DNA from: Streptococcus mitis subsp. hohhotensis
GTDB taxonomy: Bacteria > Bacillota > Bacilli > Lactobacillales > Streptococcaceae
Reading direction: 5' to 3'
Assembly (NCBI RefSeq): GCF_000722775.1
Contig: NZ_JPFZ01000009.1
Location: 496,001 to 560,000 of the forward strand
Length of the DNA stretch: 64,000 bases
Part shown: positions 1 through 64,000 of the stretch, one piece after another
Layout: every line of letters starts with the position of its first letter
Position numbering within the stretch: the stretch's first letter is position 1
Notes under the pieces: generated by a model
The model's database searches: none
The model's input: the letters and a program-made list of their open reading frames with translations, nothing else
What the model was told of the DNA's origin: nothing
Translations under genes and position numbers: made by a program

Positions 1-471
1 TTAGATCATTTCTTTGACAAAAACCTTGTGTTTTGCTTAGAAGCGGATAATCAAGAACATCTCTTTGATCAGGTTGCAACTTTATTGGAAGAACGAGAAA
101 TCGTAACTCCGACTTATCGTGAAGCCTTGATCACGCGTGAAAAGTCATTTCCAACTGGCTTAGATATGGAATTTTTGGGTAAGGATTTGCCGAATGTGGC
201 TATTCCTCATACAGATATTGTTCATAATCTAGCTGAAAAAGTTGTGGTCGTTCGATTAGATAAACCAGTGACTTTCCACAATATGATTGCACCAGATAAG
301 GAAGTAGAAGTATCTTTACTCTTCTTTATCATTAATAACTCAAGTTCAAGTCAAACAAACATTCTTGCTCAGTTGATGGACTTCTTTACTGGAAATGGTC
401 ATCTTGAAGACCTATCAAAAATTTCTGAACCAGAAGCCCTCTATGCTTATATAGCTGAAGCAATCGCTTAA
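1..471 (+). CDS. gatA: PTS galactitol-type EIIA component (5' end cut by window)
   Basis: Cytoplasmic phosphocarrier that takes phosphate from HPr and passes it to the EIIB at 510. The frame is open from base 1, so the true start lies upstream and the visible GTG at 28 is not needed. The protein belongs to the fructose/mannitol-type EIIA fold: the segment NVAIPHTDI carries the expected phosphorylated histidine, and the C-terminal half matches the usual EIIA helices. It is followed after 38 bp by an EIIB and then an EIIC, a complete three-part permease. Substrate is inferred: this Gat-type system next to lacABCD in streptococci is usually linked to galactose/galactitol uptake, which yields galactose-6-P for the tagatose pathway. 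Family call is firm, substrate less so. Confidence 0.85.
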   Translation, partial: LDHFFDKNLVFCLEADNQEHLFDQVATLLEEREIVTPTYREALITREKSFPTGLDMEFLGKDLPNVAIPHTDIVHNLAEKVVVVRLDKPVTFHNMIAPDKEVEVSLLFFIINNSSSSQTNILAQLMDFFTGNGHLEDLSKISEPEALYAYIAEAIA

Positions 472-509
472 TCTTGTCTATTAAAAATATTAAATCGGAG
501 GAAATCCAT

Positions 510-815
510 ATGATTAAAATTCTTGCTGCCTGTGGTGCAGGTGTTAACTCAAGCCACCAAATTAAAAGTGCTCTTGAAGAAGAACTTTCAAACCGTGGTT
601 TTGATGTTCACTGTGATGCTGTTATGGTAAAAGACGTTAACGAAGACCTTATCAAAGGTTATGACATCTTCACACCAATTGCTGCGACAGATCTTGGTTT
701 TGATCCAGGTATTCCAGTTATCGAAGCTGGACCAATCTTATTCCGTATCCCAGCAATGAGCGCTCCAGTATTTGACAATATTGAAGCAGCTATCAAAGAA
801 CACGGATTAAGCTAA
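510..815 (+). CDS. gatB: PTS galactitol-type EIIB component
   Basis: Small cytoplasmic EIIB of 101 residues that receives phosphate from GatA on a cysteine and hands it to the sugar. The N-terminus MIKILAACGAGVNSS shows the phosphorylation loop with Cys8, typical of lactose/galactitol EIIB proteins. An in-frame start exists at 474, but ATG 510 is preceded by a strong GGAGG at 497-501 and gives the expected length, so it is preferred. Lies between the EIIA and EIIC genes, in one transcription unit. Confidence 0.88.
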   Translation: MIKILAACGAGVNSSHQIKSALEEELSNRGFDVHCDAVMVKDVNEDLIKGYDIFTPIAATDLGFDPGIPVIEAGPILFRIPAMSAPVFDNIEAAIKEHGLS

Positions 816-862
816 TTCTAATTTGTTAACATTCATATAACATAAAAAAGGGAGGAACTGTT

Positions 863-2338
863 ATGGATGCAATCTTTGACCTAATCAAAAAGGTCTTTAC
901 ACCCGTCTTAGATATGGGTGGTCCTGTCATCATGTTGATCATTTTGACAATATTGGCTCTACTTTTTGGAGTGAAATTCTCCAAAGCGCTTGAAGGTGGT
1001 ATCAAACTTGCCATCGCTCTTACAGGTATCGGTGCCATCATCGGTATGCTAAACACTGCTTTCTCAGCATCACTAGCAAAATTCGTTGAAAACACAGGTA
1101 TCCAATTGAGTATCACTGACGTTGGTTGGGCACCACTTGCAACAATCACTTGGGGTTCTGCTTGGACACTATACTTCTTGCTTATCATGTTGATTGTCAA
1201 CATAGTGATGCTAGCTATGAAGAAAACTGATACACTTGATGTTGATATCTTCGATATCTGGCACTTGTCTATCACAGGTCTTTTGATTAAATGGTATGCA
1301 GACAACAACGGTGTGAGTCAAGGGGTTTCACTCTTTATTGCTACAGCAGCTATCGTCCTTGTTGGTGTGTTGAAAATTATCAACTCTGATTTGATGAAAC
1401 CTACATTTGATGACCTTCTTAACGCTCCAAGTTCATCACCAATGACATCAACTCACATGAACTACATGATGAACCCAATTATCATGGTTTTGGATAAGAT
1501 TTTTGAGAAATTCTTCCCAGGCCTTGATAAATATGACTTTGACGCTGCTAAATTGAACAAGAAAATCGGTTTCTGGGGTTCTAAATTCTTTATCGGTTTC
1601 ATCCTTGGTATTGTTATCGGTATTATGGGAACTCCACATCCAATTGCAGGTGTTGAAGATGCAGATAAATGGCGTCTGGTTATTAAAGGATGGTTGTCTC
1701 TTGGTTTGACTGCCGGTGTATCTTTGGAACTCTTCTCACTTATCGGTTCTTGGTTCATCGCAGCAGTAGAACCACTTTCACAAGGTATTACAAACGTTGC
1801 TACTAAACGTCTTCAAGGACGTAAATTCAACATCGGTCTTGACTGGCCATTCATCGCTGGTCGTGCTGAAATCTGGGCTTGTGCTAACGTACTTGCACCA
1901 ATCATGTTGATTGAAGCAGTGCTTCTTTCAAAAGTCGGAAATGGTATTTTGCCACTTGCAGGTATCATCGCTATGGGTGTTACTCCAGCTCTCTTGGTTG
2001 TAACTCGTGGTAAATTGCTCCGTATGATTATCTTCGGAACACTCTTGTTGCCACTCTTCCTTCTTTCAGGTACACTTATCGCACCGTTTGCAACAGAACT
2101 TGCTAAAGGTGTAGGTGCCTTCCCAGCAGGTGTGAGCGAAACTCAATTGATCACTCACTCAACTCTTGAAGGACCAATCGAAAAACTTCTTGGTTGGACA
2201 ATTGGTAACACTACAACTGGTGATATCAAAGCAATCCTTGGTGCTGTAGTCTTCCTTGTATTCTATATCGGTATCTTTGCATGGTACAGAAAACAAATGA
2301 TCAAACGTAACGAAGAGTACGCAGCGAAAGCAAAATAA
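863..2338 (+). CDS. gatC: PTS galactitol-type EIIC permease
   Basis: Membrane translocator of 491 residues for the Gat-type PTS. About ten hydrophobic segments are visible along the whole length, starting at residues 17-35 and ending with a segment near 465-482 and a short basic tail. The size and the order gatA-gatB-gatC match the galactitol EIIC family. ATG 863 follows GGGAGG. The pairing with lacABCD suggests that imported sugar arrives as a 6-phosphate for the tagatose-6-P route. The exact sugar cannot be read from sequence. Confidence 0.87.
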   Translation: MDAIFDLIKKVFTPVLDMGGPVIMLIILTILALLFGVKFSKALEGGIKLAIALTGIGAIIGMLNTAFSASLAKFVENTGIQLSITDVGWAPLATITWGSAWTLYFLLIMLIVNIVMLAMKKTDTLDVDIFDIWHLSITGLLIKWYADNNGVSQGVSLFIATAAIVLVGVLKIINSDLMKPTFDDLLNAPSSSPMTSTHMNYMMNPIIMVLDKIFEKFFPGLDKYDFDAAKLNKKIGFWGSKFFIGFILGIVIGIMGTPHPIAGVEDADKWRLVIKGWLSLGLTAGVSLELFSLIGSWFIAAVEPLSQGITNVATKRLQGRKFNIGLDWPFIAGRAEIWACANVLAPIMLIEAVLLSKVGNGILPLAGIIAMGVTPALLVVTRGKLLRMIIFGTLLLPLFLLSGTLIAPFATELAKGVGAFPAGVSETQLITHSTLEGPIEKLLGWTIGNTTTGDIKAILGAVVFLVFYIGIFAWYRKQMIKRNEEYAAKAK

Positions 2339-2358
2339 TGCGCTCCTATAAAATGTAA

Positions 2359-2508
2359 GCTCAATGAAAATCAAAGAGCAAACTAGAAAGCGAGTCGCAG
2401 GTTGCTCAAAATATAGTTTTGAGGTTGTAGATAAGACTGACGAAGTCAGTGACCATATCTACGGCAAGGCGACGCTGACGAAGTTTGAATTGGATTTTCG
2501 CAGAGTGT
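2359..2508 (-). repeat. BOX element, boxA-boxB-boxC form
   Basis: A 150 bp intergenic repeat with imperfect inverted ends (CTCAATGAAAATC on the left, GATTTTCGCAGAG on the right). Bases 2459-2480 are identical to the 22-base BOX-A1R typing primer, which marks the boxA module, so boxA lies at the right end and the element is on the minus strand. A boxB-like centre is visible, with ACTGACGAAGTCAGT forming a hairpin and CTCAAAATATAGTTTTGAG another. The four other copies in this window appear to lack boxB or are degenerate. Confidence 0.9.
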
Positions 2509-2517
2509 AAATTGTTG

Positions 2518-2560
2518 AAACTAGGTTGTCATACCATTAGGAGTGACAGCCTAGTTTTTT
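2518..2560 (+). terminator. Rho-independent terminator after the gat genes
   Basis: AAACTAGG and TGTCA on the left pair with TGACA and CCTAGTTT on the right, with one unpaired base in the stem and a short loop, followed by a run of six T. It ends the gat unit, separating it at least partly from lacX at 2589. Confidence 0.75.
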
Positions 2561-2588
2561 ATAAACTATCAAGAAATCGGAGAAAATA

Positions 2589-3485
2589 ATGGTAATTGAA
2601 TTAAAATCAGAACAACTAAGAGTTCAATTTAACAGTTTTGGTGGGGCTCTTTCTTCTATAAAAGATGCTGAAGGTCTTGAGTATTTGTGGCAAGGAGATG
2701 CTACTTATTGGAGTGGACAAGCTCCTGTTCTCTTCCCCATTTGTGGTTCATTGAGAGAGGATACAGCCTTCTATATAGATGAGAAGGGGCAAGAAAGCAA
2801 AGGAAAGATTCCTCGTCATGGTTTGGTTCGTAAGAAAGAATTTGAATTAGTTGAGAAGACAGATAAGAGTGTAACTTTTGCAATTGAAGATGATGAGAAT
2901 AGCTATCAAAACTATCCTTATCATTTCCGTCTAGAAATCACTTATAGCCTTACTGGCAAGACAGTGCGGACTCAATACAAGATCTTTAATAAAGAAACTA
3001 GCAAGGTCATGCCTTACTTTATTGGTGGACATCCAGGATTTAATTGTCCTCTATTTGATGATGAAGTCTATGAAGATTACTATTTAGAGTTTGAGAAAGA
3101 GGAGACTTGCTCTGTTCCACGTCCTTTCCCAGAAACTGGTATGTTGGATTTCCAAGATAGAAATCCATGGCTAGAAGGTCAAAAAGAATTAGACCTCAGC
3201 TATGATCTTTTCAGTACAGATGCAGTCACCTTAGATGAATTACAATCTAGAACAATTTCCCTTCGTTCTCGTAAACATGATAAAGGGTTGAAAGTGCACT
3301 TTGCAGAGTTTCCAAACCTTATTATCTGGTCAACTTTGAACAAAGGACCTTTCATTGCCTTTGAACCATGGTCTGGCTTGTCAACTTCCCTTGAAGAAGG
3401 AGATCATCTAGAAGATAAGAAGAATGTTCGCCTCCTAGAACCTGGTCAAGTGGATCAAATTGGTTTTGACATTGAAATTTTTTAA
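2589..3485 (+). CDS. lacX: Aldose 1-epimerase family protein (LacX-like)
   Basis: A 298-residue cytoplasmic protein of the galactose mutarotase superfamily. It likely interconverts anomers of a hexose or hexose phosphate. Motifs seen: FNSFGGALSSIKD near the start, PRHG in the first third, GGHPGFNCP in the middle, and FEPWSGLS near the C-terminus; these are the sugar-binding and catalytic blocks of this family, with the histidines of PRHG and GGHPG as probable catalytic residues. LacX is a known companion of lactococcal lac genes. ATG 2589 has CGGAG seven bases upstream. The substrate in this context (galactose or galactose-6-P) is inferred. Confidence 0.8.
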   Translation: MVIELKSEQLRVQFNSFGGALSSIKDAEGLEYLWQGDATYWSGQAPVLFPICGSLREDTAFYIDEKGQESKGKIPRHGLVRKKEFELVEKTDKSVTFAIEDDENSYQNYPYHFRLEITYSLTGKTVRTQYKIFNKETSKVMPYFIGGHPGFNCPLFDDEVYEDYYLEFEKEETCSVPRPFPETGMLDFQDRNPWLEGQKELDLSYDLFSTDAVTLDELQSRTISLRSRKHDKGLKVHFAEFPNLIIWSTLNKGPFIAFEPWSGLSTSLEEGDHLEDKKNVRLLEPGQVDQIGFDIEIF

Positions 3486-3515
3486 TTAAAAAAACACAAA
3501 AACAAACATTAACTG

Positions 3516-3544
3516 TTGACTTTTTTAGGAAATAGGAGTATATT
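3516..3544 (+). promoter_or_regulatory. Promoter upstream of lacA
   Basis: TTGACT at 3516-3521, a 17-base spacer and TATATT at 3539-3544 form a near-consensus sigma-A promoter. It is about 330 bp before lacA; the long leader holds operator-like repeats and a BOX element. Confidence 0.75.
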
Positions 3545-3574
3545 ATGTTTGTAAGCAACAAATGATGTTTGTAA
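3545..3574. promoter_or_regulatory. Candidate LacR operators (direct repeats)
   Basis: The decamer ATGTTTGTAA occurs exactly at 3545-3554 and again at 3565-3574, 20 bp apart, immediately downstream of the -10. Related AACAAAC motifs lie at 3501-3507 and 3573-3583, flanking the promoter. Spacing of two helical turns over the start site suits repression by a DeoR-type protein such as the LacR encoded at 12275. Binding is inferred. Confidence 0.5.
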
Positions 3575-3714
3575 CAAACAAACAATCAATTGTTATATTT
3601 TCTTTCGTGGAGAAGGATTTTCTAGGAAACTGGTTTCCTAAATTTGAATAAGGTGTCATTCATCTCATTCAATCCAATGTGTCAATAAACTGCTAGAAAG
3701 CTTTTTGTAGGTAA

Positions 3715-3817
3715 TACTCAATGAAAATTAAAGAGCAAACTAGGAAACTAGCCGCAGGCTGTACTTGAGTACGGCAAGGCGACGTTGACGCGGTTTGAAT
3801 TTGATTTTCGAAGAGTA
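3715..3817 (-). repeat. BOX element, boxA-boxC form
   Basis: A 103 bp element with ends TACTCAATGAAAAT and GATTTTCGAAGAGTA. It contains the GGCAAGGCGACG boxA core at the right, directly joined to the boxC part through GTACTTGAGTAC, with no boxB. It sits in the lacA leader, so its hairpin would be transcribed with the operon. Confidence 0.85.
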
Positions 3818-3875
3818 TAAACTGCTAACTATAAAAGGTTTTATTAGCCTAGAAAAATAAAAAGGAGTATACAAT

Positions 3876-4301
3876 ATGTCTATTGTTATCGGTGCAGATG
3901 CTGCAGGTTTGAGATTGAAAGAAGTTGTGAAAGACTTCTTGGAAAAAGAAAACTTCCACGTTGTGGATGTTACAGCTGAAGGTCAAGACTTTGTTGATGT
4001 GACTCTTGCTGTTGCTGCAGAAGTAAACAAAGAAGAACAAAACCTTGGTATCGTGATTGATGCTTATGGTGCTGGTCCATTTATGGTTGCAACTAAGATT
4101 AAAGGAATGGTTGCTGCAGAAGTATCTGACGAACGTTCAGCTTATATGACTCGTGGACACAACAACTCACGTATGATCACTATGGGTGCACAACTTGTCG
4201 GTGATGAATTGGCTAAAAACATTGCTAAAGGATTTGTTAACGGAAAATACGATGGTGGACGTCACCAAATTAGGGTCGATATGTTGAACAAAATGTGCTA
4301 A
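3876..4301 (+). CDS. lacA: Galactose-6-phosphate isomerase subunit LacA
   Basis: Together with LacB it isomerises galactose-6-phosphate to tagatose-6-phosphate, the first step of the tagatose pathway in the cytoplasm. The 141-residue length and start [15 protein letters not shown] match LacA of streptococci and staphylococci (RpiB/LacAB fold). Typical of LacA, it lacks the Cys-x-x-Gly-x-Gly loop of RpiB and has DAYGAGP instead, which is why it needs LacB. AAGGAG lies before ATG 3876. First gene of lacABCD. Confidence 0.95.
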
Positions 4302-4402
4302 TACTCTTCAAAAATCAAGATAATCTGTCGTCAGCTCACTTTAGCTAACCTCAGTTATGCTTGCAGCTCGCTTCCTAAGCTAATCTTGATTTTTATTGAG
4401 TA
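4302..4402 (+). repeat. Degenerate BOX-like element between lacA and lacB
   Basis: Begins directly after the lacA stop. The ends TACTCTTCAAAAATCAAGAT and ATCTTGATTTTTATTGAGTA are near-complementary over about 20 bases and resemble BOX ends, but the middle (CAGCTCACTTTAGCTAACC) differs from boxA and boxC. It could form a long hairpin in the lac mRNA between the two isomerase subunit genes. Confidence 0.65.
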
Positions 4403-4449
4403 AGGATAAATGATATTAGATTTATATAATTAATCGGAGGGAATAACTA

Positions 4450-4965
4450 ATGAGAATTGCAATTGGATGTGACCACATCGTAACAGATGAAAAAATGGCG
4501 GTTTCAGAATTTTTGAAATCAAAAGGATATGAAGTCATTGACTTTGGTACATATGACCATACACGTACTCACTACCCAATCTTTGGTAAAAAAGTAGGGG
4601 AAGCTGTAACTAGTGGTCAAGCTGATCTTGGAGTATGTATCTGTGGTACTGGTGTAGGTATCAACAACGCTGTAAATAAAGTCCCAGGTGTCCGTTCTGC
4701 CTTGGTTCGTGATATGACAACAGCTCTTTATGCTAAAGAACAATTGAACGCTAACGTTATCGGTTTTGGTGGTAAGATTACTGGTGAATTGCTTATGTGT
4801 GATATCATCGAAGCTTTCATCCATGCTGAATACAAACCATCTGAAGAAAACAAGAAATTGATTGCGAAAATTGAACACCTTGAAAGTCACAATGCTCAAC
4901 AAACAGACGCAAACTTCTTCACTGAATTCCTTGAAAAATGGGATCGCGGAGAATACCACGACTAA
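4450..4965 (+). CDS. lacB: Galactose-6-phosphate isomerase subunit LacB
   Basis: Partner of LacA in the isomerisation of galactose-6-P to tagatose-6-P. The 171-residue protein has the RpiB/LacAB motifs MRIAIGCDH at the N-terminus and [15 protein letters not shown], the substrate loop with the catalytic cysteine that LacA lacks. ATG 4450 is preceded by CGGAGGG. Ten bases separate it from lacC, consistent with one transcript. Confidence 0.96.
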
Positions 4966-4975
4966 GAGGTGACCT

Positions 4976-5905
4976 ATGATTTTAACAGTCACAATGAACC
5001 CATCCATTGATATTTCCTATCCCTTGGATGAGTTGAAGATTGATACTGTCAATCGTGTGGTGGATGTAACCAAAACGGCTGGTGGTAAGGGACTCAATGT
5101 TACCCGAGTACTTTCAGAATTTGGGGATTCTGTTCTTGCTACTGGTTTAGTGGGTGGCAAACTTGGTGAGTTTTTGGTTGAACATATCGATAATCAAGTA
5201 AAAAAAGATTTCTTCTCTATTCAAGGAGAAACTCGTAACTGTATCGCTATTTTACACGGAGACAACCAAACAGAAGTTCTTGAAAAAGGTCCTGAAGTAT
5301 TGGAACAGGAAGGTCAAGACTTTTTGGAACATTTCAAAAAACTCTTGGAGTCAGTTGAAGTAGTAGCTATCTCAGGTAGTCTGCCAGCTGGCCTTCCAGT
5401 TGATTACTATGCGAGCTTGGTAGAACTTGCTAATCAAGCTGGCAAGCCTGTTGTCTTGGACTGCTCTGGTGCAGCACTTCAGGCGGTTCTTGAATCACCA
5501 CATAAACCAACAGTCATCAAACCAAATAATGAAGAATTGTCTCAACTTCTAGGAAGAGAAGTTTCTGAGGATTTGGATGAATTAAAAGAAGTCCTTCAAG
5601 AACCTTTGTTTGCAGGTATTGAATGGATTATCGTTTCACTTGGTGCCAACGGTGCTTTTGCCAAACATGGTGACACTTTCTACAAGGTAGATATTCCTAG
5701 AATTCAGGTGGTCAACCCTGTCGGATCTGGAGACTCTACTGTGGCAGGAATTTCTTCAGGACTGCTTCACAAAGAATCGGATGCAGCATTACTCATCAAG
5801 GCAAATGTCCTTGGTATGCTCAATGCTCAAGAAAAAATGACTGGTCATGTCAACATGGCCAACTATCAAGCTCTATATGATCAATTAATAGTAAAAGAGG
5901 TATAA
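4976..5905 (+). CDS. lacC: Tagatose-6-phosphate kinase
   Basis: Phosphorylates tagatose-6-phosphate to tagatose-1,6-bisphosphate with ATP. The 309-residue protein is a PfkB-family kinase: [15 protein letters not shown] (substrate-binding signature, about residues 36-50) and [12 protein letters not shown] (ATP site with the catalytic aspartate, about residues 245-256). It fits the standard LacC length and sits between lacB and lacD; lacD starts one base after its stop. Confidence 0.96.
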
Positions 5906-5906
5906 A

Positions 5907-6887
5907 ATGGCTTTAACAGAACAAAAACGTGCACGCTTAGAAAAACTTTCTGATGAAAATGGTATCATCTCAGCTCTTGCATTTGACCAACGTGGTGCTT
6001 TGAAACGCCTCATGGCTCAACACCAAACAGAAGAACCAACAGTGGCTCAAATGGAAGAACTTAAAGTTTTGGTAGCGGATGAATTGACTAAATACGCTTC
6101 ATCAATGCTTCTTGACCCTGAGTATGGACTTCCAGCAACTAAAGCTCTTGATGAAAAAGCTGGTCTTCTCCTTGCTTATGAAAAAACAGGTTACGACACA
6201 ACAAGCACAAAACGCTTGCCAGACTGCTTGGATGTTTGGTCTGCAAAACGTATTAAAGAAGAAGGTGCAGATGCAGTTAAATTCTTGCTTTACTATGATG
6301 TAGATAGCTCAGACGAACTCAACCAAGAAAAACAAGCTTACATCGAACGCATCGGTTCTGAATGTGTGGCTGAAGATATCCCATTCTTCCTTGAAATCCT
6401 TGCTTACGATGAAAAAATTGCTGATGCAGGTTCTGTAGAATACGCTAAAGTAAAACCACACAAAGTTATCGGTGCTATGAAAGTCTTCTCAGACCCACGC
6501 TTTAACATTGATGTCTTGAAAGTAGAAGTTCCTGTTAACATTAAATATGTTGAAGGCTTTGCTGAGGGTGAAGTGGTTTACACACGTGAAGAAGCAGCAG
6601 CCTTCTTCAAAGCACAAGATGAAGCAACTAACTTGCCATACATCTACTTGAGTGCTGGTGTATCAGCTAAACTCTTCCAAGATACTCTTGTATTTGCTCA
6701 TGAATCAGGTGCAAACTTCAATGGAGTTCTTTGTGGCCGTGCTACATGGGCTGGATCAGTTGAAGCTTACATCAAAGATGGTGAAGCAGCAGCTCGCGAA
6801 TGGCTTCGTACAACTGGTTTTGAAAACATTGACGAACTCAACAAAGTTCTTCAAACAACAGCAACTTCATGGAAAGAACGCGTGTAA
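5907..6887 (+). CDS. lacD: Tagatose-1,6-bisphosphate aldolase
   Basis: Cleaves tagatose-1,6-bisphosphate to dihydroxyacetone phosphate and glyceraldehyde-3-phosphate, joining the pathway to glycolysis. The 326-residue sequence is a class I (Schiff base) aldolase: Lys205 in VLKVEVP is the expected Schiff-base lysine, with Glu163 and Lys125 in the positions expected of catalytic partners. In S. pyogenes one LacD paralogue also acts as a regulator; nothing here indicates that. End of the lacABCD run; a new promoter follows at 6941. Confidence 0.96.
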
Positions 6888-6940
6888 GCAAGTCCTCCTA
6901 GGTTAGGAACATGAATCTAAAAAAATTTTAAAAAAGTTGT

Positions 6941-6978
6941 ATGTAAAGGTTTACAAAATAACTTACTTGTGCTATACT
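6941..6978 (+). promoter_or_regulatory. lacT promoter with overlapping cre-like site
   Basis: TTTACA at 6950-6955, a 17-base spacer and TATACT at 6973-6978. The 15-mer ATGTAAAGGTTTACA at 6941-6955 matches the catabolite-responsive element pattern WTGNAANCGNWNNCW at all but one position and covers the -35, so CcpA repression of lacTFEG is likely. Confidence 0.7.
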
Positions 6979-6999
6979 TAAATCACAAGTTAATACAAG

Positions 7000-7028
7000 G
7001 TGAGTGTTACTAAGTAATATTAGGCATG
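7000..7028 (+). promoter_or_regulatory. Ribonucleic antiterminator (RAT) site for LacT
   Basis: The leader segment contains GTGTTACTAAGTAA and AGGCA, which resemble the conserved GTTACT...AGGCA blocks of RNA sites bound by BglG/LacT-type proteins. It abuts and partly overlaps the 5' arm of the terminator at 7028. LacT binding here would stop the terminator from folding. Confidence 0.7.
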
Positions 7029-7083
7029 ATCACAGGTGAATTAGAAATCGGCTGATTTTCTAGTTCATTTGTGGTCATTTTTT
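7028..7083 (+). terminator. Leader terminator controlled by LacT
   Basis: A long stem: GATCACAGGTGAATTAGAAA (7028-7047) pairs with the TTTTCTAGTTCATTTGTGGTC arm ending at 7076, with few mismatches and a small loop, then a T-rich tail to 7083. It lies between the promoter and lacT, as expected for antitermination control. Confidence 0.85.
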
Positions 7084-7120
7084 GTACTCATATACCTTTA
7101 AGATATAAAAGGAGGTTGAC

Positions 7121-7957
7121 ATGTATCGAATTCTAAATCCAATGAATCACAATGTCTCGCTTGTCAGAAATGATAAGGGAGAAGAAGTGATTGTGATTGG
7201 TAAGGGGATTACATTTGGAAAGAGGAAGGGAGATTTGATTGCTGAACAGCAGGTTGAGAAAATCTTTCGGATGAAGACCGAAGAGTCAAGAGAAAACTTT
7301 ATGGCTCTCCTCAAAGATGTTCCGCTTGATTTTATCACAGTGACTTATGAAATCATTGATAAGCTATCAAAGAAATATCATTATCCGATTCAAGAGTATC
7401 TCTACGTAACCTTGACAGATCATATTTACTGTTCTTACCAAGCTCTAGCACAAGGAAGGTACAAGGATAGTAATCTGCCAGATATTTCTACTAAGTATCC
7501 TGTCGCTTTTCAAATCGCAAATGAAGCATTTGAAATTTACAGCCAGAAGCTAGCGGATCATTTTCCTGAGGACGAAATTATTCGGATTGCTTATCATTTC
7601 ATTAATGCCGAAGGTGAAAATGAAGTGGAACTTGTGGAGTCGATTGATAAGAGGAAAGAAATTCTCAGGAATGTTGAAGAAGTTTTAACGGACTATGCAA
7701 TTCAGCGAACCAAAGAGAATAACCATTTCTATGATCGCTTTATGATACATCTAAATTATTTCTTGGATTATTTAGACAGATCTAGAGATGATAACCAATC
7801 ACTTCTGGATATGGAAGACCACATCAAACAATCCTATCCAAAAGCGTTCGAGATTGGTTCCAAGATCTATGATGTGATTACGCAACATACGGGTCTTGAT
7901 TTGTATAAAAGTGAACGAGTTTATCTAGTTCTACATATCCAACGTTTGTTGTCATAA
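7121..7957 (+). CDS. lacT: Transcription antiterminator LacT (BglG family)
   Basis: RNA-binding antiterminator for its own leader and the downstream lacFEG genes. Order of domains in 278 residues: an N-terminal RNA-binding CAT domain (about 1-58), then two PTS regulation domains, PRD1 (about 65-168) and PRD2 (about 172-278). Conserved PRD histidines are visible at H101, H159, H210 and H272, where phosphorylation by HPr or the lactose EIIB normally tunes activity. AGGAGG precedes ATG 7121. Gene order lacT-lacF-lacE-lacG is that of streptococci. Confidence 0.93.
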   Translation: MYRILNPMNHNVSLVRNDKGEEVIVIGKGITFGKRKGDLIAEQQVEKIFRMKTEESRENFMALLKDVPLDFITVTYEIIDKLSKKYHYPIQEYLYVTLTDHIYCSYQALAQGRYKDSNLPDISTKYPVAFQIANEAFEIYSQKLADHFPEDEIIRIAYHFINAEGENEVELVESIDKRKEILRNVEEVLTDYAIQRTKENNHFYDRFMIHLNYFLDYLDRSRDDNQSLLDMEDHIKQSYPKAFEIGSKIYDVITQHTGLDLYKSERVYLVLHIQRLLS

Positions 7958-7992
7958 AAATTTAATTAAAAATATATAAGGAGAATTCTATC

Positions 7993-8310
7993 ATGAATAG
8001 AGAAGAAGTAACATTGTTAGGTTTTGAAATCGTAGCCTATGCTGGCGATGCTCGTTCAAAACTATTGGAAGCCTTGAAGGCTGCTGAAGCTGGTGATTTT
8101 GCAAAAGCGGACGCTCTGGTAGAGGAAGCTGGTAGCTGTATCGCAGAGGCACACCATGCGCAAACAAGTCTATTGACTAAGGAAGCTTCTGGTGAGGACT
8201 TAGCATATAGTGTGACCATGATGCATGGCCAAGACCACTTGATGACAACTGTCTTGTTAAAAGATTTGATGCACCACTTAATCGAACTCTACAAGAGAGG
8301 AGTTAAATAA
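7993..8310 (+). CDS. lacF: PTS lactose-specific EIIA component
   Basis: Cytoplasmic 105-residue phosphocarrier between HPr and LacE. It is the helical, trimeric lactose/cellobiose-type EIIA: the motif [10 protein letters not shown] contains His78, the residue phosphorylated in the family, and Asp81, the metal ligand. AAGGAG lies ten bases before ATG 7993. Its stop codon shares one base with the lacE start, implying translational coupling. Confidence 0.96.
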
Positions 8311-10001
8311 TGAACAAACTAATTGCATTTATCGAGAAAGGAAAACCTTTCTTTGAGAAATTATCTCGTAATATCTATCTTCGTGCTATTCGTGATGGTT
8401 TCATTGCAGGTATGCCTGTTATTCTCTTCTCAAGTATTTTTATCTTAATCGCCTATGTACCAAACTCATGGGGCTTTAAATGGTCTGATGAAGTTGTAGC
8501 CTTTCTCATGAAACCTTACAGCTATTCAATGGGGATTCTAGCTCTCTTGGTAGCTGGTACAACAGCTAAATCTTTGACCGACTCAGTAAACCGTAGCATG
8601 GAGAAAACCAATCAAATCAACTATATGTCAACATTGTTGGCAGCAATTGTTGGTTTGTTGATGTTGGCAGCTGATCCTATCGAAAATGGCCTAGCTACTG
8701 GATTCTTGGGGACAAAAGGTTTGCTTTCAGCCTTCCTTGCTGCCTTTGTTACTGTAGCCATCTATAAGGTTTGTGTTAAGAACAACGTCACTATTCGCAT
8801 GCCTGACGAAGTTCCACCAAATATCTCACAAGTCTTTAAAGATGTGATTCCATTCACTCTATCAGTTGTTTCTCTTTACGCTCTTGATTTACTAGCTCGT
8901 CATTTTGTTGGTGCAAGCGTAGCTGAATCAATCGGTAAATTCTTTGCACCATTATTCTCTGCAGCTGATGGCTATCTTGGTATTACCATTATCTTTGGTG
9001 CCTTTGCCTTCTTCTGGTTTGTTGGTATCCATGGTCCATCTATCGTTGAACCAGCAATCGCAGCTATTACCTATGCAAATGCCGAAGTCAACTTGAACCT
9101 TCTCCAACAAGGGATGCATGCTGATAAAATCCTTACTTCAGGAACTCAAATGTTTATTGTTACCATGGGTGGTACTGGTGCGACACTGGTTGTTCCATTC
9201 ATGTTCATGTGGTTGACCAAATCAAAACGAAATCGTGCAATCGGACGTGCTTCAGTAGTTCCAACATTCTTTGGTGTAAATGAACCAATCTTGTTTGGTG
9301 CACCACTTGTATTGAACCCAATCTTCTTCATTCCATTTATCTTTGCTCCAATCGCAAACGTATGGATCTTTAAATTCTTTATTGAAACTCTTGGAATGAA
9401 TTCATTTACTGCTAATCTACCATGGACAACCCCAGCTCCACTCGGTCTAGTTCTTGGTACTAACTTCCAAGTTCTATCATTCATTCTTGCTGCTCTTCTA
9501 ATCGTGGTTGACGTAGTCATTTACTATCCATTCCTTAAGGTCTATGATGAACAAATTCTTGAAGAAGAGCGTTCAGGTAAATCTAATGATGAATTGAAAG
9601 ACAAAGTTGCTGCAAACTTCAACACTGCAAAAGCAGATGCTATTCTTGAGAAAGCGGGTGTAGAAGCAGCACAAAATAAAATCACTGAAGAAACAAATGT
9701 CCTCGTTCTCTGTGCAGGTGGAGGGACAAGTGGACTTCTTGCAAATGCGTTGAACAAGGCAGCTGCAGAATACAATGTTCCTGTGAAAGCAGCAGCAGGT
9801 GGCTATGGTGCTCATCGTGAAATGTTACCAGAGTTTGATTTGGTTATCCTTGCCCCTCAAGTTGCTTCAAACTTTGAAGACATGAAAGCAGAAACAGATA
9901 AGCTCGGTATTAAACTTGCGAAAACAGAAGGTGCTCAATACATCAAATTAACCCGTGATGGAAAAGGTGCTCTTGCATTTGTACAAGCGCAATTCGATTA
10001 A
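8310..10001 (+). CDS. lacE: PTS lactose-specific EIICB component
   Basis: Imports lactose and phosphorylates it to lactose-6-phosphate. The 563-residue protein has an N-terminal membrane EIIC domain (about residues 30-410, roughly ten hydrophobic segments) joined by a charged linker to a C-terminal EIIB domain whose phospho-cysteine is Cys468 in [12 protein letters not shown]. Length is standard. The last bases of the gene (AATTCGATTA at 9991) also begin each unit of the 124 bp tandem array that follows, so the array overlaps the 3' end of the coding sequence. Confidence 0.96.
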
Positions 10002-10362
10002 GGCTAGGGACTCTGAAACAGTCTCCTCTCGTTACGGAAATTGCTATAGCGAATTTCCTAATCGCCTTGTTAATTCGTCGGTAAAAAGATATCGTTTTTA
10101 CCTCCTCATGTCACAATTCGATTAATAATAGGGACTATGAAATAGTCTCCTCTCGTTACGGAAATCGCTATGACGAATTTCCTAATCGCCTTATTAATTC
10201 ATCGGTAAAAAGATATCGTTTTTACCTCCTCATGTCACAATTCGATTAACGATAGGGACTGTGAAACAGTCTCCTCTCGTTACGGAAATCGCTATGGCGA
10301 ATTTCCTAATCGCCTTGTTAATTCGTCGGTAAAAAGATACCGTTTTTACCTCCTCATGTCAC
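9991..10362 (+). repeat. Three tandem 124 bp units between lacE and lacG
   Basis: AATTCG recurs at 9991, 10115, 10239 and 10363, exactly 124 bp apart, giving three near-identical units. Each unit holds three inverted repeats: GGGACT...AGTCTCC, GGAAAT...AATTTCC, and GGTAAAAA...TTTTTACC. The first stem changes in a compensatory way (GACTAT/ATAGTC in unit 2, GACTGT/ACAGTC in unit 3), which suggests selection on a folded RNA or DNA form. Unit 1 starts inside the lacE 3' end. No ORF with a ribosome site is apparent. Confidence 0.92.
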
Positions 10363-10455
10363 AATTCGGTGACTTGGTACAAGAAGTGAGATGGAGAAGG
10401 ATGGCTCACTGACTCCTCTCCTCTCACTTTTACTTTATTTTAAATCAAGAAATAG

Positions 10456-11871
<1,416 letters not shown>

Positions 11872-11912
11872 TAGAATGAGTAATTAGATATAGAATTCTA
11901 GTGAGGCAAAAG

Positions 11913-12170
11913 ATGTTCAAAGATTTTATCCAATCAATTTATGAAAAAGTTTATATTATCAATTTTAATAAATGTTCTCAAATACCGTGTTTGACGAATA
12001 AAGAACTGAAAAGTCTTGGGAAATGGTATGTCTCGACTGGTAAAGAATGGATTTGTCATTCAGATTATGAGCTGGAAGAATTTAAAAATATCTTTTTAAA
12101 TTTTATCAGTCCTGAAGAATGGGATAATATCTCCTTTGATTCAGATTTTATGCCGTTTCAACAATCATAA
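11913..12170 (+). CDS. Small hypothetical protein downstream of lacG
   Basis: An 85-residue protein I do not recognise. It is acidic and rich in Phe, Trp and Asn, without a signal peptide or membrane segment; two cysteines lie near residues 22 and 26 (CSQIPC). An in-frame GTG exists at 11901, but the GTGAGG there fits better as the ribosome site for ATG 11913. It lies 41 bp after lacG and before a strong bidirectional terminator, so it is probably the last gene of the lac transcript. A small gene in this position is also found in pneumococcus as I recall. Confidence 0.6.
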   Translation: MFKDFIQSIYEKVYIINFNKCSQIPCLTNKELKSLGKWYVSTGKEWICHSDYELEEFKNIFLNFISPEEWDNISFDSDFMPFQQS

Positions 12171-12205
12171 AGAATCTAGGAAACTCTTTGTAAAAATCTT
12201 CATCA

Positions 12206-12256
12206 AAAAATGCGTCATATCAAGATTCTTATTTTCTTGATATGACGCATTTTATT
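12206..12256. terminator. Bidirectional terminator between lac operon and lacR
   Basis: ATGCGTCATATCAAGA and TCTTGATATGACGCAT form a perfect 15-16 bp stem with an 8-base loop, flanked by A-run on the left and T-run on the right. It serves the plus-strand lac genes and the minus-strand lacR. Confidence 0.92.
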
Positions 12257-12274
12257 TTTTATCAATCCTCAGTT

Positions 12275-13042
12275 TTATGGTTTAGAAAGAATAATTTTTG
12301 TTTGTTTTGAAAGTTGTTCGAAGGTTTCTTTGCTCAGTTTAGAATCTGAAACGATGGTATCAATATCAGAGATATTGTAGAAGGTGTAAAAATCAAACTT
12401 ATTGAACTTACTATTGTCAGCTAGTAAGTATTTTTTATTGGAATTATTGAGGGCGATGCGTTGAGATTCGCCTTCTTCTTCACTAAAGGTCGCAATCGCA
12501 TTGTCCTGAATACCATTACAGCTAACGAAAGCTTTAGAAAATTGAAGATTGGCTAAGTTTTGCAATGTTAGTGTTCCAACAAAGGCTCCAGTGATAGAGC
12601 GGTAGTTTCCACCGATTAAAATCAAATCTGTTAGTTTTCGTTCGTTTAGGATGAGAAAGACTGGTAAACTGTTTGTTACAACACGAATATTATCGATTGG
12701 AAGTTCACGGGCAAAAGATTCCAAGGTTGTACCTGGGCCGATAAAAATGGTCTCTCCCTCAGCAATTAAATGACCTGCAAAACGGCTGATTTCTTGTTTT
12801 TCTGCGATTTGTAAGCTTTGTTTTTCAATATTGGAACGTTCATTGTTTAAAATGGAGCCTGTGCGAATTTTTTCAGCTCCTCCATGCACACGAACAAGTA
12901 AATCTTTGTCAGCTAACTCTTGTAAATAGCGTCTAGCAGTCATATCTGACACATCCAGGCGAGTCATGATTTCTTTTACAGTAATAGTTCCCTTTGTATT
13001 TACCGTTTCTAGAATATTATCTAGTTTTTCCTGCTTTAGCAT
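12275..13042 (-). CDS. lacR: DeoR-family repressor, probably LacR
   Basis: A 255-residue DeoR-type regulator. The N-terminal winged helix (residues about 1-57) includes TVKEIMTRLDVSDMTARRYL, and the sugar-phosphate sensing domain follows (ETIFIGPGTTLESFARELP; GGNYRSITGAFVGTLTL). LacR repressors of this family respond to tagatose-6-phosphate and control lacABCD; convergent placement with the lac operon supports that. The start at 13042 is used because AGAGGTG lies six bases upstream; a GTG at 13051 sits inside that ribosome site. Target specificity is inferred. Confidence 0.85.
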   Translation of the reverse strand: MLKQEKLDNILETVNTKGTITVKEIMTRLDVSDMTARRYLQELADKDLLVRVHGGAEKIRTGSILNNERSNIEKQSLQIAEKQEISRFAGHLIAEGETIFIGPGTTLESFARELPIDNIRVVTNSLPVFLILNERKLTDLILIGGNYRSITGAFVGTLTLQNLANLQFSKAFVSCNGIQDNAIATFSEEEGESQRIALNNSNKKYLLADNSKFNKFDFYTFYNISDIDTIVSDSKLSKETFEQLSKQTKIILSKP

Positions 13043-13107
13043 CGTTATCACCTCTATTTCTATTACTATTTTATCATAAAGTATTCAATCAATCAATTTA
13101 AAAACAA

Positions 13108-13158
13108 AAGAAAACAAAAACAAAAATATCATGGTTGTTTTAAACAAACCATGATATT
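13108..13158 (-). terminator. Terminator after nrdF
   Basis: Read on the minus strand, AATATCATGGTTTGTTT and AAACAACCATGATATT pair in a stem of about 15 bp with a small loop, followed by a T-rich tract. It ends the minus-strand nrd transcript before lacR. Confidence 0.8.
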
Positions 13159-13182
13159 GATATCAGTTTTGGGATAATTGAA

Positions 13183-14145
13183 TTAGTCCAAACCGTAATT
13201 GTAGTCATTGTCTTGCATAGCTTCAACTTCACCAAGGAGGTAACCATTTCCGACTTGAGAGAAGAAGTCGTGGTTAGATGTTCCTGTTGAAATACCGTTC
13301 ATAACGATTGGGTTGACATCATCAGCTGAATCTGGGAAGAGTGGATCTTGTCCCAGGTTCATGAGAGCCTTGTTAGCATTGTAGCGAAGGAAGGTCTTGA
13401 CTTCTTCCGTCCAACCAACACCGTCATAGAGGCTTTCTGTATAGCCTTCTTCATTTTCATAAAGAGTGTAGAGCAGATCGTACATCCAATCTTTTAGCTT
13501 TTCTTGCTCTTCTTCAGGCAATTCATTGAAACCAAGTTGGAATTTATAACCGATGTAGGTTCCGTGAACAGATTCATCACGAATAATTAATTTGATGATT
13601 TCCGCAACGTTGGCTAGTTTGTTGTTACCGAGATAGTAGAGGGGAGTGAAGAAACCAGAGTAGAAGAGGAAGGTTTCGAGGAAGACACTGGCAACTTTCT
13701 TTTCAAGTGGGCTACCGTTTAGGTAGATTTCGTTGACAATCTCAGCTTTCTTTTGTAGGTAAGGATTGGTATTGGTCCATTCGAAAATTTCTTCAATCTC
13801 AGCCTTAGTATTTAAGGTAGAAAAGATTGAAGAGTAAGATTTAGCGTGAACAGATTCCATAAATTGGATGTTATTGAAAACAGCTTCCTCATGTGGTGTA
13901 CGGATGTCTGCGCGAAGGGCTTGAACCCCAGTCTCAGATTGCATAGTGTCGAGAAGGGTTAAACCACCAAAGACTTTTCCGACTAAGTCTTTTTCCTTGT
14001 TTGATAGCTTTCTCCAGTCGTCTAGGTCATTTGACAAGGGAATACGTGTATCGAGCCAGAATTGCTCCGTCAGTTTTTCCCAAGTTGATTTGTCGATGAC
14101 ATCTTCGATGGCATTCCAGTTAATGGCTTTGTAGTAAGTTTCCAT
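13183..14145 (-). CDS. nrdF: Class Ib ribonucleotide reductase beta subunit
   Basis: Small (radical-generating) subunit that oxidises the NrdE active site so ribonucleoside diphosphates can be reduced. The 320-residue protein shows the helical di-metal carboxylate pattern: DTMQSETGVQALRAD, FMESVHAKSYSSIF, IIRDESVHGTYIGYK, supplying the Asp/Glu/His ligands. NrdF needs the flavodoxin NrdI for its manganese cofactor; no nrdI is in this window. A terminator-like hairpin lies between nrdE and nrdF, so nrdF may be partly expressed from a weak extended -10 near 14200. Confidence 0.95.
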   Translation of the reverse strand: METYYKAINWNAIEDVIDKSTWEKLTEQFWLDTRIPLSNDLDDWRKLSNKEKDLVGKVFGGLTLLDTMQSETGVQALRADIRTPHEEAVFNNIQFMESVHAKSYSSIFSTLNTKAEIEEIFEWTNTNPYLQKKAEIVNEIYLNGSPLEKKVASVFLETFLFYSGFFTPLYYLGNNKLANVAEIIKLIIRDESVHGTYIGYKFQLGFNELPEEEQEKLKDWMYDLLYTLYENEEGYTESLYDGVGWTEEVKTFLRYNANKALMNLGQDPLFPDSADDVNPIVMNGISTGTSNHDFFSQVGNGYLLGEVEAMQDNDYNYGLD

Positions 14146-14223
14146 TTTGAAATCTCTTTCTGTGTTTAGTATTGCGAACTCACAATTATCTCTATTTTAT
14201 CATAATCCTAGAGTAGTTTCGCA

Positions 14224-14249
14224 CAAAAAGTCGGAAGCCCGACTTTTTG
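14224..14249 (-). terminator. Hairpin between nrdE and nrdF
   Basis: CAAAAAGTCGG and CCGACTTTTTG form a perfect 11 bp stem with an AAGC-type tetraloop; on the minus strand the 3' arm ends in TTTTTG. It may attenuate transcription or set the nrdE:nrdF ratio. Confidence 0.7.
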
Positions 14250-14339
14250 TTATTTCATAGTATAGATGCTTATTCCAGTTTAGTTTAGCAGGGTGAATGA
14301 ATCACTTATCTGAGAAAATGTAGTTTCCTCAAGCAAAGA

Positions 14340-16499
14340 TTAAATCACACAGCTTTCACATTGGTTAGCACCGACTTCTCCACCATCATCTGTAAAGGTA
14401 CGGACGTAGTAGATAGACTTGATACCCTTGTTAAAGGCATAGTTACGAAGGATTGACAAGTCACGTGTCGTTTGTTTGTTTTCTTTCTTCCATTCGTAAA
14501 GTCCTTTTGGAATGTCACTACGCATGAAGAGGGTGAGTGAAAGTCCTTGGTCCACATGCTCAGTTGCAGCAGCATAGACATCAATCACCTTACGCATATC
14601 CATGTCGTAAGCAGAAGTGTAGTAAGGAATGGTTTCTGTTGACAAGCCAGCAGCAGGATAGTAGATTTTACCGATTTTCTTTTCTTGACGTTCTTCGATA
14701 CGTTGCGTAATCGGGTGGATAGAAGCAGAAACGTCATTGATGTAACTGATCGAACCATTTGGAGCAACAGCTAGACGGTTTTGGTGGTAAAGTCCATCTG
14801 CTTGAATCTTGTCGCGAAGTTCAGCCCAGTCAGCAGCACTTGGGATAAAGACATCTTTAAAGAGTTCTTTAACACGGTCTGATTTTGGAACAAATTCGCC
14901 TGTCACATACTTGTCGAAGTAGCTTCCGTTAGCATAGTCTGATTTTTCAAAGTTATGGAAGGTAATACCACGTTCACGCGCGATATTGTTTGATTCTACC
15001 AAGGTCCAGTAGTTCATAAGCATAAAGTAGATGCTTGTAAATTCAACAGACTCAGGCGATCCATATTCAATCAATTGTTGGGCAAGGTAGCTGTGAAGTC
15101 CCATGGCACCAAGACCAAAGGTATGAGCTTGGCTATTTCCGTGGTCGATGGTAGGAACAGCTACGATGTGTGAACTATCTGTAACGAAAGTAAGGGCACG
15201 AACCATAGCACGGATAGAACGACCAAAGTCAGGTGAAGTCATCATGTTGACTACGTTGGTTGAACCAAGGTTACATGAAACGTCCGTTCCCATTTGAAGG
15301 AATTCTTGAGCATCGTTGATCAAGCTTGGTTCTTGGACTTGAAGAATCTCAGAACACAAGTTACTCATGATAATCTTACCATCAACAGGATTTGCACGGT
15401 TAGCCGTATCAATGTTGACGACATAAGGGTAACCAGACTCTTGTTGCAATTTAGAGATTTCAGTTTCCAAATCACGCGCCTTGATTTTTGTCTTGCGGAT
15501 ATTTGGATTTGCGACCAATTCATCGTATTTTTCAGTGATGTCGATATAGTTGAATGGCACACCATATTCAAGTTCTACAGAATATGGGCTGAAGAGGTAC
15601 ATTTCTTCATTTTTACGAGCCAATTCGTAGAATTTATCGGGTACCACGACACCAAGTGAAAGGGTCTTGACACGAACTTTTTCATCGGCGTTTTCTTTCT
15701 TAGTGGAAAGGAAGGCGATGATATCTGGGTGAAAGACGTTGAGGTAGACAACACCGGCACCTTGACGTTGACCTAATTGGTTTGAGTAAGAGAAGCTATC
15801 TTCAAAAAGCTTCATAACTGGTACGACACCAGAAGCTGCTCCTTCATAGCCCTTGATAGGAGCACCAGCTTCACGAAGGTTGCTGAGGGAAATTCCCACA
15901 CCACCACCGATACGTGAAAGTTGAAGGGCAGAGTTGATAGAACGTCCAATAGAGTTCATGTCATCAGTTACTTGAATCAAGAAACAAGATACCAATTCAC
16001 CACGACGAGCACGTCCAGCATTCAAGAAGGAAGGAGTAGCAGGTTGGTAGCGTTGGTGGATGATTTCATTGGCAATATCGATTGCAACAGCTTCATTCCC
16101 ATCAGCGAAATAAAGGGCGTTAAAGAAGACACGGTCTTCCATACTTTCAAGATAATATTCACCGTCGTTTGTCTTCAAGGCATATTGATTGTAAAATTTA
16201 TAAGCTGCCATAAAAGACTTGAATTGGAAGTTTTGTTCTTTGATAAATTGATGCAATTCTTCCAAAAATTCTGGACGGTATTTCTTGATAAAGGCTGTTT
16301 CGATGTAGTTGTGTTCAATGAGGTAGTTGATTTTATCTTTAATTGAATCAAAAACCATAGTGTTTGGAACGACATTTTCTTTAAAGAAGGCATCCAAGGC
16401 TTCCTTATCTTTATGAAGCATGATTTGTCCATTAACAGGACGGTTGATTTCGTTATTGAGACGGAAGTAAGTCACGTCTTCAAGATGTTTTAATCCCAT
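14340..16499 (-). CDS. nrdE: Class Ib ribonucleotide reductase alpha subunit
   Basis: Catalytic subunit reducing all four ribonucleoside diphosphates. At 719 residues it has the class Ib length, lacking the N-terminal ATP cone of class Ia. Seen: RRGELVSCFLIQVTDDMNSI with an active-site cysteine, the NLCSEI segment, GAVAPNGS-like VAPNGSISYIND, and the C-terminal redox pair in QCESCVI. The pair is reduced by NrdH encoded just upstream (81 bp). Transcribed from the NrdR-linked promoter at 16834. Confidence 0.96.
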   Translation of the reverse strand: MGLKHLEDVTYFRLNNEINRPVNGQIMLHKDKEALDAFFKENVVPNTMVFDSIKDKINYLIEHNYIETAFIKKYRPEFLEELHQFIKEQNFQFKSFMAAYKFYNQYALKTNDGEYYLESMEDRVFFNALYFADGNEAVAIDIANEIIHQRYQPATPSFLNAGRARRGELVSCFLIQVTDDMNSIGRSINSALQLSRIGGGVGISLSNLREAGAPIKGYEGAASGVVPVMKLFEDSFSYSNQLGQRQGAGVVYLNVFHPDIIAFLSTKKENADEKVRVKTLSLGVVVPDKFYELARKNEEMYLFSPYSVELEYGVPFNYIDITEKYDELVANPNIRKTKIKARDLETEISKLQQESGYPYVVNIDTANRANPVDGKIIMSNLCSEILQVQEPSLINDAQEFLQMGTDVSCNLGSTNVVNMMTSPDFGRSIRAMVRALTFVTDSSHIVAVPTIDHGNSQAHTFGLGAMGLHSYLAQQLIEYGSPESVEFTSIYFMLMNYWTLVESNNIARERGITFHNFEKSDYANGSYFDKYVTGEFVPKSDRVKELFKDVFIPSAADWAELRDKIQADGLYHQNRLAVAPNGSISYINDVSASIHPITQRIEERQEKKIGKIYYPAAGLSTETIPYYTSAYDMDMRKVIDVYAAATEHVDQGLSLTLFMRSDIPKGLYEWKKENKQTTRDLSILRNYAFNKGIKSIYYVRTFTDDGGEVGANQCESCVI

Positions 16500-16579
16500 A
16501 AAATTTCCCTTATCTAATTACAAAAGAAAGGCTTCTAAGTTAGCCCTAGAAGCAGTTTCTTCTGGATGATGTACTAAGA

Positions 16580-16798
16580 TTATGCTAATTGTTTCAATTT
16601 TCCTGGTTGGAAACCTGAAAAGACTTCAGTTGGTGTTTGGATAACAGGAGCTGCGCTGAAACCGAGCTCTTTAACTTGATCGATGTACTCAGGTTGCTCA
16701 TCAAGATTGATTTCACGATAAGCGACATTATTACTGTCCAAGAAACGTTTGGTCATCTTACATTGGACACAGTTGTTTTTAGAATAAACGGTTACCAT
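16580..16798 (-). CDS. nrdH: Glutaredoxin-like NrdH-redoxin
   Basis: A 72-residue electron donor for the class Ib reductase. It has glutaredoxin-like sequence with the redox motif CVQC near the N-terminus (VYSKNNCVQCKMTKRFL) and the cis-proline/GF region SAAPVIQTPTEVFSGFQPG. NrdH proteins are reduced by thioredoxin reductase. First gene of nrdHE-F; GAGGAGT precedes the start. Confidence 0.94.
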   Translation of the reverse strand: MVTVYSKNNCVQCKMTKRFLDSNNVAYREINLDEQPEYIDQVKELGFSAAPVIQTPTEVFSGFQPGKLKQLA

Positions 16799-16833
16799 TG
16801 TGTAACTCCTCTTTCAAAATAGATTACTTTCTT

Positions 16834-16861
16834 AGTATATCAGAAAATAAATTTTTGTCAA
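16834..16861 (-). promoter_or_regulatory. nrdH promoter
   Basis: On the minus strand, TTGACA (16861-16856), a 16-base spacer and TATACT (16839-16834). Consensus -35 and near-consensus -10, 36 bp before the nrdH start. Confidence 0.8.
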
Positions 16862-16868
16862 TGATTTG

Positions 16869-16926
16869 AAACTAAATATAGTGGTCTATTTTTCTACTCG
16901 AGGTCACAAAACACAATATGTAGTGT
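16869..16926. promoter_or_regulatory. Tandem NrdR boxes
   Basis: ACACAATATGTAGTGT at 16911-16926 matches the NrdR box pattern acaCwAtATaTwGtgt nearly perfectly; AAACTAAATATAGTGG at 16869-16884 is a weaker second box with the conserved C, ATA, and GTG. The two starts are 42 bp apart, about four helical turns, and lie directly upstream of the nrdH -35. This is the usual arrangement for repression by NrdR when dATP is plentiful. Confidence 0.8.
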
Positions 16927-17057
16927 TTGTTTTGTGAAATAGTGATAGTTATCCTACAAGTAGTTTTTTGGAAAACTATATCCTGTGTTTTGTTATCTAG
17001 AATAGAAGATTTTCAGGAAGTTATCTGAAAGGAAATCGAATAAATCCCATAAAATGC

Positions 17058-17086
17058 TTGAAAAAAATCCGAGAAGATGATATAAT
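17058..17086 (+). promoter_or_regulatory. ptsHI promoter
   Basis: TTGAAA at 17058-17063, 17-base spacer, TATAAT at 17081-17086. A strong sigma-A promoter about 60 bp before ptsH. The 270 bp between this and nrdH otherwise holds only the NrdR boxes and nrdH promoter. Confidence 0.88.
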
Positions 17087-17148
17087 ACCAAATTGTAAGG
17101 GTTATCACATATAACTCAAAAAAGAAAGAACAAAAGGAGAGTCAAACT

Positions 17149-17412
17149 ATGGCTTCTAAAGATTTCCACGTAGTGGCAGAAACAGGTATTCACGCACGTC
17201 CAGCAACATTGTTGGTACAAACTGCTAGCAAATTTGCTTCAGATATCACTCTTGAGTACAAAGGTAAATCAGTTAACCTTAAATCAATCATGGGTGTTAT
17301 GAGTCTTGGTGTTGGCCAAGGTGCTGACGTAACTATCTCAGCTGAAGGTGCAGATGCAGATGACGCTATCGCTGCAATCTCAGAAACAATGGAAAAAGAA
17401 GGATTGGCATAA
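17149..17412 (+). CDS. ptsH: Phosphocarrier protein HPr
   Basis: Shuttles phosphate from enzyme I to sugar-specific EIIA proteins, including the Gat, Lac and Dha systems in this window. In 87 residues it has His15 in TGIHARPAT, the catalytic phosphorylation site, and Ser46 in KSIMGVMS, the site used by HPr kinase for CcpA-dependent catabolite repression in Firmicutes. AAGGAG precedes ATG 17149. It lies six bases before ptsI. Confidence 0.98.
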
Positions 17413-17417
17413 GGAAA

Positions 17418-19151
17418 ATGACAGAAATGCTTAAAGGAATCGCGGCATCTGACGGTGTTGCAGTTGCAAAAGCATATCTACTCGTTCAACCGGATTTGTC
17501 ATTCGAGACTGTTTCAGTCGAAGATACAAACGCAGAAGAGGCTCGTTTGGATGTAGCTCTTGAAGCTTCTCAAAACGAGCTTTCTCTTATCCGTGAGAAA
17601 GCTGTAGGTACGCTTGGTGAAGAAGCGGCTCAAGTTTTTGACGCTCATTTGATGGTTCTTTCTGACCCAGAATTGATTGGTCAGATTAAAGAAACAATCC
17701 GTGCCAAGAAAGTCAATGCAGAAGCAGGTCTTAAAGAAGTGACTGACATGTTCATCACTATCTTTGAAGGCATGGAAGACAACCCATACATGCAAGAACG
17801 TGCAGCGGATATCCGCGACGTGACAAAACGTGTGTTGGCAAACCTTCTTGGTAAGAAATTGCCAAACCCAGCTTCAATCAATGAAGAAGTAATCGTGATT
17901 GCGCATGACTTGACACCATCTGATACAGCTCAATTGGACAAAAACTTTGTAAAAGCTTTTGTAACAAACATCGGTGGACGTACAAGCCACTCAGCTATCA
18001 TGGCACGTACACTTGAAATTGCAGCTGTATTGGGAACAAATAACATCACTGAAGTAGTGAAAGACGGTGATATCCTTGCCGTTAACGGAATTACTGGTGA
18101 AGTGATTATCAACCCAACAGATGAACAAGCGGCAGAATTTAAAGCAGCCGGTGAAGCTTATGCTAAACAAAAAGCTGAATGGGCCCTTTTGAAAGATGCT
18201 CAAACAGTGACTGCTGACGGTAAACACTTCGAGTTGGCTGCTAACATCGGTACTCCAAAAGACGTTGAAGGTGTTAACAACAACGGTGCAGAAGCTGTTG
18301 GACTTTACCGTACAGAGTTCTTGTACATGGATTCTCAAGACTTCCCAACTGAAGATGAGCAGTATGAAGCATACAAAGCTGTTCTTGAGGGAATGAATGG
18401 TAAACCAGTGGTTGTTCGTACAATGGATATCGGTGGAGATAAGGAACTTCCTTACTTCGATATGCCACATGAAATGAACCCATTCCTTGGATTCCGTGCC
18501 CTTCGTATCTCTATTTCTGAAACTGGAGATGCAATGTTCCGTACACAAATCCGTGCCCTTCTTCGTGCTTCTGTACATGGTCAATTGCGTATCATGTTCC
18601 CAATGGTTGCCCTTTTGAAAGAATTCCGTGCAGCTAAAGCCGTTTATGAAGAAGAAAAAGCAAACCTTCTTGCTGAAGGAGTTGCAGTTGCGGATGACAT
18701 CCAAGTTGGTATCATGATTGAAATCCCTGCAGCAGCTATGCTTGCAGACCAATTTGCAAAAGAAGTAGACTTTATGTCAATTGGTACAAACGACTTGATC
18801 CAATACTCAATGGCGGCAGACCGTATGAACGAACAAGTTTCATACCTTTACCAACCATATAACCCATCAATCCTTCGCTTGATCAATAACGTTATCAAGG
18901 CAGCTCACGCTGAAGGTAAATGGGCTGGTATGTGTGGTGAGATGGCTGGTGACCAAAAAGCTGTTCCACTTCTTGTCGGAATGGGCTTGGATGAATTCTC
19001 TATGTCAGCAACATCTGTCCTTCGTACACGTAGTTTGATGAAGAAATTGGATACTGCTAAGATGGAAGAGTACGCTAACCGTGCCCTTACAGAGTGTTCA
19101 ACAATGGAAGAAGTTCTTGAACTTCAAAAAGAATACGTTAACTTTGATTAA
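17418..19151 (+). CDS. ptsI: PTS enzyme I
   Basis: Transfers phosphate from phosphoenolpyruvate to HPr. The 577-residue protein has the HPr-binding and phosphohistidine domain with [16 protein letters not shown] (active histidine) in the first third and the PEP-binding TIM-barrel domain with [32 protein letters not shown] in the rest. It follows ptsH in the same transcript and ends at a terminator. Confidence 0.98.
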
Positions 19152-19158
19152 TGTCATT

Positions 19159-19187
19159 AACCTTGTAACTTAGTTGCAAGGTTTTTT
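19159..19187 (+). terminator. ptsHI terminator
   Basis: AACCTTGTAACT and AGTTGCAAGGTT pair with a three-base loop, followed by six T. Confidence 0.85.
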
Positions 19188-19244
19188 GATACATTCGGGA
19201 ATAGTGTAGTCTTGTAAAGTCCACTTTTCAATGAGTCAGAGGCA

Positions 19245-19253
19245 TGATATAAT
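19245..19253 (+). promoter_or_regulatory. Extended -10 promoter before the YkgJ-like gene
   Basis: TGATATAAT, a TG-extended consensus -10, 31 bp before ATG 19285. No clear -35 is seen, which is common for extended -10 promoters in streptococci. Confidence 0.6.
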
Positions 19254-19284
19254 AGGGGGAAACAAATAGAATAAGAGAGAAATC

Positions 19285-19779
19285 ATGTCTAAAGAAATTG
19301 ATATTGAGTATTACCACCAGCTAGCCTTGCAAAAGCAGAAGGAACACCGTAAAGTTTTAGCCAATCTAAAGAAAAAACCTCCTAAAAACCTAGACAAGAT
19401 AGCTCAACAGATTCACCAAGAAGTTTTTGAGGAGATTGATTGCACTGCCTGTGCCAACTGTTGTAAGACATTGGGGCCTGATTTTAAAGAAGCGGATATC
19501 ACCCGTATTGCCAAGTATTTCAAAATGAAATTGCCGGCTTTTGAAGCAGAGTTTCTGCAGGTGGATGAAGATGGAGACAAGGTTTTCAAATCCATGCCTT
19601 GTCCCTTTCTAGGAGAAGATAATCTCTGTTCCATCTATGACGTTCGTCCAAAGGCCTGTCGTGAATTCCCTCATACTGATCGCAAAAAGATCCATCAAAT
19701 CAACCATCTGACGATTAAGAATACCTTGACCTGTCCAGCAGCCTATCTCTTTGTTGAGAAATTAAAGGATAAGTTATAG
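19285..19779 (+). CDS. YkgJ-family cysteine cluster protein
   Basis: A 164-residue protein with the YkgJ zinc/iron-chelating pattern: CTACANCC at about residues 53-60, then CPFL and CSIYDVRPKACREFP near 110-130 and a last Cys in LTCPA. The spacing of cysteines suggests a metal or Fe-S cluster; precise function is unknown in this family. AGAGAG precedes ATG 19285. Followed by a ClbS-like gene. Confidence 0.8.
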   Translation: MSKEIDIEYYHQLALQKQKEHRKVLANLKKKPPKNLDKIAQQIHQEVFEEIDCTACANCCKTLGPDFKEADITRIAKYFKMKLPAFEAEFLQVDEDGDKVFKSMPCPFLGEDNLCSIYDVRPKACREFPHTDRKKIHQINHLTIKNTLTCPAAYLFVEKLKDKL

Positions 19780-19836
19780 AGATTTAAAGGATAAAAAATC
19801 TCTAATAATAACTAGTAATATGAAGGAGGTGCTCCT

Positions 19837-20376
19837 GTGCCTAGACCAAAAACAAAAGAGGAGCTAGTGCTGGCCTCTAAGGCAAACTATGACAAGCTCA
19901 ACCGTTTCATATCTCAACTAAGTGAAGAAGAGTTGCAGACTCCATTTGATTTTTCAAGAGACCAAAAGAAAAAAGAAGCTCACTGGAAAAGGGATAAGAA
20001 TCTAAGGGATGTCCTGATTCATCTTTATGAATGGCAGCAGTTACTTTTGACTTGGGTACATTCTAATCAAAAAGGTCACGAAAGACCTTTTCTCCCTGAA
20101 CCTTATAATTGGAAAACTTATGGAGAAATGAATGACGCTTTTTGGAAGAAGCACCAGAAAACCTCATTAGAAGAAGCGACTAGACTCCTAGAACAATCAC
20201 ATAGAGAGGTTTTAGAGTTGATAGAAGTTTTTAGCAATGACGAACTCTTTGCCAAAGGTATCTATCAGTGGACAGGTGGGACAAGTCTAGGTTCTTACTT
20301 TGTTAGTAGCACGTCAAGCCACTATGATTGGACTCTGAAAAAACTCAAAGCTCATCGGAAGAATTGTAAGGGATAG
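19837..20376 (+). CDS. ClbS/DfsB family four-helix bundle protein
   Basis: A 179-residue soluble protein of the ClbS/DfsB (formerly DUF1706, DinB-like) family. Visible family features are the N-terminal PRPKTKEELV, the RDVLIHLYEWQQLLL helix and the C-terminal SSHYDWTLKKLKAHR. ClbS protects against the genotoxin colibactin by opening its cyclopropane, but most members, including those in streptococci, have no tested role. Start is GTG 19837, supported by AGGAGGTG seven to twelve bases upstream; no ATG fits. Confidence 0.75.
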   Translation: MPRPKTKEELVLASKANYDKLNRFISQLSEEELQTPFDFSRDQKKKEAHWKRDKNLRDVLIHLYEWQQLLLTWVHSNQKGHERPFLPEPYNWKTYGEMNDAFWKKHQKTSLEEATRLLEQSHREVLELIEVFSNDELFAKGIYQWTGGTSLGSYFVSSTSSHYDWTLKKLKAHRKNCKG

Positions 20377-20419
20377 ATGGCCTATTTGAAATGGCAAGAA
20401 TGAGTTCTTTTAAACGTAA

Positions 20420-20522
20420 TACTCTTCGAAAATCAAATTCAAACTGCGTCAACGTCGCCTTGCCGTACTCAAGTACAGCCTGCGGCTAGTTTCCTAGTTT
20501 GCTTTTTGATTTTCATTGAGTA
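20420..20522 (+). repeat. BOX element, boxA-boxC form
   Basis: 103 bp, ends TACTCTTCGAAAATC and GATTTTCATTGAGTA, with CGTCGCCTTGCCGTA (boxA) and CTGCGGCTAGTTTCCTAG (boxC); no boxB. It is almost identical to the copy at 24361. Confidence 0.9.
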
Positions 20523-20534
20523 TAAGATAAAAAC

Positions 20535-20563
20535 AAAGGGCTATCAAGTGATGTAGCCCTTTT
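20535..20563. terminator. Bidirectional terminator after dhaQ and the ClbS-like gene
   Basis: AAAGGGCTA and TAGCCCTTT form a stem around an eleven-base loop, with flanking A/T runs on both sides. It serves the minus-strand dhaS-dhaQ unit and the plus-strand pair at 19285-20376. Confidence 0.8.
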
Positions 20564-20579
20564 GAGTTATACAAGCAAA

Positions 20580-21569
20580 TTACCATGCAAAAGCTGTCGT
20601 TGGAGCATTGAGCGCTTCTAACCACTGTTTATTTTTTACGGGGCAAAGAGTTACGGATATACCTGCCATATCCAGACTGGTCATAAATGTTCCTGATTTT
20701 ATAAAGGTAATAGTGACTCCTTCAATTTCTAAGAGTTGAAGGAGATCATTGATAAATATGCCCATTTCTAAGTTGCTGGTAGTGCCTAGATTATTTACAA
20801 GCAATATAAATTGATCACCCTTTTTCCAATGATAGTGCAATCTTAATTTACTTATAATTTCATTTGCTAGGATTTCCGAAGATTGGAATGGGACGATACG
20901 ATATCCTTCTTCGCCATGTATCCCTATGCCATAAGAAATATTTCCTTCTTCCAAGTTAAATAGTGGGAGGGTGGCTTGGGGGAGACTAGCAGCTTTCGTT
21001 GCAAAGCCAATTGTTGCGATTTCGGGAGCAAGTTCATGACCTAAATCAGTTAGTTGCTCTATGTCGGCACCATTTTGAGCTGCATATCCTAGAACTTTAT
21101 GAAGTAAAATAGTCCCTGCAAGCCCTCTTCCTCTAATTTGAAATCTATTGTGAGGTTCAATGGAAATATCGTCGTGTGCTAGACTATAGCCGACCTTAAT
21201 TCCTTCTTGTCTAGCAGTATTAATGGCCCAGCTAAATTCTTTGATGTCTGCTTCGAAATTTTTTACAATGATGAAGACACCGTGGCCATTGTTTAAAAAA
21301 CGAATGGACTCTAAGATTTCAGTTCTTGTAGGAGGAGTAAATAATTGGCCATAGATAGCAGCAGTAAGCATTCCTTCTCCCACATATCCAATATGAGCAG
21401 GTTCGTGACCTGAACCTCCACCCGACAATATTGGAACCTGATGAGGATTGCGATTTTTTTGATAGACTAGTGGTAAAGTAGGGTGTTTTTCTAATTCAGG
21501 ATGACTGCTGACAGTTGTCGAAATGTAACTTGAAATAATTTTCTGTTTATGATTTGAAATAAATGTCAT
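20580..21569 (-). CDS. dhaQ: DhaK-like coactivator DhaQ
   Basis: A 329-residue paralogue of the dihydroxyacetone kinase subunit DhaK. It keeps His56 (GGSGHEPAH), Asp109 and His218 (GIGIHGEEG), the residues that bind dihydroxyacetone covalently. In Lactococcus lactis, DhaQ loaded with dihydroxyacetone joins DhaS to activate dhaKLM; the identical arrangement here (dhaS-dhaQ divergent from dhaKLM) supports that role instead of kinase function. Its start overlaps the dhaS stop by four bases (ATGA), implying translational coupling. Confidence 0.88.
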   Translation of the reverse strand: MTFISNHKQKIISSYISTTVSSHPELEKHPTLPLVYQKNRNPHQVPILSGGGSGHEPAHIGYVGEGMLTAAIYGQLFTPPTRTEILESIRFLNNGHGVFIIVKNFEADIKEFSWAINTARQEGIKVGYSLAHDDISIEPHNRFQIRGRGLAGTILLHKVLGYAAQNGADIEQLTDLGHELAPEIATIGFATKAASLPQATLPLFNLEEGNISYGIGIHGEEGYRIVPFQSSEILANEIISKLRLHYHWKKGDQFILLVNNLGTTSNLEMGIFINDLLQLLEIEGVTITFIKSGTFMTSLDMAGISVTLCPVKNKQWLEALNAPTTAFAW

Positions 21570-22096
21570 TGTGGTCTCTTTCCAATAATTGTCATGATTA
21601 GAAAGTCTGGTTGTGGAACTGGACTTTTTTTATTGACGTAAGCCTTCACGATTTCTGCTAGAGCATGTGAATGATAGTCTAACAAAAAACAAGTATAAGC
21701 AGATGAATCGATATCAATCTGGCCATATTCTCTTAAAATTTTTAATACAAGCAAACGACAGTAGCTGATAAAGTGGTCATAGAAGTTATTTTGCCCTTGA
21801 ATATCAAAAAGTTGAATATAAAAGTCACGCTCTTGTTCGAAATAAAAAAATAATTCTTGTAATAGTTTTTGGCCTGAAATGAAGTCCAAGTTATTGGTGA
21901 TATACTCGGTTAAGTCATTTTCAAATATCCAGTCGAGCAGTTCATATTTGTCAAGAAAGTGATTATAAAAGGTCTGTCTACGAATGCCAGCTGATTCCAT
22001 GATCTCTACAATAGAGATTTTGTCAAATTCTCTAGTAGCTAATAGGTCTCTAAATGCCTTGGCAATCCGTTTTTTTGTAATAAGTGATGATGCCAT
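21566..22096 (-). CDS. dhaS: TetR-family activator DhaS
   Basis: A 176-residue TetR-type regulator with the HTH at residues about 25-46 (SIVEIMESAGIRRQTFYNHF). TetR proteins named DhaS activate the dihydroxyacetone kinase operon with DhaQ as sensor partner. It is divergent from dhaK, and a site matching the DhaS operator lies between them at 22159-22180. The C-terminal two-thirds carries the ligand or partner-binding domain. Confidence 0.88.
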   Translation of the reverse strand: MASSLITKKRIAKAFRDLLATREFDKISIVEIMESAGIRRQTFYNHFLDKYELLDWIFENDLTEYITNNLDFISGQKLLQELFFYFEQERDFYIQLFDIQGQNNFYDHFISYCRLLVLKILREYGQIDIDSSAYTCFLLDYHSHALAEIVKAYVNKKSPVPQPDFLIMTIIGKRPQ

Positions 22097-22138
22097 AGGA
22101 AGCCTTTCTTTTACTTACTTCATTTTACCAAAAAAATG

Positions 22139-22180
22139 TTTTAAACGGGTTTAAAAGGGGACAAATAATAGAATCTGTCC
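22139..22180. promoter_or_regulatory. DhaS operator and neighbouring palindrome
   Basis: GGACAAAT-N6-ATCTGTCC at 22159-22180 differs at two bases from the L. lactis DhaS site as I recall it (GGACACAT-N6-ATTTGTCC). It ends one base before the dhaK -35, the expected place for an activator. Just left, TTTTAAACGGGTTTAAAA (22139-22156) is a perfect palindrome of unknown role. Confidence 0.8.
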
Positions 22181-22181
22181 C

Positions 22182-22223
22182 TTACCAGCCAGAGGTAAAA
22201 AATATATAATGAAAGCGAAAACA
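22182..22223 (+). promoter_or_regulatory. dhaK promoter with cre site
   Basis: TTACCA at 22182-22187, 17-base spacer and TATAAT at 22205-22210. The weak -35 fits an activator-dependent promoter. The 15-mer at 22209-22223 (ATGAAAGCGAAAACA) matches the cre pattern WTGNAANCGNWNNCW at every position and covers the start site, predicting CcpA repression. Confidence 0.82.
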
Positions 22224-22249
22224 AAGGTACATGCCGAAAGGAGTTTCTC

Positions 22250-23239
22250 ATGAAAAAAATTATAAATGAACCGACACAGGTTGTTGATGAAATGTTGCAG
22301 GGATTGTCATTCATGCATGATGACTTGGTAGAACGCTTAGATGGCTTTGATGTTATCGTTAGAAAGGCAGAAAAGACAGGAAAAGTTGGACTCATTTCAG
22401 GTGGAGGTTCAGGACATGAACCAAGTCATGCTGGATTTGTAGGAGATGGAATGTTGTCTGCTGCCATTTGTGGAGCAGTCTTCACTTCACCTACTCCGGA
22501 CCAAATTTTAGAAGCCATCAAGGCGGCTGATGAAGGTGCTGGAGTTTTCATGGTCATCAAGAACTATTCTGGGGACATCATGAACTTTGAAATTGCACAA
22601 GAACTTGCTGAAATGGAAGGTATTGATGTAGCAAGTGTTGTGGTTGATGATGATATCGCTGTTGAAAATAGTCTCTATACCCAAGGTCGTCGAGGTGTTG
22701 CAGGTACTATTTTAGTCCATAAAATTTTAGGTGATGCGGCTCGTTCTGGTAAATCATTATCTGAAATGAAGGACTTGGCCGACAAACTTGTCTTAGAAAT
22801 TAAAACAATTGGCTTAGCCTTGTCTGGAGCAACCGTACCTGAGGTTGGGAAACCAGGTTTTGTTCTAGAAGATGATGAATTTGAATACGGAGTTGGTATT
22901 CACGGTGAGCCAGGATATAAAAAAGAGAAAATGCAACCTTCAGCACAATTGGCCTCAGAATTGGTTGAAAAACTATCTGAAGGTTTCCGACTTAAGGCTG
23001 GTGAACGCTATGGCCTTCTCATCAATGGTTTAGGAAGCACTCCTCTTATGGAACAATATGTATTTGCAAATGATGTGGCTAAATTACTCCATGAAAAAGG
23101 TGTTGAGTTGGCGTTTAAGAAAATTGGAAACTATATGACCTCAATCGATATGGCTGGCTTATCATTAACATTGATTCGATTGGCAGATGATGAATGGTTG
23201 GATGCTCTAAATGCACCTGTTACTACACCAGCTTGGTAA
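22250..23239 (+). CDS. dhaK: Dihydroxyacetone kinase subunit DhaK
   Basis: Substrate-binding subunit of the PEP-dependent dihydroxyacetone kinase, which makes dihydroxyacetone phosphate. In 329 residues: GGGSGHEPSH with His56, Asp109 in YSGD, and His218 in GVGIHGEPG, the residue that forms a hemiaminal with the substrate. First gene of dhaKLM; GAAAGGAG precedes ATG 22250. Phosphate reaches it from ptsHI products via DhaM and ADP bound to DhaL. Confidence 0.96.
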   Translation: MKKIINEPTQVVDEMLQGLSFMHDDLVERLDGFDVIVRKAEKTGKVGLISGGGSGHEPSHAGFVGDGMLSAAICGAVFTSPTPDQILEAIKAADEGAGVFMVIKNYSGDIMNFEIAQELAEMEGIDVASVVVDDDIAVENSLYTQGRRGVAGTILVHKILGDAARSGKSLSEMKDLADKLVLEIKTIGLALSGATVPEVGKPGFVLEDDEFEYGVGIHGEPGYKKEKMQPSAQLASELVEKLSEGFRLKAGERYGLLINGLGSTPLMEQYVFANDVAKLLHEKGVELAFKKIGNYMTSIDMAGLSLTLIRLADDEWLDALNAPVTTPAW

Positions 23240-23260
23240 AACTCAAGGAGGAAATATCAC

Positions 23261-23836
23261 ATGAATGCTGAACAAGCTCTTGAATGGATGAAGCTTTTTA
23301 ATGAGAAGATTCAAGAACAGAAAGATTATCTTAGTGAGCTAGATACTCCTATAGGAGATGGAGACCACGGTGGAAATATGGCGCGTGGCATGGCTGCAGT
23401 TATTGAAAACTTAGAAGGCAAGCAATTTGAGACAAGTAGTGATGTTTTTAAACTTGTTTCAATGCAACTACTGAGTAAGGTAGGTGGTGCTTCTGGTCCC
23501 TTGTATGGCTCTGCTTTTATGGGCATGGCCAAGGCTGATTCAAATTCGAAATTAGAAGAAATCTTACAAAGTGGTTTGGATATGATTGTCAAACGTGGGA
23601 AAGCAGAAGTTGGAGAAAAGACAATGGTTGATGTTTGGACTCCTGTTATTGCCGCCTTGTCTGATGGCCAGTTGACTCAAGAGGTTATTGATCAGGTAGT
23701 GAATGCTACCAAAGATTTACTTGCAACTAAAGGAAGAGCATCTTATGTAGGAGAACGATCTCTCGGACATATTGACCCTGGATCGTTTTCATCAGGATTA
23801 CTCTTTACTGCTCTTTTAGAAACCGGGGTGGTTTAA
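23261..23836 (+). CDS. dhaL: Dihydroxyacetone kinase subunit DhaL
   Basis: ADP-binding subunit that transfers phosphate from DhaM to the substrate on DhaK. The 191-residue protein shows the DhaL motifs LDTPIGDGDHGGNMARGM (Asp residues that hold Mg and ADP), GGASGPLYGSAF and GEKTMVDVW, ending in GHIDPGS. AAGGAGG precedes ATG 23261. Its stop shares one base with the dhaM start. Confidence 0.96.
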   Translation: MNAEQALEWMKLFNEKIQEQKDYLSELDTPIGDGDHGGNMARGMAAVIENLEGKQFETSSDVFKLVSMQLLSKVGGASGPLYGSAFMGMAKADSNSKLEEILQSGLDMIVKRGKAEVGEKTMVDVWTPVIAALSDGQLTQEVIDQVVNATKDLLATKGRASYVGERSLGHIDPGSFSSGLLFTALLETGVV

Positions 23837-24210
23837 TGGGAAGTATTGGTCTTGTTATCGTTTCACATTCCAAAAACATTGCACAAGGTCTTGTTGAACT
23901 GATTGGTGAAGTAGCTAAAGATGTTCCGATTACTTATGTAGGAGGAACCGAAGATGGAGAAATTGGAACGAGTTTTGATCAAGTAGATAGGGTTGTTTCT
24001 GAAAATCCAGCAGATACTTTACTTGCCTTTTTTGACCTAGGTTCTGCTAAAATGAACTTAGAAATGGTGGCTGATTTCAGTGATAAGAGTATCATCATCA
24101 ACAGTGTTCCAATTGTAGAAGGCGCCTATACTGCAGCTGCTCTTCTTCAGGCTGGGGCAGAACTGCCGGTTATTCAAACACAGTTGGCGGAGCTTGAAAT
24201 TAATAAATAA
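23836..24210 (+). CDS. dhaM: PTS-dependent phosphotransferase DhaM (single EIIA domain)
   Basis: Takes phosphate from HPr and passes it to DhaL-ADP. It is 124 residues, only the mannose-EIIA-like domain, as in lactococci and unlike the three-domain E. coli DhaM. The active histidine is His10 in IVSHSKNIAQG; FFDLGSAKMNLE is the second conserved block. Overlaps dhaL by one base. Confidence 0.94.
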   Translation: MGSIGLVIVSHSKNIAQGLVELIGEVAKDVPITYVGGTEDGEIGTSFDQVDRVVSENPADTLLAFFDLGSAKMNLEMVADFSDKSIIINSVPIVEGAYTAAALLQAGAELPVIQTQLAELEINK

Positions 24211-24360
24211 GGAATTTACTATTACTCCTTTTTTAGGTGGGCTATTAATTATCACTACTATCAAAGTTTAAGTAAATAATTTCAAAATCAGAAAGGGATT
24301 GCTTGCGCAGTTCCTTTTTAATTTAACAGGAGTGGAATCATAGCGTTTCTAAATTGTTAA

Positions 24361-24463
24361 TACTCTTCGAAAATCAAATTCAAACCACGTCAACGTCGCC
24401 TTGTCGTACTCAAGTACAGCCTGCGGCTAGTTTCCTAGTTTGCTCTTTGATTTTCATTGAGTA
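24361..24463 (+). repeat. BOX element, boxA-boxC form
   Basis: 103 bp, TACTCTTCGAAAATC to GATTTTCATTGAGTA, nearly identical to 20420-20522 and lacking boxB. The 320 bp to its right up to the next repeat contain no gene or clear signal. Confidence 0.9.
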
Positions 24464-24787
24464 TAATAATTCAAAACTGATTGTGATAGGACTATTCTAG
24501 CTTTAGAATACTTTAAAAATTAAAATTTAAGGCAATCAATAGCTTAGAATAGTGCGAAAACATTTAGTTTATAGGAATTCTAGGTCTAGAATTACATGGA
24601 TATTCATGAAGTTAGGGTATTCGATAGTTAGGATTGTTCTATTCTGAAAGATTTAAGCTGTCAATTGTATAGGAGAGTAGTTTGACAATGAATTTTGTTG
24701 AAAGATTCCTTGTTTTATGGTAGTCTAAAGTAAAAGAAAGCCCTACCATTATATTTGTATCTTTAATCTGACTTGGTTTATGTCTAG

Positions 24788-24945
24788 GAGTCTGGGACAA
24801 AAAGATTTTGATTTTAGGAACTCTTTATTATAATTTTTTAAAATCGATAGATTAGACAAAAAGGCGAACAAAACAGAATTCTGAATGTCAGATAACTCGT
24901 TTTGTTCGCTTTTTGTATTTAAGGTTAAACTTTTGTCCCAGCCTC
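24788..24945. repeat. Fold-back repeat with GGGACAAAA ends
   Basis: A 158 bp element whose ends, GAGTCTGGGACAAAA and TTTTGTCCCAGCCTC, are inverted copies differing at one base. Internally AAAAAGGCGAACAAAACAGA and CTCGTTTTGTTCGCTTTTT form a second stem. It looks like a non-autonomous mobile repeat; similar ends recur in mitis-group genomes from memory. It lies just before the bacteriocin-type cassette and could end dha transcription. Confidence 0.65.
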
Positions 24946-24975
24946 ATTTTTTTGGTTTATTTTACTATAATAATG

Positions 24976-25004
24976 TTGACAACGCTTTCAAATCATGTTA
25001 TTAT
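24976..25004 (+). promoter_or_regulatory. Strong promoter of the bacteriocin-type cassette with cre
   Basis: TTGACA (24976-24981), 17-base spacer, TATTAT (24999-25004). On the minus strand, bases 24991-24977 read TTGAAAGCGTTGTCA, a full match to WTGNAANCGNWNNCW, overlapping the -35 and spacer, so CcpA repression in glucose is predicted. Confidence 0.82.
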
Positions 25005-25034
25005 TAAAGCATAAAATAAAAAGTAAAAAAAGCT

Positions 25035-25157
25035 ATGAAAAGAGAAATCTTATTAGCTATAAGTTTGTTGTCTTTGATATTAACCGTCTCGGTAATAAGT
25101 CACTTTCCTGCTAAAAATCAGGGCTTTGATTCAGGACTTGTGTTTGTTGCTAAGTAA
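25035..25157 (+). CDS. Candidate 40-residue secreted peptide
   Basis: Encodes a 40-residue peptide: a short basic start (MKRE), a hydrophobic stretch (about residues 5-21, LLAISLLSLILTVSV) like a signal or leader segment, then a short tail HFPAKNQGFDSGLVFVAK. It begins about 25 bases after the expected transcription start of the strong promoter at 24976 and ends 40 bp before a bacteriocin-associated membrane protein gene. No good ribosome site precedes the ATG, which lowers confidence. The context suggests a bacteriocin, pheromone or translocated peptide; the sequence is not a recognisable lactococcin 972 precursor. Confidence 0.45.
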   Translation: MKREILLAISLLSLILTVSVISHFPAKNQGFDSGLVFVAK

Positions 25158-25197
25158 AAATGGTTTGAATAGTTTAATTAAGAAAGGAGTCTAGGAT

Positions 25198-27396
25198 ATG
25201 AGTTACAACAACATTTTTCTAGGAAAATTAAAATACCTAGCCCTGTTTTTGGTTGCTGTTCAGAGTATATTATTTGCTCTGACAGCAATTTTTTTTACAG
25301 GTGTATCTTATCAAGAAACATGGCAGCACTACAACCAGAATAATCGAACTATAACGCTGTACCTTCAAAAGCTAAGTCCAATTCAGCAAGAAAAAGCGTT
25401 TTATTATTTAAATGAGAGAAGTGATTTAGCCGTTTGGACTCATCGAGTCATTCAAGATTCTAAAGGCAATGGTATACAAAAACATTATATAGATGCCATG
25501 GGAAATTCTGATTATTTTTCTGATTTTAACTATCACCATTCAAATATTTTAACTAAGTCACAGCTAAAAGTCTTACTAGAGCATGAGGATAGTAAGAAAA
25601 CGATAGGAATTGCTGAGGCGTCTCATGATACACTTTATGAGCTACCGAGGCCTTTATTTACTGTTCCGATTGTTATTGATCGATTAGAGCAAGTTTATCA
25701 AAAAACCAATACTTTAACGGGAATCTATCATGTAAATGGTTTAGAATCAGAAACAGACAAAAGTGAATTTATCAAACAGTTTGCGAGTGCCACAGACTTA
25801 TCAGAGGAAAATTTTCTACAGGAAAAATTTGGTAGTCGTCGTGATTATGGTCTAGTTCCTTTTGTTCTCATAGGTTTGCTGTTATTCACAATGTTAACGC
25901 TGTTAATATTATTGCTTGTAATTGTTCTTCAGGCCTATGAAAAATTTGGTAGTCTCACCCTACTGGGATGGAGTCGAAATGAATTTTGGTTAGCATTATT
26001 TAAACCTATTATTTATCCATCGGTTCTTAGCACACCTATATTAGCTGTAGGCATTTGGTGGTTGACAGGCTGGTCCCAAGTTTCATACTATATTTTGATA
26101 CCTATCATGGGCCATATAGTATTTTCAATGTTTGCCTTAGCTACTATTCTCATTATTCCTAGTTTGATAGTTTATTCAGTGACTGCTTTGTCTACTATTC
26201 ACAAACGTTTTCCAAGTAGACTATTGACTATTTTAGGTATTAGTTCCTACATTGCGTTAAGCAGTATCTTAATTGCTACCAGTTATTCTCTAGATGGTCC
26301 TTTGTACCGTTTTATGGATAATGTCCATATTGCTAGGGCGTGGAAAAGTGTTGAGAATATGCAAGTAATTGATTCTTTTTCTGAAGGCGATGACTTGGGA
26401 ACACTGGCAGGTACGAGTAATACATTAGAATTAAGTATGTATCATCTTTATACAAAAATAGGTCATGATGAAGGTGTCTATTTAATTCATAGTCAATACT
26501 ACGGACAAGATTTTTTGGCGAACGTGACTGCTTATCAGAATCTACCTAGTAAACCATTTTGGTATCTAGTTTATTCTTATAATTATTTAACTGAACTAGG
26601 TTTTCAGTTTTCTGAAGAAGAATTAAATGAGATACGAAGTGGTAGCAGATTGTATCTGATTCCAGATAGTTATACAACTGAGGAGCAGCAACGTATGCGA
26701 GCATATTTAGAAGAAAGTGTCAAAGTCTATGATGGGGATGTGGAGACACCATTTACACAAAATCGTCAATTCATTTATAAAAGCTATTCCACAACTAAAG
26801 ATATTTTCCTTTGGTCCACAAATTTACAACAAGGGGTAACTAGTAAGGAGCCGATTATTTTTGTAGCTAGTCCTGAAAATCTTTATTTTAAGGAGAGTGC
26901 GAATCTTGTTGTTTCGGGTTTCAATGGTTATCTCAAAATACGTAATCAGAATATTCTGACTCGTGTGAAGGAAGAGATAACGACTCATTTTCCAGATCTT
27001 ATGGATAACGATATTCAATTTACACCAGTTAGGCGATATATTGATGGACGCCAGAAAGAGTTGAGTTATACTTTTTATTTATTTGGTAGCCTTATATTAG
27101 CTGTATTGATTAGCTTAACTTCAATACTGATTGCTTTGGTATTGATGTATCGAATTACTTATCAAGATCGGTTAATAGTGCAATACTTCTTAGGATTTGG
27201 TTTATGGGCACGTTATAAAGGAATTATGATTTTGGTGATTGTTTCTGCTATTATAGAGGTACTAATTAGTTTCTTATTGAAAACAAAATTGGGTATAGTG
27301 TCCGCCGCTTTATCTCTATGTTTGCAGTCAGTTCTTCTATATGGTTTTCTTTTACGGAAAGAACAGCAGAAAATCTTAAATATATTTAAGGAGTAA
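25198..27396 (+). CDS. Bacteriocin-associated integral membrane protein (DUF1430/7TM type)
   Basis: A 732-residue membrane protein of the family annotated as bacteriocin-associated putative immunity protein. Topology resembles an ABC permease of the MacB/FtsX sort: one N-terminal segment (about 13-35), an outside domain, four segments between about 220 and 365, a second large outside domain, and two or three segments from about 620 to 710. AAAGGAG lies nine bases before ATG 25198. The ABC ATPase gene starts four bases after its stop. In lactococcin 972-type loci this pair is thought to export or give immunity to a small peptide. Function here is inferred from family and context. Confidence 0.8.
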   Translation: MSYNNIFLGKLKYLALFLVAVQSILFALTAIFFTGVSYQETWQHYNQNNRTITLYLQKLSPIQQEKAFYYLNERSDLAVWTHRVIQDSKGNGIQKHYIDAMGNSDYFSDFNYHHSNILTKSQLKVLLEHEDSKKTIGIAEASHDTLYELPRPLFTVPIVIDRLEQVYQKTNTLTGIYHVNGLESETDKSEFIKQFASATDLSEENFLQEKFGSRRDYGLVPFVLIGLLLFTMLTLLILLLVIVLQAYEKFGSLTLLGWSRNEFWLALFKPIIYPSVLSTPILAVGIWWLTGWSQVSYYILIPIMGHIVFSMFALATILIIPSLIVYSVTALSTIHKRFPSRLLTILGISSYIALSSILIATSYSLDGPLYRFMDNVHIARAWKSVENMQVIDSFSEGDDLGTLAGTSNTLELSMYHLYTKIGHDEGVYLIHSQYYGQDFLANVTAYQNLPSKPFWYLVYSYNYLTELGFQFSEEELNEIRSGSRLYLIPDSYTTEEQQRMRAYLEESVKVYDGDVETPFTQNRQFIYKSYSTTKDIFLWSTNLQQGVTSKEPIIFVASPENLYFKESANLVVSGFNGYLKIRNQNILTRVKEEITTHFPDLMDNDIQFTPVRRYIDGRQKELSYTFYLFGSLILAVLISLTSILIALVLMYRITYQDRLIVQYFLGFGLWARYKGIMILVIVSAIIEVLISFLLKTKLGIVSAALSLCLQSVLLYGFLLRKEQQKILNIFKE

Positions 27397-27400
27397 GAAT

Positions 27401-28060
27401 ATGCCAACTATTTCAGTCAGACAGTTATCGAAATATTACGGTACAAAACGTGTTATTGAGAATATTTCATTTGATATTTCGGATAGAGAATTTGTTGCGT
27501 TGATTGGTCCATCCGGTTCAGGAAAATCTACGTTACTCAACCTTATTGGCTTATTAGAAACTGTTGATGAGGGAACAATCACGATTGATGGTGAGATTCT
27601 ACCACAAGTTAACTCTAAAAAGGCAACCCATCTCCGTCGAAATGTATTAAATTACTTGTTTCAATCTAATGCCCTGATTCCAAATGAAAGTGTTGGTGAT
27701 AATTTGATGCTAGCACTTCATTACACTAATTTAACTAAGGAAGAAAAAGATAAAAAAATAAAGACAGTTTTATCAAAAGTTCACATGGAATCTTTCTTGG
27801 AGAGTCGTATTAATGAGTTATCAGGTGGAGAACAGCAGCGAATTGCTATCGCTCGTGCTATTCTAAAGCCAGGAGAGTTGATTCTAGCAGATGAGCCAAC
27901 TGGCTCCTTGGATCCACAAATGGCTCAAACAGCCTTTGAATTACTGAAACTGCTACGTGATGAGTACGGGAAAACGATTATTTTGGTGACGCATAATATG
28001 TATCAGGCTCAGCAATGTGATAGAATTATTGACTTAGAACGCTTAAAAGATTTGCACTGA
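27401..28060 (+). CDS. ABC transporter ATPase, lactococcin 972 group
   Basis: A 219-residue ATPase with Walker A GPSGSGKST (about residues 38-46), signature LSGGEQQR, Walker B LILADEPTGSLD and the H-loop VTHN. It is of the LolD/MacB type that works with FtsX-like permeases, here the 732-residue protein just upstream, and matches the putative bacteriocin export ATPase group. GGAG precedes ATG 27401. Last gene of the cassette. Confidence 0.88.
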   Translation: MPTISVRQLSKYYGTKRVIENISFDISDREFVALIGPSGSGKSTLLNLIGLLETVDEGTITIDGEILPQVNSKKATHLRRNVLNYLFQSNALIPNESVGDNLMLALHYTNLTKEEKDKKIKTVLSKVHMESFLESRINELSGGEQQRIAIARAILKPGELILADEPTGSLDPQMAQTAFELLKLLRDEYGKTIILVTHNMYQAQQCDRIIDLERLKDLH

Positions 28061-28561
28061 CACGTGTTGCTACATAGATTGCTCATTGTTAGGAAATATT
28101 CATGAAAAAATTAATTATTATTGCATTGTGAAATCAGAAGGTATCATACTTTACAAAATTATTCCAAAAAACAGTGTATCAAATTAATTGATGATTGAAG
28201 AGTTTTCTAAAAATAAAACTGCTTATAATCTGTGGGTTTTCTCTTTTTAGTGAATATATAAAATGTGGAGAATTAAGACATATATGAGCTAAATGCTTGG
28301 CTTACGTTTATAAAAATACAGTAACTCTCCTTAGATATGGCATTTATTGGGAGAGCTTTACATTTTATACAACTACTTTCCTAAAGTATAAAAGCTAATA
28401 AACTAGGATGTGTTGACTTTATGGAGATTAGTATTTTATTTGTATTAACCGATTATTGTGGTGCAGGATAGTAATAAATGATTGTAAGATATTTATATTT
28501 TTGTTTCGCAGGAAGTCTAGTGTTTAATTATCTATAATTTATAGAAGAAGTTGGTGAGAAA
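28061..28561. other. AT-rich 500 bp gap, no gene recognised
   Basis: Very AT-rich. A nine-codon start (28102-28131, MKKLIIIAL then stop, with AGGAAA upstream) looks like the first codons of a lost lipoprotein or peptide gene. TATAAT at 28533-28538 may be the -10 for the next gene, but no good -35 accompanies it. I see no terminator after the ABC gene. Confidence 0.4.
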
Positions 28562-30373
28562 ATGAAGTCAAAAGTAATCAATTTATATACATATATGGAA
28601 GCTTATAAAGACGATGAAGTTTTTGAAAATTACAAATATATAAACAACATTGAAAGTATGCAGGAACAGGAATACGCTGATGTTAACGAAATTGCTTCTC
28701 ATATATTTAATAATATAGAGCGTCAAGCAGGGGTTGAAACAAAGAAATTATCTGGATATTATTTGGATAAAAAAGTTGAAATAGGATTTCGAGAACAATT
28801 TGATTTATTGAGGTTTTCAAATGACAGTATATTGAATATTGAATTGAAGAGTGAGAGAATTCCAGATGAAGAAATTAAAGATCAATTAATAAGGCATAAG
28901 TTTGTATTAGGCTGTGTAGATACTGAGAAAGAAATTTATACATTCACATACGTAAGTGAAACAAAAGAGTTGTTTACAATTTCAAATGAAAGTTTGACAA
29001 AAGTAACAATAGATATTTTATGTAATTTAATATCTCTAGACTATCTTGAAAACAATTTGCTGGACGATTTAGATGCTGACAGTCTTATTGTATCTCCATA
29101 CTCAGATATTAAAAGATTCATTGATCATAGGTATTTTTTAAATAGTGAGCAAAAGAAAATAGTACAGGATATTTTATCAACTGCTAAGAAAGTGAGCATG
29201 ATTAAAGGAGGAGCTGGAACTGGTAAAACACTTGTATTATTTGACTTAGCTGATAAATTAACTAAGCTAGGAAGTAAAGTATTGTTAATATTTTGTTCAA
29301 TTCTAGAAAACCCCATTGAAATTGATAATCAAGTAGATTTTAAATTTATACATATTAAACAATTACAAAGTCTGACCATAGAGAATTTTGATTACATATT
29401 GCTTGATGAGTCTCAACGATTATACGAAGAAAACTACAATAGGGTTATAGAGAGTCCTGCTAAATTAATTTTTTGTGTAGATAAAGCTCAAACTTTAAAG
29501 TATGAAGAGAATAGTTTAAATGTAGAACAAAAATTGGAAAATATAGTAGGTGTACAGAAATTTGATTTAAAGGAAAAAGTTAGAACGGACGAGTCGCTTT
29601 CGACTTTTATTTTAAAATTGTTCGAAAAAGATCGTAATGGTTTACAGCCTATAGAATTTCCAAAAGTAAATGCTGTATATTTTGATAGCGTGACTAGAGC
29701 TCGATACTTTATTGAAGTAATGGAACGAGATGAAAATTATGAATCAATAGAAGTTGCCTCCTATAAAACTAAGGCCACTGGGACAACTTATAATGAAAAG
29801 ATTAAATCAGATTCTAAAGATGGCTTCACGGTCATTGGACGAGAATATGAAAATGTGATTATACCAATTGATGATAGGACGATCTATATTGAAAATAAAC
29901 TAGTATTTAGGCCGACAGGATTCTACTATCCATATTTGGGAACAAATGGTATTTTTCAAGCCATTACAAGAGTAAAGAAACATTTACTTTTCGTGGTGAT
30001 AAAAAACAAAGAAATTTATACAGAAATTCAAGAATTGATTAATTGGGAGAAACGACGAAATCTGAGAAGAATTAGTAATAGGATCAAGTTATTGAGAGAA
30101 ACAAATAACTCTCAGTTTAGTGATGTAGCCAAAGTTTGTAAGTGTCTTGAATCAACTTACAAAAATATAGAGGAAACAGGGAAGTTTCCAAACAATAAGA
30201 TATTGAAAAGATTGTCCAATTTTTATAATGTAAGTAGTAATTTTTTAATTGGAGAACCAATTGAATTATCAATGACTGAATTTGATATAGTGTATCAGAA
30301 GAAAATCAAAGGTATGAACAAAGAACAAATAGTAGAGTTAAATGAGTCTTTAATTAATTTTCTTAACGATTAA
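28562..30373 (+). CDS. Predicted nuclease-helicase-HTH fusion, candidate defence protein
   Basis: A 603-residue multidomain protein I cannot assign to a named system. Residues about 60-115 look like a PD-(D/E)xK nuclease core: FD (80-81), IELK (93-96), and a following Q108. Residues about 190-485 are a P-loop ATPase/helicase-like domain of the DUF2075/superfamily 1 type: Walker A GGAGTGKT (216-223), Walker B LLDESQ (280-285), IFCVDKAQ (303-310), REYENVIIP (427-435) and QAITRVKKHLLFVV (466-479). Residues about 505-565 resemble an XRE helix-turn-helix (SNRIKLLRETNNSQFSDVAK, then NVSSNFLIGE). By eye it is much more AT-rich than its neighbours and stands alone in an accessory island, suggesting transfer. 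Domain calls come from motifs; defence role is inference. TTGGTGAG is a poor ribosome site. Confidence 0.7.
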   Translation: MKSKVINLYTYMEAYKDDEVFENYKYINNIESMQEQEYADVNEIASHIFNNIERQAGVETKKLSGYYLDKKVEIGFREQFDLLRFSNDSILNIELKSERIPDEEIKDQLIRHKFVLGCVDTEKEIYTFTYVSETKELFTISNESLTKVTIDILCNLISLDYLENNLLDDLDADSLIVSPYSDIKRFIDHRYFLNSEQKKIVQDILSTAKKVSMIKGGAGTGKTLVLFDLADKLTKLGSKVLLIFCSILENPIEIDNQVDFKFIHIKQLQSLTIENFDYILLDESQRLYEENYNRVIESPAKLIFCVDKAQTLKYEENSLNVEQKLENIVGVQKFDLKEKVRTDESLSTFILKLFEKDRNGLQPIEFPKVNAVYFDSVTRARYFIEVMERDENYESIEVASYKTKATGTTYNEKIKSDSKDGFTVIGREYENVIIPIDDRTIYIENKLVFRPTGFYYPYLGTNGIFQAITRVKKHLLFVVIKNKEIYTEIQELINWEKRRNLRRISNRIKLLRETNNSQFSDVAKVCKCLESTYKNIEETGKFPNNKILKRLSNFYNVSSNFLIGEPIELSMTEFDIVYQKKIKGMNKEQIVELNESLINFLND

Positions 30374-30606
30374 ATAATATGGTGTAAAATAAGTGTTGTG
30401 ATAAGATGAATTTATGGAAAATATTACTGAGCAACAAGAAGATAATTTAAGATTCTGTCAATCAACCTGTTAGAGATGCCAACTTAGATATTTTTATTTT
30501 GCATAATTTAACCCTATTTCATTTTTCATTACTTTTGTTGGACAACTAAATTACGTTATTCAAATAGTTTAACAACATATACCAACTAGAAAGGAAAATT
30601 CTCAAA

Positions 30607-31299
30607 TTGTCCTACAAATTTCTATTTTTTGACCTCGACCACACTCTTCTTGATTTTGATGCTGCTGAGGATGTGGCTTTAACGCAACTTCTAAAAGAAG
30701 AAGGGGTTACAGATATTCAGGCTTATAAAAACTATTACGTTCCCATGAACAAGGCTCTCTGGAAGGACTTGGAGCAAAAGAAAATCAGTAAACAAGAGCT
30801 GGTTAACACGCGCTTTTCTCGTTTATTTGCTCATTTTGGACAGGAAAAAGACGGTAGTTTTCTAGCCCAGCGTTACCAATTTTACCTTGCCCAGCAGGGG
30901 CAAACTTTTTCAGGCGCTCATGAACTTTTGGACAGTCTCATCGAGCGAGATTATGAGCTGTATGCTGCGACAAATGGTATTACTGCCATTCAGACAGGGC
31001 GCTTGGCTCAATCTGGTCTAGCATCTTATTTCAATCAAGTCTTTATCTCTGAACAATTGCAAACACAAAAGCCTGATGCTCTCTTTTATGAAAAAATCGG
31101 TCAACATATTGCAGGTTTTAGCAAAGAAAAGACGCTGATGATTGGAGATTCCCTAACCGCCGACATTCAAGGCGGCAATAATGCGGGGATTGACACTATC
31201 TGGTACAACCCTCATCGTGTTGAAAATCACACACAAGCCCAGCCGACTTACGAAGTCCATTCTTACCAAGACTTGCTGGATTGCTTAGATAAACTGTAA
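30607..31299 (+). CDS. HAD-superfamily phosphatase (YjjG-like)
   Basis: A 230-residue hydrolase of the HAD-IA group, close to YjjG nucleotidases. Motif I FDLDHTLLDF (nucleophile Asp9), motif II ATNG, motif III lysine in QKPDALFYEKI, and motif IV IGDSLTADIQGG. Likely dephosphorylates a nucleotide or small phosphate compound. Start is TTG 30607, supported by AAAGGA nine bases upstream and by motif I lying close to the N-terminus; no other start keeps it. Its stop overlaps a terminator. Confidence 0.85.
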   Translation: MSYKFLFFDLDHTLLDFDAAEDVALTQLLKEEGVTDIQAYKNYYVPMNKALWKDLEQKKISKQELVNTRFSRLFAHFGQEKDGSFLAQRYQFYLAQQGQTFSGAHELLDSLIERDYELYAATNGITAIQTGRLAQSGLASYFNQVFISEQLQTQKPDALFYEKIGQHIAGFSKEKTLMIGDSLTADIQGGNNAGIDTIWYNPHRVENHTQAQPTYEVHSYQDLLDCLDKL

Positions 31300-31332
31300 A
31301 AAGTGGTTTAGATAGCCACTTTTTGCTATAAT
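31297..31332 (+). promoter_or_regulatory. HAD gene terminator fused to ung promoter
   Basis: AAAAAGTGG...CCACTTTTT (31298-31324) is a terminator hairpin starting in the stop codon. Its T-run runs into TGCTATAAT (31324-31332), an extended -10 for ung. One short segment ends one transcript and starts the next. Confidence 0.75.
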
Positions 31333-31360
31333 AGAGTCAGTAAAAACGAAGGAGTCGGCT

Positions 31361-32014
31361 ATGGAACACTCGTCTTGGCATGCTTTGATTAAGGCGCAAT
31401 TACCTGAAGGTTATTTTGGAAAAATTAATCAGTTTATGGAGCAGGTTTATGCTCAGGGGACTGTTTATCCACCCAAGGAAAAGGTTTTTCAGTCTCTCTT
31501 GACAACACCGCTTGAAGAAGTTAAGGTGGTGATTCTAGGGCAAGATCCCTATCACGGGCCAGGTCAAGCGCAGGGCTTGAGTTTTTCTGTACCGGACTCT
31601 ATCCCAGCTCCGCCATCCTTGCAAAATATCTTGAAAGAATTGTCAGATGACATCGGGGTTAAGAAATCCCATGATTTGACAGCATGGGCTGAGCAAGGAG
31701 TCTTACTTCTTAATGCATGTCTGACTGTTCCTGCTGGACAAGCCAATGGTCATGCTGGTCAGATATGGGAGCCATTTACAGATGCTGTGATTCAGGTGGT
31801 CAATCATCTAGATAGACCAGTCGTTTTTGTACTCTGGGGAGCTTATGCACGTAAGAAGAAGGCCTTAGTTACCAATCCTCATCACTTGATTATCGAATCA
31901 GCCCATCCCAGTCCTTTGTCAGTTTATAGAGGATTTTGGGGTTCCAAGCCTTTTTCCAAGGCCAATGCATTCTTAAAAGAGACAGGACAAGAGCCAATCG
32001 ATTGGCTTAGATAA
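31361..32014 (+). CDS. ung: Uracil-DNA glycosylase
   Basis: Removes uracil from DNA in base excision repair. The 217-residue family 1 enzyme has the water-activating motif [18 protein letters not shown] with Asp62 and the C-terminal motif [13 protein letters not shown] with the catalytic histidine. AAGGAG precedes ATG 31361. mutX follows after 9 bp, forming a repair pair. Confidence 0.97.
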
Positions 32015-32023
32015 GGAGAAAAT

Positions 32024-32488
32024 ATGCCTCAGTTAGCGACAATTTGCTACATTGATAACGGGAAGGAACTGCTCATGCTCCACCGTAATAAGAAACCTAA
32101 TGATGTTCATGAAGGGAAATGGATTGGTGTGGGTGGTAAGCTAGAGCGAGGAGAGACACCTCAGGAATGCGCGGCGCGTGAAATCCTTGAGGAAACAGGG
32201 CTCAAAGCCAAGCCAGTTCTAAAAGGTGTCATCACTTTTCCTGAATTTACACCAGATTTAGACTGGTACACCTATGTTTTTAAGGTGACAGAGTTTGAGG
32301 GTGACTTGATTGATTGCAACGAGGGGACGCTGGAATGGGTTCCTTATGATGAGGTTTTGAGCAAGCCGACTTGGGAAGGTGACCATACCTTTGTTGAGTG
32401 GCTTTTAGAGGACAAACCCTTCTTTTCAGCTAAGTTTGTTTATGATGGGGATAAATTGTTGGATACCCAAGTTGATTTCTATGAATAA
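32024..32488 (+). CDS. mutX: Nudix hydrolase MutX (8-oxo-dGTPase)
   Basis: A 154-residue Nudix enzyme. The Nudix box GKLERGETPQECAAREILEETGLK is at about residues 38-61 (given by its start and end: G38, REILEETG). In pneumococcus the orthologue MutX lowers AT-to-CG mutation by cleaning oxidised dGTP. Sits between ung and pyrC with short spacing. Confidence 0.92.
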   Translation: MPQLATICYIDNGKELLMLHRNKKPNDVHEGKWIGVGGKLERGETPQECAAREILEETGLKAKPVLKGVITFPEFTPDLDWYTYVFKVTEFEGDLIDCNEGTLEWVPYDEVLSKPTWEGDHTFVEWLLEDKPFFSAKFVYDGDKLLDTQVDFYE

Positions 32489-32500
32489 AGGAGAAAGCAG

Positions 32501-33769
32501 ATGCTACTAATCAAAAATGGTCGTGTAATGGATCCCAAGTCTGGTTTGGATCAAGTGTGTGATGTCTTAGCCCAAGATGGGAAAATTATCAAAATTGCAC
32601 CTGAGATTAAAGAAGAAGGAGCAGAGATGATTGATGCTACAGGTCTTGTAGTTGCTCCTGGCTTGGTCGATATTCATGTTCATTTCCGTGAACCTGGTCA
32701 AACTCATAAGGAAGATATTCACACAGGTGCCCTTGCAGCCGCTGCAGGTGGTTTTACAACTGTCGTCATGATGGCTAATACTAGTCCAACCATTTCAGAC
32801 GTGGAGACTTTGCAAGAAGTTCTCCAGTCAGCTGCCAAAGAGAAGATTAATGTTAAGACGGTTGCGACCATTACTAAAAATTTTAATGGGCAAGATTTGA
32901 CTGACTTTAAAGCACTCTTAGAAGCTGGAGCAGTTGGATTTTCAGATGATGGCATTCCACTCGAAAGTAGTAAAGTTGTCAAGGAAGCCATGGAGGAAGC
33001 TAAAAAGCTTAATACTTTTATTAGCCTTCATGAAGAAGATCCAGGATTGAATGGGATTCTTGGCTTTAATGAAAATATTGCTAAAGAGCATTTCCATATC
33101 TGCGGTGCAACTGGGGTGGCTGAGTATGCTATGATGGCGCGTGATGTTATGATTGCCTATGCAACTAAGGCTCATGTTCACATCCAGCATTTGTCTAAGG
33201 AAGAAAGTGTTAAAGTAGTGGAGTTTGCTCAAGGATTGGGAGCGCAAGTCACAGCAGAAGTAGCGCCACAGCATTTTTCTAAGACCGAAGCGCTCCTTTT
33301 GACACAAGGAAGCAATGCCAAGATGAATCCACCGCTTCGTTTGGAATCAGACCGTCGTGCTGTTATCGAAGGTCTCAAGTCAGGCGTCATCACAGTTATC
33401 GCGACTGACCACGCGCCTCACCATGCAGATGAGAAAAATGTCGAAGATATTACCAAAGCGCCATCTGGCATGACTGGCTTAGAAACATCTCTATCTCTTG
33501 GCTTGACCTATTTGGTGGAAACTGGTGAGTTGAGCTTGATGGAATTACTTGAAAAAATGACATACAACCCAGCCAAGCTTTACAGCTTTGAAGCAGGTTA
33601 CTTGGCTGAGAATGGTCCAGCGGACATCACTATTTTTGATGCTAAGGCTGACCGCCTTGTGGACTCCCATTTTGCTTCCAAAGCAGCTAATTCACCATTC
33701 ATCGGTGAAACCTTAAAAGGGCAGGTTAAATATACCATCTGTAAGGGACAAATTGTCTATCAAAACTAG
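32501..33769 (+). CDS. pyrC: Dihydroorotase
   Basis: Third step of pyrimidine synthesis: closes carbamoyl-aspartate to dihydroorotate. The 422-residue protein is a type I dihydroorotase: zinc ligands in [12 protein letters not shown], the MANTSPT block, HIQHLS, and the catalytic aspartate in [14 protein letters not shown] precedes ATG 32501. Co-oriented with ung and mutX, 12 bp after the latter. Confidence 0.96.
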
Positions 33770-33810
33770 GTGATAGTCTGCTCTGTAAACAAAAAGAATA
33801 AAGAGCTTAT

Positions 33811-35172
33811 ATGTACCAGACCCATCATTTTAAAGACAAGTTTATCTTATTTTTAAAGATATTTTTTCCTATCCTGATTTATCAATTTGCCAATTATTCT
33901 GCCTCCTTTGTTGATACGACTATGACAGGCCAATACAATACCATGGATTTAGCTGGTGTGTCTATGGCAACCAGTATCTGGAATCCTTTCTTTACATTCC
34001 TGACAGGGATTGTATCAGCCCTGGTGCCCATCATTGGTCACCATCTTGGTCGAGGCAAAAAGGAAGAGGTTGCGTCTGATTTTTACCAGTTCATCTATCT
34101 GGCCTTGGGTCTATCTGTGCTCTTGCTGGGGATGGTACTTTTCTTGTCACCACCAATCTTGAATCATATTGGACTAGAAGCACCAGTGGCGGCAGTAGCG
34201 GTTCGCTATCTCTGGTTTTTATCTATCGGGATTATCCCCTTGTTGCTCTTTAGTGTTATACGCTCCTTGCTGGATTCGCTGGGCTTGACCAAACTGTCCA
34301 TGTACCTCATGCTTTTGTTACTTCCCTTGAATAGTGGATTTAACTATCTCTTGATTTACGGGGCCTTTGGAGTTCCAGAGCTGGGAGGGGCTGGTGCAGG
34401 TTTAGGTACTTCCTTGGCCTACTGGGTCTTGTTGGGAATTTCTGTTCTGGTTTTGTTTAAACAGGAGAAGCTCAAAGCCTTACACCTTGAGAAACGCATT
34501 CCGCTTAATATGGATAAAATCAAGGAAGGAGTTCGCTTAGGTTTGCCTATTGGGGGAACTGTCTTTGCGGAAGTGGCCATCTTTTCCGTGGTTGGTTTAA
34601 TTATGGCTAAGTTCTCGTCCTTGATTATCGCTAGTCACCAGTCAGCCATGAACTTTTCAAGTCTTATGTACGCCTTTCCTATGAGTATATCATCGGCTAT
34701 GGCTATTGTCGTTTCCTATGAAGTGGGAGCCAAGCGATTTGATGATGCGAAAACCTATATTGGTCTAGGAAGATGGACTGCCCTCATTTTTGCGGCCTTT
34801 ACCTTATCTTTCCTTTACATTTTTAGGGGAAATGTGGCCAGTCTTTATGGGAACGACTCAGAATTTATCGATTTGACAGCGCGTTTTTTGACTTACAGCC
34901 TTTTCTTCCAGTTAGCAGATACCTTTGCGGCACCGCTTCAGGGAATTTTACGAGGTTATAAGGATACCGTTATTCCTTTTTACCTTGGTTTGGTTGGCTA
35001 TTTGGGTGTAGCAATCCCAGTGGCTATGCTATTTGATTCCCTAACAGATTTTGGAGCTTATTCTTACTGGATCGGCTTGATTATTAGTCTAATTGTGAGT
35101 GGGGTTCTTTACCGTTGGCGTTTAACTGTGATTATGAAGAGATTTGAATCTTTAGCAAAATCCAAACGATAA
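33811..35172 (+). CDS. MATE-family multidrug efflux protein
   Basis: A 453-residue membrane transporter with about twelve hydrophobic segments in two matching halves, typical of MATE Na+/H+-drug antiporters of the DinF/NorM kind. The first segments show QFANYSASFVDTTMTG, and the repeat half starts near residue 235 (GLPIGGTVFAEVAIFSVVG). Likely exports cationic drugs or metabolites; substrate not readable. ATG 33811 has only a weak AGAGC ribosome site. A terminator follows. Confidence 0.9.
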   Translation: MYQTHHFKDKFILFLKIFFPILIYQFANYSASFVDTTMTGQYNTMDLAGVSMATSIWNPFFTFLTGIVSALVPIIGHHLGRGKKEEVASDFYQFIYLALGLSVLLLGMVLFLSPPILNHIGLEAPVAAVAVRYLWFLSIGIIPLLLFSVIRSLLDSLGLTKLSMYLMLLLLPLNSGFNYLLIYGAFGVPELGGAGAGLGTSLAYWVLLGISVLVLFKQEKLKALHLEKRIPLNMDKIKEGVRLGLPIGGTVFAEVAIFSVVGLIMAKFSSLIIASHQSAMNFSSLMYAFPMSISSAMAIVVSYEVGAKRFDDAKTYIGLGRWTALIFAAFTLSFLYIFRGNVASLYGNDSEFIDLTARFLTYSLFFQLADTFAAPLQGILRGYKDTVIPFYLGLVGYLGVAIPVAMLFDSLTDFGAYSYWIGLIISLIVSGVLYRWRLTVIMKRFESLAKSKR

Positions 35173-35198
35173 AAAGTTTGTGAAAAAATATTCTTGAC

Positions 35199-35234
35199 AA
35201 GAAAATCCCTTGTTATCATTGGGTTTTCTTTTTT
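35199..35234 (+). terminator. Terminator after the MATE gene
   Basis: AAGAAAATCCC and GGGTTTTCTT pair with a loop of about eleven bases, followed by T-run. Confidence 0.85.
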
Positions 35235-35272
35235 ATTTTGTGAAATTTTCTTTAGAAAAACTTTGACAGTAT

Positions 35273-35301
35273 TTTCCAAAAACGGTAAAATAGTAAGGTA
35301 A
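35273..35301 (+). promoter_or_regulatory. Promoter of the dehydrogenase complex operon
   Basis: TTGACA at 35273-35278, a 17-base spacer, TAAAAT at 35296-35301; 25 bp before the E1-alpha start. Confidence 0.85.
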
Positions 35302-35325
35302 GAAGAAAGTTAGAAAGGCAAGAAG

Positions 35326-36294
35326 ATGTCAACTTTAGATAAAAATCTTTTGCTAGAAATGTTCCGTAAGATGGAAGAAATTCGTCGCATGGACTTAAAA
35401 ATTGCACAATTAGTAAAGAAAGGGAAAGTGCCAGGAATGACGCACTTTTCTGTTGGAGAAGAGGCAGCTAACGTGGGTGCTATGTTGGCTCTCAATCCAG
35501 ATGATTTGATCACATCAAACCACCGTGGTCACGGACAAGCTATTGCCAAAGGAATTGACCTCAACGGGATGATGGCTGAAATCCTTGGTAAATACACTGG
35601 AACCTGTAAAGGTAAAGGTGGTTCTATGCATATTGCCGACCTTGATGCTGGTAACCTTGGTGCCAATGGTATCGTAGGTGGTGGTATGGGAATCGCTGTC
35701 GGTGCAGCTCTTAGTCAGCAAATGCAAAATACCGGAAAAATCGTTGTCTGCTTCTTTGGAGATGGTGCGACCAATGAAGGTGTTTTCCACGAAGCAGTAA
35801 ACATGGCTTCTATCTGGAACCTGCCAGTCATTTTCTATTGCATTAATAACGGTTATGGAATCTCTGCGGATATCAAGAAAATGACCAATGTGGAGCATAT
35901 CCATCAACGTAGCGCTGCTTATGGAATTCCTGGAATGTTTATCGAAGATGGAAACAATGTCATCGATGTCTATGAAGGATTTAAGAAAGCTGTAGATCAT
36001 GTTCGTGGTGGCAATGGTCCAGTCTTGATTGAAAGTGTAACTTATCGCTGGCTTGGTCACTCATCATCTGACCCTGGTAAATATCGTACGCGTGAAGAAG
36101 TGGAATTGTGGAAACAAAAAGACCCGATCGAAAACCTCCGCAATTACTTTATTGAAAATAACATTGCAAGTGCCGAAGAATTGGAAGAAATCCAAGCGCA
36201 AGTAAAGGAAGCCGTAGAAGCTTCTGTTAAATTTGCGGAAGAAAGTCCATTCCCACCACTTGAATCAGCATTTGAAGATATTTACGCAGACTAA
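35326..36294 (+). CDS. acoA: Pyruvate/acetoin dehydrogenase E1 alpha subunit
   Basis: Thiamine-diphosphate E1 component that decarboxylates the 2-oxo substrate. The 322-residue subunit carries the TPP motif GDGATNEGVFHEAVNMASIWNLP-like block starting at about residue 145 (GDG...NN) and HRGHGQAIAKG. AGGCAAGAAG lies before ATG 35326. Mitis-group genomes label this set acetoin dehydrogenase, but biochemical work in pneumococcus treats it as the pyruvate complex; sequence alone does not decide. Forms a tetramer with the next gene product. Confidence 0.92.
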   Translation: MSTLDKNLLLEMFRKMEEIRRMDLKIAQLVKKGKVPGMTHFSVGEEAANVGAMLALNPDDLITSNHRGHGQAIAKGIDLNGMMAEILGKYTGTCKGKGGSMHIADLDAGNLGANGIVGGGMGIAVGAALSQQMQNTGKIVVCFFGDGATNEGVFHEAVNMASIWNLPVIFYCINNGYGISADIKKMTNVEHIHQRSAAYGIPGMFIEDGNNVIDVYEGFKKAVDHVRGGNGPVLIESVTYRWLGHSSSDPGKYRTREEVELWKQKDPIENLRNYFIENNIASAEELEEIQAQVKEAVEASVKFAEESPFPPLESAFEDIYAD

Positions 36295-36309
36295 GGAGAA
36301 AGAGATAAA

Positions 36310-37302
36310 ATGGAAACAAAAACAATGTCCTTCCGTGACACCATTATCCTTGCTATGTCTGAGGAAATGCGTCGCGATGAAAATATATTCTTGATGGGAG
36401 AAGACGTCGGTGTCTTTGGAGGAGACTTCGGTACTTCTGTTGGAATGCTTGAAGAATTTGGTCCAGAACGTGTTCGTGATTGTCCAATTTCTGAAGCTGC
36501 CATTTCAGGTGCAGCAGCCGGAGCAGCCATGACAGGCCTTCGACCAATCGTCGATATGACCTTCATGGATTTCTCGGTTATTGCCATGGACAATATCGTC
36601 AACCAAGCTGCGAAAACACGTTACATGTTTGGTGGTAAAGGTCAGGTTCCAATGACCGTTCGATGCGCTGCTGGTAACGGAGTTGGTTCTGCAGCCCAGC
36701 ACTCGCAATCACTAGAGTCTTGGTTTACTCACATTCCTGGACTTAAGGTTGTAGCACCTGGAACACCTGCGGACATGAAAGGACTGCTTAAGTCTTCTAT
36801 CCGTGATAATAACCCTGTTATTATTCTTGAGTACAAGTCAGAATTTAACCAAAAAGGGGAAGTGCCAGTTGATCCAGACTACACGATCCCACTTGGAGTT
36901 GGGGAAATCAAACGCCAAGGTACGGATGTAACAGTTGTTACTTATGGAAAAATGCTTCGCCGTGTGGTTCAAGCTGCTGAAGAATTAGCAGAAGAAGGAA
37001 TTTCTGTTGAAATTGTGGACCCACGTACCCTTGTTCCGCTTGATAAGGACATCATCATTAACTCAGTTAAGAAGACTGGTAAGGTTGTTCTGGTCAATGA
37101 TGCCCATAAAACAAGTGGTTATATCGGAGAGATTTCAGCTATTATTTCAGAATCAGAAGCATTTGACTATCTAGATGCACCAATCCGCCGTTGTGCAGGA
37201 GAAGATGTGCCGATGCCTTATGCACAAAACCTAGAAAATGCAATGATTCCAACAGTTGAAAGCATCAAAGATGCCATCCGTAAAACTTATAACAAAGAAT
37301 AA
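36310..37302 (+). CDS. acoB: Pyruvate/acetoin dehydrogenase E1 beta subunit
   Basis: Second half of E1. The 330-residue protein shows the transketolase pyrimidine-binding block (MGEDVGVFGGDFGTS, GVGSAAQHSQSLESWF) and the C-terminal transketolase domain (VTYGKMLRRVVQAAEEL, VDPRTLVPLD). Fifteen bases after acoA. It is followed not by the E2 gene but by 690 bp of palindromes and tandem repeats. Confidence 0.93.
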   Translation: METKTMSFRDTIILAMSEEMRRDENIFLMGEDVGVFGGDFGTSVGMLEEFGPERVRDCPISEAAISGAAAGAAMTGLRPIVDMTFMDFSVIAMDNIVNQAAKTRYMFGGKGQVPMTVRCAAGNGVGSAAQHSQSLESWFTHIPGLKVVAPGTPADMKGLLKSSIRDNNPVIILEYKSEFNQKGEVPVDPDYTIPLGVGEIKRQGTDVTVVTYGKMLRRVVQAAEELAEEGISVEIVDPRTLVPLDKDIIINSVKKTGKVVLVNDAHKTSGYIGEISAIISESEAFDYLDAPIRRCAGEDVPMPYAQNLENAMIPTVESIKDAIRKTYNKE

Positions 37303-37303
37303 A

Positions 37304-37327
37304 TTTACATAATATAAGTTATGTAAA
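37304..37327. repeat. Palindrome directly after the E1 beta stop
   Basis: TTTACATAA, six bases, TTATGTAAA. The same core with a six-base loop occurs right after the CLC gene at 58482. No T-run follows, so it is not a typical terminator. Confidence 0.65.
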
Positions 37328-37349
37328 ATAATGCTTGCTTTTAACTTTA

Positions 37350-37645
37350 GTAACTTGAGATATGTAATGTACCCAAGTTATTTCTAAAGTTGCGACAGGA
37401 GAGAGTCGAATCGATGTTATTCGACGAACGACTTAGTAAGTCTACAAGGTTGACCGCCTGATAGCGGCAACCGTAGTAACTTGAGACACGTTTCGTATCC
37501 AAGTGATTTGAAGAGTTGCGACATGAGTGAGTCGAATCGATGTTATTCGACGAACGACTTAGTAAGTCTACTAGGTTGACCGCCTAATAGCGGCAACCGT
37601 AGCAACTTGAGATACGTGTTGTATCCAAGTTGCTTGTAGAGTTGA
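37350..37645 (+). repeat. Tandem 126 bp hairpin-rich units (2.3 copies)
   Basis: The phrase GTAACTTGAGA (third copy GCAACTTGAGA) starts at 37350, 37476 and 37602, exactly 126 bp apart. Each full unit contains hairpins AACTTG...CAAGTT, GTCGAAT...ATTCGAC, GACTT...AAGTC and GTTGACCGC...GCGGCAAC. The third copy stops after the first hairpin, where the next array begins. No coding potential noted. Confidence 0.9.
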
Positions 37646-37981
37646 ATTCGGACGGAGGTCTGCGAAAAAAAGATAGATTTCCTTGTGTTCATCGAACACA
37701 TCGTCAATCTCCTATTTTTTCATTGCCCTCTTAGTCCTTAATATCTTATATTCGAACACGGGCTAAAAGCTCGGAAAAAAGATAAATCTCCTTGACTTCA
37801 TCGAAGTTAGCGTTGATTTCCTATTTTTCGGTCGCTTTTAAACGCCCTTAGTATCATTTAATTGAACTCGGGCTGAAGTCTGTGTGAAAAAGATAAACTT
37901 TCCTAGAAACTAAATTTTCTTCGTCAAGTTTCCTATTTTCACTTTGACTTTTGACGCCCTTAGTATCTTATAATAGAATTG
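37642..37981 (+). repeat. Tandem units of about 110 bp before the E2 gene (3 copies)
   Basis: Three diverged units, with AGATA at 37671, 37780 and 37891. Each has a GGGC/GGAC start, an A-run with AAAGATA, a hairpin, CCTATTTT, and CCCTTAGTATC or similar. The inner hairpin varies in pairs: TGTGTTC/GAACACA in copy 1 versus GACTTC/GAAGTT in copy 2. The last copy runs into TATAAT (37970-37975), perhaps a -10 for E2. Confidence 0.85.
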
Positions 37982-37989
37982 GAGAGGTC

Positions 37990-39033
37990 ATGGCTGATGA
38001 CAAGCTAAGAGCGACTCCTGCGGCTAGAAAGTTAGCGGATGATTTAGGGATCAACCTCTACGACGTTTCTGGCTCAGGTGCAAACGGTCGTGTCCACAAA
38101 GAAGACGTGGAAACTTATAAAGACACAAACGTGGTTCGCATTTCGCCACTTGCAAAACGAATTGCCCTCGAACATAACATTGCTTGGCAGGAAATCCAAG
38201 GAACTGGTCATCGTGGTAAAATCATGAAGAAGGATGTTTTGGCCTTGCTTCCTGAAAATATTGAAAACGACACCATCAAGTCTCCTGCTCAGATTGAAAA
38301 AGTGGAAGAAGTTCCTGATAACGTAACACCATACGGTGAAATTGAACGTATTCCAATGACACCAATGCGTAAGGTTATTGCCCAACGTATGATTGAATCT
38401 TACCTAACTGCTCCAACCTTCACGCTTAACTATGAAGTTGATATGACTGAAATGTTGTCTCTTCGTAAGAAGGTTCTTGAGCCAATCATGGAAGCAACTG
38501 GGAAGAAGACTACTGTAACAGACCTCCTTTCACTTGCTGTTGTGAAAACCTTGATGAAGCATCCTTATATCAATGCTTCATTGACAGAAGATGGCAAGAC
38601 TATTATCACTCACAACTATGTCAATCTTGCCATGGCAGTTGGGATGGATAATGGATTGATGACACCTGTTGTTTACAATGCTGAGAAGATGAGTCTTTCA
38701 GAACTGGTTGTAGCCTTCAAGGATGTCATTGGTCGTACCTTGGACGGTAAATTGGCTCCAAGTGAACTTCAAAATTCAACATTCACAATCAGTAATTTGG
38801 GAATGTTTGGCGTTCAGTCCTTTGGTCCGATCATCAACCAACCAAACTCAGCTATTCTTGGTGTGAGCTCGACGATTGAGAAGCCTGTTGTTGTCAATGG
38901 TGAAATTGTGATTCGCCCAATCATGAGTCTTGGTTTAACAATTGACCACCGTGTCGTAGATGGTATGGCTGGTGCTAAGTTTATGAAAGACTTGAAAGAA
39001 TTGATTGAAAATCCAATCTCAATGTTGATTTAA
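37990..39033 (+). CDS. acoC: Dihydrolipoamide acyltransferase E2 without lipoyl domain
   Basis: Core acyltransferase of the complex, 347 residues. It opens with two peripheral subunit-binding domains in tandem (about residues 5-40, ATPAARKLADDLGINLYDV; and 46-85, ISPLAKRIALEHNI) and then the catalytic domain (about 115-347) with DHRVVDGM near the C-terminus. There is no N-terminal lipoyl domain; the lipoyl domain of the set is on the E3 protein that follows. The frame is open upstream to 37951, but ATG 37990 with GGAGAGG is the evident start, and the upstream frame encodes repeat sequence. Confidence 0.92.
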   Translation: MADDKLRATPAARKLADDLGINLYDVSGSGANGRVHKEDVETYKDTNVVRISPLAKRIALEHNIAWQEIQGTGHRGKIMKKDVLALLPENIENDTIKSPAQIEKVEEVPDNVTPYGEIERIPMTPMRKVIAQRMIESYLTAPTFTLNYEVDMTEMLSLRKKVLEPIMEATGKKTTVTDLLSLAVVKTLMKHPYINASLTEDGKTIITHNYVNLAMAVGMDNGLMTPVVYNAEKMSLSELVVAFKDVIGRTLDGKLAPSELQNSTFTISNLGMFGVQSFGPIINQPNSAILGVSSTIEKPVVVNGEIVIRPIMSLGLTIDHRVVDGMAGAKFMKDLKELIENPISMLI

Positions 39034-39078
39034 GAGCAAGAGTATTCATTTTTAAGATATAGATAAAGGAAGGAAGAC

Positions 39079-40782
39079 ATGGCCTTAGAAGTAATTATGC
39101 CAAAAGCCGGCGTGGATATGACAGAAGGACAAATCGTCCAATGGAATAAAAAAGTCGGAGAATTTGTAAAAGAAGGAGAAATCCTTTTGGAAATCATGAC
39201 TGACAAAGTCAGCATGGAATTGGAAGCAGAAGAAGACGGTTACTTGATCGCTATCCTCAAAGGAGATGGTGAAACTGTCCCTGTAACGGAAGTTATCGGT
39301 TACCTTGGTGAAGAAGGGGAAAATATCCCAACAGCTGGAGCAGCAGCGCCAGAAGCTAGCCCTGCACCTGCAGCAAGTGCCTCAAACGATGATGGTAAGA
39401 GCGATGATGCTTTTGATATCGTTGTGATTGGTGGAGGTCCTGCTGGTTATGTTGCAGCCATTAAAGCTGCCCAACTCGGTGGTAAGGTTGCCCTTGTTGA
39501 GAAATCTGAACTTGGTGGAACCTGCTTGAACCGTGGTTGTATTCCAACCAAGACCTATCTTCACAACGCTGAAATCATCGAAAACATCGGTCATGCTGCA
39601 AACCGTGGTATCGTAATCGAAAATCCAAACTTCACTGTAGATATGGACAAACTCCTTGAAACTAAGTCTAAGGTTGTCAATACCCTTGTCGGTGGTGTTG
39701 CAGGTCTTCTTCGTAGTTATGGTGTAGCAGTACATAAGGGTATTGGTACCATTACTAAAGACAAGAATGTCTTGGTAAATGGTTCTGAATTGCTTGAAAC
39801 CAAGAAAATCATCCTTGCCGGTGGTTCAAAAGTCAGCAAGATCAACGTCCCTGGTATGGAATCTCCACTTGTGATGACCAGTGACGATATTCTTGAAATG
39901 AATGAAGTGCCAGAAAGCCTTGTTATCATCGGTGGTGGAGTTGTCGGTATAGAACTCGGTCAGGCCTTCATGACATTTGGCTCAAAAGTAACTGTTATCG
40001 AAATGATGGACCGTATCGTCCCAGCTATGGACGCTGAAGTTTCTAAGAACCTTCGCTTGATTCTTGAACGTAAAGGTATGACCATCTTGACTGGTACTAA
40101 ACTTCAAGAAATCATCGAGGAAAATGGTCAACTTCGTATCAAGGTTGAAGGAAAAGACGATATCATCGCAAGCAAAGCTCTTCTTTCAATCGGTCGTGTG
40201 CCAGACCTTGAAGGTATTGGCGAAGTTGAGTTTGAATTGGATCGTGGACGCATCAAGGTCAACGAATACATGGAAACTTCTGTTCCAGGTATTTACGCAC
40301 CAGGTGACATCAACGGTACGAAGATGTTGGCTCACGCAGCTTTCCGTATGGGTGAAGTTGCCGCAGAAAATGCTCTTAAAGGAAATCATGCTGTTGCCAA
40401 ATTGAATTTGACTCCAGCAGCTATCTACACTCTTCCTGAAGTAGCAGCAGTAGGTTTGACAGAAGAACAAGCCCGTGAGAAATACGATGTTGCCATTGGT
40501 AAGTTCAACTTTGCTGCTAACGGTCGTGCTATTGCATCGGATGCTGCTCAAGGTTTCGTAAAAGTCATTGCAGATAAGAAATACGGAGAAATCCTTGGTG
40601 TCCATATCATCGGTCCTGCAGCTGCAGAATTGATCAACGAAGCGTCAAGCATTATCGAAATGGAAATCACTGTTGAAGAAATGCTGAAGACTATCCACGG
40701 ACACCCAACCTACTCTGAAGTGATGTACGAAGCATTTGCGGATGTTCTAGGAATGGCTATCCATTCACCTAAGAAAAAATAA
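39079..40782 (+). CDS. lpdA: Dihydrolipoamide dehydrogenase E3 with N-terminal lipoyl domain
   Basis: Reoxidises dihydrolipoyl groups with NAD+. The 567-residue protein begins with a lipoyl domain (about 1-78; lipoylated lysine in MTDKVSMEL), an Ala/Pro linker (about 90-105), and the flavoprotein body: FAD motif VVIGGGPAGYVAAIKAAQLG, redox disulfide GGTCLNRGCIPTK, NAD motif GGGVVGIELG and the HGHPTYSE dimer/active histidine near the C-terminus. This layout, known from pneumococcus, moves the swinging arm from E2 to E3. AAGGAAGG precedes ATG 39079. Confidence 0.95.
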   Translation: MALEVIMPKAGVDMTEGQIVQWNKKVGEFVKEGEILLEIMTDKVSMELEAEEDGYLIAILKGDGETVPVTEVIGYLGEEGENIPTAGAAAPEASPAPAASASNDDGKSDDAFDIVVIGGGPAGYVAAIKAAQLGGKVALVEKSELGGTCLNRGCIPTKTYLHNAEIIENIGHAANRGIVIENPNFTVDMDKLLETKSKVVNTLVGGVAGLLRSYGVAVHKGIGTITKDKNVLVNGSELLETKKIILAGGSKVSKINVPGMESPLVMTSDDILEMNEVPESLVIIGGGVVGIELGQAFMTFGSKVTVIEMMDRIVPAMDAEVSKNLRLILERKGMTILTGTKLQEIIEENGQLRIKVEGKDDIIASKALLSIGRVPDLEGIGEVEFELDRGRIKVNEYMETSVPGIYAPGDINGTKMLAHAAFRMGEVAAENALKGNHAVAKLNLTPAAIYTLPEVAAVGLTEEQAREKYDVAIGKFNFAANGRAIASDAAQGFVKVIADKKYGEILGVHIIGPAAAELINEASSIIEMEITVEEMLKTIHGHPTYSEVMYEAFADVLGMAIHSPKKK

Positions 40783-40788
40783 AAGAAA

Positions 40789-40826
40789 GATAGAATAGAC
40801 TGGAAAATATTTTTCCAGTCTCTATC
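40789..40826. repeat. Hairpin between E3 gene and lplA
   Basis: GATAGA and AGACTGGAAAA pair with TTTTCCAGTCT and CTATC around a two- to four-base loop. Strong stem but no T-run; possible processing or partial terminator site in a shared transcript. Confidence 0.6.
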
Positions 40827-40841
40827 GTATAAAGGGATATC

Positions 40842-41831
40842 ATGAAATATATTATCAATCATTCAAACGACACTGCCTTTAATATCGCCTTGGAAGAATA
40901 CGCCTTTAAACACCTTTTGGATGAGGATCAAATCTTCCTACTTTGGATTAACAAGCCATCTATCATTGTTGGTCGCCACCAGAATACCATCGAAGAAATC
41001 AACCGTGATTATGTTCGAGAAAATGGCATTGAGGTGGTTCGCCGTATCAGCGGTGGTGGAGCTGTTTATCACGATCTAAACAACCTCAACTATACGATTA
41101 TCTCAAAAGAGGATGAAAACAAGGCTTTTGACTTCAAGAGCTTCTCAACTCCGGTCATCAATACCCTGGCTCAACTTGGGGTTAAAGCTGAGTTCACAGG
41201 TCGTAATGACCTTGAGATTGATGGTAAGAAGTTCTGTGGCAATGCCCAAGCCTATATTAACGGCCGTATCATGCACCACGGTTGCTTGCTCTTTGACGTT
41301 GATTTGTCAGTCCTTGCTAACGCCCTTAAGGTTTCAAAAGATAAATTTGAATCAAAAGGTGTGAAATCTGTTCGTGCTCGTGTGACCAATATTATCAATG
41401 AACTACCAGAAAAAATCACAGTCGAAGAATTCCGTGACTTACTCTTGGAATACATGAAAAAAGAGTATCCAGAGATGACAGAATACGTTTTTTCTGAGGA
41501 AGAATTGGCTGAAATTAACCGTATCAAAGATACTAAGTTTGGTACTTGGGACTGGAACTACGGTAAATCACCGGAATTTAACGTCCGTCGTGGAACCAAA
41601 TTCACCAGTGGTAAGGTTGAAGTCTTTGCTAATGTCGTCGAATCAAAAATCCAAGATATCAAGATTTATGGGGATTTCTTTGGTATCGAAGACGTTGCTG
41701 CAGTAGAAGATGTCCTTCGTGGCGTTAAATACGAACGCGAAGATGTCCTTAAAGTCCTAGAAACTATTGACATCACAAGATACTTCGCTGGTATTAGCCG
41801 TGAAGAAATCGCTGAAGCGGTAGTAGAGTAA
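40842..41831 (+). CDS. lplA: Lipoate-protein ligase
   Basis: Attaches lipoate to lipoyl domains using ATP. The 329-residue LplA has RRISGGGAVYHDLNNLNY (about 69-86), GRNDLEIDGKKFCGNAQ with the catalytic lysine region, and the C-terminal accessory domain from about residue 250. Its place right after the E3 gene, whose lipoyl domain it would modify, fits well. GGGATAT gives a weak ribosome site at ATG 40842. Confidence 0.95.
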   Translation: MKYIINHSNDTAFNIALEEYAFKHLLDEDQIFLLWINKPSIIVGRHQNTIEEINRDYVRENGIEVVRRISGGGAVYHDLNNLNYTIISKEDENKAFDFKSFSTPVINTLAQLGVKAEFTGRNDLEIDGKKFCGNAQAYINGRIMHHGCLLFDVDLSVLANALKVSKDKFESKGVKSVRARVTNIINELPEKITVEEFRDLLLEYMKKEYPEMTEYVFSEEELAEINRIKDTKFGTWDWNYGKSPEFNVRRGTKFTSGKVEVFANVVESKIQDIKIYGDFFGIEDVAAVEDVLRGVKYEREDVLKVLETIDITRYFAGISREEIAEAVVE

Positions 41832-42354
41832 AGAAAAGCTATTTATTAGTCATTGTGGGTTGCAGAAAAGATATTATCTGGATAGGACAAGTCTTAAAAC
41901 CTGCTGAACGAGAATCAAAAAGAACTCACTTCCAATGCTTAATAAAAAAACTCGGAAGTTTGTTCTGAGTCAACTAAATACGACTATTTGCAATTGAATA
42001 TAGAGATGAGAAGGTCAGTAGTAGATTATCTGTAAGGTGACACAGACATGAGTTGTTTTTGATTTCTTCTTGCTATAAATATCCCAAAAGACTATTATCT
42101 CTTATAGTTGAACGATACCTCAAAAGTTAGATAGAGAAAATCTAATTTTTGGGGTATTTTATAATTTTTAATTCAGGTTCTTTTTAGTATCAAAAAATGT
42201 TGAAGAAAAATGTAGACGTAGCCTTTCAACTTAATCCGATTTATTGCTTACTATCTCCAATAAAATTGAAAAGGATGGAAAAAAGTATAAATTTATGATA
42301 TACTTTATTTTAAAGACCTTATTAGAAATCTTGAAAGAGTATTGAAAACTTAGA
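41832..42354. other. 520 bp intergenic region with a terminator
   Basis: A terminator at 42115-42162 pairs ATACCTCAAAAGTTAGAT with ATCTAATTTTTGGGGTAT, then T-rich sequence. An extended -10 TGATATACT at 42296-42304 with TGGAAA 17 bp upstream probably drives murZ. The segment 41840-42100 contains nothing I can name. Confidence 0.65.
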
Positions 42355-43614
42355 ATGAGAAAAATTGTTATCAATGGTGGATTACCACTACAAGGTGAAA
42401 TCACTATTAGTGGTGCTAAAAATAGCGTTGTGGCCTTAATTCCAGCTATCATATTGGCTGATGATGTGGTGACTTTGGATTGTGTTCCAGATATTTCGGA
42501 TGTAGCCAGTCTTGTCGAAATCATGGAATTGATGGGAGCTACTGTTAAGCGTTATGACGATGTATTGGAGATTGACCCAAGAGGTGTTCAAAATATTCCA
42601 ATGCCTTATGGGAAAATCAATAGTCTTCGTGCATCTTATTATTTTTATGGAAGTCTTTTAGGTCGCTTTGGTGAAGCCACAGTTGGCTTGCCTGGAGGGT
42701 GTGACCTTGGTCCTCGCCCGATTGACCTACACCTTAAGGCTTTTGAAGCTATGGGGGCTACTGTTAGCTACGAGGGAGATAACATGAAGTTATCTGCCAA
42801 AGATACAGGACTTCACGGTGCAAGTATTTACATGGATACGGTTAGTGTCGGTGCAACGATTAATACGATGATTGCTGCGGTTAAAGTGAATGGTCGTACT
42901 ATTATTGAAAATGCAGCCCGTGAACCTGAAATTATTGATGTAGCTACCCTCTTGAATAATATGGGAGCCCATATCCGCGGTGCAGGAACTAATATCATCA
43001 TTATTGATGGTGTTGAAAGATTACATGGAACCCGTCATCAGGTAATTCCAGACCGTATCGAAGCTGGAACATATATTTCTTTAGCTGCTGCAGTTGGCAA
43101 GGGGATTCGTATAAATAATGTTCTTTACGAACACCTAGAAGGATTTATTGCTAAGCTGGAAGAAATGGGAGTGAGAATGACTGTATCTGAAGACAGCATT
43201 TTTGTCGAAGAGCAGTCTAATTTGAAAGCAATCAATATTAAGACAGCTCCTTACCCAGGCTTTGCAACTGATTTGCAACAACCGATTACCCCACTTTTAC
43301 TAAGAGCGAATGGTCGTGGTACAATTGTTGATACGATTTACGAAAAACGTGTAAATCATGTTTTTGAACTAGCAAAGATGGATGCGGACATTTCGACAAC
43401 AAATGGTCATATTTTGTACACAGGTGGACGTGATTTGCGTGGAGCCAGTGTTAAAGCAACTGACCTACGAGCTGGGGCTGCACTAGTCATTGCTGGTTTG
43501 ATGGCCGAGGGGCAAACTGAAATTACAAATATCGAGTTTATCTTACGTGGTTATTCTGATATTATTGAAAAATTACGTAATCTAGGAGCGGATATTACAC
43601 TTGTTGAGGATTAA
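42355..43614 (+). CDS. murZ: UDP-N-acetylglucosamine 1-carboxyvinyltransferase
   Basis: First committed step of peptidoglycan precursor synthesis: adds enolpyruvyl from PEP to UDP-GlcNAc. The 419-residue EPSP-synthase-fold enzyme shows Lys22 in GAKNS and the PEP-reactive Cys116 in GGCDLGPRP, the fosfomycin target. Streptococci have two paralogues; the neighbourhood (GNAT, YtoI-like gene, map) is that of the copy named murZ in pneumococcus, though older annotations call it murA. ATG 42355 has only a weak ribosome site. Confidence 0.92.
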
Positions 43615-43629
43615 GCCGTAGAGGTGTTT

Positions 43630-44181
43630 ATGAATATTTGGACCAAATTAGCAATGTTTTCTTTTTTTGAAACGGATCGCTTGTATTTGCGTCCTTTCTT
43701 TTTTAGTGATAGTCAAGACTTCCATGAGATAGCCTCAAATCCTGAAAATTTACAATTTATTTTCCCAACTCAGGCAAGTCTGGAAGAAAGTCAATATGCA
43801 CTGGCCAATTACTTTATGAAGTCCCCTTTGGGAGTGTGGGCTATTTGTGACCAGAAAAATCAACAAATGATTGGTTCTATTAAATTTGAGAAGTTAGATG
43901 AAATCAAAAAAGAAGCTGAGCTTGGCTATTTTTTGAGAAAAGATGCTTGGTCGCAAGGATTTATGACAGAGGTTGTTAGAAAAATTTGTCAACTTTCTTT
44001 TGAGGAATTTGGTTTAAAACAATTGTCCATTATTACCCACCTTGAAAATGAAGCTAGCCAAAGAGTTGCTCTTAAGGCTGGATTTAGTTTGTTCCGTCAG
44101 TTTAAGGGAAGTGATCGCTACACAAGAAAAATGCGGGATTATCTTGAATTTCGGTATGTAAAAGGAGAATTCAATGAGTAA
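43630..44181 (+). CDS. GNAT-family N-acetyltransferase (RimJ/RimL-like)
   Basis: A 183-residue acetyltransferase resembling those that modify ribosomal protein N-termini or small amines. Visible: ETDRLYLRPFFFSD at the start, GSIKFEKLDE, LGYFLRKDAWSQGFMTEVV (acetyl-CoA loop) and ENEASQRVALKAGFSL. GAGG at 43621-43624 fits ATG 43630; an in-frame GTG at 43624 is part of that site. Overlaps the next gene by eight bases. Confidence 0.82.
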   Translation: MNIWTKLAMFSFFETDRLYLRPFFFSDSQDFHEIASNPENLQFIFPTQASLEESQYALANYFMKSPLGVWAICDQKNQQMIGSIKFEKLDEIKKEAELGYFLRKDAWSQGFMTEVVRKICQLSFEEFGLKQLSIITHLENEASQRVALKAGFSLFRQFKGSDRYTRKMRDYLEFRYVKGEFNE

Positions 44182-45451
44182 GCATCAGGAAATTCTAAGC
44201 TATTTGGAGGAATTACCAGTAGGTAAAAGGGTCAGTGTTCGTAGCATTTCCAACCATCTGGGAGTCAGTGATGGAACGGCCTATCGTGCTATCAAAGAAG
44301 CTGAAAATCGTGGAATTGTGGAGACCCGCCCAAGAAGTGGTACTATCCGTGTTAAATCCCAGAAAGTTGCGATTGAAAGATTAACTTTTGCTGAAATTGC
44401 AGAAGTGACTTCTTCTGAGGTTTTGGCTGGGCAAGAAGGTTTAGAGAGAGAATTTAGTAAGTTTTCAATTGGTGCCATGACTGAACAAAATATCTTGTCT
44501 TACCTTCACGATGGGGGACTCTTGATTGTCGGAGACCGTACCCGTATCCAACTGTTAGCACTTGAAAATGAAAATGCTGTTCTTGTGACAGGAGGATTTC
44601 ATGTTCATGATGATGTGCTTAAACTGGCCAATCAGAAAGGGATTCCGGTTCTGAGAAGCAAGCATGACACATTCACCGTCGCGACCATGATTAATAAAGC
44701 CTTGTCAAATGTTCAAATCAAGACTGATATTCTGACAGTTGAGAAACTTTATCGTCCGAGTCATGAATATGGTTTTCTGAGAGAAACCGACACAGTCAAA
44801 GATTATTTGGACTTAGTTCGTAAGAATCGTAGCAGCCGTTTCCCAGTTATCAATCAACACCAGATTGTTGTTGGAGTTGTAACCATGAGAGACGCTGGTG
44901 ATAAGTCACCAAGTACCACAATTGATAAAGTCATGTCTCGTAGTCTATTTTTAGTTGGATTATCGACAAATATTGCCAATGTGAGTCAACGGATGATTGC
45001 TGAAGACTTTGAAATGGTACCGGTTGTTCGGAATAATCAAACCTTGCTTGGAGTTGTGACACGGCGAGATGTCATGGAGAAGATGAGTCGTTCTCAAGTT
45101 TCGGCTCTACCAACTTTTTCTGAGCAGATTGGTCAAAAACTCGCTTATCACCATGATGAAGTAGTGATTACAGTGGAACCCTTTATGCTTGAGAAAAACG
45201 GTGTTTTAGCTAACGGTGTATTGGCAGAGATACTGACTCATATGACCCAAGATTTAGTTGTGAATAGTGGTCGCAATCTCATCATCGAGCAAATGCTGAT
45301 CTACTTTTTGCAGGCTGTTCAGATAGATGATATACTGCGCATTCAAGCACGCATTATCCACCATACTAGACGATCAGCTATTATTGATTACGATATTTAT
45401 CATGGTCATCAGATTGTTTCAAAGGCAAATGTGACTGTTAAAATTAATTAG
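44174..45451 (+). CDS. YtoI-like regulator: HTH, DRTGG, CBS pair and hotdog domain
   Basis: A 425-residue cytoplasmic protein with a winged helix (about 1-60, SVRSISNHLGVSDGTAYRAI), a DRTGG domain (about 70-185, ending in VLVTGGFHVHDDVLKLA), two CBS motifs (about 190-310, FPVINQHQIVVGVVTMRDA and MVPVVRNNQTLLGVVTRRDV) and a C-terminal thioesterase-like hotdog domain (about 315-425). This is the architecture of B. subtilis YtoI. CBS pairs bind adenine nucleotides, so it may sense a nucleotide; its target is unknown. Confidence 0.85.
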   Translation: MSKHQEILSYLEELPVGKRVSVRSISNHLGVSDGTAYRAIKEAENRGIVETRPRSGTIRVKSQKVAIERLTFAEIAEVTSSEVLAGQEGLEREFSKFSIGAMTEQNILSYLHDGGLLIVGDRTRIQLLALENENAVLVTGGFHVHDDVLKLANQKGIPVLRSKHDTFTVATMINKALSNVQIKTDILTVEKLYRPSHEYGFLRETDTVKDYLDLVRKNRSSRFPVINQHQIVVGVVTMRDAGDKSPSTTIDKVMSRSLFLVGLSTNIANVSQRMIAEDFEMVPVVRNNQTLLGVVTRRDVMEKMSRSQVSALPTFSEQIGQKLAYHHDEVVITVEPFMLEKNGVLANGVLAEILTHMTQDLVVNSGRNLIIEQMLIYFLQAVQIDDILRIQARIIHHTRRSAIIDYDIYHGHQIVSKANVTVKIN

Positions 45452-45466
45452 AAACTAGGAGAAAAA

Positions 45467-46327
45467 ATGATAACATTAAAATCAGCTCGTGAAATCGAAG
45501 CTATGGACAAGGCCGGTGATTTTTTAGCAAGTATCCATATTGGCTTGCGTGATTTGATTAAGCCAGGCGTAGATATGTGGGAAGTTGAAGAGTATGTCCG
45601 ACGTCGTTGCAAGGAAGAAAATTTCCTTCCACTTCAGATTGGGGTTGACGGTGCCATGATGGACTATCCTTATGCTACCTGCTGCTCTCTTAACGATGAA
45701 GTAGCTCATGCCTTCCCTCGTCACTATATTTTGAAAGATGGTGATTTGCTCAAAGTTGATATGGTTTTGGGAGGTCCTATTGCTAAATCTGACCTGAATG
45801 TCTCAAAATTAAACTTCAACAATGTTGAGCAAATGAAGAAATACACTCAGAGCTATTCTGGTGGTCTAGCAGACTCTTGTTGGGCTTATGCTGTTGGTAC
45901 ACCTTCCGAAGAAGTGAAAAACTTGATGGATGTAACCAAAGAAGCTATGTACAAGGGGATTGAACAAGCTGTTGTTGGAAATCGTATCGGTGATATCGGT
46001 GCAGCGATTCAAGAATACGCTGAAAGTCGTGGATACGGTGTAGTGCGTGATTTAGTTGGTCATGGTGTTGGCCCAACCATGCACGAAGAACCAATGGTTC
46101 CTAACTATGGTATTGCTGGCCGTGGGCTTCGTCTCCGTGAAGGAATGGTCTTGACCATTGAACCGATGATTAATACAGGTGACTGGGAAATCGATACAGA
46201 TATGAAGACTGGTTGGGCCCATAAGACCATTGACGGTGGATTGTCATGTCAGTATGAACACCAATTCGTGATTACGAAAGATGGTCCTGTTATCTTGACT
46301 AGTCAAGGTGAAGAAGGGACTTATTAA
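45467..46327 (+). CDS. map: Methionine aminopeptidase
   Basis: Removes N-terminal methionine from new proteins. The 286-residue type I enzyme contains the metal-binding residues in KVDMVLGG, LVGHGVGPTMHEEP and LTIEPMIN, plus the final glutamate in YEHQFVIT. Streptococcal MetAPs have an extra insert near residues 100-135 (SDLNVSKLNFNNVEQMKKYT), seen here. AGGAG precedes ATG 45467. Confidence 0.95.
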   Translation: MITLKSAREIEAMDKAGDFLASIHIGLRDLIKPGVDMWEVEEYVRRRCKEENFLPLQIGVDGAMMDYPYATCCSLNDEVAHAFPRHYILKDGDLLKVDMVLGGPIAKSDLNVSKLNFNNVEQMKKYTQSYSGGLADSCWAYAVGTPSEEVKNLMDVTKEAMYKGIEQAVVGNRIGDIGAAIQEYAESRGYGVVRDLVGHGVGPTMHEEPMVPNYGIAGRGLRLREGMVLTIEPMINTGDWEIDTDMKTGWAHKTIDGGLSCQYEHQFVITKDGPVILTSQGEEGTY

Positions 46328-46342
46328 AATAAGTAAAAGTAG

Positions 46343-46388
46343 ATTGAAGAAAAAGTGGCTCTTTGGACAATTTTCTTCAATTTTTTCT
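46343..46388 (+). terminator. Terminator after map
   Basis: ATTGAAGAAAA and TTTTCTTCAAT form an 11 bp stem with a loop of about sixteen bases, followed by TTTTTC. The 200 bp after it up to 46594 is AT-rich with no clear promoter. Confidence 0.78.
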
Positions 46389-46593
46389 TTTATCTATAGT
46401 GAAATGAAAAAACGAACAATTTGATTGAGAAATTCAAATCAATTTCTAACAATGTTTTAGAAAACATAGTGTACTATTAAAGAGTTTGTTTCATATAATA
46501 TAATGATAAAAACAGTTAACCGTAGCAAACTTGATACAAATTTTAACATTTATAGTACAATAGGTTTAAATTCTTAAGAAAGTTGGTTCTTTA

Positions 46594-47301
46594 TTGGAAA
46601 CGATAGTCTTTTCAATCTCCGTTTTTTTAGCAGGTGTCCTGTCCTTCTTTTCTCCCTGTATTTTTCCTCTTCTGCCAGTTTATGCTGGAATTTTATTGGA
46701 TGATCAGGAAAGTGCAAAAAGCTTCTCCTTATTTGGAAGAAAAGTTGCCTGGTCAGGTTTGATTCGAACACTTTGCTTTATCGCAGGTATTTCACTCATT
46801 TTCTTTATTCTAGGATTTGGTGCTGGTTACTTTGGTAATATTCTCTATGCCAATTGGTTTCGCTATACCATGGGTACGATTATCATTATTTTGGGCCTTC
46901 ACCAGATGGAAATTTTTCATTTTAAGAAATTAGAGGTTCAAAAAAGCTTTACTTTTAAGAAATCAGAAGCCAATCGTTATTGGTCGGCCTTTTTACTCGG
47001 TATTACCTTTAGTTTTGGTTGGACGCCTTGTATTGGTCCAGTTTTGAGTTCTGTTTTAGCGCTTGCAGCTTCTGGAGGCAATGGTGCTTGGCAAGGAGCG
47101 ATTTATACCTTGATTTACACTCTGGGCATGGCTCTTCCTTTCTTGGTTTTGGCTCTAGCTTCAGGTGTAGTGATGCCTTATTTTAGTAAAATCAAACGCC
47201 ATATGATGTTACTGAAGAAAATTGGTGGTTTCCTCATTATTTTAATGGGAATTTTGTTACTATTAGGACAAGTAAATGTTCTAGCTGGAATTTTTGAATA
47301 A
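46594..47301 (+). CDS. ccdA: CcdA-type thiol-disulfide transporter
   Basis: A 235-residue membrane protein that carries electrons from cytoplasmic thioredoxin to extracytoplasmic partners. About six membrane segments, with the paired cysteines in FFSPCIFPLLPV and GWTPCIGPVL. The only start in frame is TTG 46594; the ribosome site is poor. Twelve bases before the thioredoxin-like lipoprotein that would receive its electrons. Confidence 0.9.
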   Translation: METIVFSISVFLAGVLSFFSPCIFPLLPVYAGILLDDQESAKSFSLFGRKVAWSGLIRTLCFIAGISLIFFILGFGAGYFGNILYANWFRYTMGTIIIILGLHQMEIFHFKKLEVQKSFTFKKSEANRYWSAFLLGITFSFGWTPCIGPVLSSVLALAASGGNGAWQGAIYTLIYTLGMALPFLVLALASGVVMPYFSKIKRHMMLLKKIGGFLIILMGILLLLGQVNVLAGIFE

Positions 47302-47312
47302 AGGAGAAAAAG

Positions 47313-47870
47313 ATGAAAAAAGTAATGTTTGCTGGCTTAAGCCTCTTGTCATTAGTCGTATTGATAGCCTGTGGTGAGGAAGAAACTAAAAAGACTCAAG
47401 CAGCACAACAGCCAAAACAACAAACGACTGTACAACAAATTGCTGTTGGAAAAGATGCTCCAGATTTTACCTTGCAATCTATGGATGGTAAAGAAGTTAA
47501 GTTATCTGATTATAAGGGTAAAAAAGTCTATTTGAAGTTTTGGGCTTCCTGGTGTGGTCCATGTAAGAAAAGTATGCCAGAGTTGATGGAATTAGCGGCG
47601 AAACCAGATCGCGATTTTGAAATTCTTAGTGTCATTGCACCGGGTATTCAAGGCGAAAAAACTGTTGAGCAATTCCCACAATGGTTCCAAGATCAAGGTT
47701 ATAAGGATATCCCAGTTCTTTATGATACCAAGGCCACAACCTTCCAAGCTTATCAAATTCGAAGCATTCCTACAGAATATTTAATTGATAGCCAAGGAAA
47801 GATTGGGAAGATTCAATTTGGTGCTATCAGCAATGCGGATGCAGAAGCAGCATTTAAAGCAATGAACTAG
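47313..47870 (+). CDS. Extracytoplasmic thioredoxin-like lipoprotein (Etrx/TlpA type)
   Basis: A 185-residue surface lipoprotein: signal peptide with lipobox LIAC (Cys20), a Gln/Lys/Thr-rich linker (about 21-42), and a TlpA/ResA-like thioredoxin domain with redox CGPC at 81-84. In pneumococcus such Etrx proteins work with CcdA and an extracellular methionine sulfoxide reductase against oxidative damage. AAGGAG precedes ATG 47313. Which of the two pneumococcal Etrx proteins it matches was not settled. Confidence 0.9.
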   Translation: MKKVMFAGLSLLSLVVLIACGEEETKKTQAAQQPKQQTTVQQIAVGKDAPDFTLQSMDGKEVKLSDYKGKKVYLKFWASWCGPCKKSMPELMELAAKPDRDFEILSVIAPGIQGEKTVEQFPQWFQDQGYKDIPVLYDTKATTFQAYQIRSIPTEYLIDSQGKIGKIQFGAISNADAEAAFKAMN

Positions 47871-47902
47871 CATAGATAAAGAGAATCTGATTACAAATTT
47901 CA

Positions 47903-47911
47903 TGGTATAAT
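47903..47911 (+). promoter_or_regulatory. Extended -10 promoter before the rRNA methyltransferase gene
   Basis: TGGTATAAT, 55 bp before ATG 47967; no clear -35. Confidence 0.6.
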
Positions 47912-47954
47912 AGATGGTAACCGTAACGTTGCCGTCTTTTTTGTCGGCCAATAG

Positions 47955-49325
<1,371 letters not shown>

Positions 49326-49397
49326 TGCTCAAAATAAAGAAACTAAAACTCCATTATTTTAAGATGAAAACCTAAATTTTTCTGTGGAGCTAAAATA

Positions 49398-50015
49398 TTG
49401 ATAGAGAACAGACCAGAATTTGATAAAATCACATCCTTTGATGAGTTTAATAAATACTATTGGTATCGTGATGAACTTTCACAGATATGCAAGTCATTAG
49501 GGCTTGAATATAGAGGTACCAAACAAGAAATCAATCATATTATTGAGCAGTACTTTAAGGGGAATTTGATTGAAAAATCATCAATAAAAAGGAAAAAGAA
49601 ACAAGTAGAAGTCCTTACCTTAGATACGCCCTTACTTAAATGTAGATTTTCATTTAACACTTACTTTAGAGAATATTTCTCAACTTTAACAGATGTTTCA
49701 CCCTTTAAATTTACTGCTGATATGGCGACTGCTTGGAGAAAAGTAAAAAGAGAAAATGATTTGAGTTTTACAATCCAAGATATGCTAAAAGTCTATTATG
49801 GAGATTCAGATTATGCCAAGTATGACCATTCGGTTTGTCAATGGAATCAATTTTTAAAGGATTTCTGTGCAGACGAAAATAGTGGCAACTACTCGAATAA
49901 ACTAAAAGTAGCTTCCATTCTTTGGAAAGAAGTTAGAAATTCAAGTAATGAAAAAATTTATTCAAATAATCTTTTGAGTGAATATGCTGGTAAAATAAAA
50001 GAGTATTGTAAGTAG
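49398..50015 (+). CDS. SAP-domain protein of unknown function
   Basis: A 205-residue protein. Residues about 12-52 (SFDEFNKYYWYRDELSQICK, then YRGTKQEINHIIEQYF) resemble a SAP/HeH helix-extension-helix, a fold often used for nucleic acid binding. The rest (about 68-200) resembles the DUF6434-type partner region. It ends in a basic KIKEYCK. Start TTG 49398 with GGAG eight bases upstream. AT-rich; it directly abuts a broken ADP-ribosylglycohydrolase, so it may have inserted there. Confidence 0.65.
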   Translation: MIENRPEFDKITSFDEFNKYYWYRDELSQICKSLGLEYRGTKQEINHIIEQYFKGNLIEKSSIKRKKKQVEVLTLDTPLLKCRFSFNTYFREYFSTLTDVSPFKFTADMATAWRKVKRENDLSFTIQDMLKVYYGDSDYAKYDHSVCQWNQFLKDFCADENSGNYSNKLKVASILWKEVRNSSNEKIYSNNLLSEYAGKIKEYCK

Positions 50016-50016
50016 A

Positions 50017-50187
50017 AACGCCATCTCACTTGGTGGCGACAGTGATACACTCGCAGCAATCACAGGAAGCATAGCAGAGGTAGCTTATGGTATTCCTGAT
50101 GGGATAAAAGATAAGGCCTATTCTTACTTGGATGAACTCTTAAAAGATGTAGTTATGCGATGGGAAAATAGAATAAAATTATATTAA
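50017..50187 (+). pseudogene. 3' remnant of an ADP-ribosylglycohydrolase gene
   Basis: The frame from 50017 encodes 56 residues starting NAISLGGDSDTLAAITGSIA, the C-terminal metal-binding block of DraG-type ADP-ribosylglycohydrolases, and runs to a stop at 50187. No start codon or upstream part is present. The fragment begins one base after the stop of the SAP-domain gene, suggesting that the 5' end was lost or replaced. Confidence 0.88.
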
Positions 50188-50300
50188 TCTCCAGTACGTC
50201 AGATTTCTCTTTTCTGAGTTTTCATTATATAATAGCATTATATGTAATGGTAAATGTAGCTACGCTAACATTTCTATTTAAAAATTAAGGAGTATTATCA

Positions 50301-51182
50301 ATGAAAAAGGCAATGGTAATTATCAACCCTACGTCTGGTGGGGAAAAGGCTTTGGATTACAAAGATAAGCTGGAAAATAAAGCAAAAGAATACTTTGAGC
50401 ACGTGGAAACCAAAATTACCGAAAAGGCGCTGGATGCAACACATTTTGCTGAAGAAGCTTCTCGTGAGAAGTACGATGCAGTGGTTGTGTTTGGTGGAGA
50501 TGGGACTGTCAACGAAGTCATTTCTGGTATTGCTGAGAGAGACTACATTCCTAAGTTGGGTATTATCCCTGGGGGTACGGGTAACCTCATTACGAAACTG
50601 TTGGAAATCAATCAAGACATCGATGGCGCGATTGATGAACTGGATTTTGATTTAACCAATAAGATTGATATTGGTAAAGCAAATGATAACTATTTTGGTT
50701 ACATCTTTAGTATCGGTTCTCTTCCAGAGGCGATTCACAATGTTGAAATCGAGGACAAGACAAAATTCGGTATTTTAGCCTATGCTGTTAATACTATGAC
50801 GTCTGTCATGACGGATCAGGTCTTTAACATTAAGGTTGAGACAGAAAATGGAAATTATGTTGGTGAAGCAAGCCATGTTTTGGTTCTCTTGACAAATTAC
50901 TTCGCTGACAAAAAAATCTTTGAAGAAAACAAAGATGGATATACTAACATTTTGATTTTAAAAGACGCATCTCTATTCTCCAAATTATCCGTCATTCCTG
51001 ATTTACTAAAAGGCGATGTTGTCGCAAATGATAATATCGAATATATCAGAGCACGTAATATTAAGATTTCTTCAGATAGTGAATTGGAGTCAGATGTTGA
51101 TGGCGATAAGTCGGATAACCTTCCTGTAGAAATCAGGGTACTGGGCCAACATATTGAAGTATTTTCAAAACCGAAAGAGTAG
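50301..51182 (+). CDS. Diacylglycerol/lipid kinase (YegS/DagK family)
   Basis: A 293-residue kinase: nucleotide-binding VIINPTSGG at the start and GGDGTVNEV at about residues 65-73, followed by GIIPGGTGN, the hallmarks of the diacylglycerol kinase catalytic domain. Probably phosphorylates diacylglycerol released by lipoteichoic acid synthesis. AAGGAG lies before ATG 50301, and TATAAT sits upstream near 50229. Confidence 0.88.
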   Translation: MKKAMVIINPTSGGEKALDYKDKLENKAKEYFEHVETKITEKALDATHFAEEASREKYDAVVVFGGDGTVNEVISGIAERDYIPKLGIIPGGTGNLITKLLEINQDIDGAIDELDFDLTNKIDIGKANDNYFGYIFSIGSLPEAIHNVEIEDKTKFGILAYAVNTMTSVMTDQVFNIKVETENGNYVGEASHVLVLLTNYFADKKIFEENKDGYTNILILKDASLFSKLSVIPDLLKGDVVANDNIEYIRARNIKISSDSELESDVDGDKSDNLPVEIRVLGQHIEVFSKPKE

Positions 51183-51245
51183 AAAATAAAAATTAGTTTA
51201 TTATTCACAACGAAATTAAGTTCTATATCAACGATTGGAGGAGGA

Positions 51246-51737
51246 ATGAATTCTCTATTTGATGAATTTCGAACAATTTGTTCTCATTTAAACCAAGTTG
51301 GAATCACTCCGACGCTCATGGGGTCTTTGGGGTTTGAATACCAATCAAATGAAGAATGGGGGCCGTCTGACATTGACATTCATGTGCCTGGTGACCCTAG
51401 AGGTTGGGAAGCACCCGATCATCTCAGAATTTATGAGTGGGATAAGATAATGAAAGTGATGAAACACTTAGGCTATGCCTTAATAGATATTCATGAGCAT
51501 GAATTCCAAAAAGATGGTCTGAGTGTTGAATTCGGAAGTATCGATTCTTTACCTGATTTTGCTGGAGTTTCGGAATCGGATATAGAGTTGATTCATCTCG
51601 AAAACATCACTTTTCGCGTTCCAAGTTTGGAACAGTTTTTAAGTATTTACAAGGCTTCTTCCCAAGATTCTTATCGAAATGAGCACAATAACAATAAGGA
51701 TTTTAAAAAGATAGAGTGGCTGGAAAGACATTTGTGA
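51246..51737 (+). CDS. Nucleotidyltransferase-fold protein
   Basis: A 163-residue protein with LMGSLGFEYQ followed by PSDIDIHV, the GS...DxD pattern of minimal nucleotidyltransferases, plus a later possible third acidic residue in VEFGSID. It resembles proteins sometimes annotated, without support, as phosphoribosylanthranilate isomerase. Whether it is active is unclear; no antitoxin partner is adjacent. GGAGGAG precedes ATG 51246. Confidence 0.6.
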   Translation: MNSLFDEFRTICSHLNQVGITPTLMGSLGFEYQSNEEWGPSDIDIHVPGDPRGWEAPDHLRIYEWDKIMKVMKHLGYALIDIHEHEFQKDGLSVEFGSIDSLPDFAGVSESDIELIHLENITFRVPSLEQFLSIYKASSQDSYRNEHNNNKDFKKIEWLERHL

Positions 51738-51820
51738 ATCATCATTTGAAAAGTAGTTGGTTGTAAGGCTGACTGCTTTTTTATTTATAGAAACAATCCA
51801 CTCGAAACTACGGGCAAACC

Positions 51821-51876
51821 TTGCAAATAAAATACGAAAGTAGTATACTAGAATCACAATTATGAAAACGTTTGCG
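51821..51876 (+). promoter_or_regulatory. Promoter of the GH13 gene with cre
   Basis: TTGCAA (51821-51826), 17-base spacer, TATACT (51844-51849). ATGAAAACGTTTGCG at 51862-51876 matches the cre pattern at 14 of 15 positions just downstream of the start site, predicting CcpA repression. Confidence 0.78.
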
Positions 51877-51910
51877 TAAAATTTGAATTGGAACTCAAGG
51901 AGACAAATTG

Positions 51911-53653
51911 ATGGAATTAAGTGCCATTTACCATAGGCCAGAGTCGGAGTTTGCCTATCTTTATAAGGATAAGAAGCTTCATATTAGGATTCGAACTAAG
52001 AAAGGGGACATTGAAAGCATCAACTTGCACTATGGAGACCCTTTTATCTTTATGGAGGAGTTTTATCAGGATACAAAAGAAATGTCCAAAATAACTTCTG
52101 ATGCCTTATTTGATTATTGGCAGGTTGAAGTGTCAGTTGACTTTGCACGTATCCAGTATCTCTTTGAACTCACGGATACAGAAGGTCAAAGTATTTTGTA
52201 TGGTGATAAAGGTTGTGTGGAAAATTCTCTAGAAAATCTTCATGCCATTGGAAACGGATTTAAGTTGCCTTATCTTCATGAAATTGATGCATGCCAGGTT
52301 TCTGATTGGGTTTCAAATACGGTATGGTATCAGATATTTCCTGAGAGATTTGCTAATGGAAATGCTCGATTAAACCCAGAAGGGACTTTAGACTGGGATT
52401 CATCTGTCACACCTAAGAGCGATGATTTCTTTGGTGGTGATTTACAGGGGATTATTGACCATCTGGATTACTTTCAAGGCTTGGGTATTACTGGTCTCTA
52501 TCTTTGTCCGATTTTTGAATCTACAAGCAATCACAAGTACAATACGACAGATTACTTTGAAATTGACCGTCATTTTGGAGACAAGGAGACCTTTCGGGAA
52601 CTGGTGGAGCAAGCGCATCAGCGTGGCATGAAAGTCATGCTGGATGCTGTATTTAACCATATTGGTTCGCAATCGCCCCAATGGCAAGATGTTGTTAAAA
52701 ATGGTGAGCAGTCTGCTTATAAAGATTGGTTCCATATCCAACAATTCCCAGTGACGACTGAAAAGCTAGCCAACAAGAGAGAGTTGCCTTATCATGCTTT
52801 TGGTTTTGAGGACTATATGCCGAAGCTAAATACAGCAAATCCAGAGGTCAAGGACTATCTTTTAAAGGTTGCGACTTATTGGATTGAAGAGTTTGATATT
52901 GATGCTTGGCGTTTGGATGTGGCTAATGAGATTGACCATCAGTTTTGGAGGGATTTTCGCAAGGCAGTTCTAGCTAAAAGGCCTGATCTTTATATCCTTG
53001 GAGAAGTCTGGCATACGTCTCAGCCTTGGCTAAATGGAGATGAGTTCCATGCGGTCATGAATTATCTTTTATCTGATAGTATCAAGGAGTATTTCTTACG
53101 AGGACTTAAGAAGACTGACCAATTCATCGATGAAATCAATGGCCAATCTATGTATTACAAACAGCAGATTTCAGAGGTTATGTTTAATCTCTTGGATTCG
53201 CATGATACAGAACGAATCTTGTGGACGGCTAATGAGGATGTTCAACTGGTCAAATCAGCTCTAGCCTTTCTCTTTTTACAAAAGGGAACACCATGTATCT
53301 ACTACGGAACCGAGCTTTCCTTGACTGGCGGTCCAGACCCAGATTGTCGTCGTTGTATGCCTTGGGAACACGTATCAAGTGATAATGACATGCTGAACTT
53401 TATGAAGAGGCTGATAAAGATTCGCAAACACGCGTCAGAAATCATTTCGCATGGCAAGTATAGCCTCCAAGAAATCAAACAAGATGTAGTTGCCTTGGAG
53501 TGGAAATATGAAGGACAAATTCTTAAAGCTATCTTTAACCAATCAAAAGAAGATTATATTGTCGAGAAAGAAGCAGTAGCACTAGCAAGCAATTGCCAAG
53601 AATTAGAGAATCAGCTTGTCATCTCTCCAAAAGGATTTGTGATTTTTCATTAA
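51911..53653 (+). CDS. Neopullulanase/cyclomaltodextrinase-type GH13 glycosidase
   Basis: A 580-residue intracellular alpha-glycosidase of the GH13_20 group. N-terminal beta domain (about 1-120), then the TIM barrel: VWYQIFPERFANG, DAVFNHIG, nucleophile Asp in DAWRLDVANEIDH, acid/base Glu in ILGEVWH, and the third Asp in LLDSHDTERIL. Acts on maltodextrins, cyclodextrins or pullulan fragments. No signal peptide. ATG 51911 is chosen over TTG 51908 given AAGGAG at 51897-51902. Confidence 0.92.
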   Translation: MELSAIYHRPESEFAYLYKDKKLHIRIRTKKGDIESINLHYGDPFIFMEEFYQDTKEMSKITSDALFDYWQVEVSVDFARIQYLFELTDTEGQSILYGDKGCVENSLENLHAIGNGFKLPYLHEIDACQVSDWVSNTVWYQIFPERFANGNARLNPEGTLDWDSSVTPKSDDFFGGDLQGIIDHLDYFQGLGITGLYLCPIFESTSNHKYNTTDYFEIDRHFGDKETFRELVEQAHQRGMKVMLDAVFNHIGSQSPQWQDVVKNGEQSAYKDWFHIQQFPVTTEKLANKRELPYHAFGFEDYMPKLNTANPEVKDYLLKVATYWIEEFDIDAWRLDVANEIDHQFWRDFRKAVLAKRPDLYILGEVWHTSQPWLNGDEFHAVMNYLLSDSIKEYFLRGLKKTDQFIDEINGQSMYYKQQISEVMFNLLDSHDTERILWTANEDVQLVKSALAFLFLQKGTPCIYYGTELSLTGGPDPDCRRCMPWEHVSSDNDMLNFMKRLIKIRKHASEIISHGKYSLQEIKQDVVALEWKYEGQILKAIFNQSKEDYIVEKEAVALASNCQELENQLVISPKGFVIFH

Positions 53654-53712
53654 AGAGCAATTATGAGCGACAGGAAAATTGTAGTATAGAGAGCTTTTTA
53701 CAAACAGACTAT

Positions 53713-53741
53713 TTGTCGTCTTGCTACAATTGGTATATAAT
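53713..53741 (+). promoter_or_regulatory. Promoter before the 103-residue protein gene
   Basis: TTGTCG (53713-53718), 17-base spacer, TATAAT (53736-53741), 31 bp before ATG 53773. Confidence 0.65.
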
Positions 53742-53772
53742 TTAACTTAAAGAAAATAGGAGGACTAATCGA

Positions 53773-54084
53773 ATGGAATTAAAAGATTTTACAGAAAAAG
53801 AACAGGAAATGATTAAGAAGGGGCTGACGACGTCTAAGATTAGTGACAAGGAAACTGCTGAGAAGATTCTTGCGCTAGTACCACAAGACTTGATTAAGCG
53901 CATTCCGTTTTTCGTCAGAAAACATGCTACAACACGTACGATTAAACGCATTTCAATTGAACACCCTGAACTCTACGCTGTAGCTCAAACAAGTGGTGAG
54001 ATTCCAGAAAAAGAACGCGAAGAATTGCGTCAGATTATCACAACTATCTTTGAACAAAAGATGAACAAGCATAGTATTAAGTAG
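53773..54084 (+). CDS. Conserved small cytoplasmic protein, function unknown
   Basis: A 103-residue charged helical protein not recognised with confidence. Lys/Glu-rich ends and a central IPFFVRKHATTRTIKRISIEHPELY. No cysteine pattern, signal peptide or membrane segment. AGGAGG lies nine bases before ATG 53773. The alpha/beta hydrolase gene starts three bases after its stop, implying a shared transcript. Confidence 0.7.
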   Translation: MELKDFTEKEQEMIKKGLTTSKISDKETAEKILALVPQDLIKRIPFFVRKHATTRTIKRISIEHPELYAVAQTSGEIPEKEREELRQIITTIFEQKMNKHSIK

Positions 54085-54087
54085 AGA

Positions 54088-54804
54088 ATGAAAATATATT
54101 TTATTGGCGGTTTGGGAAGCAATGTCTATCATAGCAAGGATTTTCTTCAAGAACTAGATTTGCAGATCTGTTTTCTGAATCCATATGAAAGATTTTTTCA
54201 AAGCGAATTAGATTTGAAATCATGGTTTAAAAATGAGATTGTAGAGGAAGAATCTATCTGTCTGATAGGTCATTCTCTTGGAGGAGATTTGGCTCGTTAT
54301 CTCGCATCGGAATTTTATGAAGTGACAAAACTGATTCTTTTGGATGGTGGCTATCTAGATTTAGATAAGAGTTTACCTTTAGATACAGAGTTAGAGGAAA
54401 CTAAAAACTATATCAAATCTCAAGTTATTTCGGACTTAAATCTTCTTATTTCTAAAGAAAAATCCGAAGCAAAGTATTGGTCAGAAAATATGGAGGAAGC
54501 TGTAAGACAGTCCTATCACTGGAATGCGAAGTATAATAGATATGAGTTGGCTATAAATTATGAAAATATAGAAGCGATCCTCCGCCTACGGAGGAAAATC
54601 CAAGCTTTTAAGAGAGAAGTGGGAGATACCTTGTTTATTAGTCCTCGCTATCCTAATGAAGCTACATGGAGAGAGGAAGCCCTAAAAGAATTGCCAGACT
54701 ATTTTGATACTATTCTTCTAGAGAACTTTGGCCATGAGCTTTATACTGAAGCACCTAAAGAAATCGCTAGTCTAATTAATGAGTGGTTCTCTTATTCTCA
54801 CTAG
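54088..54804 (+). CDS. Alpha/beta hydrolase
   Basis: A 238-residue hydrolase. GHSLGGD (about residues 59-65) is the nucleophile elbow with Ser61, near the first YFIGGLGSN oxyanion region; a probable catalytic His is in NFGHELYTEAP near the end, and an acid in ISPRYPNEA or nearby. Substrate unknown. Starts directly after the preceding gene; weak ribosome site. Confidence 0.8.
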   Translation: MKIYFIGGLGSNVYHSKDFLQELDLQICFLNPYERFFQSELDLKSWFKNEIVEEESICLIGHSLGGDLARYLASEFYEVTKLILLDGGYLDLDKSLPLDTELEETKNYIKSQVISDLNLLISKEKSEAKYWSENMEEAVRQSYHWNAKYNRYELAINYENIEAILRLRRKIQAFKREVGDTLFISPRYPNEATWREEALKELPDYFDTILLENFGHELYTEAPKEIASLINEWFSYSH

Positions 54805-55050
54805 GATATTGAACAAATCATCATAATTAATATATAGTTGATTGGAATAAGATATGAACAAATTGATTAGGAATATCAAATTAATTTGGGCTTTTTGTCA
54901 ACTATAGTAGGTTGAAGTCAGCTAAGATCTAGAAAGGACAAATTTCGTCCTTTCTTTTTTGATATTTGATTCTTTGATATCGAGTAGTTTTATGATAAAA
55001 AGTAATGATTCCATATGATTTTTTCTATGGAACTTTTTCTACACAAAATA

Positions 55051-55100
55051 GACTCCATAATATCCATAGGGGATTTACCCACTACAAATATTATAGAGTC
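55051..55100. repeat. Imperfect inverted repeat, possible mobile-element remnant
   Basis: GACTCCATAATAT and ATATTATAGAGTC face each other around GGGGATTTACCC. The surrounding 54805-55293 gap holds no gene. The minus frame over it has no recognisable product. The segment resembles what I remember of ISL3/IS1167-type end regions in pneumococcus, but that is weak. Confidence 0.5.
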
Positions 55101-55155
55101 GCTTTTTCTATTCAGGGAGCTTGAAGGGCTATCATCGGACAAAATAGAGAAGGCA

Positions 55156-55164
55156 TGATATAAT
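55156..55164 (+). promoter_or_regulatory. Extended -10 promoter for rbgA-rnhB
   Basis: TGATATAAT, 130 bp before rbgA; no clear -35. The leader (55170-55290) contains GAACTGTTTGAACA and GTTCAAACAATAG, a possible hairpin. Confidence 0.55.
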
Positions 55165-55293
55165 ATAAAGTAGATTTCTATGTAATTAAATAAGAACTGT
55201 TTGAACACCATTCATTTGAAAACTCTCTATGTTCAAACAATAGTAAAATAAAATAGGGGCTCTAAACCCTTGCTACGAAAGGAAAAAAACTCA

Positions 55294-56145
55294 ATGGCTA
55301 CTATTCAATGGTTTCCTGGCCACATGTCTAAAGCGCGTCGACAGGTTCAGGAAAATTTAAAATTTGTTGATTTTGTGACGATTTTGGTGGATGCACGCTT
55401 ACCTCTATCTAGTCAAAATCCTATGTTGACCAAAATTGTTGGTGACAAACCAAAACTCTTGATTTTAAACAAGGCGGACTTGGCCGATCCAGCAATGACC
55501 AAGGAATGGCGTCAGTATTTTGAATCACAGGGAATCCAGACGCTGGCTATCAACTCCAAAGAACAAGTAACTGTAAAAGTTGTAACAGATGCGGCAAAAA
55601 AACTCATGGCTGATAAGATTGCTCGCCAGAAAGAACGTGGCATCAAGATTGAAACCTTGCGTACCATGATTATTGGGATTCCAAACGCTGGTAAATCAAC
55701 TCTTATGAACCGTTTGGCTGGTAAGAAAATTGCCGTTGTCGGCAATAAACCAGGTGTGACAAAGGGTCAACAATGGCTCAAAACCAATAAAGACCTGGAA
55801 ATCTTGGATACACCAGGGATTCTTTGGCCTAAGTTTGAGGATGAAACTGTTGCATTGAAACTGGCCTTGACAGGAGCTATCAAAGACCAGTTGCTTCCTA
55901 TGGATGAGGTAACTATTTTTGGCCTCAATTATTTCAAAGAACATTATCCAGAAAAGTTGGCTGAACGCTTCAAACAAATGAAAATTGAAGAAGAAGCGCC
56001 TGTTATTATTATGGACATGACCCGTGCCCTCGGTTTCCGTGATGACTATGACCGTTTCTACAGTCTCTTCGTGAAGGAAGTCCGCGACGGCAAACTCGGT
56101 AACTATACCTTAGATACATTGGAAGACCTCAATGGCGACGATTAA
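55294..56145 (+). CDS. rbgA: Ribosome biogenesis GTPase RbgA (YlqF)
   Basis: A 283-residue circularly permuted GTPase needed for late assembly of the 50S subunit. The permuted order is visible: G4 [10 protein letters not shown] (about 61-70), then G1 [13 protein letters not shown]2 and G3 [12 protein letters not shown], and an RNA-binding C-terminal domain. [17 protein letters not shown] is the family N-terminus, so ATG 55294 (AAAGGA upstream) is used and not the in-frame TTG at 55270. Overlaps rnhB by 14 bases. Confidence 0.95.
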
Positions 56146-56911
56146 AGAAATCAAAGAACTACTTGCAACGGTTAAGGAGTTAGAAAGCCCTATTTTTTTA
56201 GAGCTTGAAAAGGATAATCGCTCTGGAGTTCAAAAGGAAATCAGCAAGCGTAAAAAAGCCATTCAGGCAGAATTGGATGAGGATCTTCGTTTGGAATCCA
56301 TGCTTTCCTACGAAAAAGAACTTTACAAGCAAGGATTGACCTTGATAGCAGGTGTTGACGAGGTTGGTCGTGGTCCTCTGGCTGGGCCTGTAGTCGCTGC
56401 AGCTGTTATTTTACCTCAAAATTGTAAGATTCAAGCCCTCAACGACAGTAAGAAAATTCCAAAAAAGAAACATCTGGAGATTTTCCAAGCCGTTCAGGAC
56501 CAAGCTTTGTCAATCGGCATTGGTATCATGGATAATCAAATCATCGACCAAGTCAATATCTATGAAGCAACCAAACTGGCCATGAAGGAAGCAATCTCCC
56601 AGCTCAGTCCTCAACCTGAACATCTCTTGATAGATGCCATGAAACTGGATTTACCAATTTCACAAACATCTATCATCAAAGGAGATGCCAACTCCCTCTC
56701 TATCGCAGCAGCATCTATAGTAGCCAAGGTGACACGTGATGAATTGATGAAGGACTACGATCAGCAGTTCCCTGGCTATGATTTTACTGCTAATGCAGGA
56801 TATGGAACAGCTAAACACCTGGAAGGCCTCACAAAACTAGGAGTTACCCCAATTCACCGAACCAGCTTTGAACCCGTTAAATCGCTGGTTTCAGGAGAAA
56901 AAGAAAGTTAA
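56132..56911 (+). CDS. rnhB: Ribonuclease HII
   Basis: Cuts RNA in RNA/DNA hybrids and at single ribonucleotides. The 259-residue protein has the N-terminal substrate domain (about 1-65) and the catalytic block [20 protein letters not shown] with the acidic pair, [12 protein letters not shown], and LIDAMKLD, later [12 protein letters not shown]. Overlaps rbgA, a widely conserved pairing in Firmicutes. Confidence 0.96.
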
Positions 56912-56927
56912 GTTAGAAGGAATGATT

Positions 56928-58478
56928 ATGGAGGAACAGTCAGAAACACTCAGCTCCAAGAAAGAATTTGCCTTTGCCTCAAGCACCATATTATCCCAAG
57001 TTGGGCGAGGCATCATCGTGGGTCTCGTCGTCGGACTCATCGTCGGATCTTTTCGGTTTTTAATCGAAAAAGGCTTCCACCTGATACAAGGACTTTATCA
57101 AGATCAAGCGCACCTAGTGCGCAATCTTTTTATCATTGGTCTATTTTATTTAATAGTTTGTTGGCTCAGTGCGAAATTAACTCGGTCAGAAAAAGACATC
57201 AAAGGTTCAGGAATTCCTCAAGTTGAAGCCGAATTAAAGGGATTGATGACTCTCAACTGGTGGGGCGTACTTTGGAAAAAATATATTCTAGGAATTTTGG
57301 CTATTGCTAGTGGCCTTATGCTAGGGCGTGAAGGACCAAGTATTCAACTTGGAGCAGTCGGTGGTAAAGGAATTGCCAAATGGCTCAAATCCAGTCCAGT
57401 AGAGGAACGCTCCTTGATTGCTAGTGGAGCTGCCGCTGGTCTAGCTGCGGCCTTTAATGCACCTATTGCAGGACTTCTCTTTGTGGTAGAAGAAGTTTAT
57501 CACCATTTTTCACGCTTTTTCTGGGTCTCCACTCTCGCAGCTAGTCTCGTAGCAAACTTTGTTTCTCTGCTCATATTTGGCCTAACACCCGTACTGGATA
57601 TGCCAGACAACATCCCACTCATGACCCTAGACCAGTATTGGATTTACCTCCTTATGGGAGTTTTTCTTGGACTATCTGGTTTTCTCTATGAGAAGGCTGT
57701 GCTCAATGTTGGTCGAGTTTATGATTGGCTTGGTCAAAAAATCAATTTGGATAGAGCTTATTATCCAATTCTGGCCTTCATTCTCATCATACCAGTCGGA
57801 ATCTTCTTACCCCAAATCCTTGGTGGTGGAAATCAGCTGGTTCTTTCCCTGACTAAGCAAGATTATAGTTTCCAAGTTCTATTAGCTTACTTTTTGATTC
57901 GCTTTGTTTGGAGCATGATTAGTTATGGAAGTGGCCTTCCAGGAGGAATTTTCCTACCCATTTTGGCGCTAGGTTCCTTACTTGGTGCTCTAGTTGGTGT
58001 TATTTGTGTCAATCTTGGACTTGTCAGTCAAGAGCAGTTTCCTATATTTGTCATTCTGGGAATGAGTGGCTATTTTGGAGCAATATCTAAGGCACCCTTA
58101 ACCGCTATGATTCTGGTAACCGAAATGGTAGGAGATATTCGCAATCTCATGCCACTTGGATTAGTAACCCTAGTTGCCTACATCATCATGGATCTGCTCA
58201 AGGGTGCCCCAGTTTATGAGGCCATGCTAGAAAAAATGCTGCCTGAAGAAGCTTCAGACGAAGGAGAAGTCACTCTCATTGAAATCCCTGTTTCAGATAA
58301 AATAGCAGGAAAACAAGTACACGAACTCAACTTACCACATAACGTACTCATCACCACCCAAGTCCATAATGGTAAAAGCCAAACCGTTAACGGTTCAACC
58401 AGAATGTATCTCGGAGATATGATTCATCTAGTGATTCCAAAAAGTGAAATTGGGAAAGTAAAAGATTTATTGTTGTAG
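56928..58478 (+). CDS. CLC-family chloride channel/antiporter with TrkA-C domain
   Basis: A 516-residue membrane protein. CLC selectivity motifs: GSGIPQVE (about 98-105), GREGPSIQ (gating glutamate), and GSGLPGGIFLPI. Around residue 435 a soluble TrkA-C domain follows (IPVSDKIAGKQVHEL...MIHLVIP). Probably a fluoride or chloride antiporter or channel; not separable by eye. The frame is open upstream into rnhB, but ATG 56928 with AGAAGG seven bases before it is the better start. Confidence 0.88.
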   Translation: MEEQSETLSSKKEFAFASSTILSQVGRGIIVGLVVGLIVGSFRFLIEKGFHLIQGLYQDQAHLVRNLFIIGLFYLIVCWLSAKLTRSEKDIKGSGIPQVEAELKGLMTLNWWGVLWKKYILGILAIASGLMLGREGPSIQLGAVGGKGIAKWLKSSPVEERSLIASGAAAGLAAAFNAPIAGLLFVVEEVYHHFSRFFWVSTLAASLVANFVSLLIFGLTPVLDMPDNIPLMTLDQYWIYLLMGVFLGLSGFLYEKAVLNVGRVYDWLGQKINLDRAYYPILAFILIIPVGIFLPQILGGGNQLVLSLTKQDYSFQVLLAYFLIRFVWSMISYGSGLPGGIFLPILALGSLLGALVGVICVNLGLVSQEQFPIFVILGMSGYFGAISKAPLTAMILVTEMVGDIRNLMPLGLVTLVAYIIMDLLKGAPVYEAMLEKMLPEEASDEGEVTLIEIPVSDKIAGKQVHELNLPHNVLITTQVHNGKSQTVNGSTRMYLGDMIHLVIPKSEIGKVKDLLL

Positions 58479-58481
58479 GAG

Positions 58482-58509
58482 TTTTTACATAATTTATGTT
58501 ATGTAAAAA
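58482..58509. repeat. Palindrome directly after the CLC stop
   Basis: TTTTTACATAA, six bases, TTATGTAAAAA. The TTTACATAA-N6-TTATGTAAA core is the same as at 37304-37327. Confidence 0.65.
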
Positions 58510-58536
58510 TAAACTTCTTAATTAAATATATTAGAA

Positions 58537-58570
58537 AACCGATTCTCAGCAATGAGATCGGTTATTTTTT
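58537..58570 (+). terminator. Terminator after the CLC gene
   Basis: AACCGATTCTCA and TGAGATCGGTT pair with a GCAA loop (one bulged or mismatched base), followed by six T. Confidence 0.88.
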
Positions 58571-58610
58571 AATAACCCTCTTTTTTAATATACTATTTCC
58601 TCCAAAATCA

Positions 58611-58639
58611 TTGAAATTATAGCCTGAATTTGATATGAT
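58611..58639 (+). promoter_or_regulatory. pgdA promoter adjacent to the start codon
   Basis: TTGAAA (58611-58616), 17-base spacer, TATGAT (58634-58639). The A of the pgdA ATG at 58646 is seven bases downstream of the -10, where transcription would start. Confidence 0.75.
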
Positions 58640-58645
58640 ATCTCT

Positions 58646-60037
58646 ATGGATAAAAGTAGAGCAAAACGTGTTGAGCACGATAAAAAGAGAATCGGTTTAA
58701 TAGCCCTGGTAGCTATCTTTTCGGTAAGTATCTGTGTCCTTGGTTCAATGATTGGATACAAAGTATATACAAAGCAAAGTTTCGAACAAAAAATTGAGTC
58801 TTTAAAAAATGATAAAGATAATCAATTGAGTGAGGGAAATCAGAAAGATCATTTTCGTAAGGGACAAGCAGAAGTAATTGCCTATTATCCTCTCCAAGGG
58901 GAGCAAGTGATTTCATCTGTAAAAGAAATCATGACACAGGATATTAAGGAAAATCTGGAAGACAAAGAAAATCTGGTTTTTTATTATACGGAGAAACAGG
59001 ATTCGACTTTAAAAGGGATTGTCAACCGAAGTGTGATGAAACAAGTCTATGATTTAACTTCGTCAAAAGTTGAAGAGACTGAAAAAACTAGTCTGGCAAA
59101 AGTACATTTGACAGAAGATGGTAAACCTTTTACACTTGATCAACTATTTTCAGATGCTAGTAAGGCCAAAGAGAAACTGATAAAAGAACTGACTTCTTTT
59201 TTACAGGATAAGAAATTGGAGCAAGAAAAGATTGATCAAGTTGTTAAAGGTTTCTCTGACCAAGACTTGTCTGCATGGAACTTTGATTACAAGGATAGTC
59301 AGATTATCCTTTATCCGAGTCAGCCTGTTGAAAATCTGGATGAGATTGCCTTGCCAGTATCAAGTTTCTTTGAGGTCATTCAGTCCTCTTATTTATTAGA
59401 TAAGGATGCAGAGCTATATAAGGCTTATTATGAAAAGAAAAATCGTAAAGTAGTGGCCTTGACTTTTGATGATGGACCAAATCCTGCGACGACAAATCAA
59501 GCATTAGATACACTTTCTAAGTATGGTATTAAGGCGACTTTCTTTGTTTTAGGTAAGAATGTTTCTGGCAATGAAGAGATTTTGAAACGTATGAAAGCAG
59601 ATGGTCATGTCATTGGAAACCATAGTTGGAGCCATCCAGTTCTTTCAAAACTTTCCCTTGATGAAGCTAAAAAACAAATTACTGATACTGAGGATGCGTT
59701 GACTAAGGTGCTGGGTTCTAGTTCAAAACTCATGCGTCCGCCTTATGGAGCCATTACAGACGACATTCGCAATAGTCTCGATTTGAGTTTTATTATGTGG
59801 GATGTAGATAGTCTGGACTGGAAGAGTAAAAATGAAGCAGCTATTTTGACAGAAATTCAGCGTGAAGTCAAGAATGGTTCTATTATTCTCATGCATGATA
59901 TCCATGCTGAAACAGTGAATGCTCTGCCGAAGGTTATTGACTATTTGAAAGGGCAAGGTTATGACTTTGTTACCGTACCAGATTTGTTAGATTCTCGTCT
60001 TAAAGCTCACCAGCTCTATTACGACCGTGACCAATAA
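58646..60037 (+). CDS. pgdA: Peptidoglycan N-acetylglucosamine deacetylase PgdA
   Basis: Deacetylates GlcNAc in the cell wall, giving lysozyme resistance. The 463-residue protein has a cytoplasmic basic start, one membrane anchor (about residues 17-38), a long outside linker domain, and a C-terminal polysaccharide deacetylase (NodB) domain (about 265-450): TFDDGPNP (catalytic Asp), HSWSHP (metal His pair), RPPYGA and LMHDIH (catalytic His). No ribosome site precedes ATG 58646, and the promoter suggests a leaderless mRNA. Length and layout match pneumococcal PgdA. Confidence 0.94.
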
Positions 60038-60042
60038 TACAC

Positions 60043-60095
60043 AAAATCTAAAGAGATAAGTTTTCTTTGAGAATTTGTTTCTTTGGATTTTCTTC
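60043..60095 (+). terminator. Probable terminator after pgdA
   Basis: AAAATCTAAAGA and TCTTTGGATTTT form a stem with one mismatch around a long AT-rich loop, then TCTTCTC. Weaker than the others. Confidence 0.5.
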
Positions 60096-60113
60096 TCATA
60101 GAAAGGAAAAATA

Positions 60114-60956
60114 ATGAAATCTTACACTTTAAATAATGCCGTTCCAATTCCAGTTATAGGATTTGGAACCTGGAAAGCTGAAAATGGAGAGATTGCCTAT
60201 CAAGCTGTCCTAGAGGCTTTAAAGGCAGGCTATCGCCATATCGATACGGCAGCGATTTATAAAAATGAAGAAAGCGTTGGACGTGCTATTCAAGATAGTG
60301 GTATTCCGAGGGAGGAAATTTTTGTAACAAGTAAACTTTGGAATACAAATCACAACTATGAGCAAGCTCGTCAAGCTTTTGAAGAGTCTTTAGCGAAGTT
60401 GGGCTTGGATTATTTGGATTTGTATTTGATTCATTGGCCAAATCCAAAACCGCTCAGAGAAAATGACCAATGGAAAATCCGAAATGCAGAAGTTTGGAGA
60501 GCGATGGAAGACCTCTATCAAGAAGGCAAAATCCGTGCTATTGGAGTTAGTAATTTCCTTCCCCATCATTTGGATGCCTTGCTTGAAACAGCAAAAATTC
60601 TTCCAGCGGTCAATCAAATTCGCTTGGCGCCAGGTGTGTATCAAGAGGAAGTTGTAGCTTACTGTAGAGAAAAAGGAATTTTATTGGAAGCTTGGGGACC
60701 TTTTGGTCAGGGAGAACTGTTTGATAGCAAGCAAGTGCAAGAAATCGCAGCAAATCATGGAAAGTCTGTTGCTCAGATAGCCTTGGCCTGGAGCTTGGCA
60801 GAAGGATTTTTACCGCTTCCGAAATCTGTCACAGCGTCTCGTATTCAGGCTAATCTTGATTGCTTTGGAATTGAACTGAGTCATGAGGAGAGAGAAACTT
60901 TAAAAACAATTGCTGTTCAGTCTGGTGCTCCACGAGTTGATGATATGGATTTCTAG
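60114..60956 (+). CDS. Aldo/keto reductase
   Basis: A 280-residue NADPH-dependent reductase of small aldehydes and ketones, for example methylglyoxal or 2,5-diketogluconate-like compounds. The catalytic tetrad is visible: Asp44 and Tyr49 (HIDTAAIYKNEE), Lys74 (VTSKLW) and His107 (LIHWPNP). The NADP-binding end LPLPKSVTASRIQANL is present. AAAGGA precedes ATG 60114. Substrate unknown. Confidence 0.92.
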   Translation: MKSYTLNNAVPIPVIGFGTWKAENGEIAYQAVLEALKAGYRHIDTAAIYKNEESVGRAIQDSGIPREEIFVTSKLWNTNHNYEQARQAFEESLAKLGLDYLDLYLIHWPNPKPLRENDQWKIRNAEVWRAMEDLYQEGKIRAIGVSNFLPHHLDALLETAKILPAVNQIRLAPGVYQEEVVAYCREKGILLEAWGPFGQGELFDSKQVQEIAANHGKSVAQIALAWSLAEGFLPLPKSVTASRIQANLDCFGIELSHEERETLKTIAVQSGAPRVDDMDF

Positions 60957-60992
60957 AAAATCATAAAAAGAATTGTACATTGTTCTAATTTT

Positions 60993-61001
60993 TGCTATAA
61001 T
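60993..61001 (+). promoter_or_regulatory. Promoter of the glycine T-box transcript
   Basis: TGCTATAAT, an extended consensus -10; TTGTAC 17 bp upstream (60973-60978) is a weak -35. Transcription would begin near 61008, at the start of the T-box. Confidence 0.7.
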
Positions 61002-61007
61002 AGTTAG

Positions 61008-61193
61008 CAGGAAAGAAAGTCTTATGGCGTTCTTCAAGCGAGCTTGGGATAGTGGGAGCCAAGTAGGACAAAATAAAGAGCTGGCGCTTTCTGTAGTATT
61101 TTCAAAAACAATGAAGTAATAAATTAGGGTGGAACCGCGTTTTTGACGCCCCTAGGTTAAATCAACCTAGGATTGTCGGACGCGGTTCTTTCG
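61008..61193 (+). promoter_or_regulatory. T-box riboswitch (glycine)
   Basis: Contains the near-invariant T-box sequence AGGGTGGAACCGCG at 61126-61139. Upstream, GGGATAGTGGGAGCC (61048-61062) is the stem I apical region. The terminator alternates: AACCGCG (61133-61139) pairs with CGCGGTT (61181-61187), holding an inner CCTAGGTT/AACCTAGG stem, then T-rich sequence. A GGC triplet at 61083-61085 on the 3' side of stem I may be the glycine specifier. The glyQS genes downstream fix the amino acid. Uncharged tRNA-Gly would allow read-through. Confidence 0.93.
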
Positions 61194-61228
61194 CTTATTC
61201 AGTCTATTATGTGAAAGAAAGGAGAGAC

Positions 61229-61990
61229 GTGAAAAACCTTTATCTTGTAAAAGACGATAGTCAACTAGCTGCATTTCGTGATTTTGTAGTAAGAAATACT
61301 GAAAAGTTGAAAGATTATCAATCTTTTTTAAAGAATGAACTTGCAGTCTGTGATTTACCGCAAGCTGTTATTTGGTCAAGTTTTAATGCTGCTACACAGA
61401 TTATTAGGGAAAGTGCTGTTCCAGCCTATACAAATAATAGACGAATGGTTATGACGCCTGATTTAGCTGTTTGGAAAGAGTTGTATTTGTATCAGTTGAT
61501 GGACTACGAGTGTTCTCAGCAAACTCAAGCAATAGAAAGTCACTATCATTCTTTATCTGAAAATTTCCTCTTACAGATTGTAGGACATGAGTTAGCTCAT
61601 TGGTCGGAGCATTTTTTAGATGATTTTGATGGTTATGACTCTTATATCTGGTTCGAAGAGGGGATGGTTGAATATATTAGTCGCAAGTATTTCTTGACAG
61701 AAGAGGAATTTCAAGCGGAAAAAATTTGTAATCAATCTCTCGTAGAACTTTTTCAGAAGAAGTATGGTTGGCATTCATTGAATGATTTTGGTTCTTCGAC
61801 TTATGATAAGAACTATGCAAGTATTTTTTACGAATACTGGCGTAGTTTTTTGACAATAGATAAGTTGGTAGAAAATCTAGGTAGTGTACAAGCGGTCTTC
61901 GATTCTTATCATTTATGGGCAAATACAGATAAAACTCTTCCTTTGTTAAATTGGTTTGTTCAGCAGAAATTAATTGAAAAAGAAATATAA
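61229..61990 (+). CDS. Putative zinc metallopeptidase (peptidase MA-like), T-box controlled
   Basis: A 253-residue protein with VGHELAHWSEHF, the HExxH zinc motif at about residues 120-124, and a downstream glutamate in WFEEGMVEYI (about 143-144), the gluzincin arrangement seen in MA-type peptidases. No signal peptide or membrane segment, so it would act in the cytoplasm. GTG 61229 is chosen because AAGGAG lies five bases upstream; the in-frame GTG at 61211 has no such site. It is the first gene after the glycine T-box, 18 bp before glyQ. Confidence 0.72.
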   Translation: MKNLYLVKDDSQLAAFRDFVVRNTEKLKDYQSFLKNELAVCDLPQAVIWSSFNAATQIIRESAVPAYTNNRRMVMTPDLAVWKELYLYQLMDYECSQQTQAIESHYHSLSENFLLQIVGHELAHWSEHFLDDFDGYDSYIWFEEGMVEYISRKYFLTEEEFQAEKICNQSLVELFQKKYGWHSLNDFGSSTYDKNYASIFYEYWRSFLTIDKLVENLGSVQAVFDSYHLWANTDKTLPLLNWFVQQKLIEKEI

Positions 61991-62008
61991 AAACTAAAGG
62001 AGTAAACA

Positions 62009-62926
62009 ATGTCTAAGAAATTAACATTTCAAGAAATTATTTTGACTTTGCAACAATTTTGGAATGACCAAGGTTGTATGCTTATGCAGGCTTATGATAA
62101 TGAAAAAGGTGCGGGAACCATGAGTCCTTACACTTTCCTTCGTGCTATCGGACCTGAGCCATGGAATGCAGCGTATGTGGAGCCATCACGTCGTCCTGCT
62201 GACGGTCGTTACGGGGAAAACCCTAACCGTCTCTACCAACACCACCAATTCCAAGTGGTCATGAAGCCATCTCCATCAAATATCCAAGAGCTTTACCTTG
62301 AGTCTTTGGAAAAATTGGGAATCAATCCTTTGGAGCACGATATTCGTTTCGTTGAGGACAACTGGGAAAACCCCTCAACTGGTTCAGCTGGTCTTGGTTG
62401 GGAAGTTTGGCTTGACGGGATGGAAATCACTCAGTTCACTTATTTCCAACAAGTCGGTGGATTGGCAACTGGCCCTGTGACTGCGGAAGTTACCTATGGT
62501 TTGGAGCGTTTGGCCTCTTATATTCAAGAAGTAGACTCTGTCTATGATATCGAGTGGGCTGATGGTGTAAAATACGGAGAAATCTTTATCCAGCCTGAGT
62601 ATGAGCACTCAAAATATTCGTTTGAAATTTCGGACCAAGAAATGTTGCTGGAAAACTTTGATAAGTTTGAAAAAGAAGCTGGTCGTGCCTTGGAAGAAGG
62701 CTTGGTTCACCCTGCCTATGACTATGTTCTCAAATGTTCACATACCTTTAACCTGCTTGATGCGCGTGGTGCTGTATCTGTAACAGAGCGCGCAGGCTAT
62801 ATCGCTCGTATCCGTAACTTGGCCCGTGTTGTAGCCAAAACCTTTGTCGCAGAACGTAAACGCCTAGGCTACCCACTTTTGGATGAAGCAACACGAGCTA
62901 AACTTTTAGCAGAAGACGCAGAATAG
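62009..62926 (+). CDS. glyQ: Glycyl-tRNA synthetase alpha subunit
   Basis: Catalytic subunit of the alpha2-beta2 glycyl-tRNA synthetase. The 305-residue protein has the class II motifs: [17 protein letters not shown] at the start, the [23 protein letters not shown]-type motif 2 block (from about residue 55), and [10 protein letters not shown] as motif 3. AAAGGAG precedes ATG 62009. The beta subunit gene follows after 259 bp, a long gap for this gene pair, filled by a fold-back element. Confidence 0.97.
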
Positions 62927-62980
62927 TGAGTAATACTGTGCTCTAAAATCGTTAGAGGCAAGTCGAAGACTTGCTAGAGG

Positions 62981-63152
62981 GATATGCACCGCCGTACTGT
63001 TATGTGGGGATTTTTGAATCCTTGGGTTCAAAAATCAGTCAGCTAAATCCACTTTGATGAGACTGTTGGAAATCTTGATTAATTTAGCATTAGATTTCCA
63101 TACAGACTCACAAAGTTGGTTAGCTACGTCCCCAGTACCTAAGATGCATATC
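62981..63152. repeat. Nested fold-back element between glyQ and glyS
   Basis: Outer arms GATATGCA...GTACTG...GGGGA (62981-63010) and TCCCCAGTAC...TGCATATC (63129-63152) pair. Inside are two arms: TTTTTGAATCC/GGGTTCAAAAA (63013-63036) and a long one in which AGCTAA...TCCACTTTGATGAGACTGT pairs with ACAGACTCACAAAGTTGGTTAGCT, capped by GGAAATC/GATTTCC. This gives a cloverleaf-like three-way fold. A separate hairpin GCAAGTCGAAGACTTGC precedes it (62958-62974). Confidence 0.8.
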
Positions 63153-63185
63153 AAAAAAGATTGAAGAAAATGTAAAGGAAAAAAC

Positions 63186-64000
63186 ATGACAAAAAACTTA
63201 TTAGTAGAACTCGGTCTTGAAGAATTACCAGCCTATGTTGTCACACCAAGTGAAAAACAACTAGGCGAAAAAATGGCAGCTTTCCTCAAGGAAAACCGCC
63301 TGTCTTTTGAAGCCGTTCAAACCTTCTCAACACCACGTCGTTTGGCTGTTCGTGTGACTGGTCTAGCAGACAAACAGGCTGATTTGACTGAAGATTTCAA
63401 GGGTCCAGCAAAGAAAATTGCCTTGGATAGTGATGGGAACTTCACCAAAGCAGCTCAAGGCTTCGTCCGTGGAAAAGGCTTGACTGTTGAAGATATCGAA
63501 TTCCGTGAAATCAAGGGTGAAGAATATGTCTATGTCACTAAGGAAGAAATTGGTCAAGCAGTTGAAGCAATTGTTCCAGGTGTTGTAGATGTTTTGAAGT
63601 CATTGACTTTCCCTGTCAGCATGCACTGGGCTGGAAATAGCTTTGAATACATTCGTCCTGTTCACACATTAACTGTTCTTTTAGATGAAGAAGAGTTTGA
63701 TTTGGATTTCCTTGATATAAAGGGAGGTCGTGTGAGCCGTGGTCATCGTTTCTTGGGGAAAGAAACCAAGATTCAGTCAGCATTGAGCTATGAAGAAGAC
63801 CTTCGTAAGCAGTTTGTAATCGCAGATCCACGTGAACGTGAGCAAATGATTGTTGACCAAATCAAAGCAATCGAAGCTGAACATGGTGTACGTATCGAAA
63901 TTGATGCTGATTTGCTTAATGAAGTCTTGAACTTGGTTGAATACCCAACTGCCTTTATGGGAAGTTTTGATGCCAAATACCTTGAGGTTCCAGAAGAAGT
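63186..64000 (+). CDS. glyS: Glycyl-tRNA synthetase beta subunit (3' end outside window)
   Basis: Beta subunit needed for tRNA-Gly recognition. The visible 271 residues start [19 protein letters not shown] and include [22 protein letters not shown] and [16 protein letters not shown], the conserved blocks of the N-terminal half of GlyS; the family is about 680 residues, so over half lies outside. AAAGGAAA precedes ATG 63186. Shares the T-box transcript with glyQ. Confidence 0.95.

Follow-up and report, generated by a model that had tools for sequence, protein, structure and literature searches.

An Nhi/AbiO-family nuclease-helicase with a repressor-like helix-turn-helix domain fused to its C-terminus in a variable streptococcal locus

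The 64,000-nt stretch of streptococcal DNA analysed here, which we call the window, encodes a protein that belongs to Nhi/AbiO, a family of single-protein anti-phage systems, in a variant that is fused to a C-terminal helix-turn-helix (HTH) domain. The catalytic residues of the family are conserved in its 603-residue product, the fusion is retained in related strains, and the gene sits in a swap site at which other streptococci hold different genes. Judged from its sequence, the window protein is very probably anti-phage, and we hold with good confidence that it is an HTH-fused Nhi-type enzyme working in the manner proposed below. The core is already known, and it is the HTH fusion that is unusual in this branch. 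Its presence indicates that a known defence enzyme captured a domain resembling an immunity repressor, which was then kept in Streptococcus and Lactococcus lineages, and such a fusion gives a direct handle on the restraint or aiming of single-gene defence enzymes. A narrow literature search, from 2021 onwards, returned no published description of an Nhi-HTH fusion. A parallel in print is Vibrio parahaemolyticus VP0395, described as a putative Nhi that has HTH domains (PMC10734457), which resembles the window protein by that description only. The gene and its parts are as follows.

28562..30373, + strand: nhi-like gene for the 603-aa nuclease-helicase-HTH protein (ORF with ATG start; PADLOC Nhi and AbiO profiles)
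28562..29131, + strand: N-terminal region with a PD-(D/E)xK-type nuclease pattern, residues 1-190 (E37, D81, E94, K96, Q108; conservation in aligned sequences)
29138..30046, + strand: Schlafen-g3/SF1-like helicase region, residues 193-495 (Walker A 216-223, Walker B 282-283, R341, R470; Pfam and conservation)
30071..30256, + strand: CI/RstR/XRE-like helix-turn-helix, residues 504-565 (RstR and HTH_19 matches below cut-off; pVF21 counterpart)
30257..30370, + strand: C-terminal tail, residues 566-603 (aligned with the tail of stand-alone repressors; a dimerisation role is presumed)

The identity of the core is provided by two PADLOC profiles. Residues 4-494 cover positions 2-470 of the 470 in the Nhi profile PDLC02372 (E 5.8e-116, 386 bits), and residues 4-493 cover positions 2-467 of the 468 in the AbiO profile PDLC02350 (E 1.6e-111, 371 bits). 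Because both profiles match end to end, the core belongs to the named family Nhi/AbiO, and the suggestion of the first-pass annotation that this combination is not a named system falls away. Other parts of that reading stand: the gene is of a defence family, and the profiles, conserved residues and domain matches agree on a nuclease pattern, a helicase and an HTH in one protein at a swap site. Under the Nhi model the window protein (386 bits) scores close to its relative on the Lactococcus lactis plasmid pVF21 (388 bits) and lower than those at two other plasmid loci, L065 (460.5 bits) and L067 (458.7 bits). Sequence searches of the PDB gave weak matches alone, nearly all to P-loop proteins or, in one search, to HTH proteins. 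The gene is AT-rich, as the annotation had remarked, with a GC content of 0.28-0.30 against approximately 0.40-0.45 downstream and 0.33-0.35 in the neighbouring cassette.

The motifs FD (80-81), IELK (93-96), Q108, Walker A (GGAGTGKT, 216-223) and Walker B (around D282/E283) are all found at the positions first assigned to them, and their conservation was followed in an alignment of 28 sequences made up of the window protein, the pVF21 relative (53% identity) and 26 others that are 25-38% identical to the window protein. One further locus with a core identical to that of the window (L002) was removed ahead of the residue count. In the N-terminal part, E37, F80, D81, E94 and K96 occur in 28 of 28 sequences and Q108 in 27, an E...D...ExK...Q order which we take to be the PD-(D/E)xK pattern. 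A second alignment (A2) shows these residues as well. Pfam nuclease models have no match to residues 1-190, so the assignment of a putative nuclease is based on this pattern and its conservation. In the helicase part, Pfam SLFN-g3_helicase matches residues 209-417 (E 8.9e-12); K222, D282, E283 and R341 are again invariant, and R470 is present in 27 sequences with a gap in the remaining one. Since the nuclease and helicase motifs are kept in 27 or 28 of the 28 sequences, they are not chance occurrences, and by this comparison the residues needed for Nhi-type action are kept in the window protein.

Nhi (nuclease-helicase immunity; SERP2475 in Staphylococcus epidermidis) likewise holds nuclease and helicase in one protein, which according to the literature breaks down the replication intermediates of phages (PMC10732053, PMC11084316, PMC11811056). 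By analogy with these descriptions, the helicase/ATPase part of the window protein would load on phage replication intermediates, i.e., DNA carrying phage SSB, and the N-terminal PD-(D/E)xK-type nuclease would degrade that phage DNA so that phage replication stops. The repressor-like C-terminal domain would most likely dimerise the protein and/or tether it to DNA, and the likeliest benefit of carrying it would be control over the protein's own dose. Alternatively, and overlapping with this explanation, the protein may cause an abortive infection of the AbiO type, a tentative reading within the same family in which the enzyme, when triggered, hits both host and phage nucleic acid, the infected cell is killed or arrested, and the HTH silences the enzyme before infection. 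The AbiO model is nearly as good a fit, approximately 15 bits below Nhi, and the closest relative of the window protein is lactococcal, as is AbiO itself. However, the Nhi model does score slightly higher, and Nhi is described as non-abortive (PMC11811056). The two profiles do not separate Nhi from AbiO for the window protein, and sequence cannot decide between them.

What distinguishes the window protein from both is the repressor-like unit of about 105 residues (approximately 499-603), which is CI/RstR-like and lies beyond the end of the PADLOC Nhi model and also past that of AbiO, both families being represented in these comparisons by their profiles. With the whole protein as query, HTH_19 matches residues 506-561 at E 0.08 and RstR matches residues 504-590 at E 1.8e-7. 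The isolated domain improves on this, although both models stay below their curated cut-offs (HTH_19, E 0.0012, 19.2 bits against 30.2; RstR, E 2.4e-9, 37.4 bits against 80). Stand-alone streptococcal XRE-type ORFs, most of them 109-134 aa long, align with the domain, most over approximately 100 residues and with the C-terminal tail included (phmmer E 1.4e-12 to 5.2e-8 in a small set, 1.2e-8 at best across the genus genomes). The XRE-like HTH that had been placed at about 505-565 is thus supported, though diverged. Unlike the stand-alone phage/ICE-type XRE (CI/RstR-like) repressors, the window domain is fused to Nhi and has lost the LTQ and W positions, which seven stand-alone relatives have in common and which the alignment shows to be absent from the pVF21 domain as well. 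Because the HTH falls below the curated cut-offs and lacks LTQ and W, its binding to DNA is uncertain; the HTH scaffold has probably been kept while the DNA contacts changed. For the self-regulation through the HTH that the first-pass annotation had suggested, a search for an operator upstream of nhi gave weak dyads at most and nothing convincing in common with the region upstream of the pVF21 gene. A promoter/terminator scan gave 6 promoter-like sites, fewer than the 17 in shuffles, and is therefore uninformative.

The kinship with repressors allows for a more specific role. It is conceivable, although we would not expect it, that the enzyme is a targeted Nhi, in which a phage/ICE-type repressor, captured whole, has given a sequence-blind nuclease-helicase a target, recruiting it to specific operators of incoming elements or holding it inactive on them, or in which a phage antirepressor releases it by acting on the repressor domain. 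A related and unlikely reading is that of immunity directed at elements, in which the C-terminal domain, derived from a phage or ICE repressor, binds the operators of particular elements and steers the nuclease-helicase to them. The tail-inclusive alignment with repressor-like ORFs favours this, as does the fact that the HTH query's matches among phage records, weak and confined to 3 of 50,697, include one annotated repressor protein, but the residues common to the seven stand-alone proteins are not kept and no operator is known.

Full-length relatives of the window protein are rare. They occur in 3 of 284 genus genomes, namely the window's own, Streptococcus sp. LQJ-218 (G219) and S. mitis 1001175st1_H6 (G095), while in 57 other matching genus genomes the match is confined to the HTH or the P-loop region. 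At E <= 1e-10 the core query matches 5 of 335 family genomes and 5 of 398 phylum genomes, with the window's own included in each count. A search of the order with the PADLOC family at E <= 0.001 gives matches in 246 of 295 genomes and in 4 of 14 controls, mostly to the P-loop region alone, and E 1e-60 or better is reached in just 9 genomes of the order. The core also matches 81 of 72,556 plasmid records, with at least 80% of the query covered in 32 of them, as well as 4 of 50,697 phage records, and it has relatives on viral contigs; two single-protein viral scans returned one copy of an already known contig and nothing further.

Within this spread the fused HTH belongs to one branch. Apart from pVF21, none of the 28 other relatives that could be read to the C-terminus (13 distant and 15 viral loci) has a C-terminal HTH. 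Of 16 distant loci, 14 reach the C-terminal end, counting the annotated pVF21 ORF, and have tails of 3-65 aa without an HTH, while the tails of the 15 distinct viral loci with a complete C-terminus are 0-7 aa long. The viral set includes two near-identical loci (L123 and L140) and leaves out one cut off by its contig (L134), two that are split (L125, L132) and three that encode other helicases (L126-L128). The HTH query matches 2 of 72,556 plasmid records at E <= 1e-3 in a tblastn search that could miss diverged HTHs, and pVF21 alone of these also matches the core. A general rule that places an HTH next to Nhi genes is not supported by the 38 loci scanned within their available flanks, where, pVF21 (L129) aside, only L069 (a separate ORF about 0.9 kb away) and L132 (a separate 398-aa ORF) have one.

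The closest relative, on pVF21, consists of a helicase (WP_014017771.1) with a core 53% identical to that of the window and, directly 3' of it, an HTH ORF (WP_172684743.1) that is 49% identical over 103 residues. Here the two parts are annotated as separate ORFs, divided at the point where the linear record of this circular plasmid artificially begins. As the apparent stop between core and HTH sits at that record start, and the record ends have an 18-nt duplicate in common, the stop may either reflect a true split or have arisen from the way the record was made. The window, LQJ-218 and pVF21 sequences form one clade (100/100 in a tree of 29 rows), and between window and pVF21 the HTH and the core look similarly constrained (dN/dS approximately 0.20 and 0.22, respectively, from one pair with saturated dS). 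From the single clade, the 49% identity of the HTH and its similar dN/dS, the domain seems to have moved along with this Nhi branch and to have been retained in it. It could instead be a functionless relic, or the product of accidental read-through into a repressor gene lying downstream, as the two pVF21 ORFs might suggest. We find this improbable: besides the placement of the pVF21 stop and the constraint on the domain, the ORF is continuous in LQJ-218, which differs from the window gene at 3 codons, and, from residue 26 onwards, in S. mitis 1001175st1_H6.

In the H6 strain, nhi is split over two contigs near residue 25 (the start of L003 and the end of L004). The sequence at each of the two contig ends is foreign, a 19-bp inverted repeat is common to both, and one of them encodes what resembles the start of a transposase; an IS, presumably one of the IS5/IS1381-like type, has therefore probably inserted into the gene.

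The surroundings of the gene are described by the following features.

24791..30586, no strand: variable hotspot, from the dha operon to the HAD gene (contents of 18 loci from other genomes)
28410..30586, no strand: DNA segment that accompanies nhi (blastn of 28 loci against the window)
25198..28060, + strand: lactococcin-972-type cassette, a neighbour outside the system (TIGR01654, TIGR03608)
25198-27396, + strand: 732-aa bacteriocin-associated membrane protein of the cassette (TIGR01654 E 1.6e-12, below the curated cut-off)
27401-28060, + strand: ABC ATPase of the cassette (TIGR03608 E 6.1e-71, below the curated cut-off)

The left edge of the nhi segment is set by the end of the cassette match in L113 and L114, and the right edge by the start of the conserved HAD flank. 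The setting of the gene was described correctly at first, with a bacteriocin-type cassette on its left and conserved genes, HAD among them, on its right. Of the 284 genus genomes, 249 have a match to HAD, and the stretch upstream of it was examined for 20 of these, near the top of the match list; two of these loci bear nhi (L105, and L102, which is cut short by its contig), and 18 come from other Streptococcus genomes. In half of the 18 a membrane-protein cassette precedes HAD (L093, L095, L096, L097, L098, L100, L104, L107 and L108, the last with unread bases), accompanied in L098 by a peptide read as having a GG-type leader. Two loci have a pair of 333-aa and 65-aa proteins at this point, and two (L106 and L111) have a GmrSD-type restriction gene with a 192-aa partner, for which GmrSD_N was measured in L111 (E 1.3e-32) and L106 was grouped with it by sequence. 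Single loci contain two membrane proteins or, by eye, ABC exporter-like genes with a TetR-like gene, and three contain 76-176 bp only. The dha operon is missing too in L106, L109, L110 and L111. The expected exchange of genes at the dha-HAD boundary is thus what the 18 loci display, and among streptococci close to that of the window this interval is a hotspot in which defence genes and bacteriocin-type genes are found. Since the cassette occurs without nhi and the contents of the hotspot differ between loci, nhi is, by its distribution, an accessory gene in its own right that occupies a swap site. A confinement of the family to fixed housekeeping loci was also considered, and it is ruled out by the variable hotspot, the 3 of 284 full-length carriers and the relatives on plasmids and viral contigs. 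No tRNA is present in the 64,000-nt window.

The 333-aa protein of the hotspot (L103:6442-7440), whose 65-aa partner is cysteine-rich, has no Pfam, NCBIfam or PADLOC match at the thresholds used and is a candidate for an unknown defence or competition gene. Related segments of approximately 109 bp (20417-20525 and 24358-24466), perhaps a small repeat of the RUP/BOX type, lie on either side of the dha operon and match one another across loci at approximately 96-97%; the operon between them is absent in L106, L109, L110 and L111.

By NCBIfam the cassette is nearest to the lactococcin-972 export/immunity type, below the cut-offs. Matches to its ABC gene of at least 88% over nearly the whole length are found in 7 of 284 genus genomes, three of them nhi-bearing. 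In the other four the cassette lies at loci that lack nhi (L113-L116), with an identity of 98% for G104 and G159, 93% for G083 and 87% for G196. That nhi serves to regulate or maintain the cassette or a plasmid, rather than acting in defence, is very hard to credit: the two adjoin in the window, and a bacteriocin-immunity gene or enterocin 96 is near nhi on pVF21 (L064) and pE1123 (L067) as well, but the core belongs to a defence family, the genomes behind L113-L116 hold the cassette with no full-length nhi relative, and no bacteriocin gene lies within 4 kb of nhi, by an incomplete gene table, in two of four plasmid loci (L065 and L066, on pLS06-1-a and Lentilactobacillus kefiri p1). The genes next to nhi are not the same in the window as at the four plasmid loci, which points to a single-gene system.

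The cassette itself differs between strains. In LQJ-218 it includes a segment of approximately 515 bp with an ORF for a 98-aa lactococcin-972-like peptide (L002:4333-4626; TIGR01653 E 6.7e-4, below the cut-off), and this segment is missing at window positions 25197-25209. The 13-bp overlap at the window junction suggests that the window cassette lost its peptide gene by deletion between direct repeats, with the membrane and ABC genes left behind. An extra segment of similar length is present in L113, L114, L115 and L117, and a shorter one in L116.
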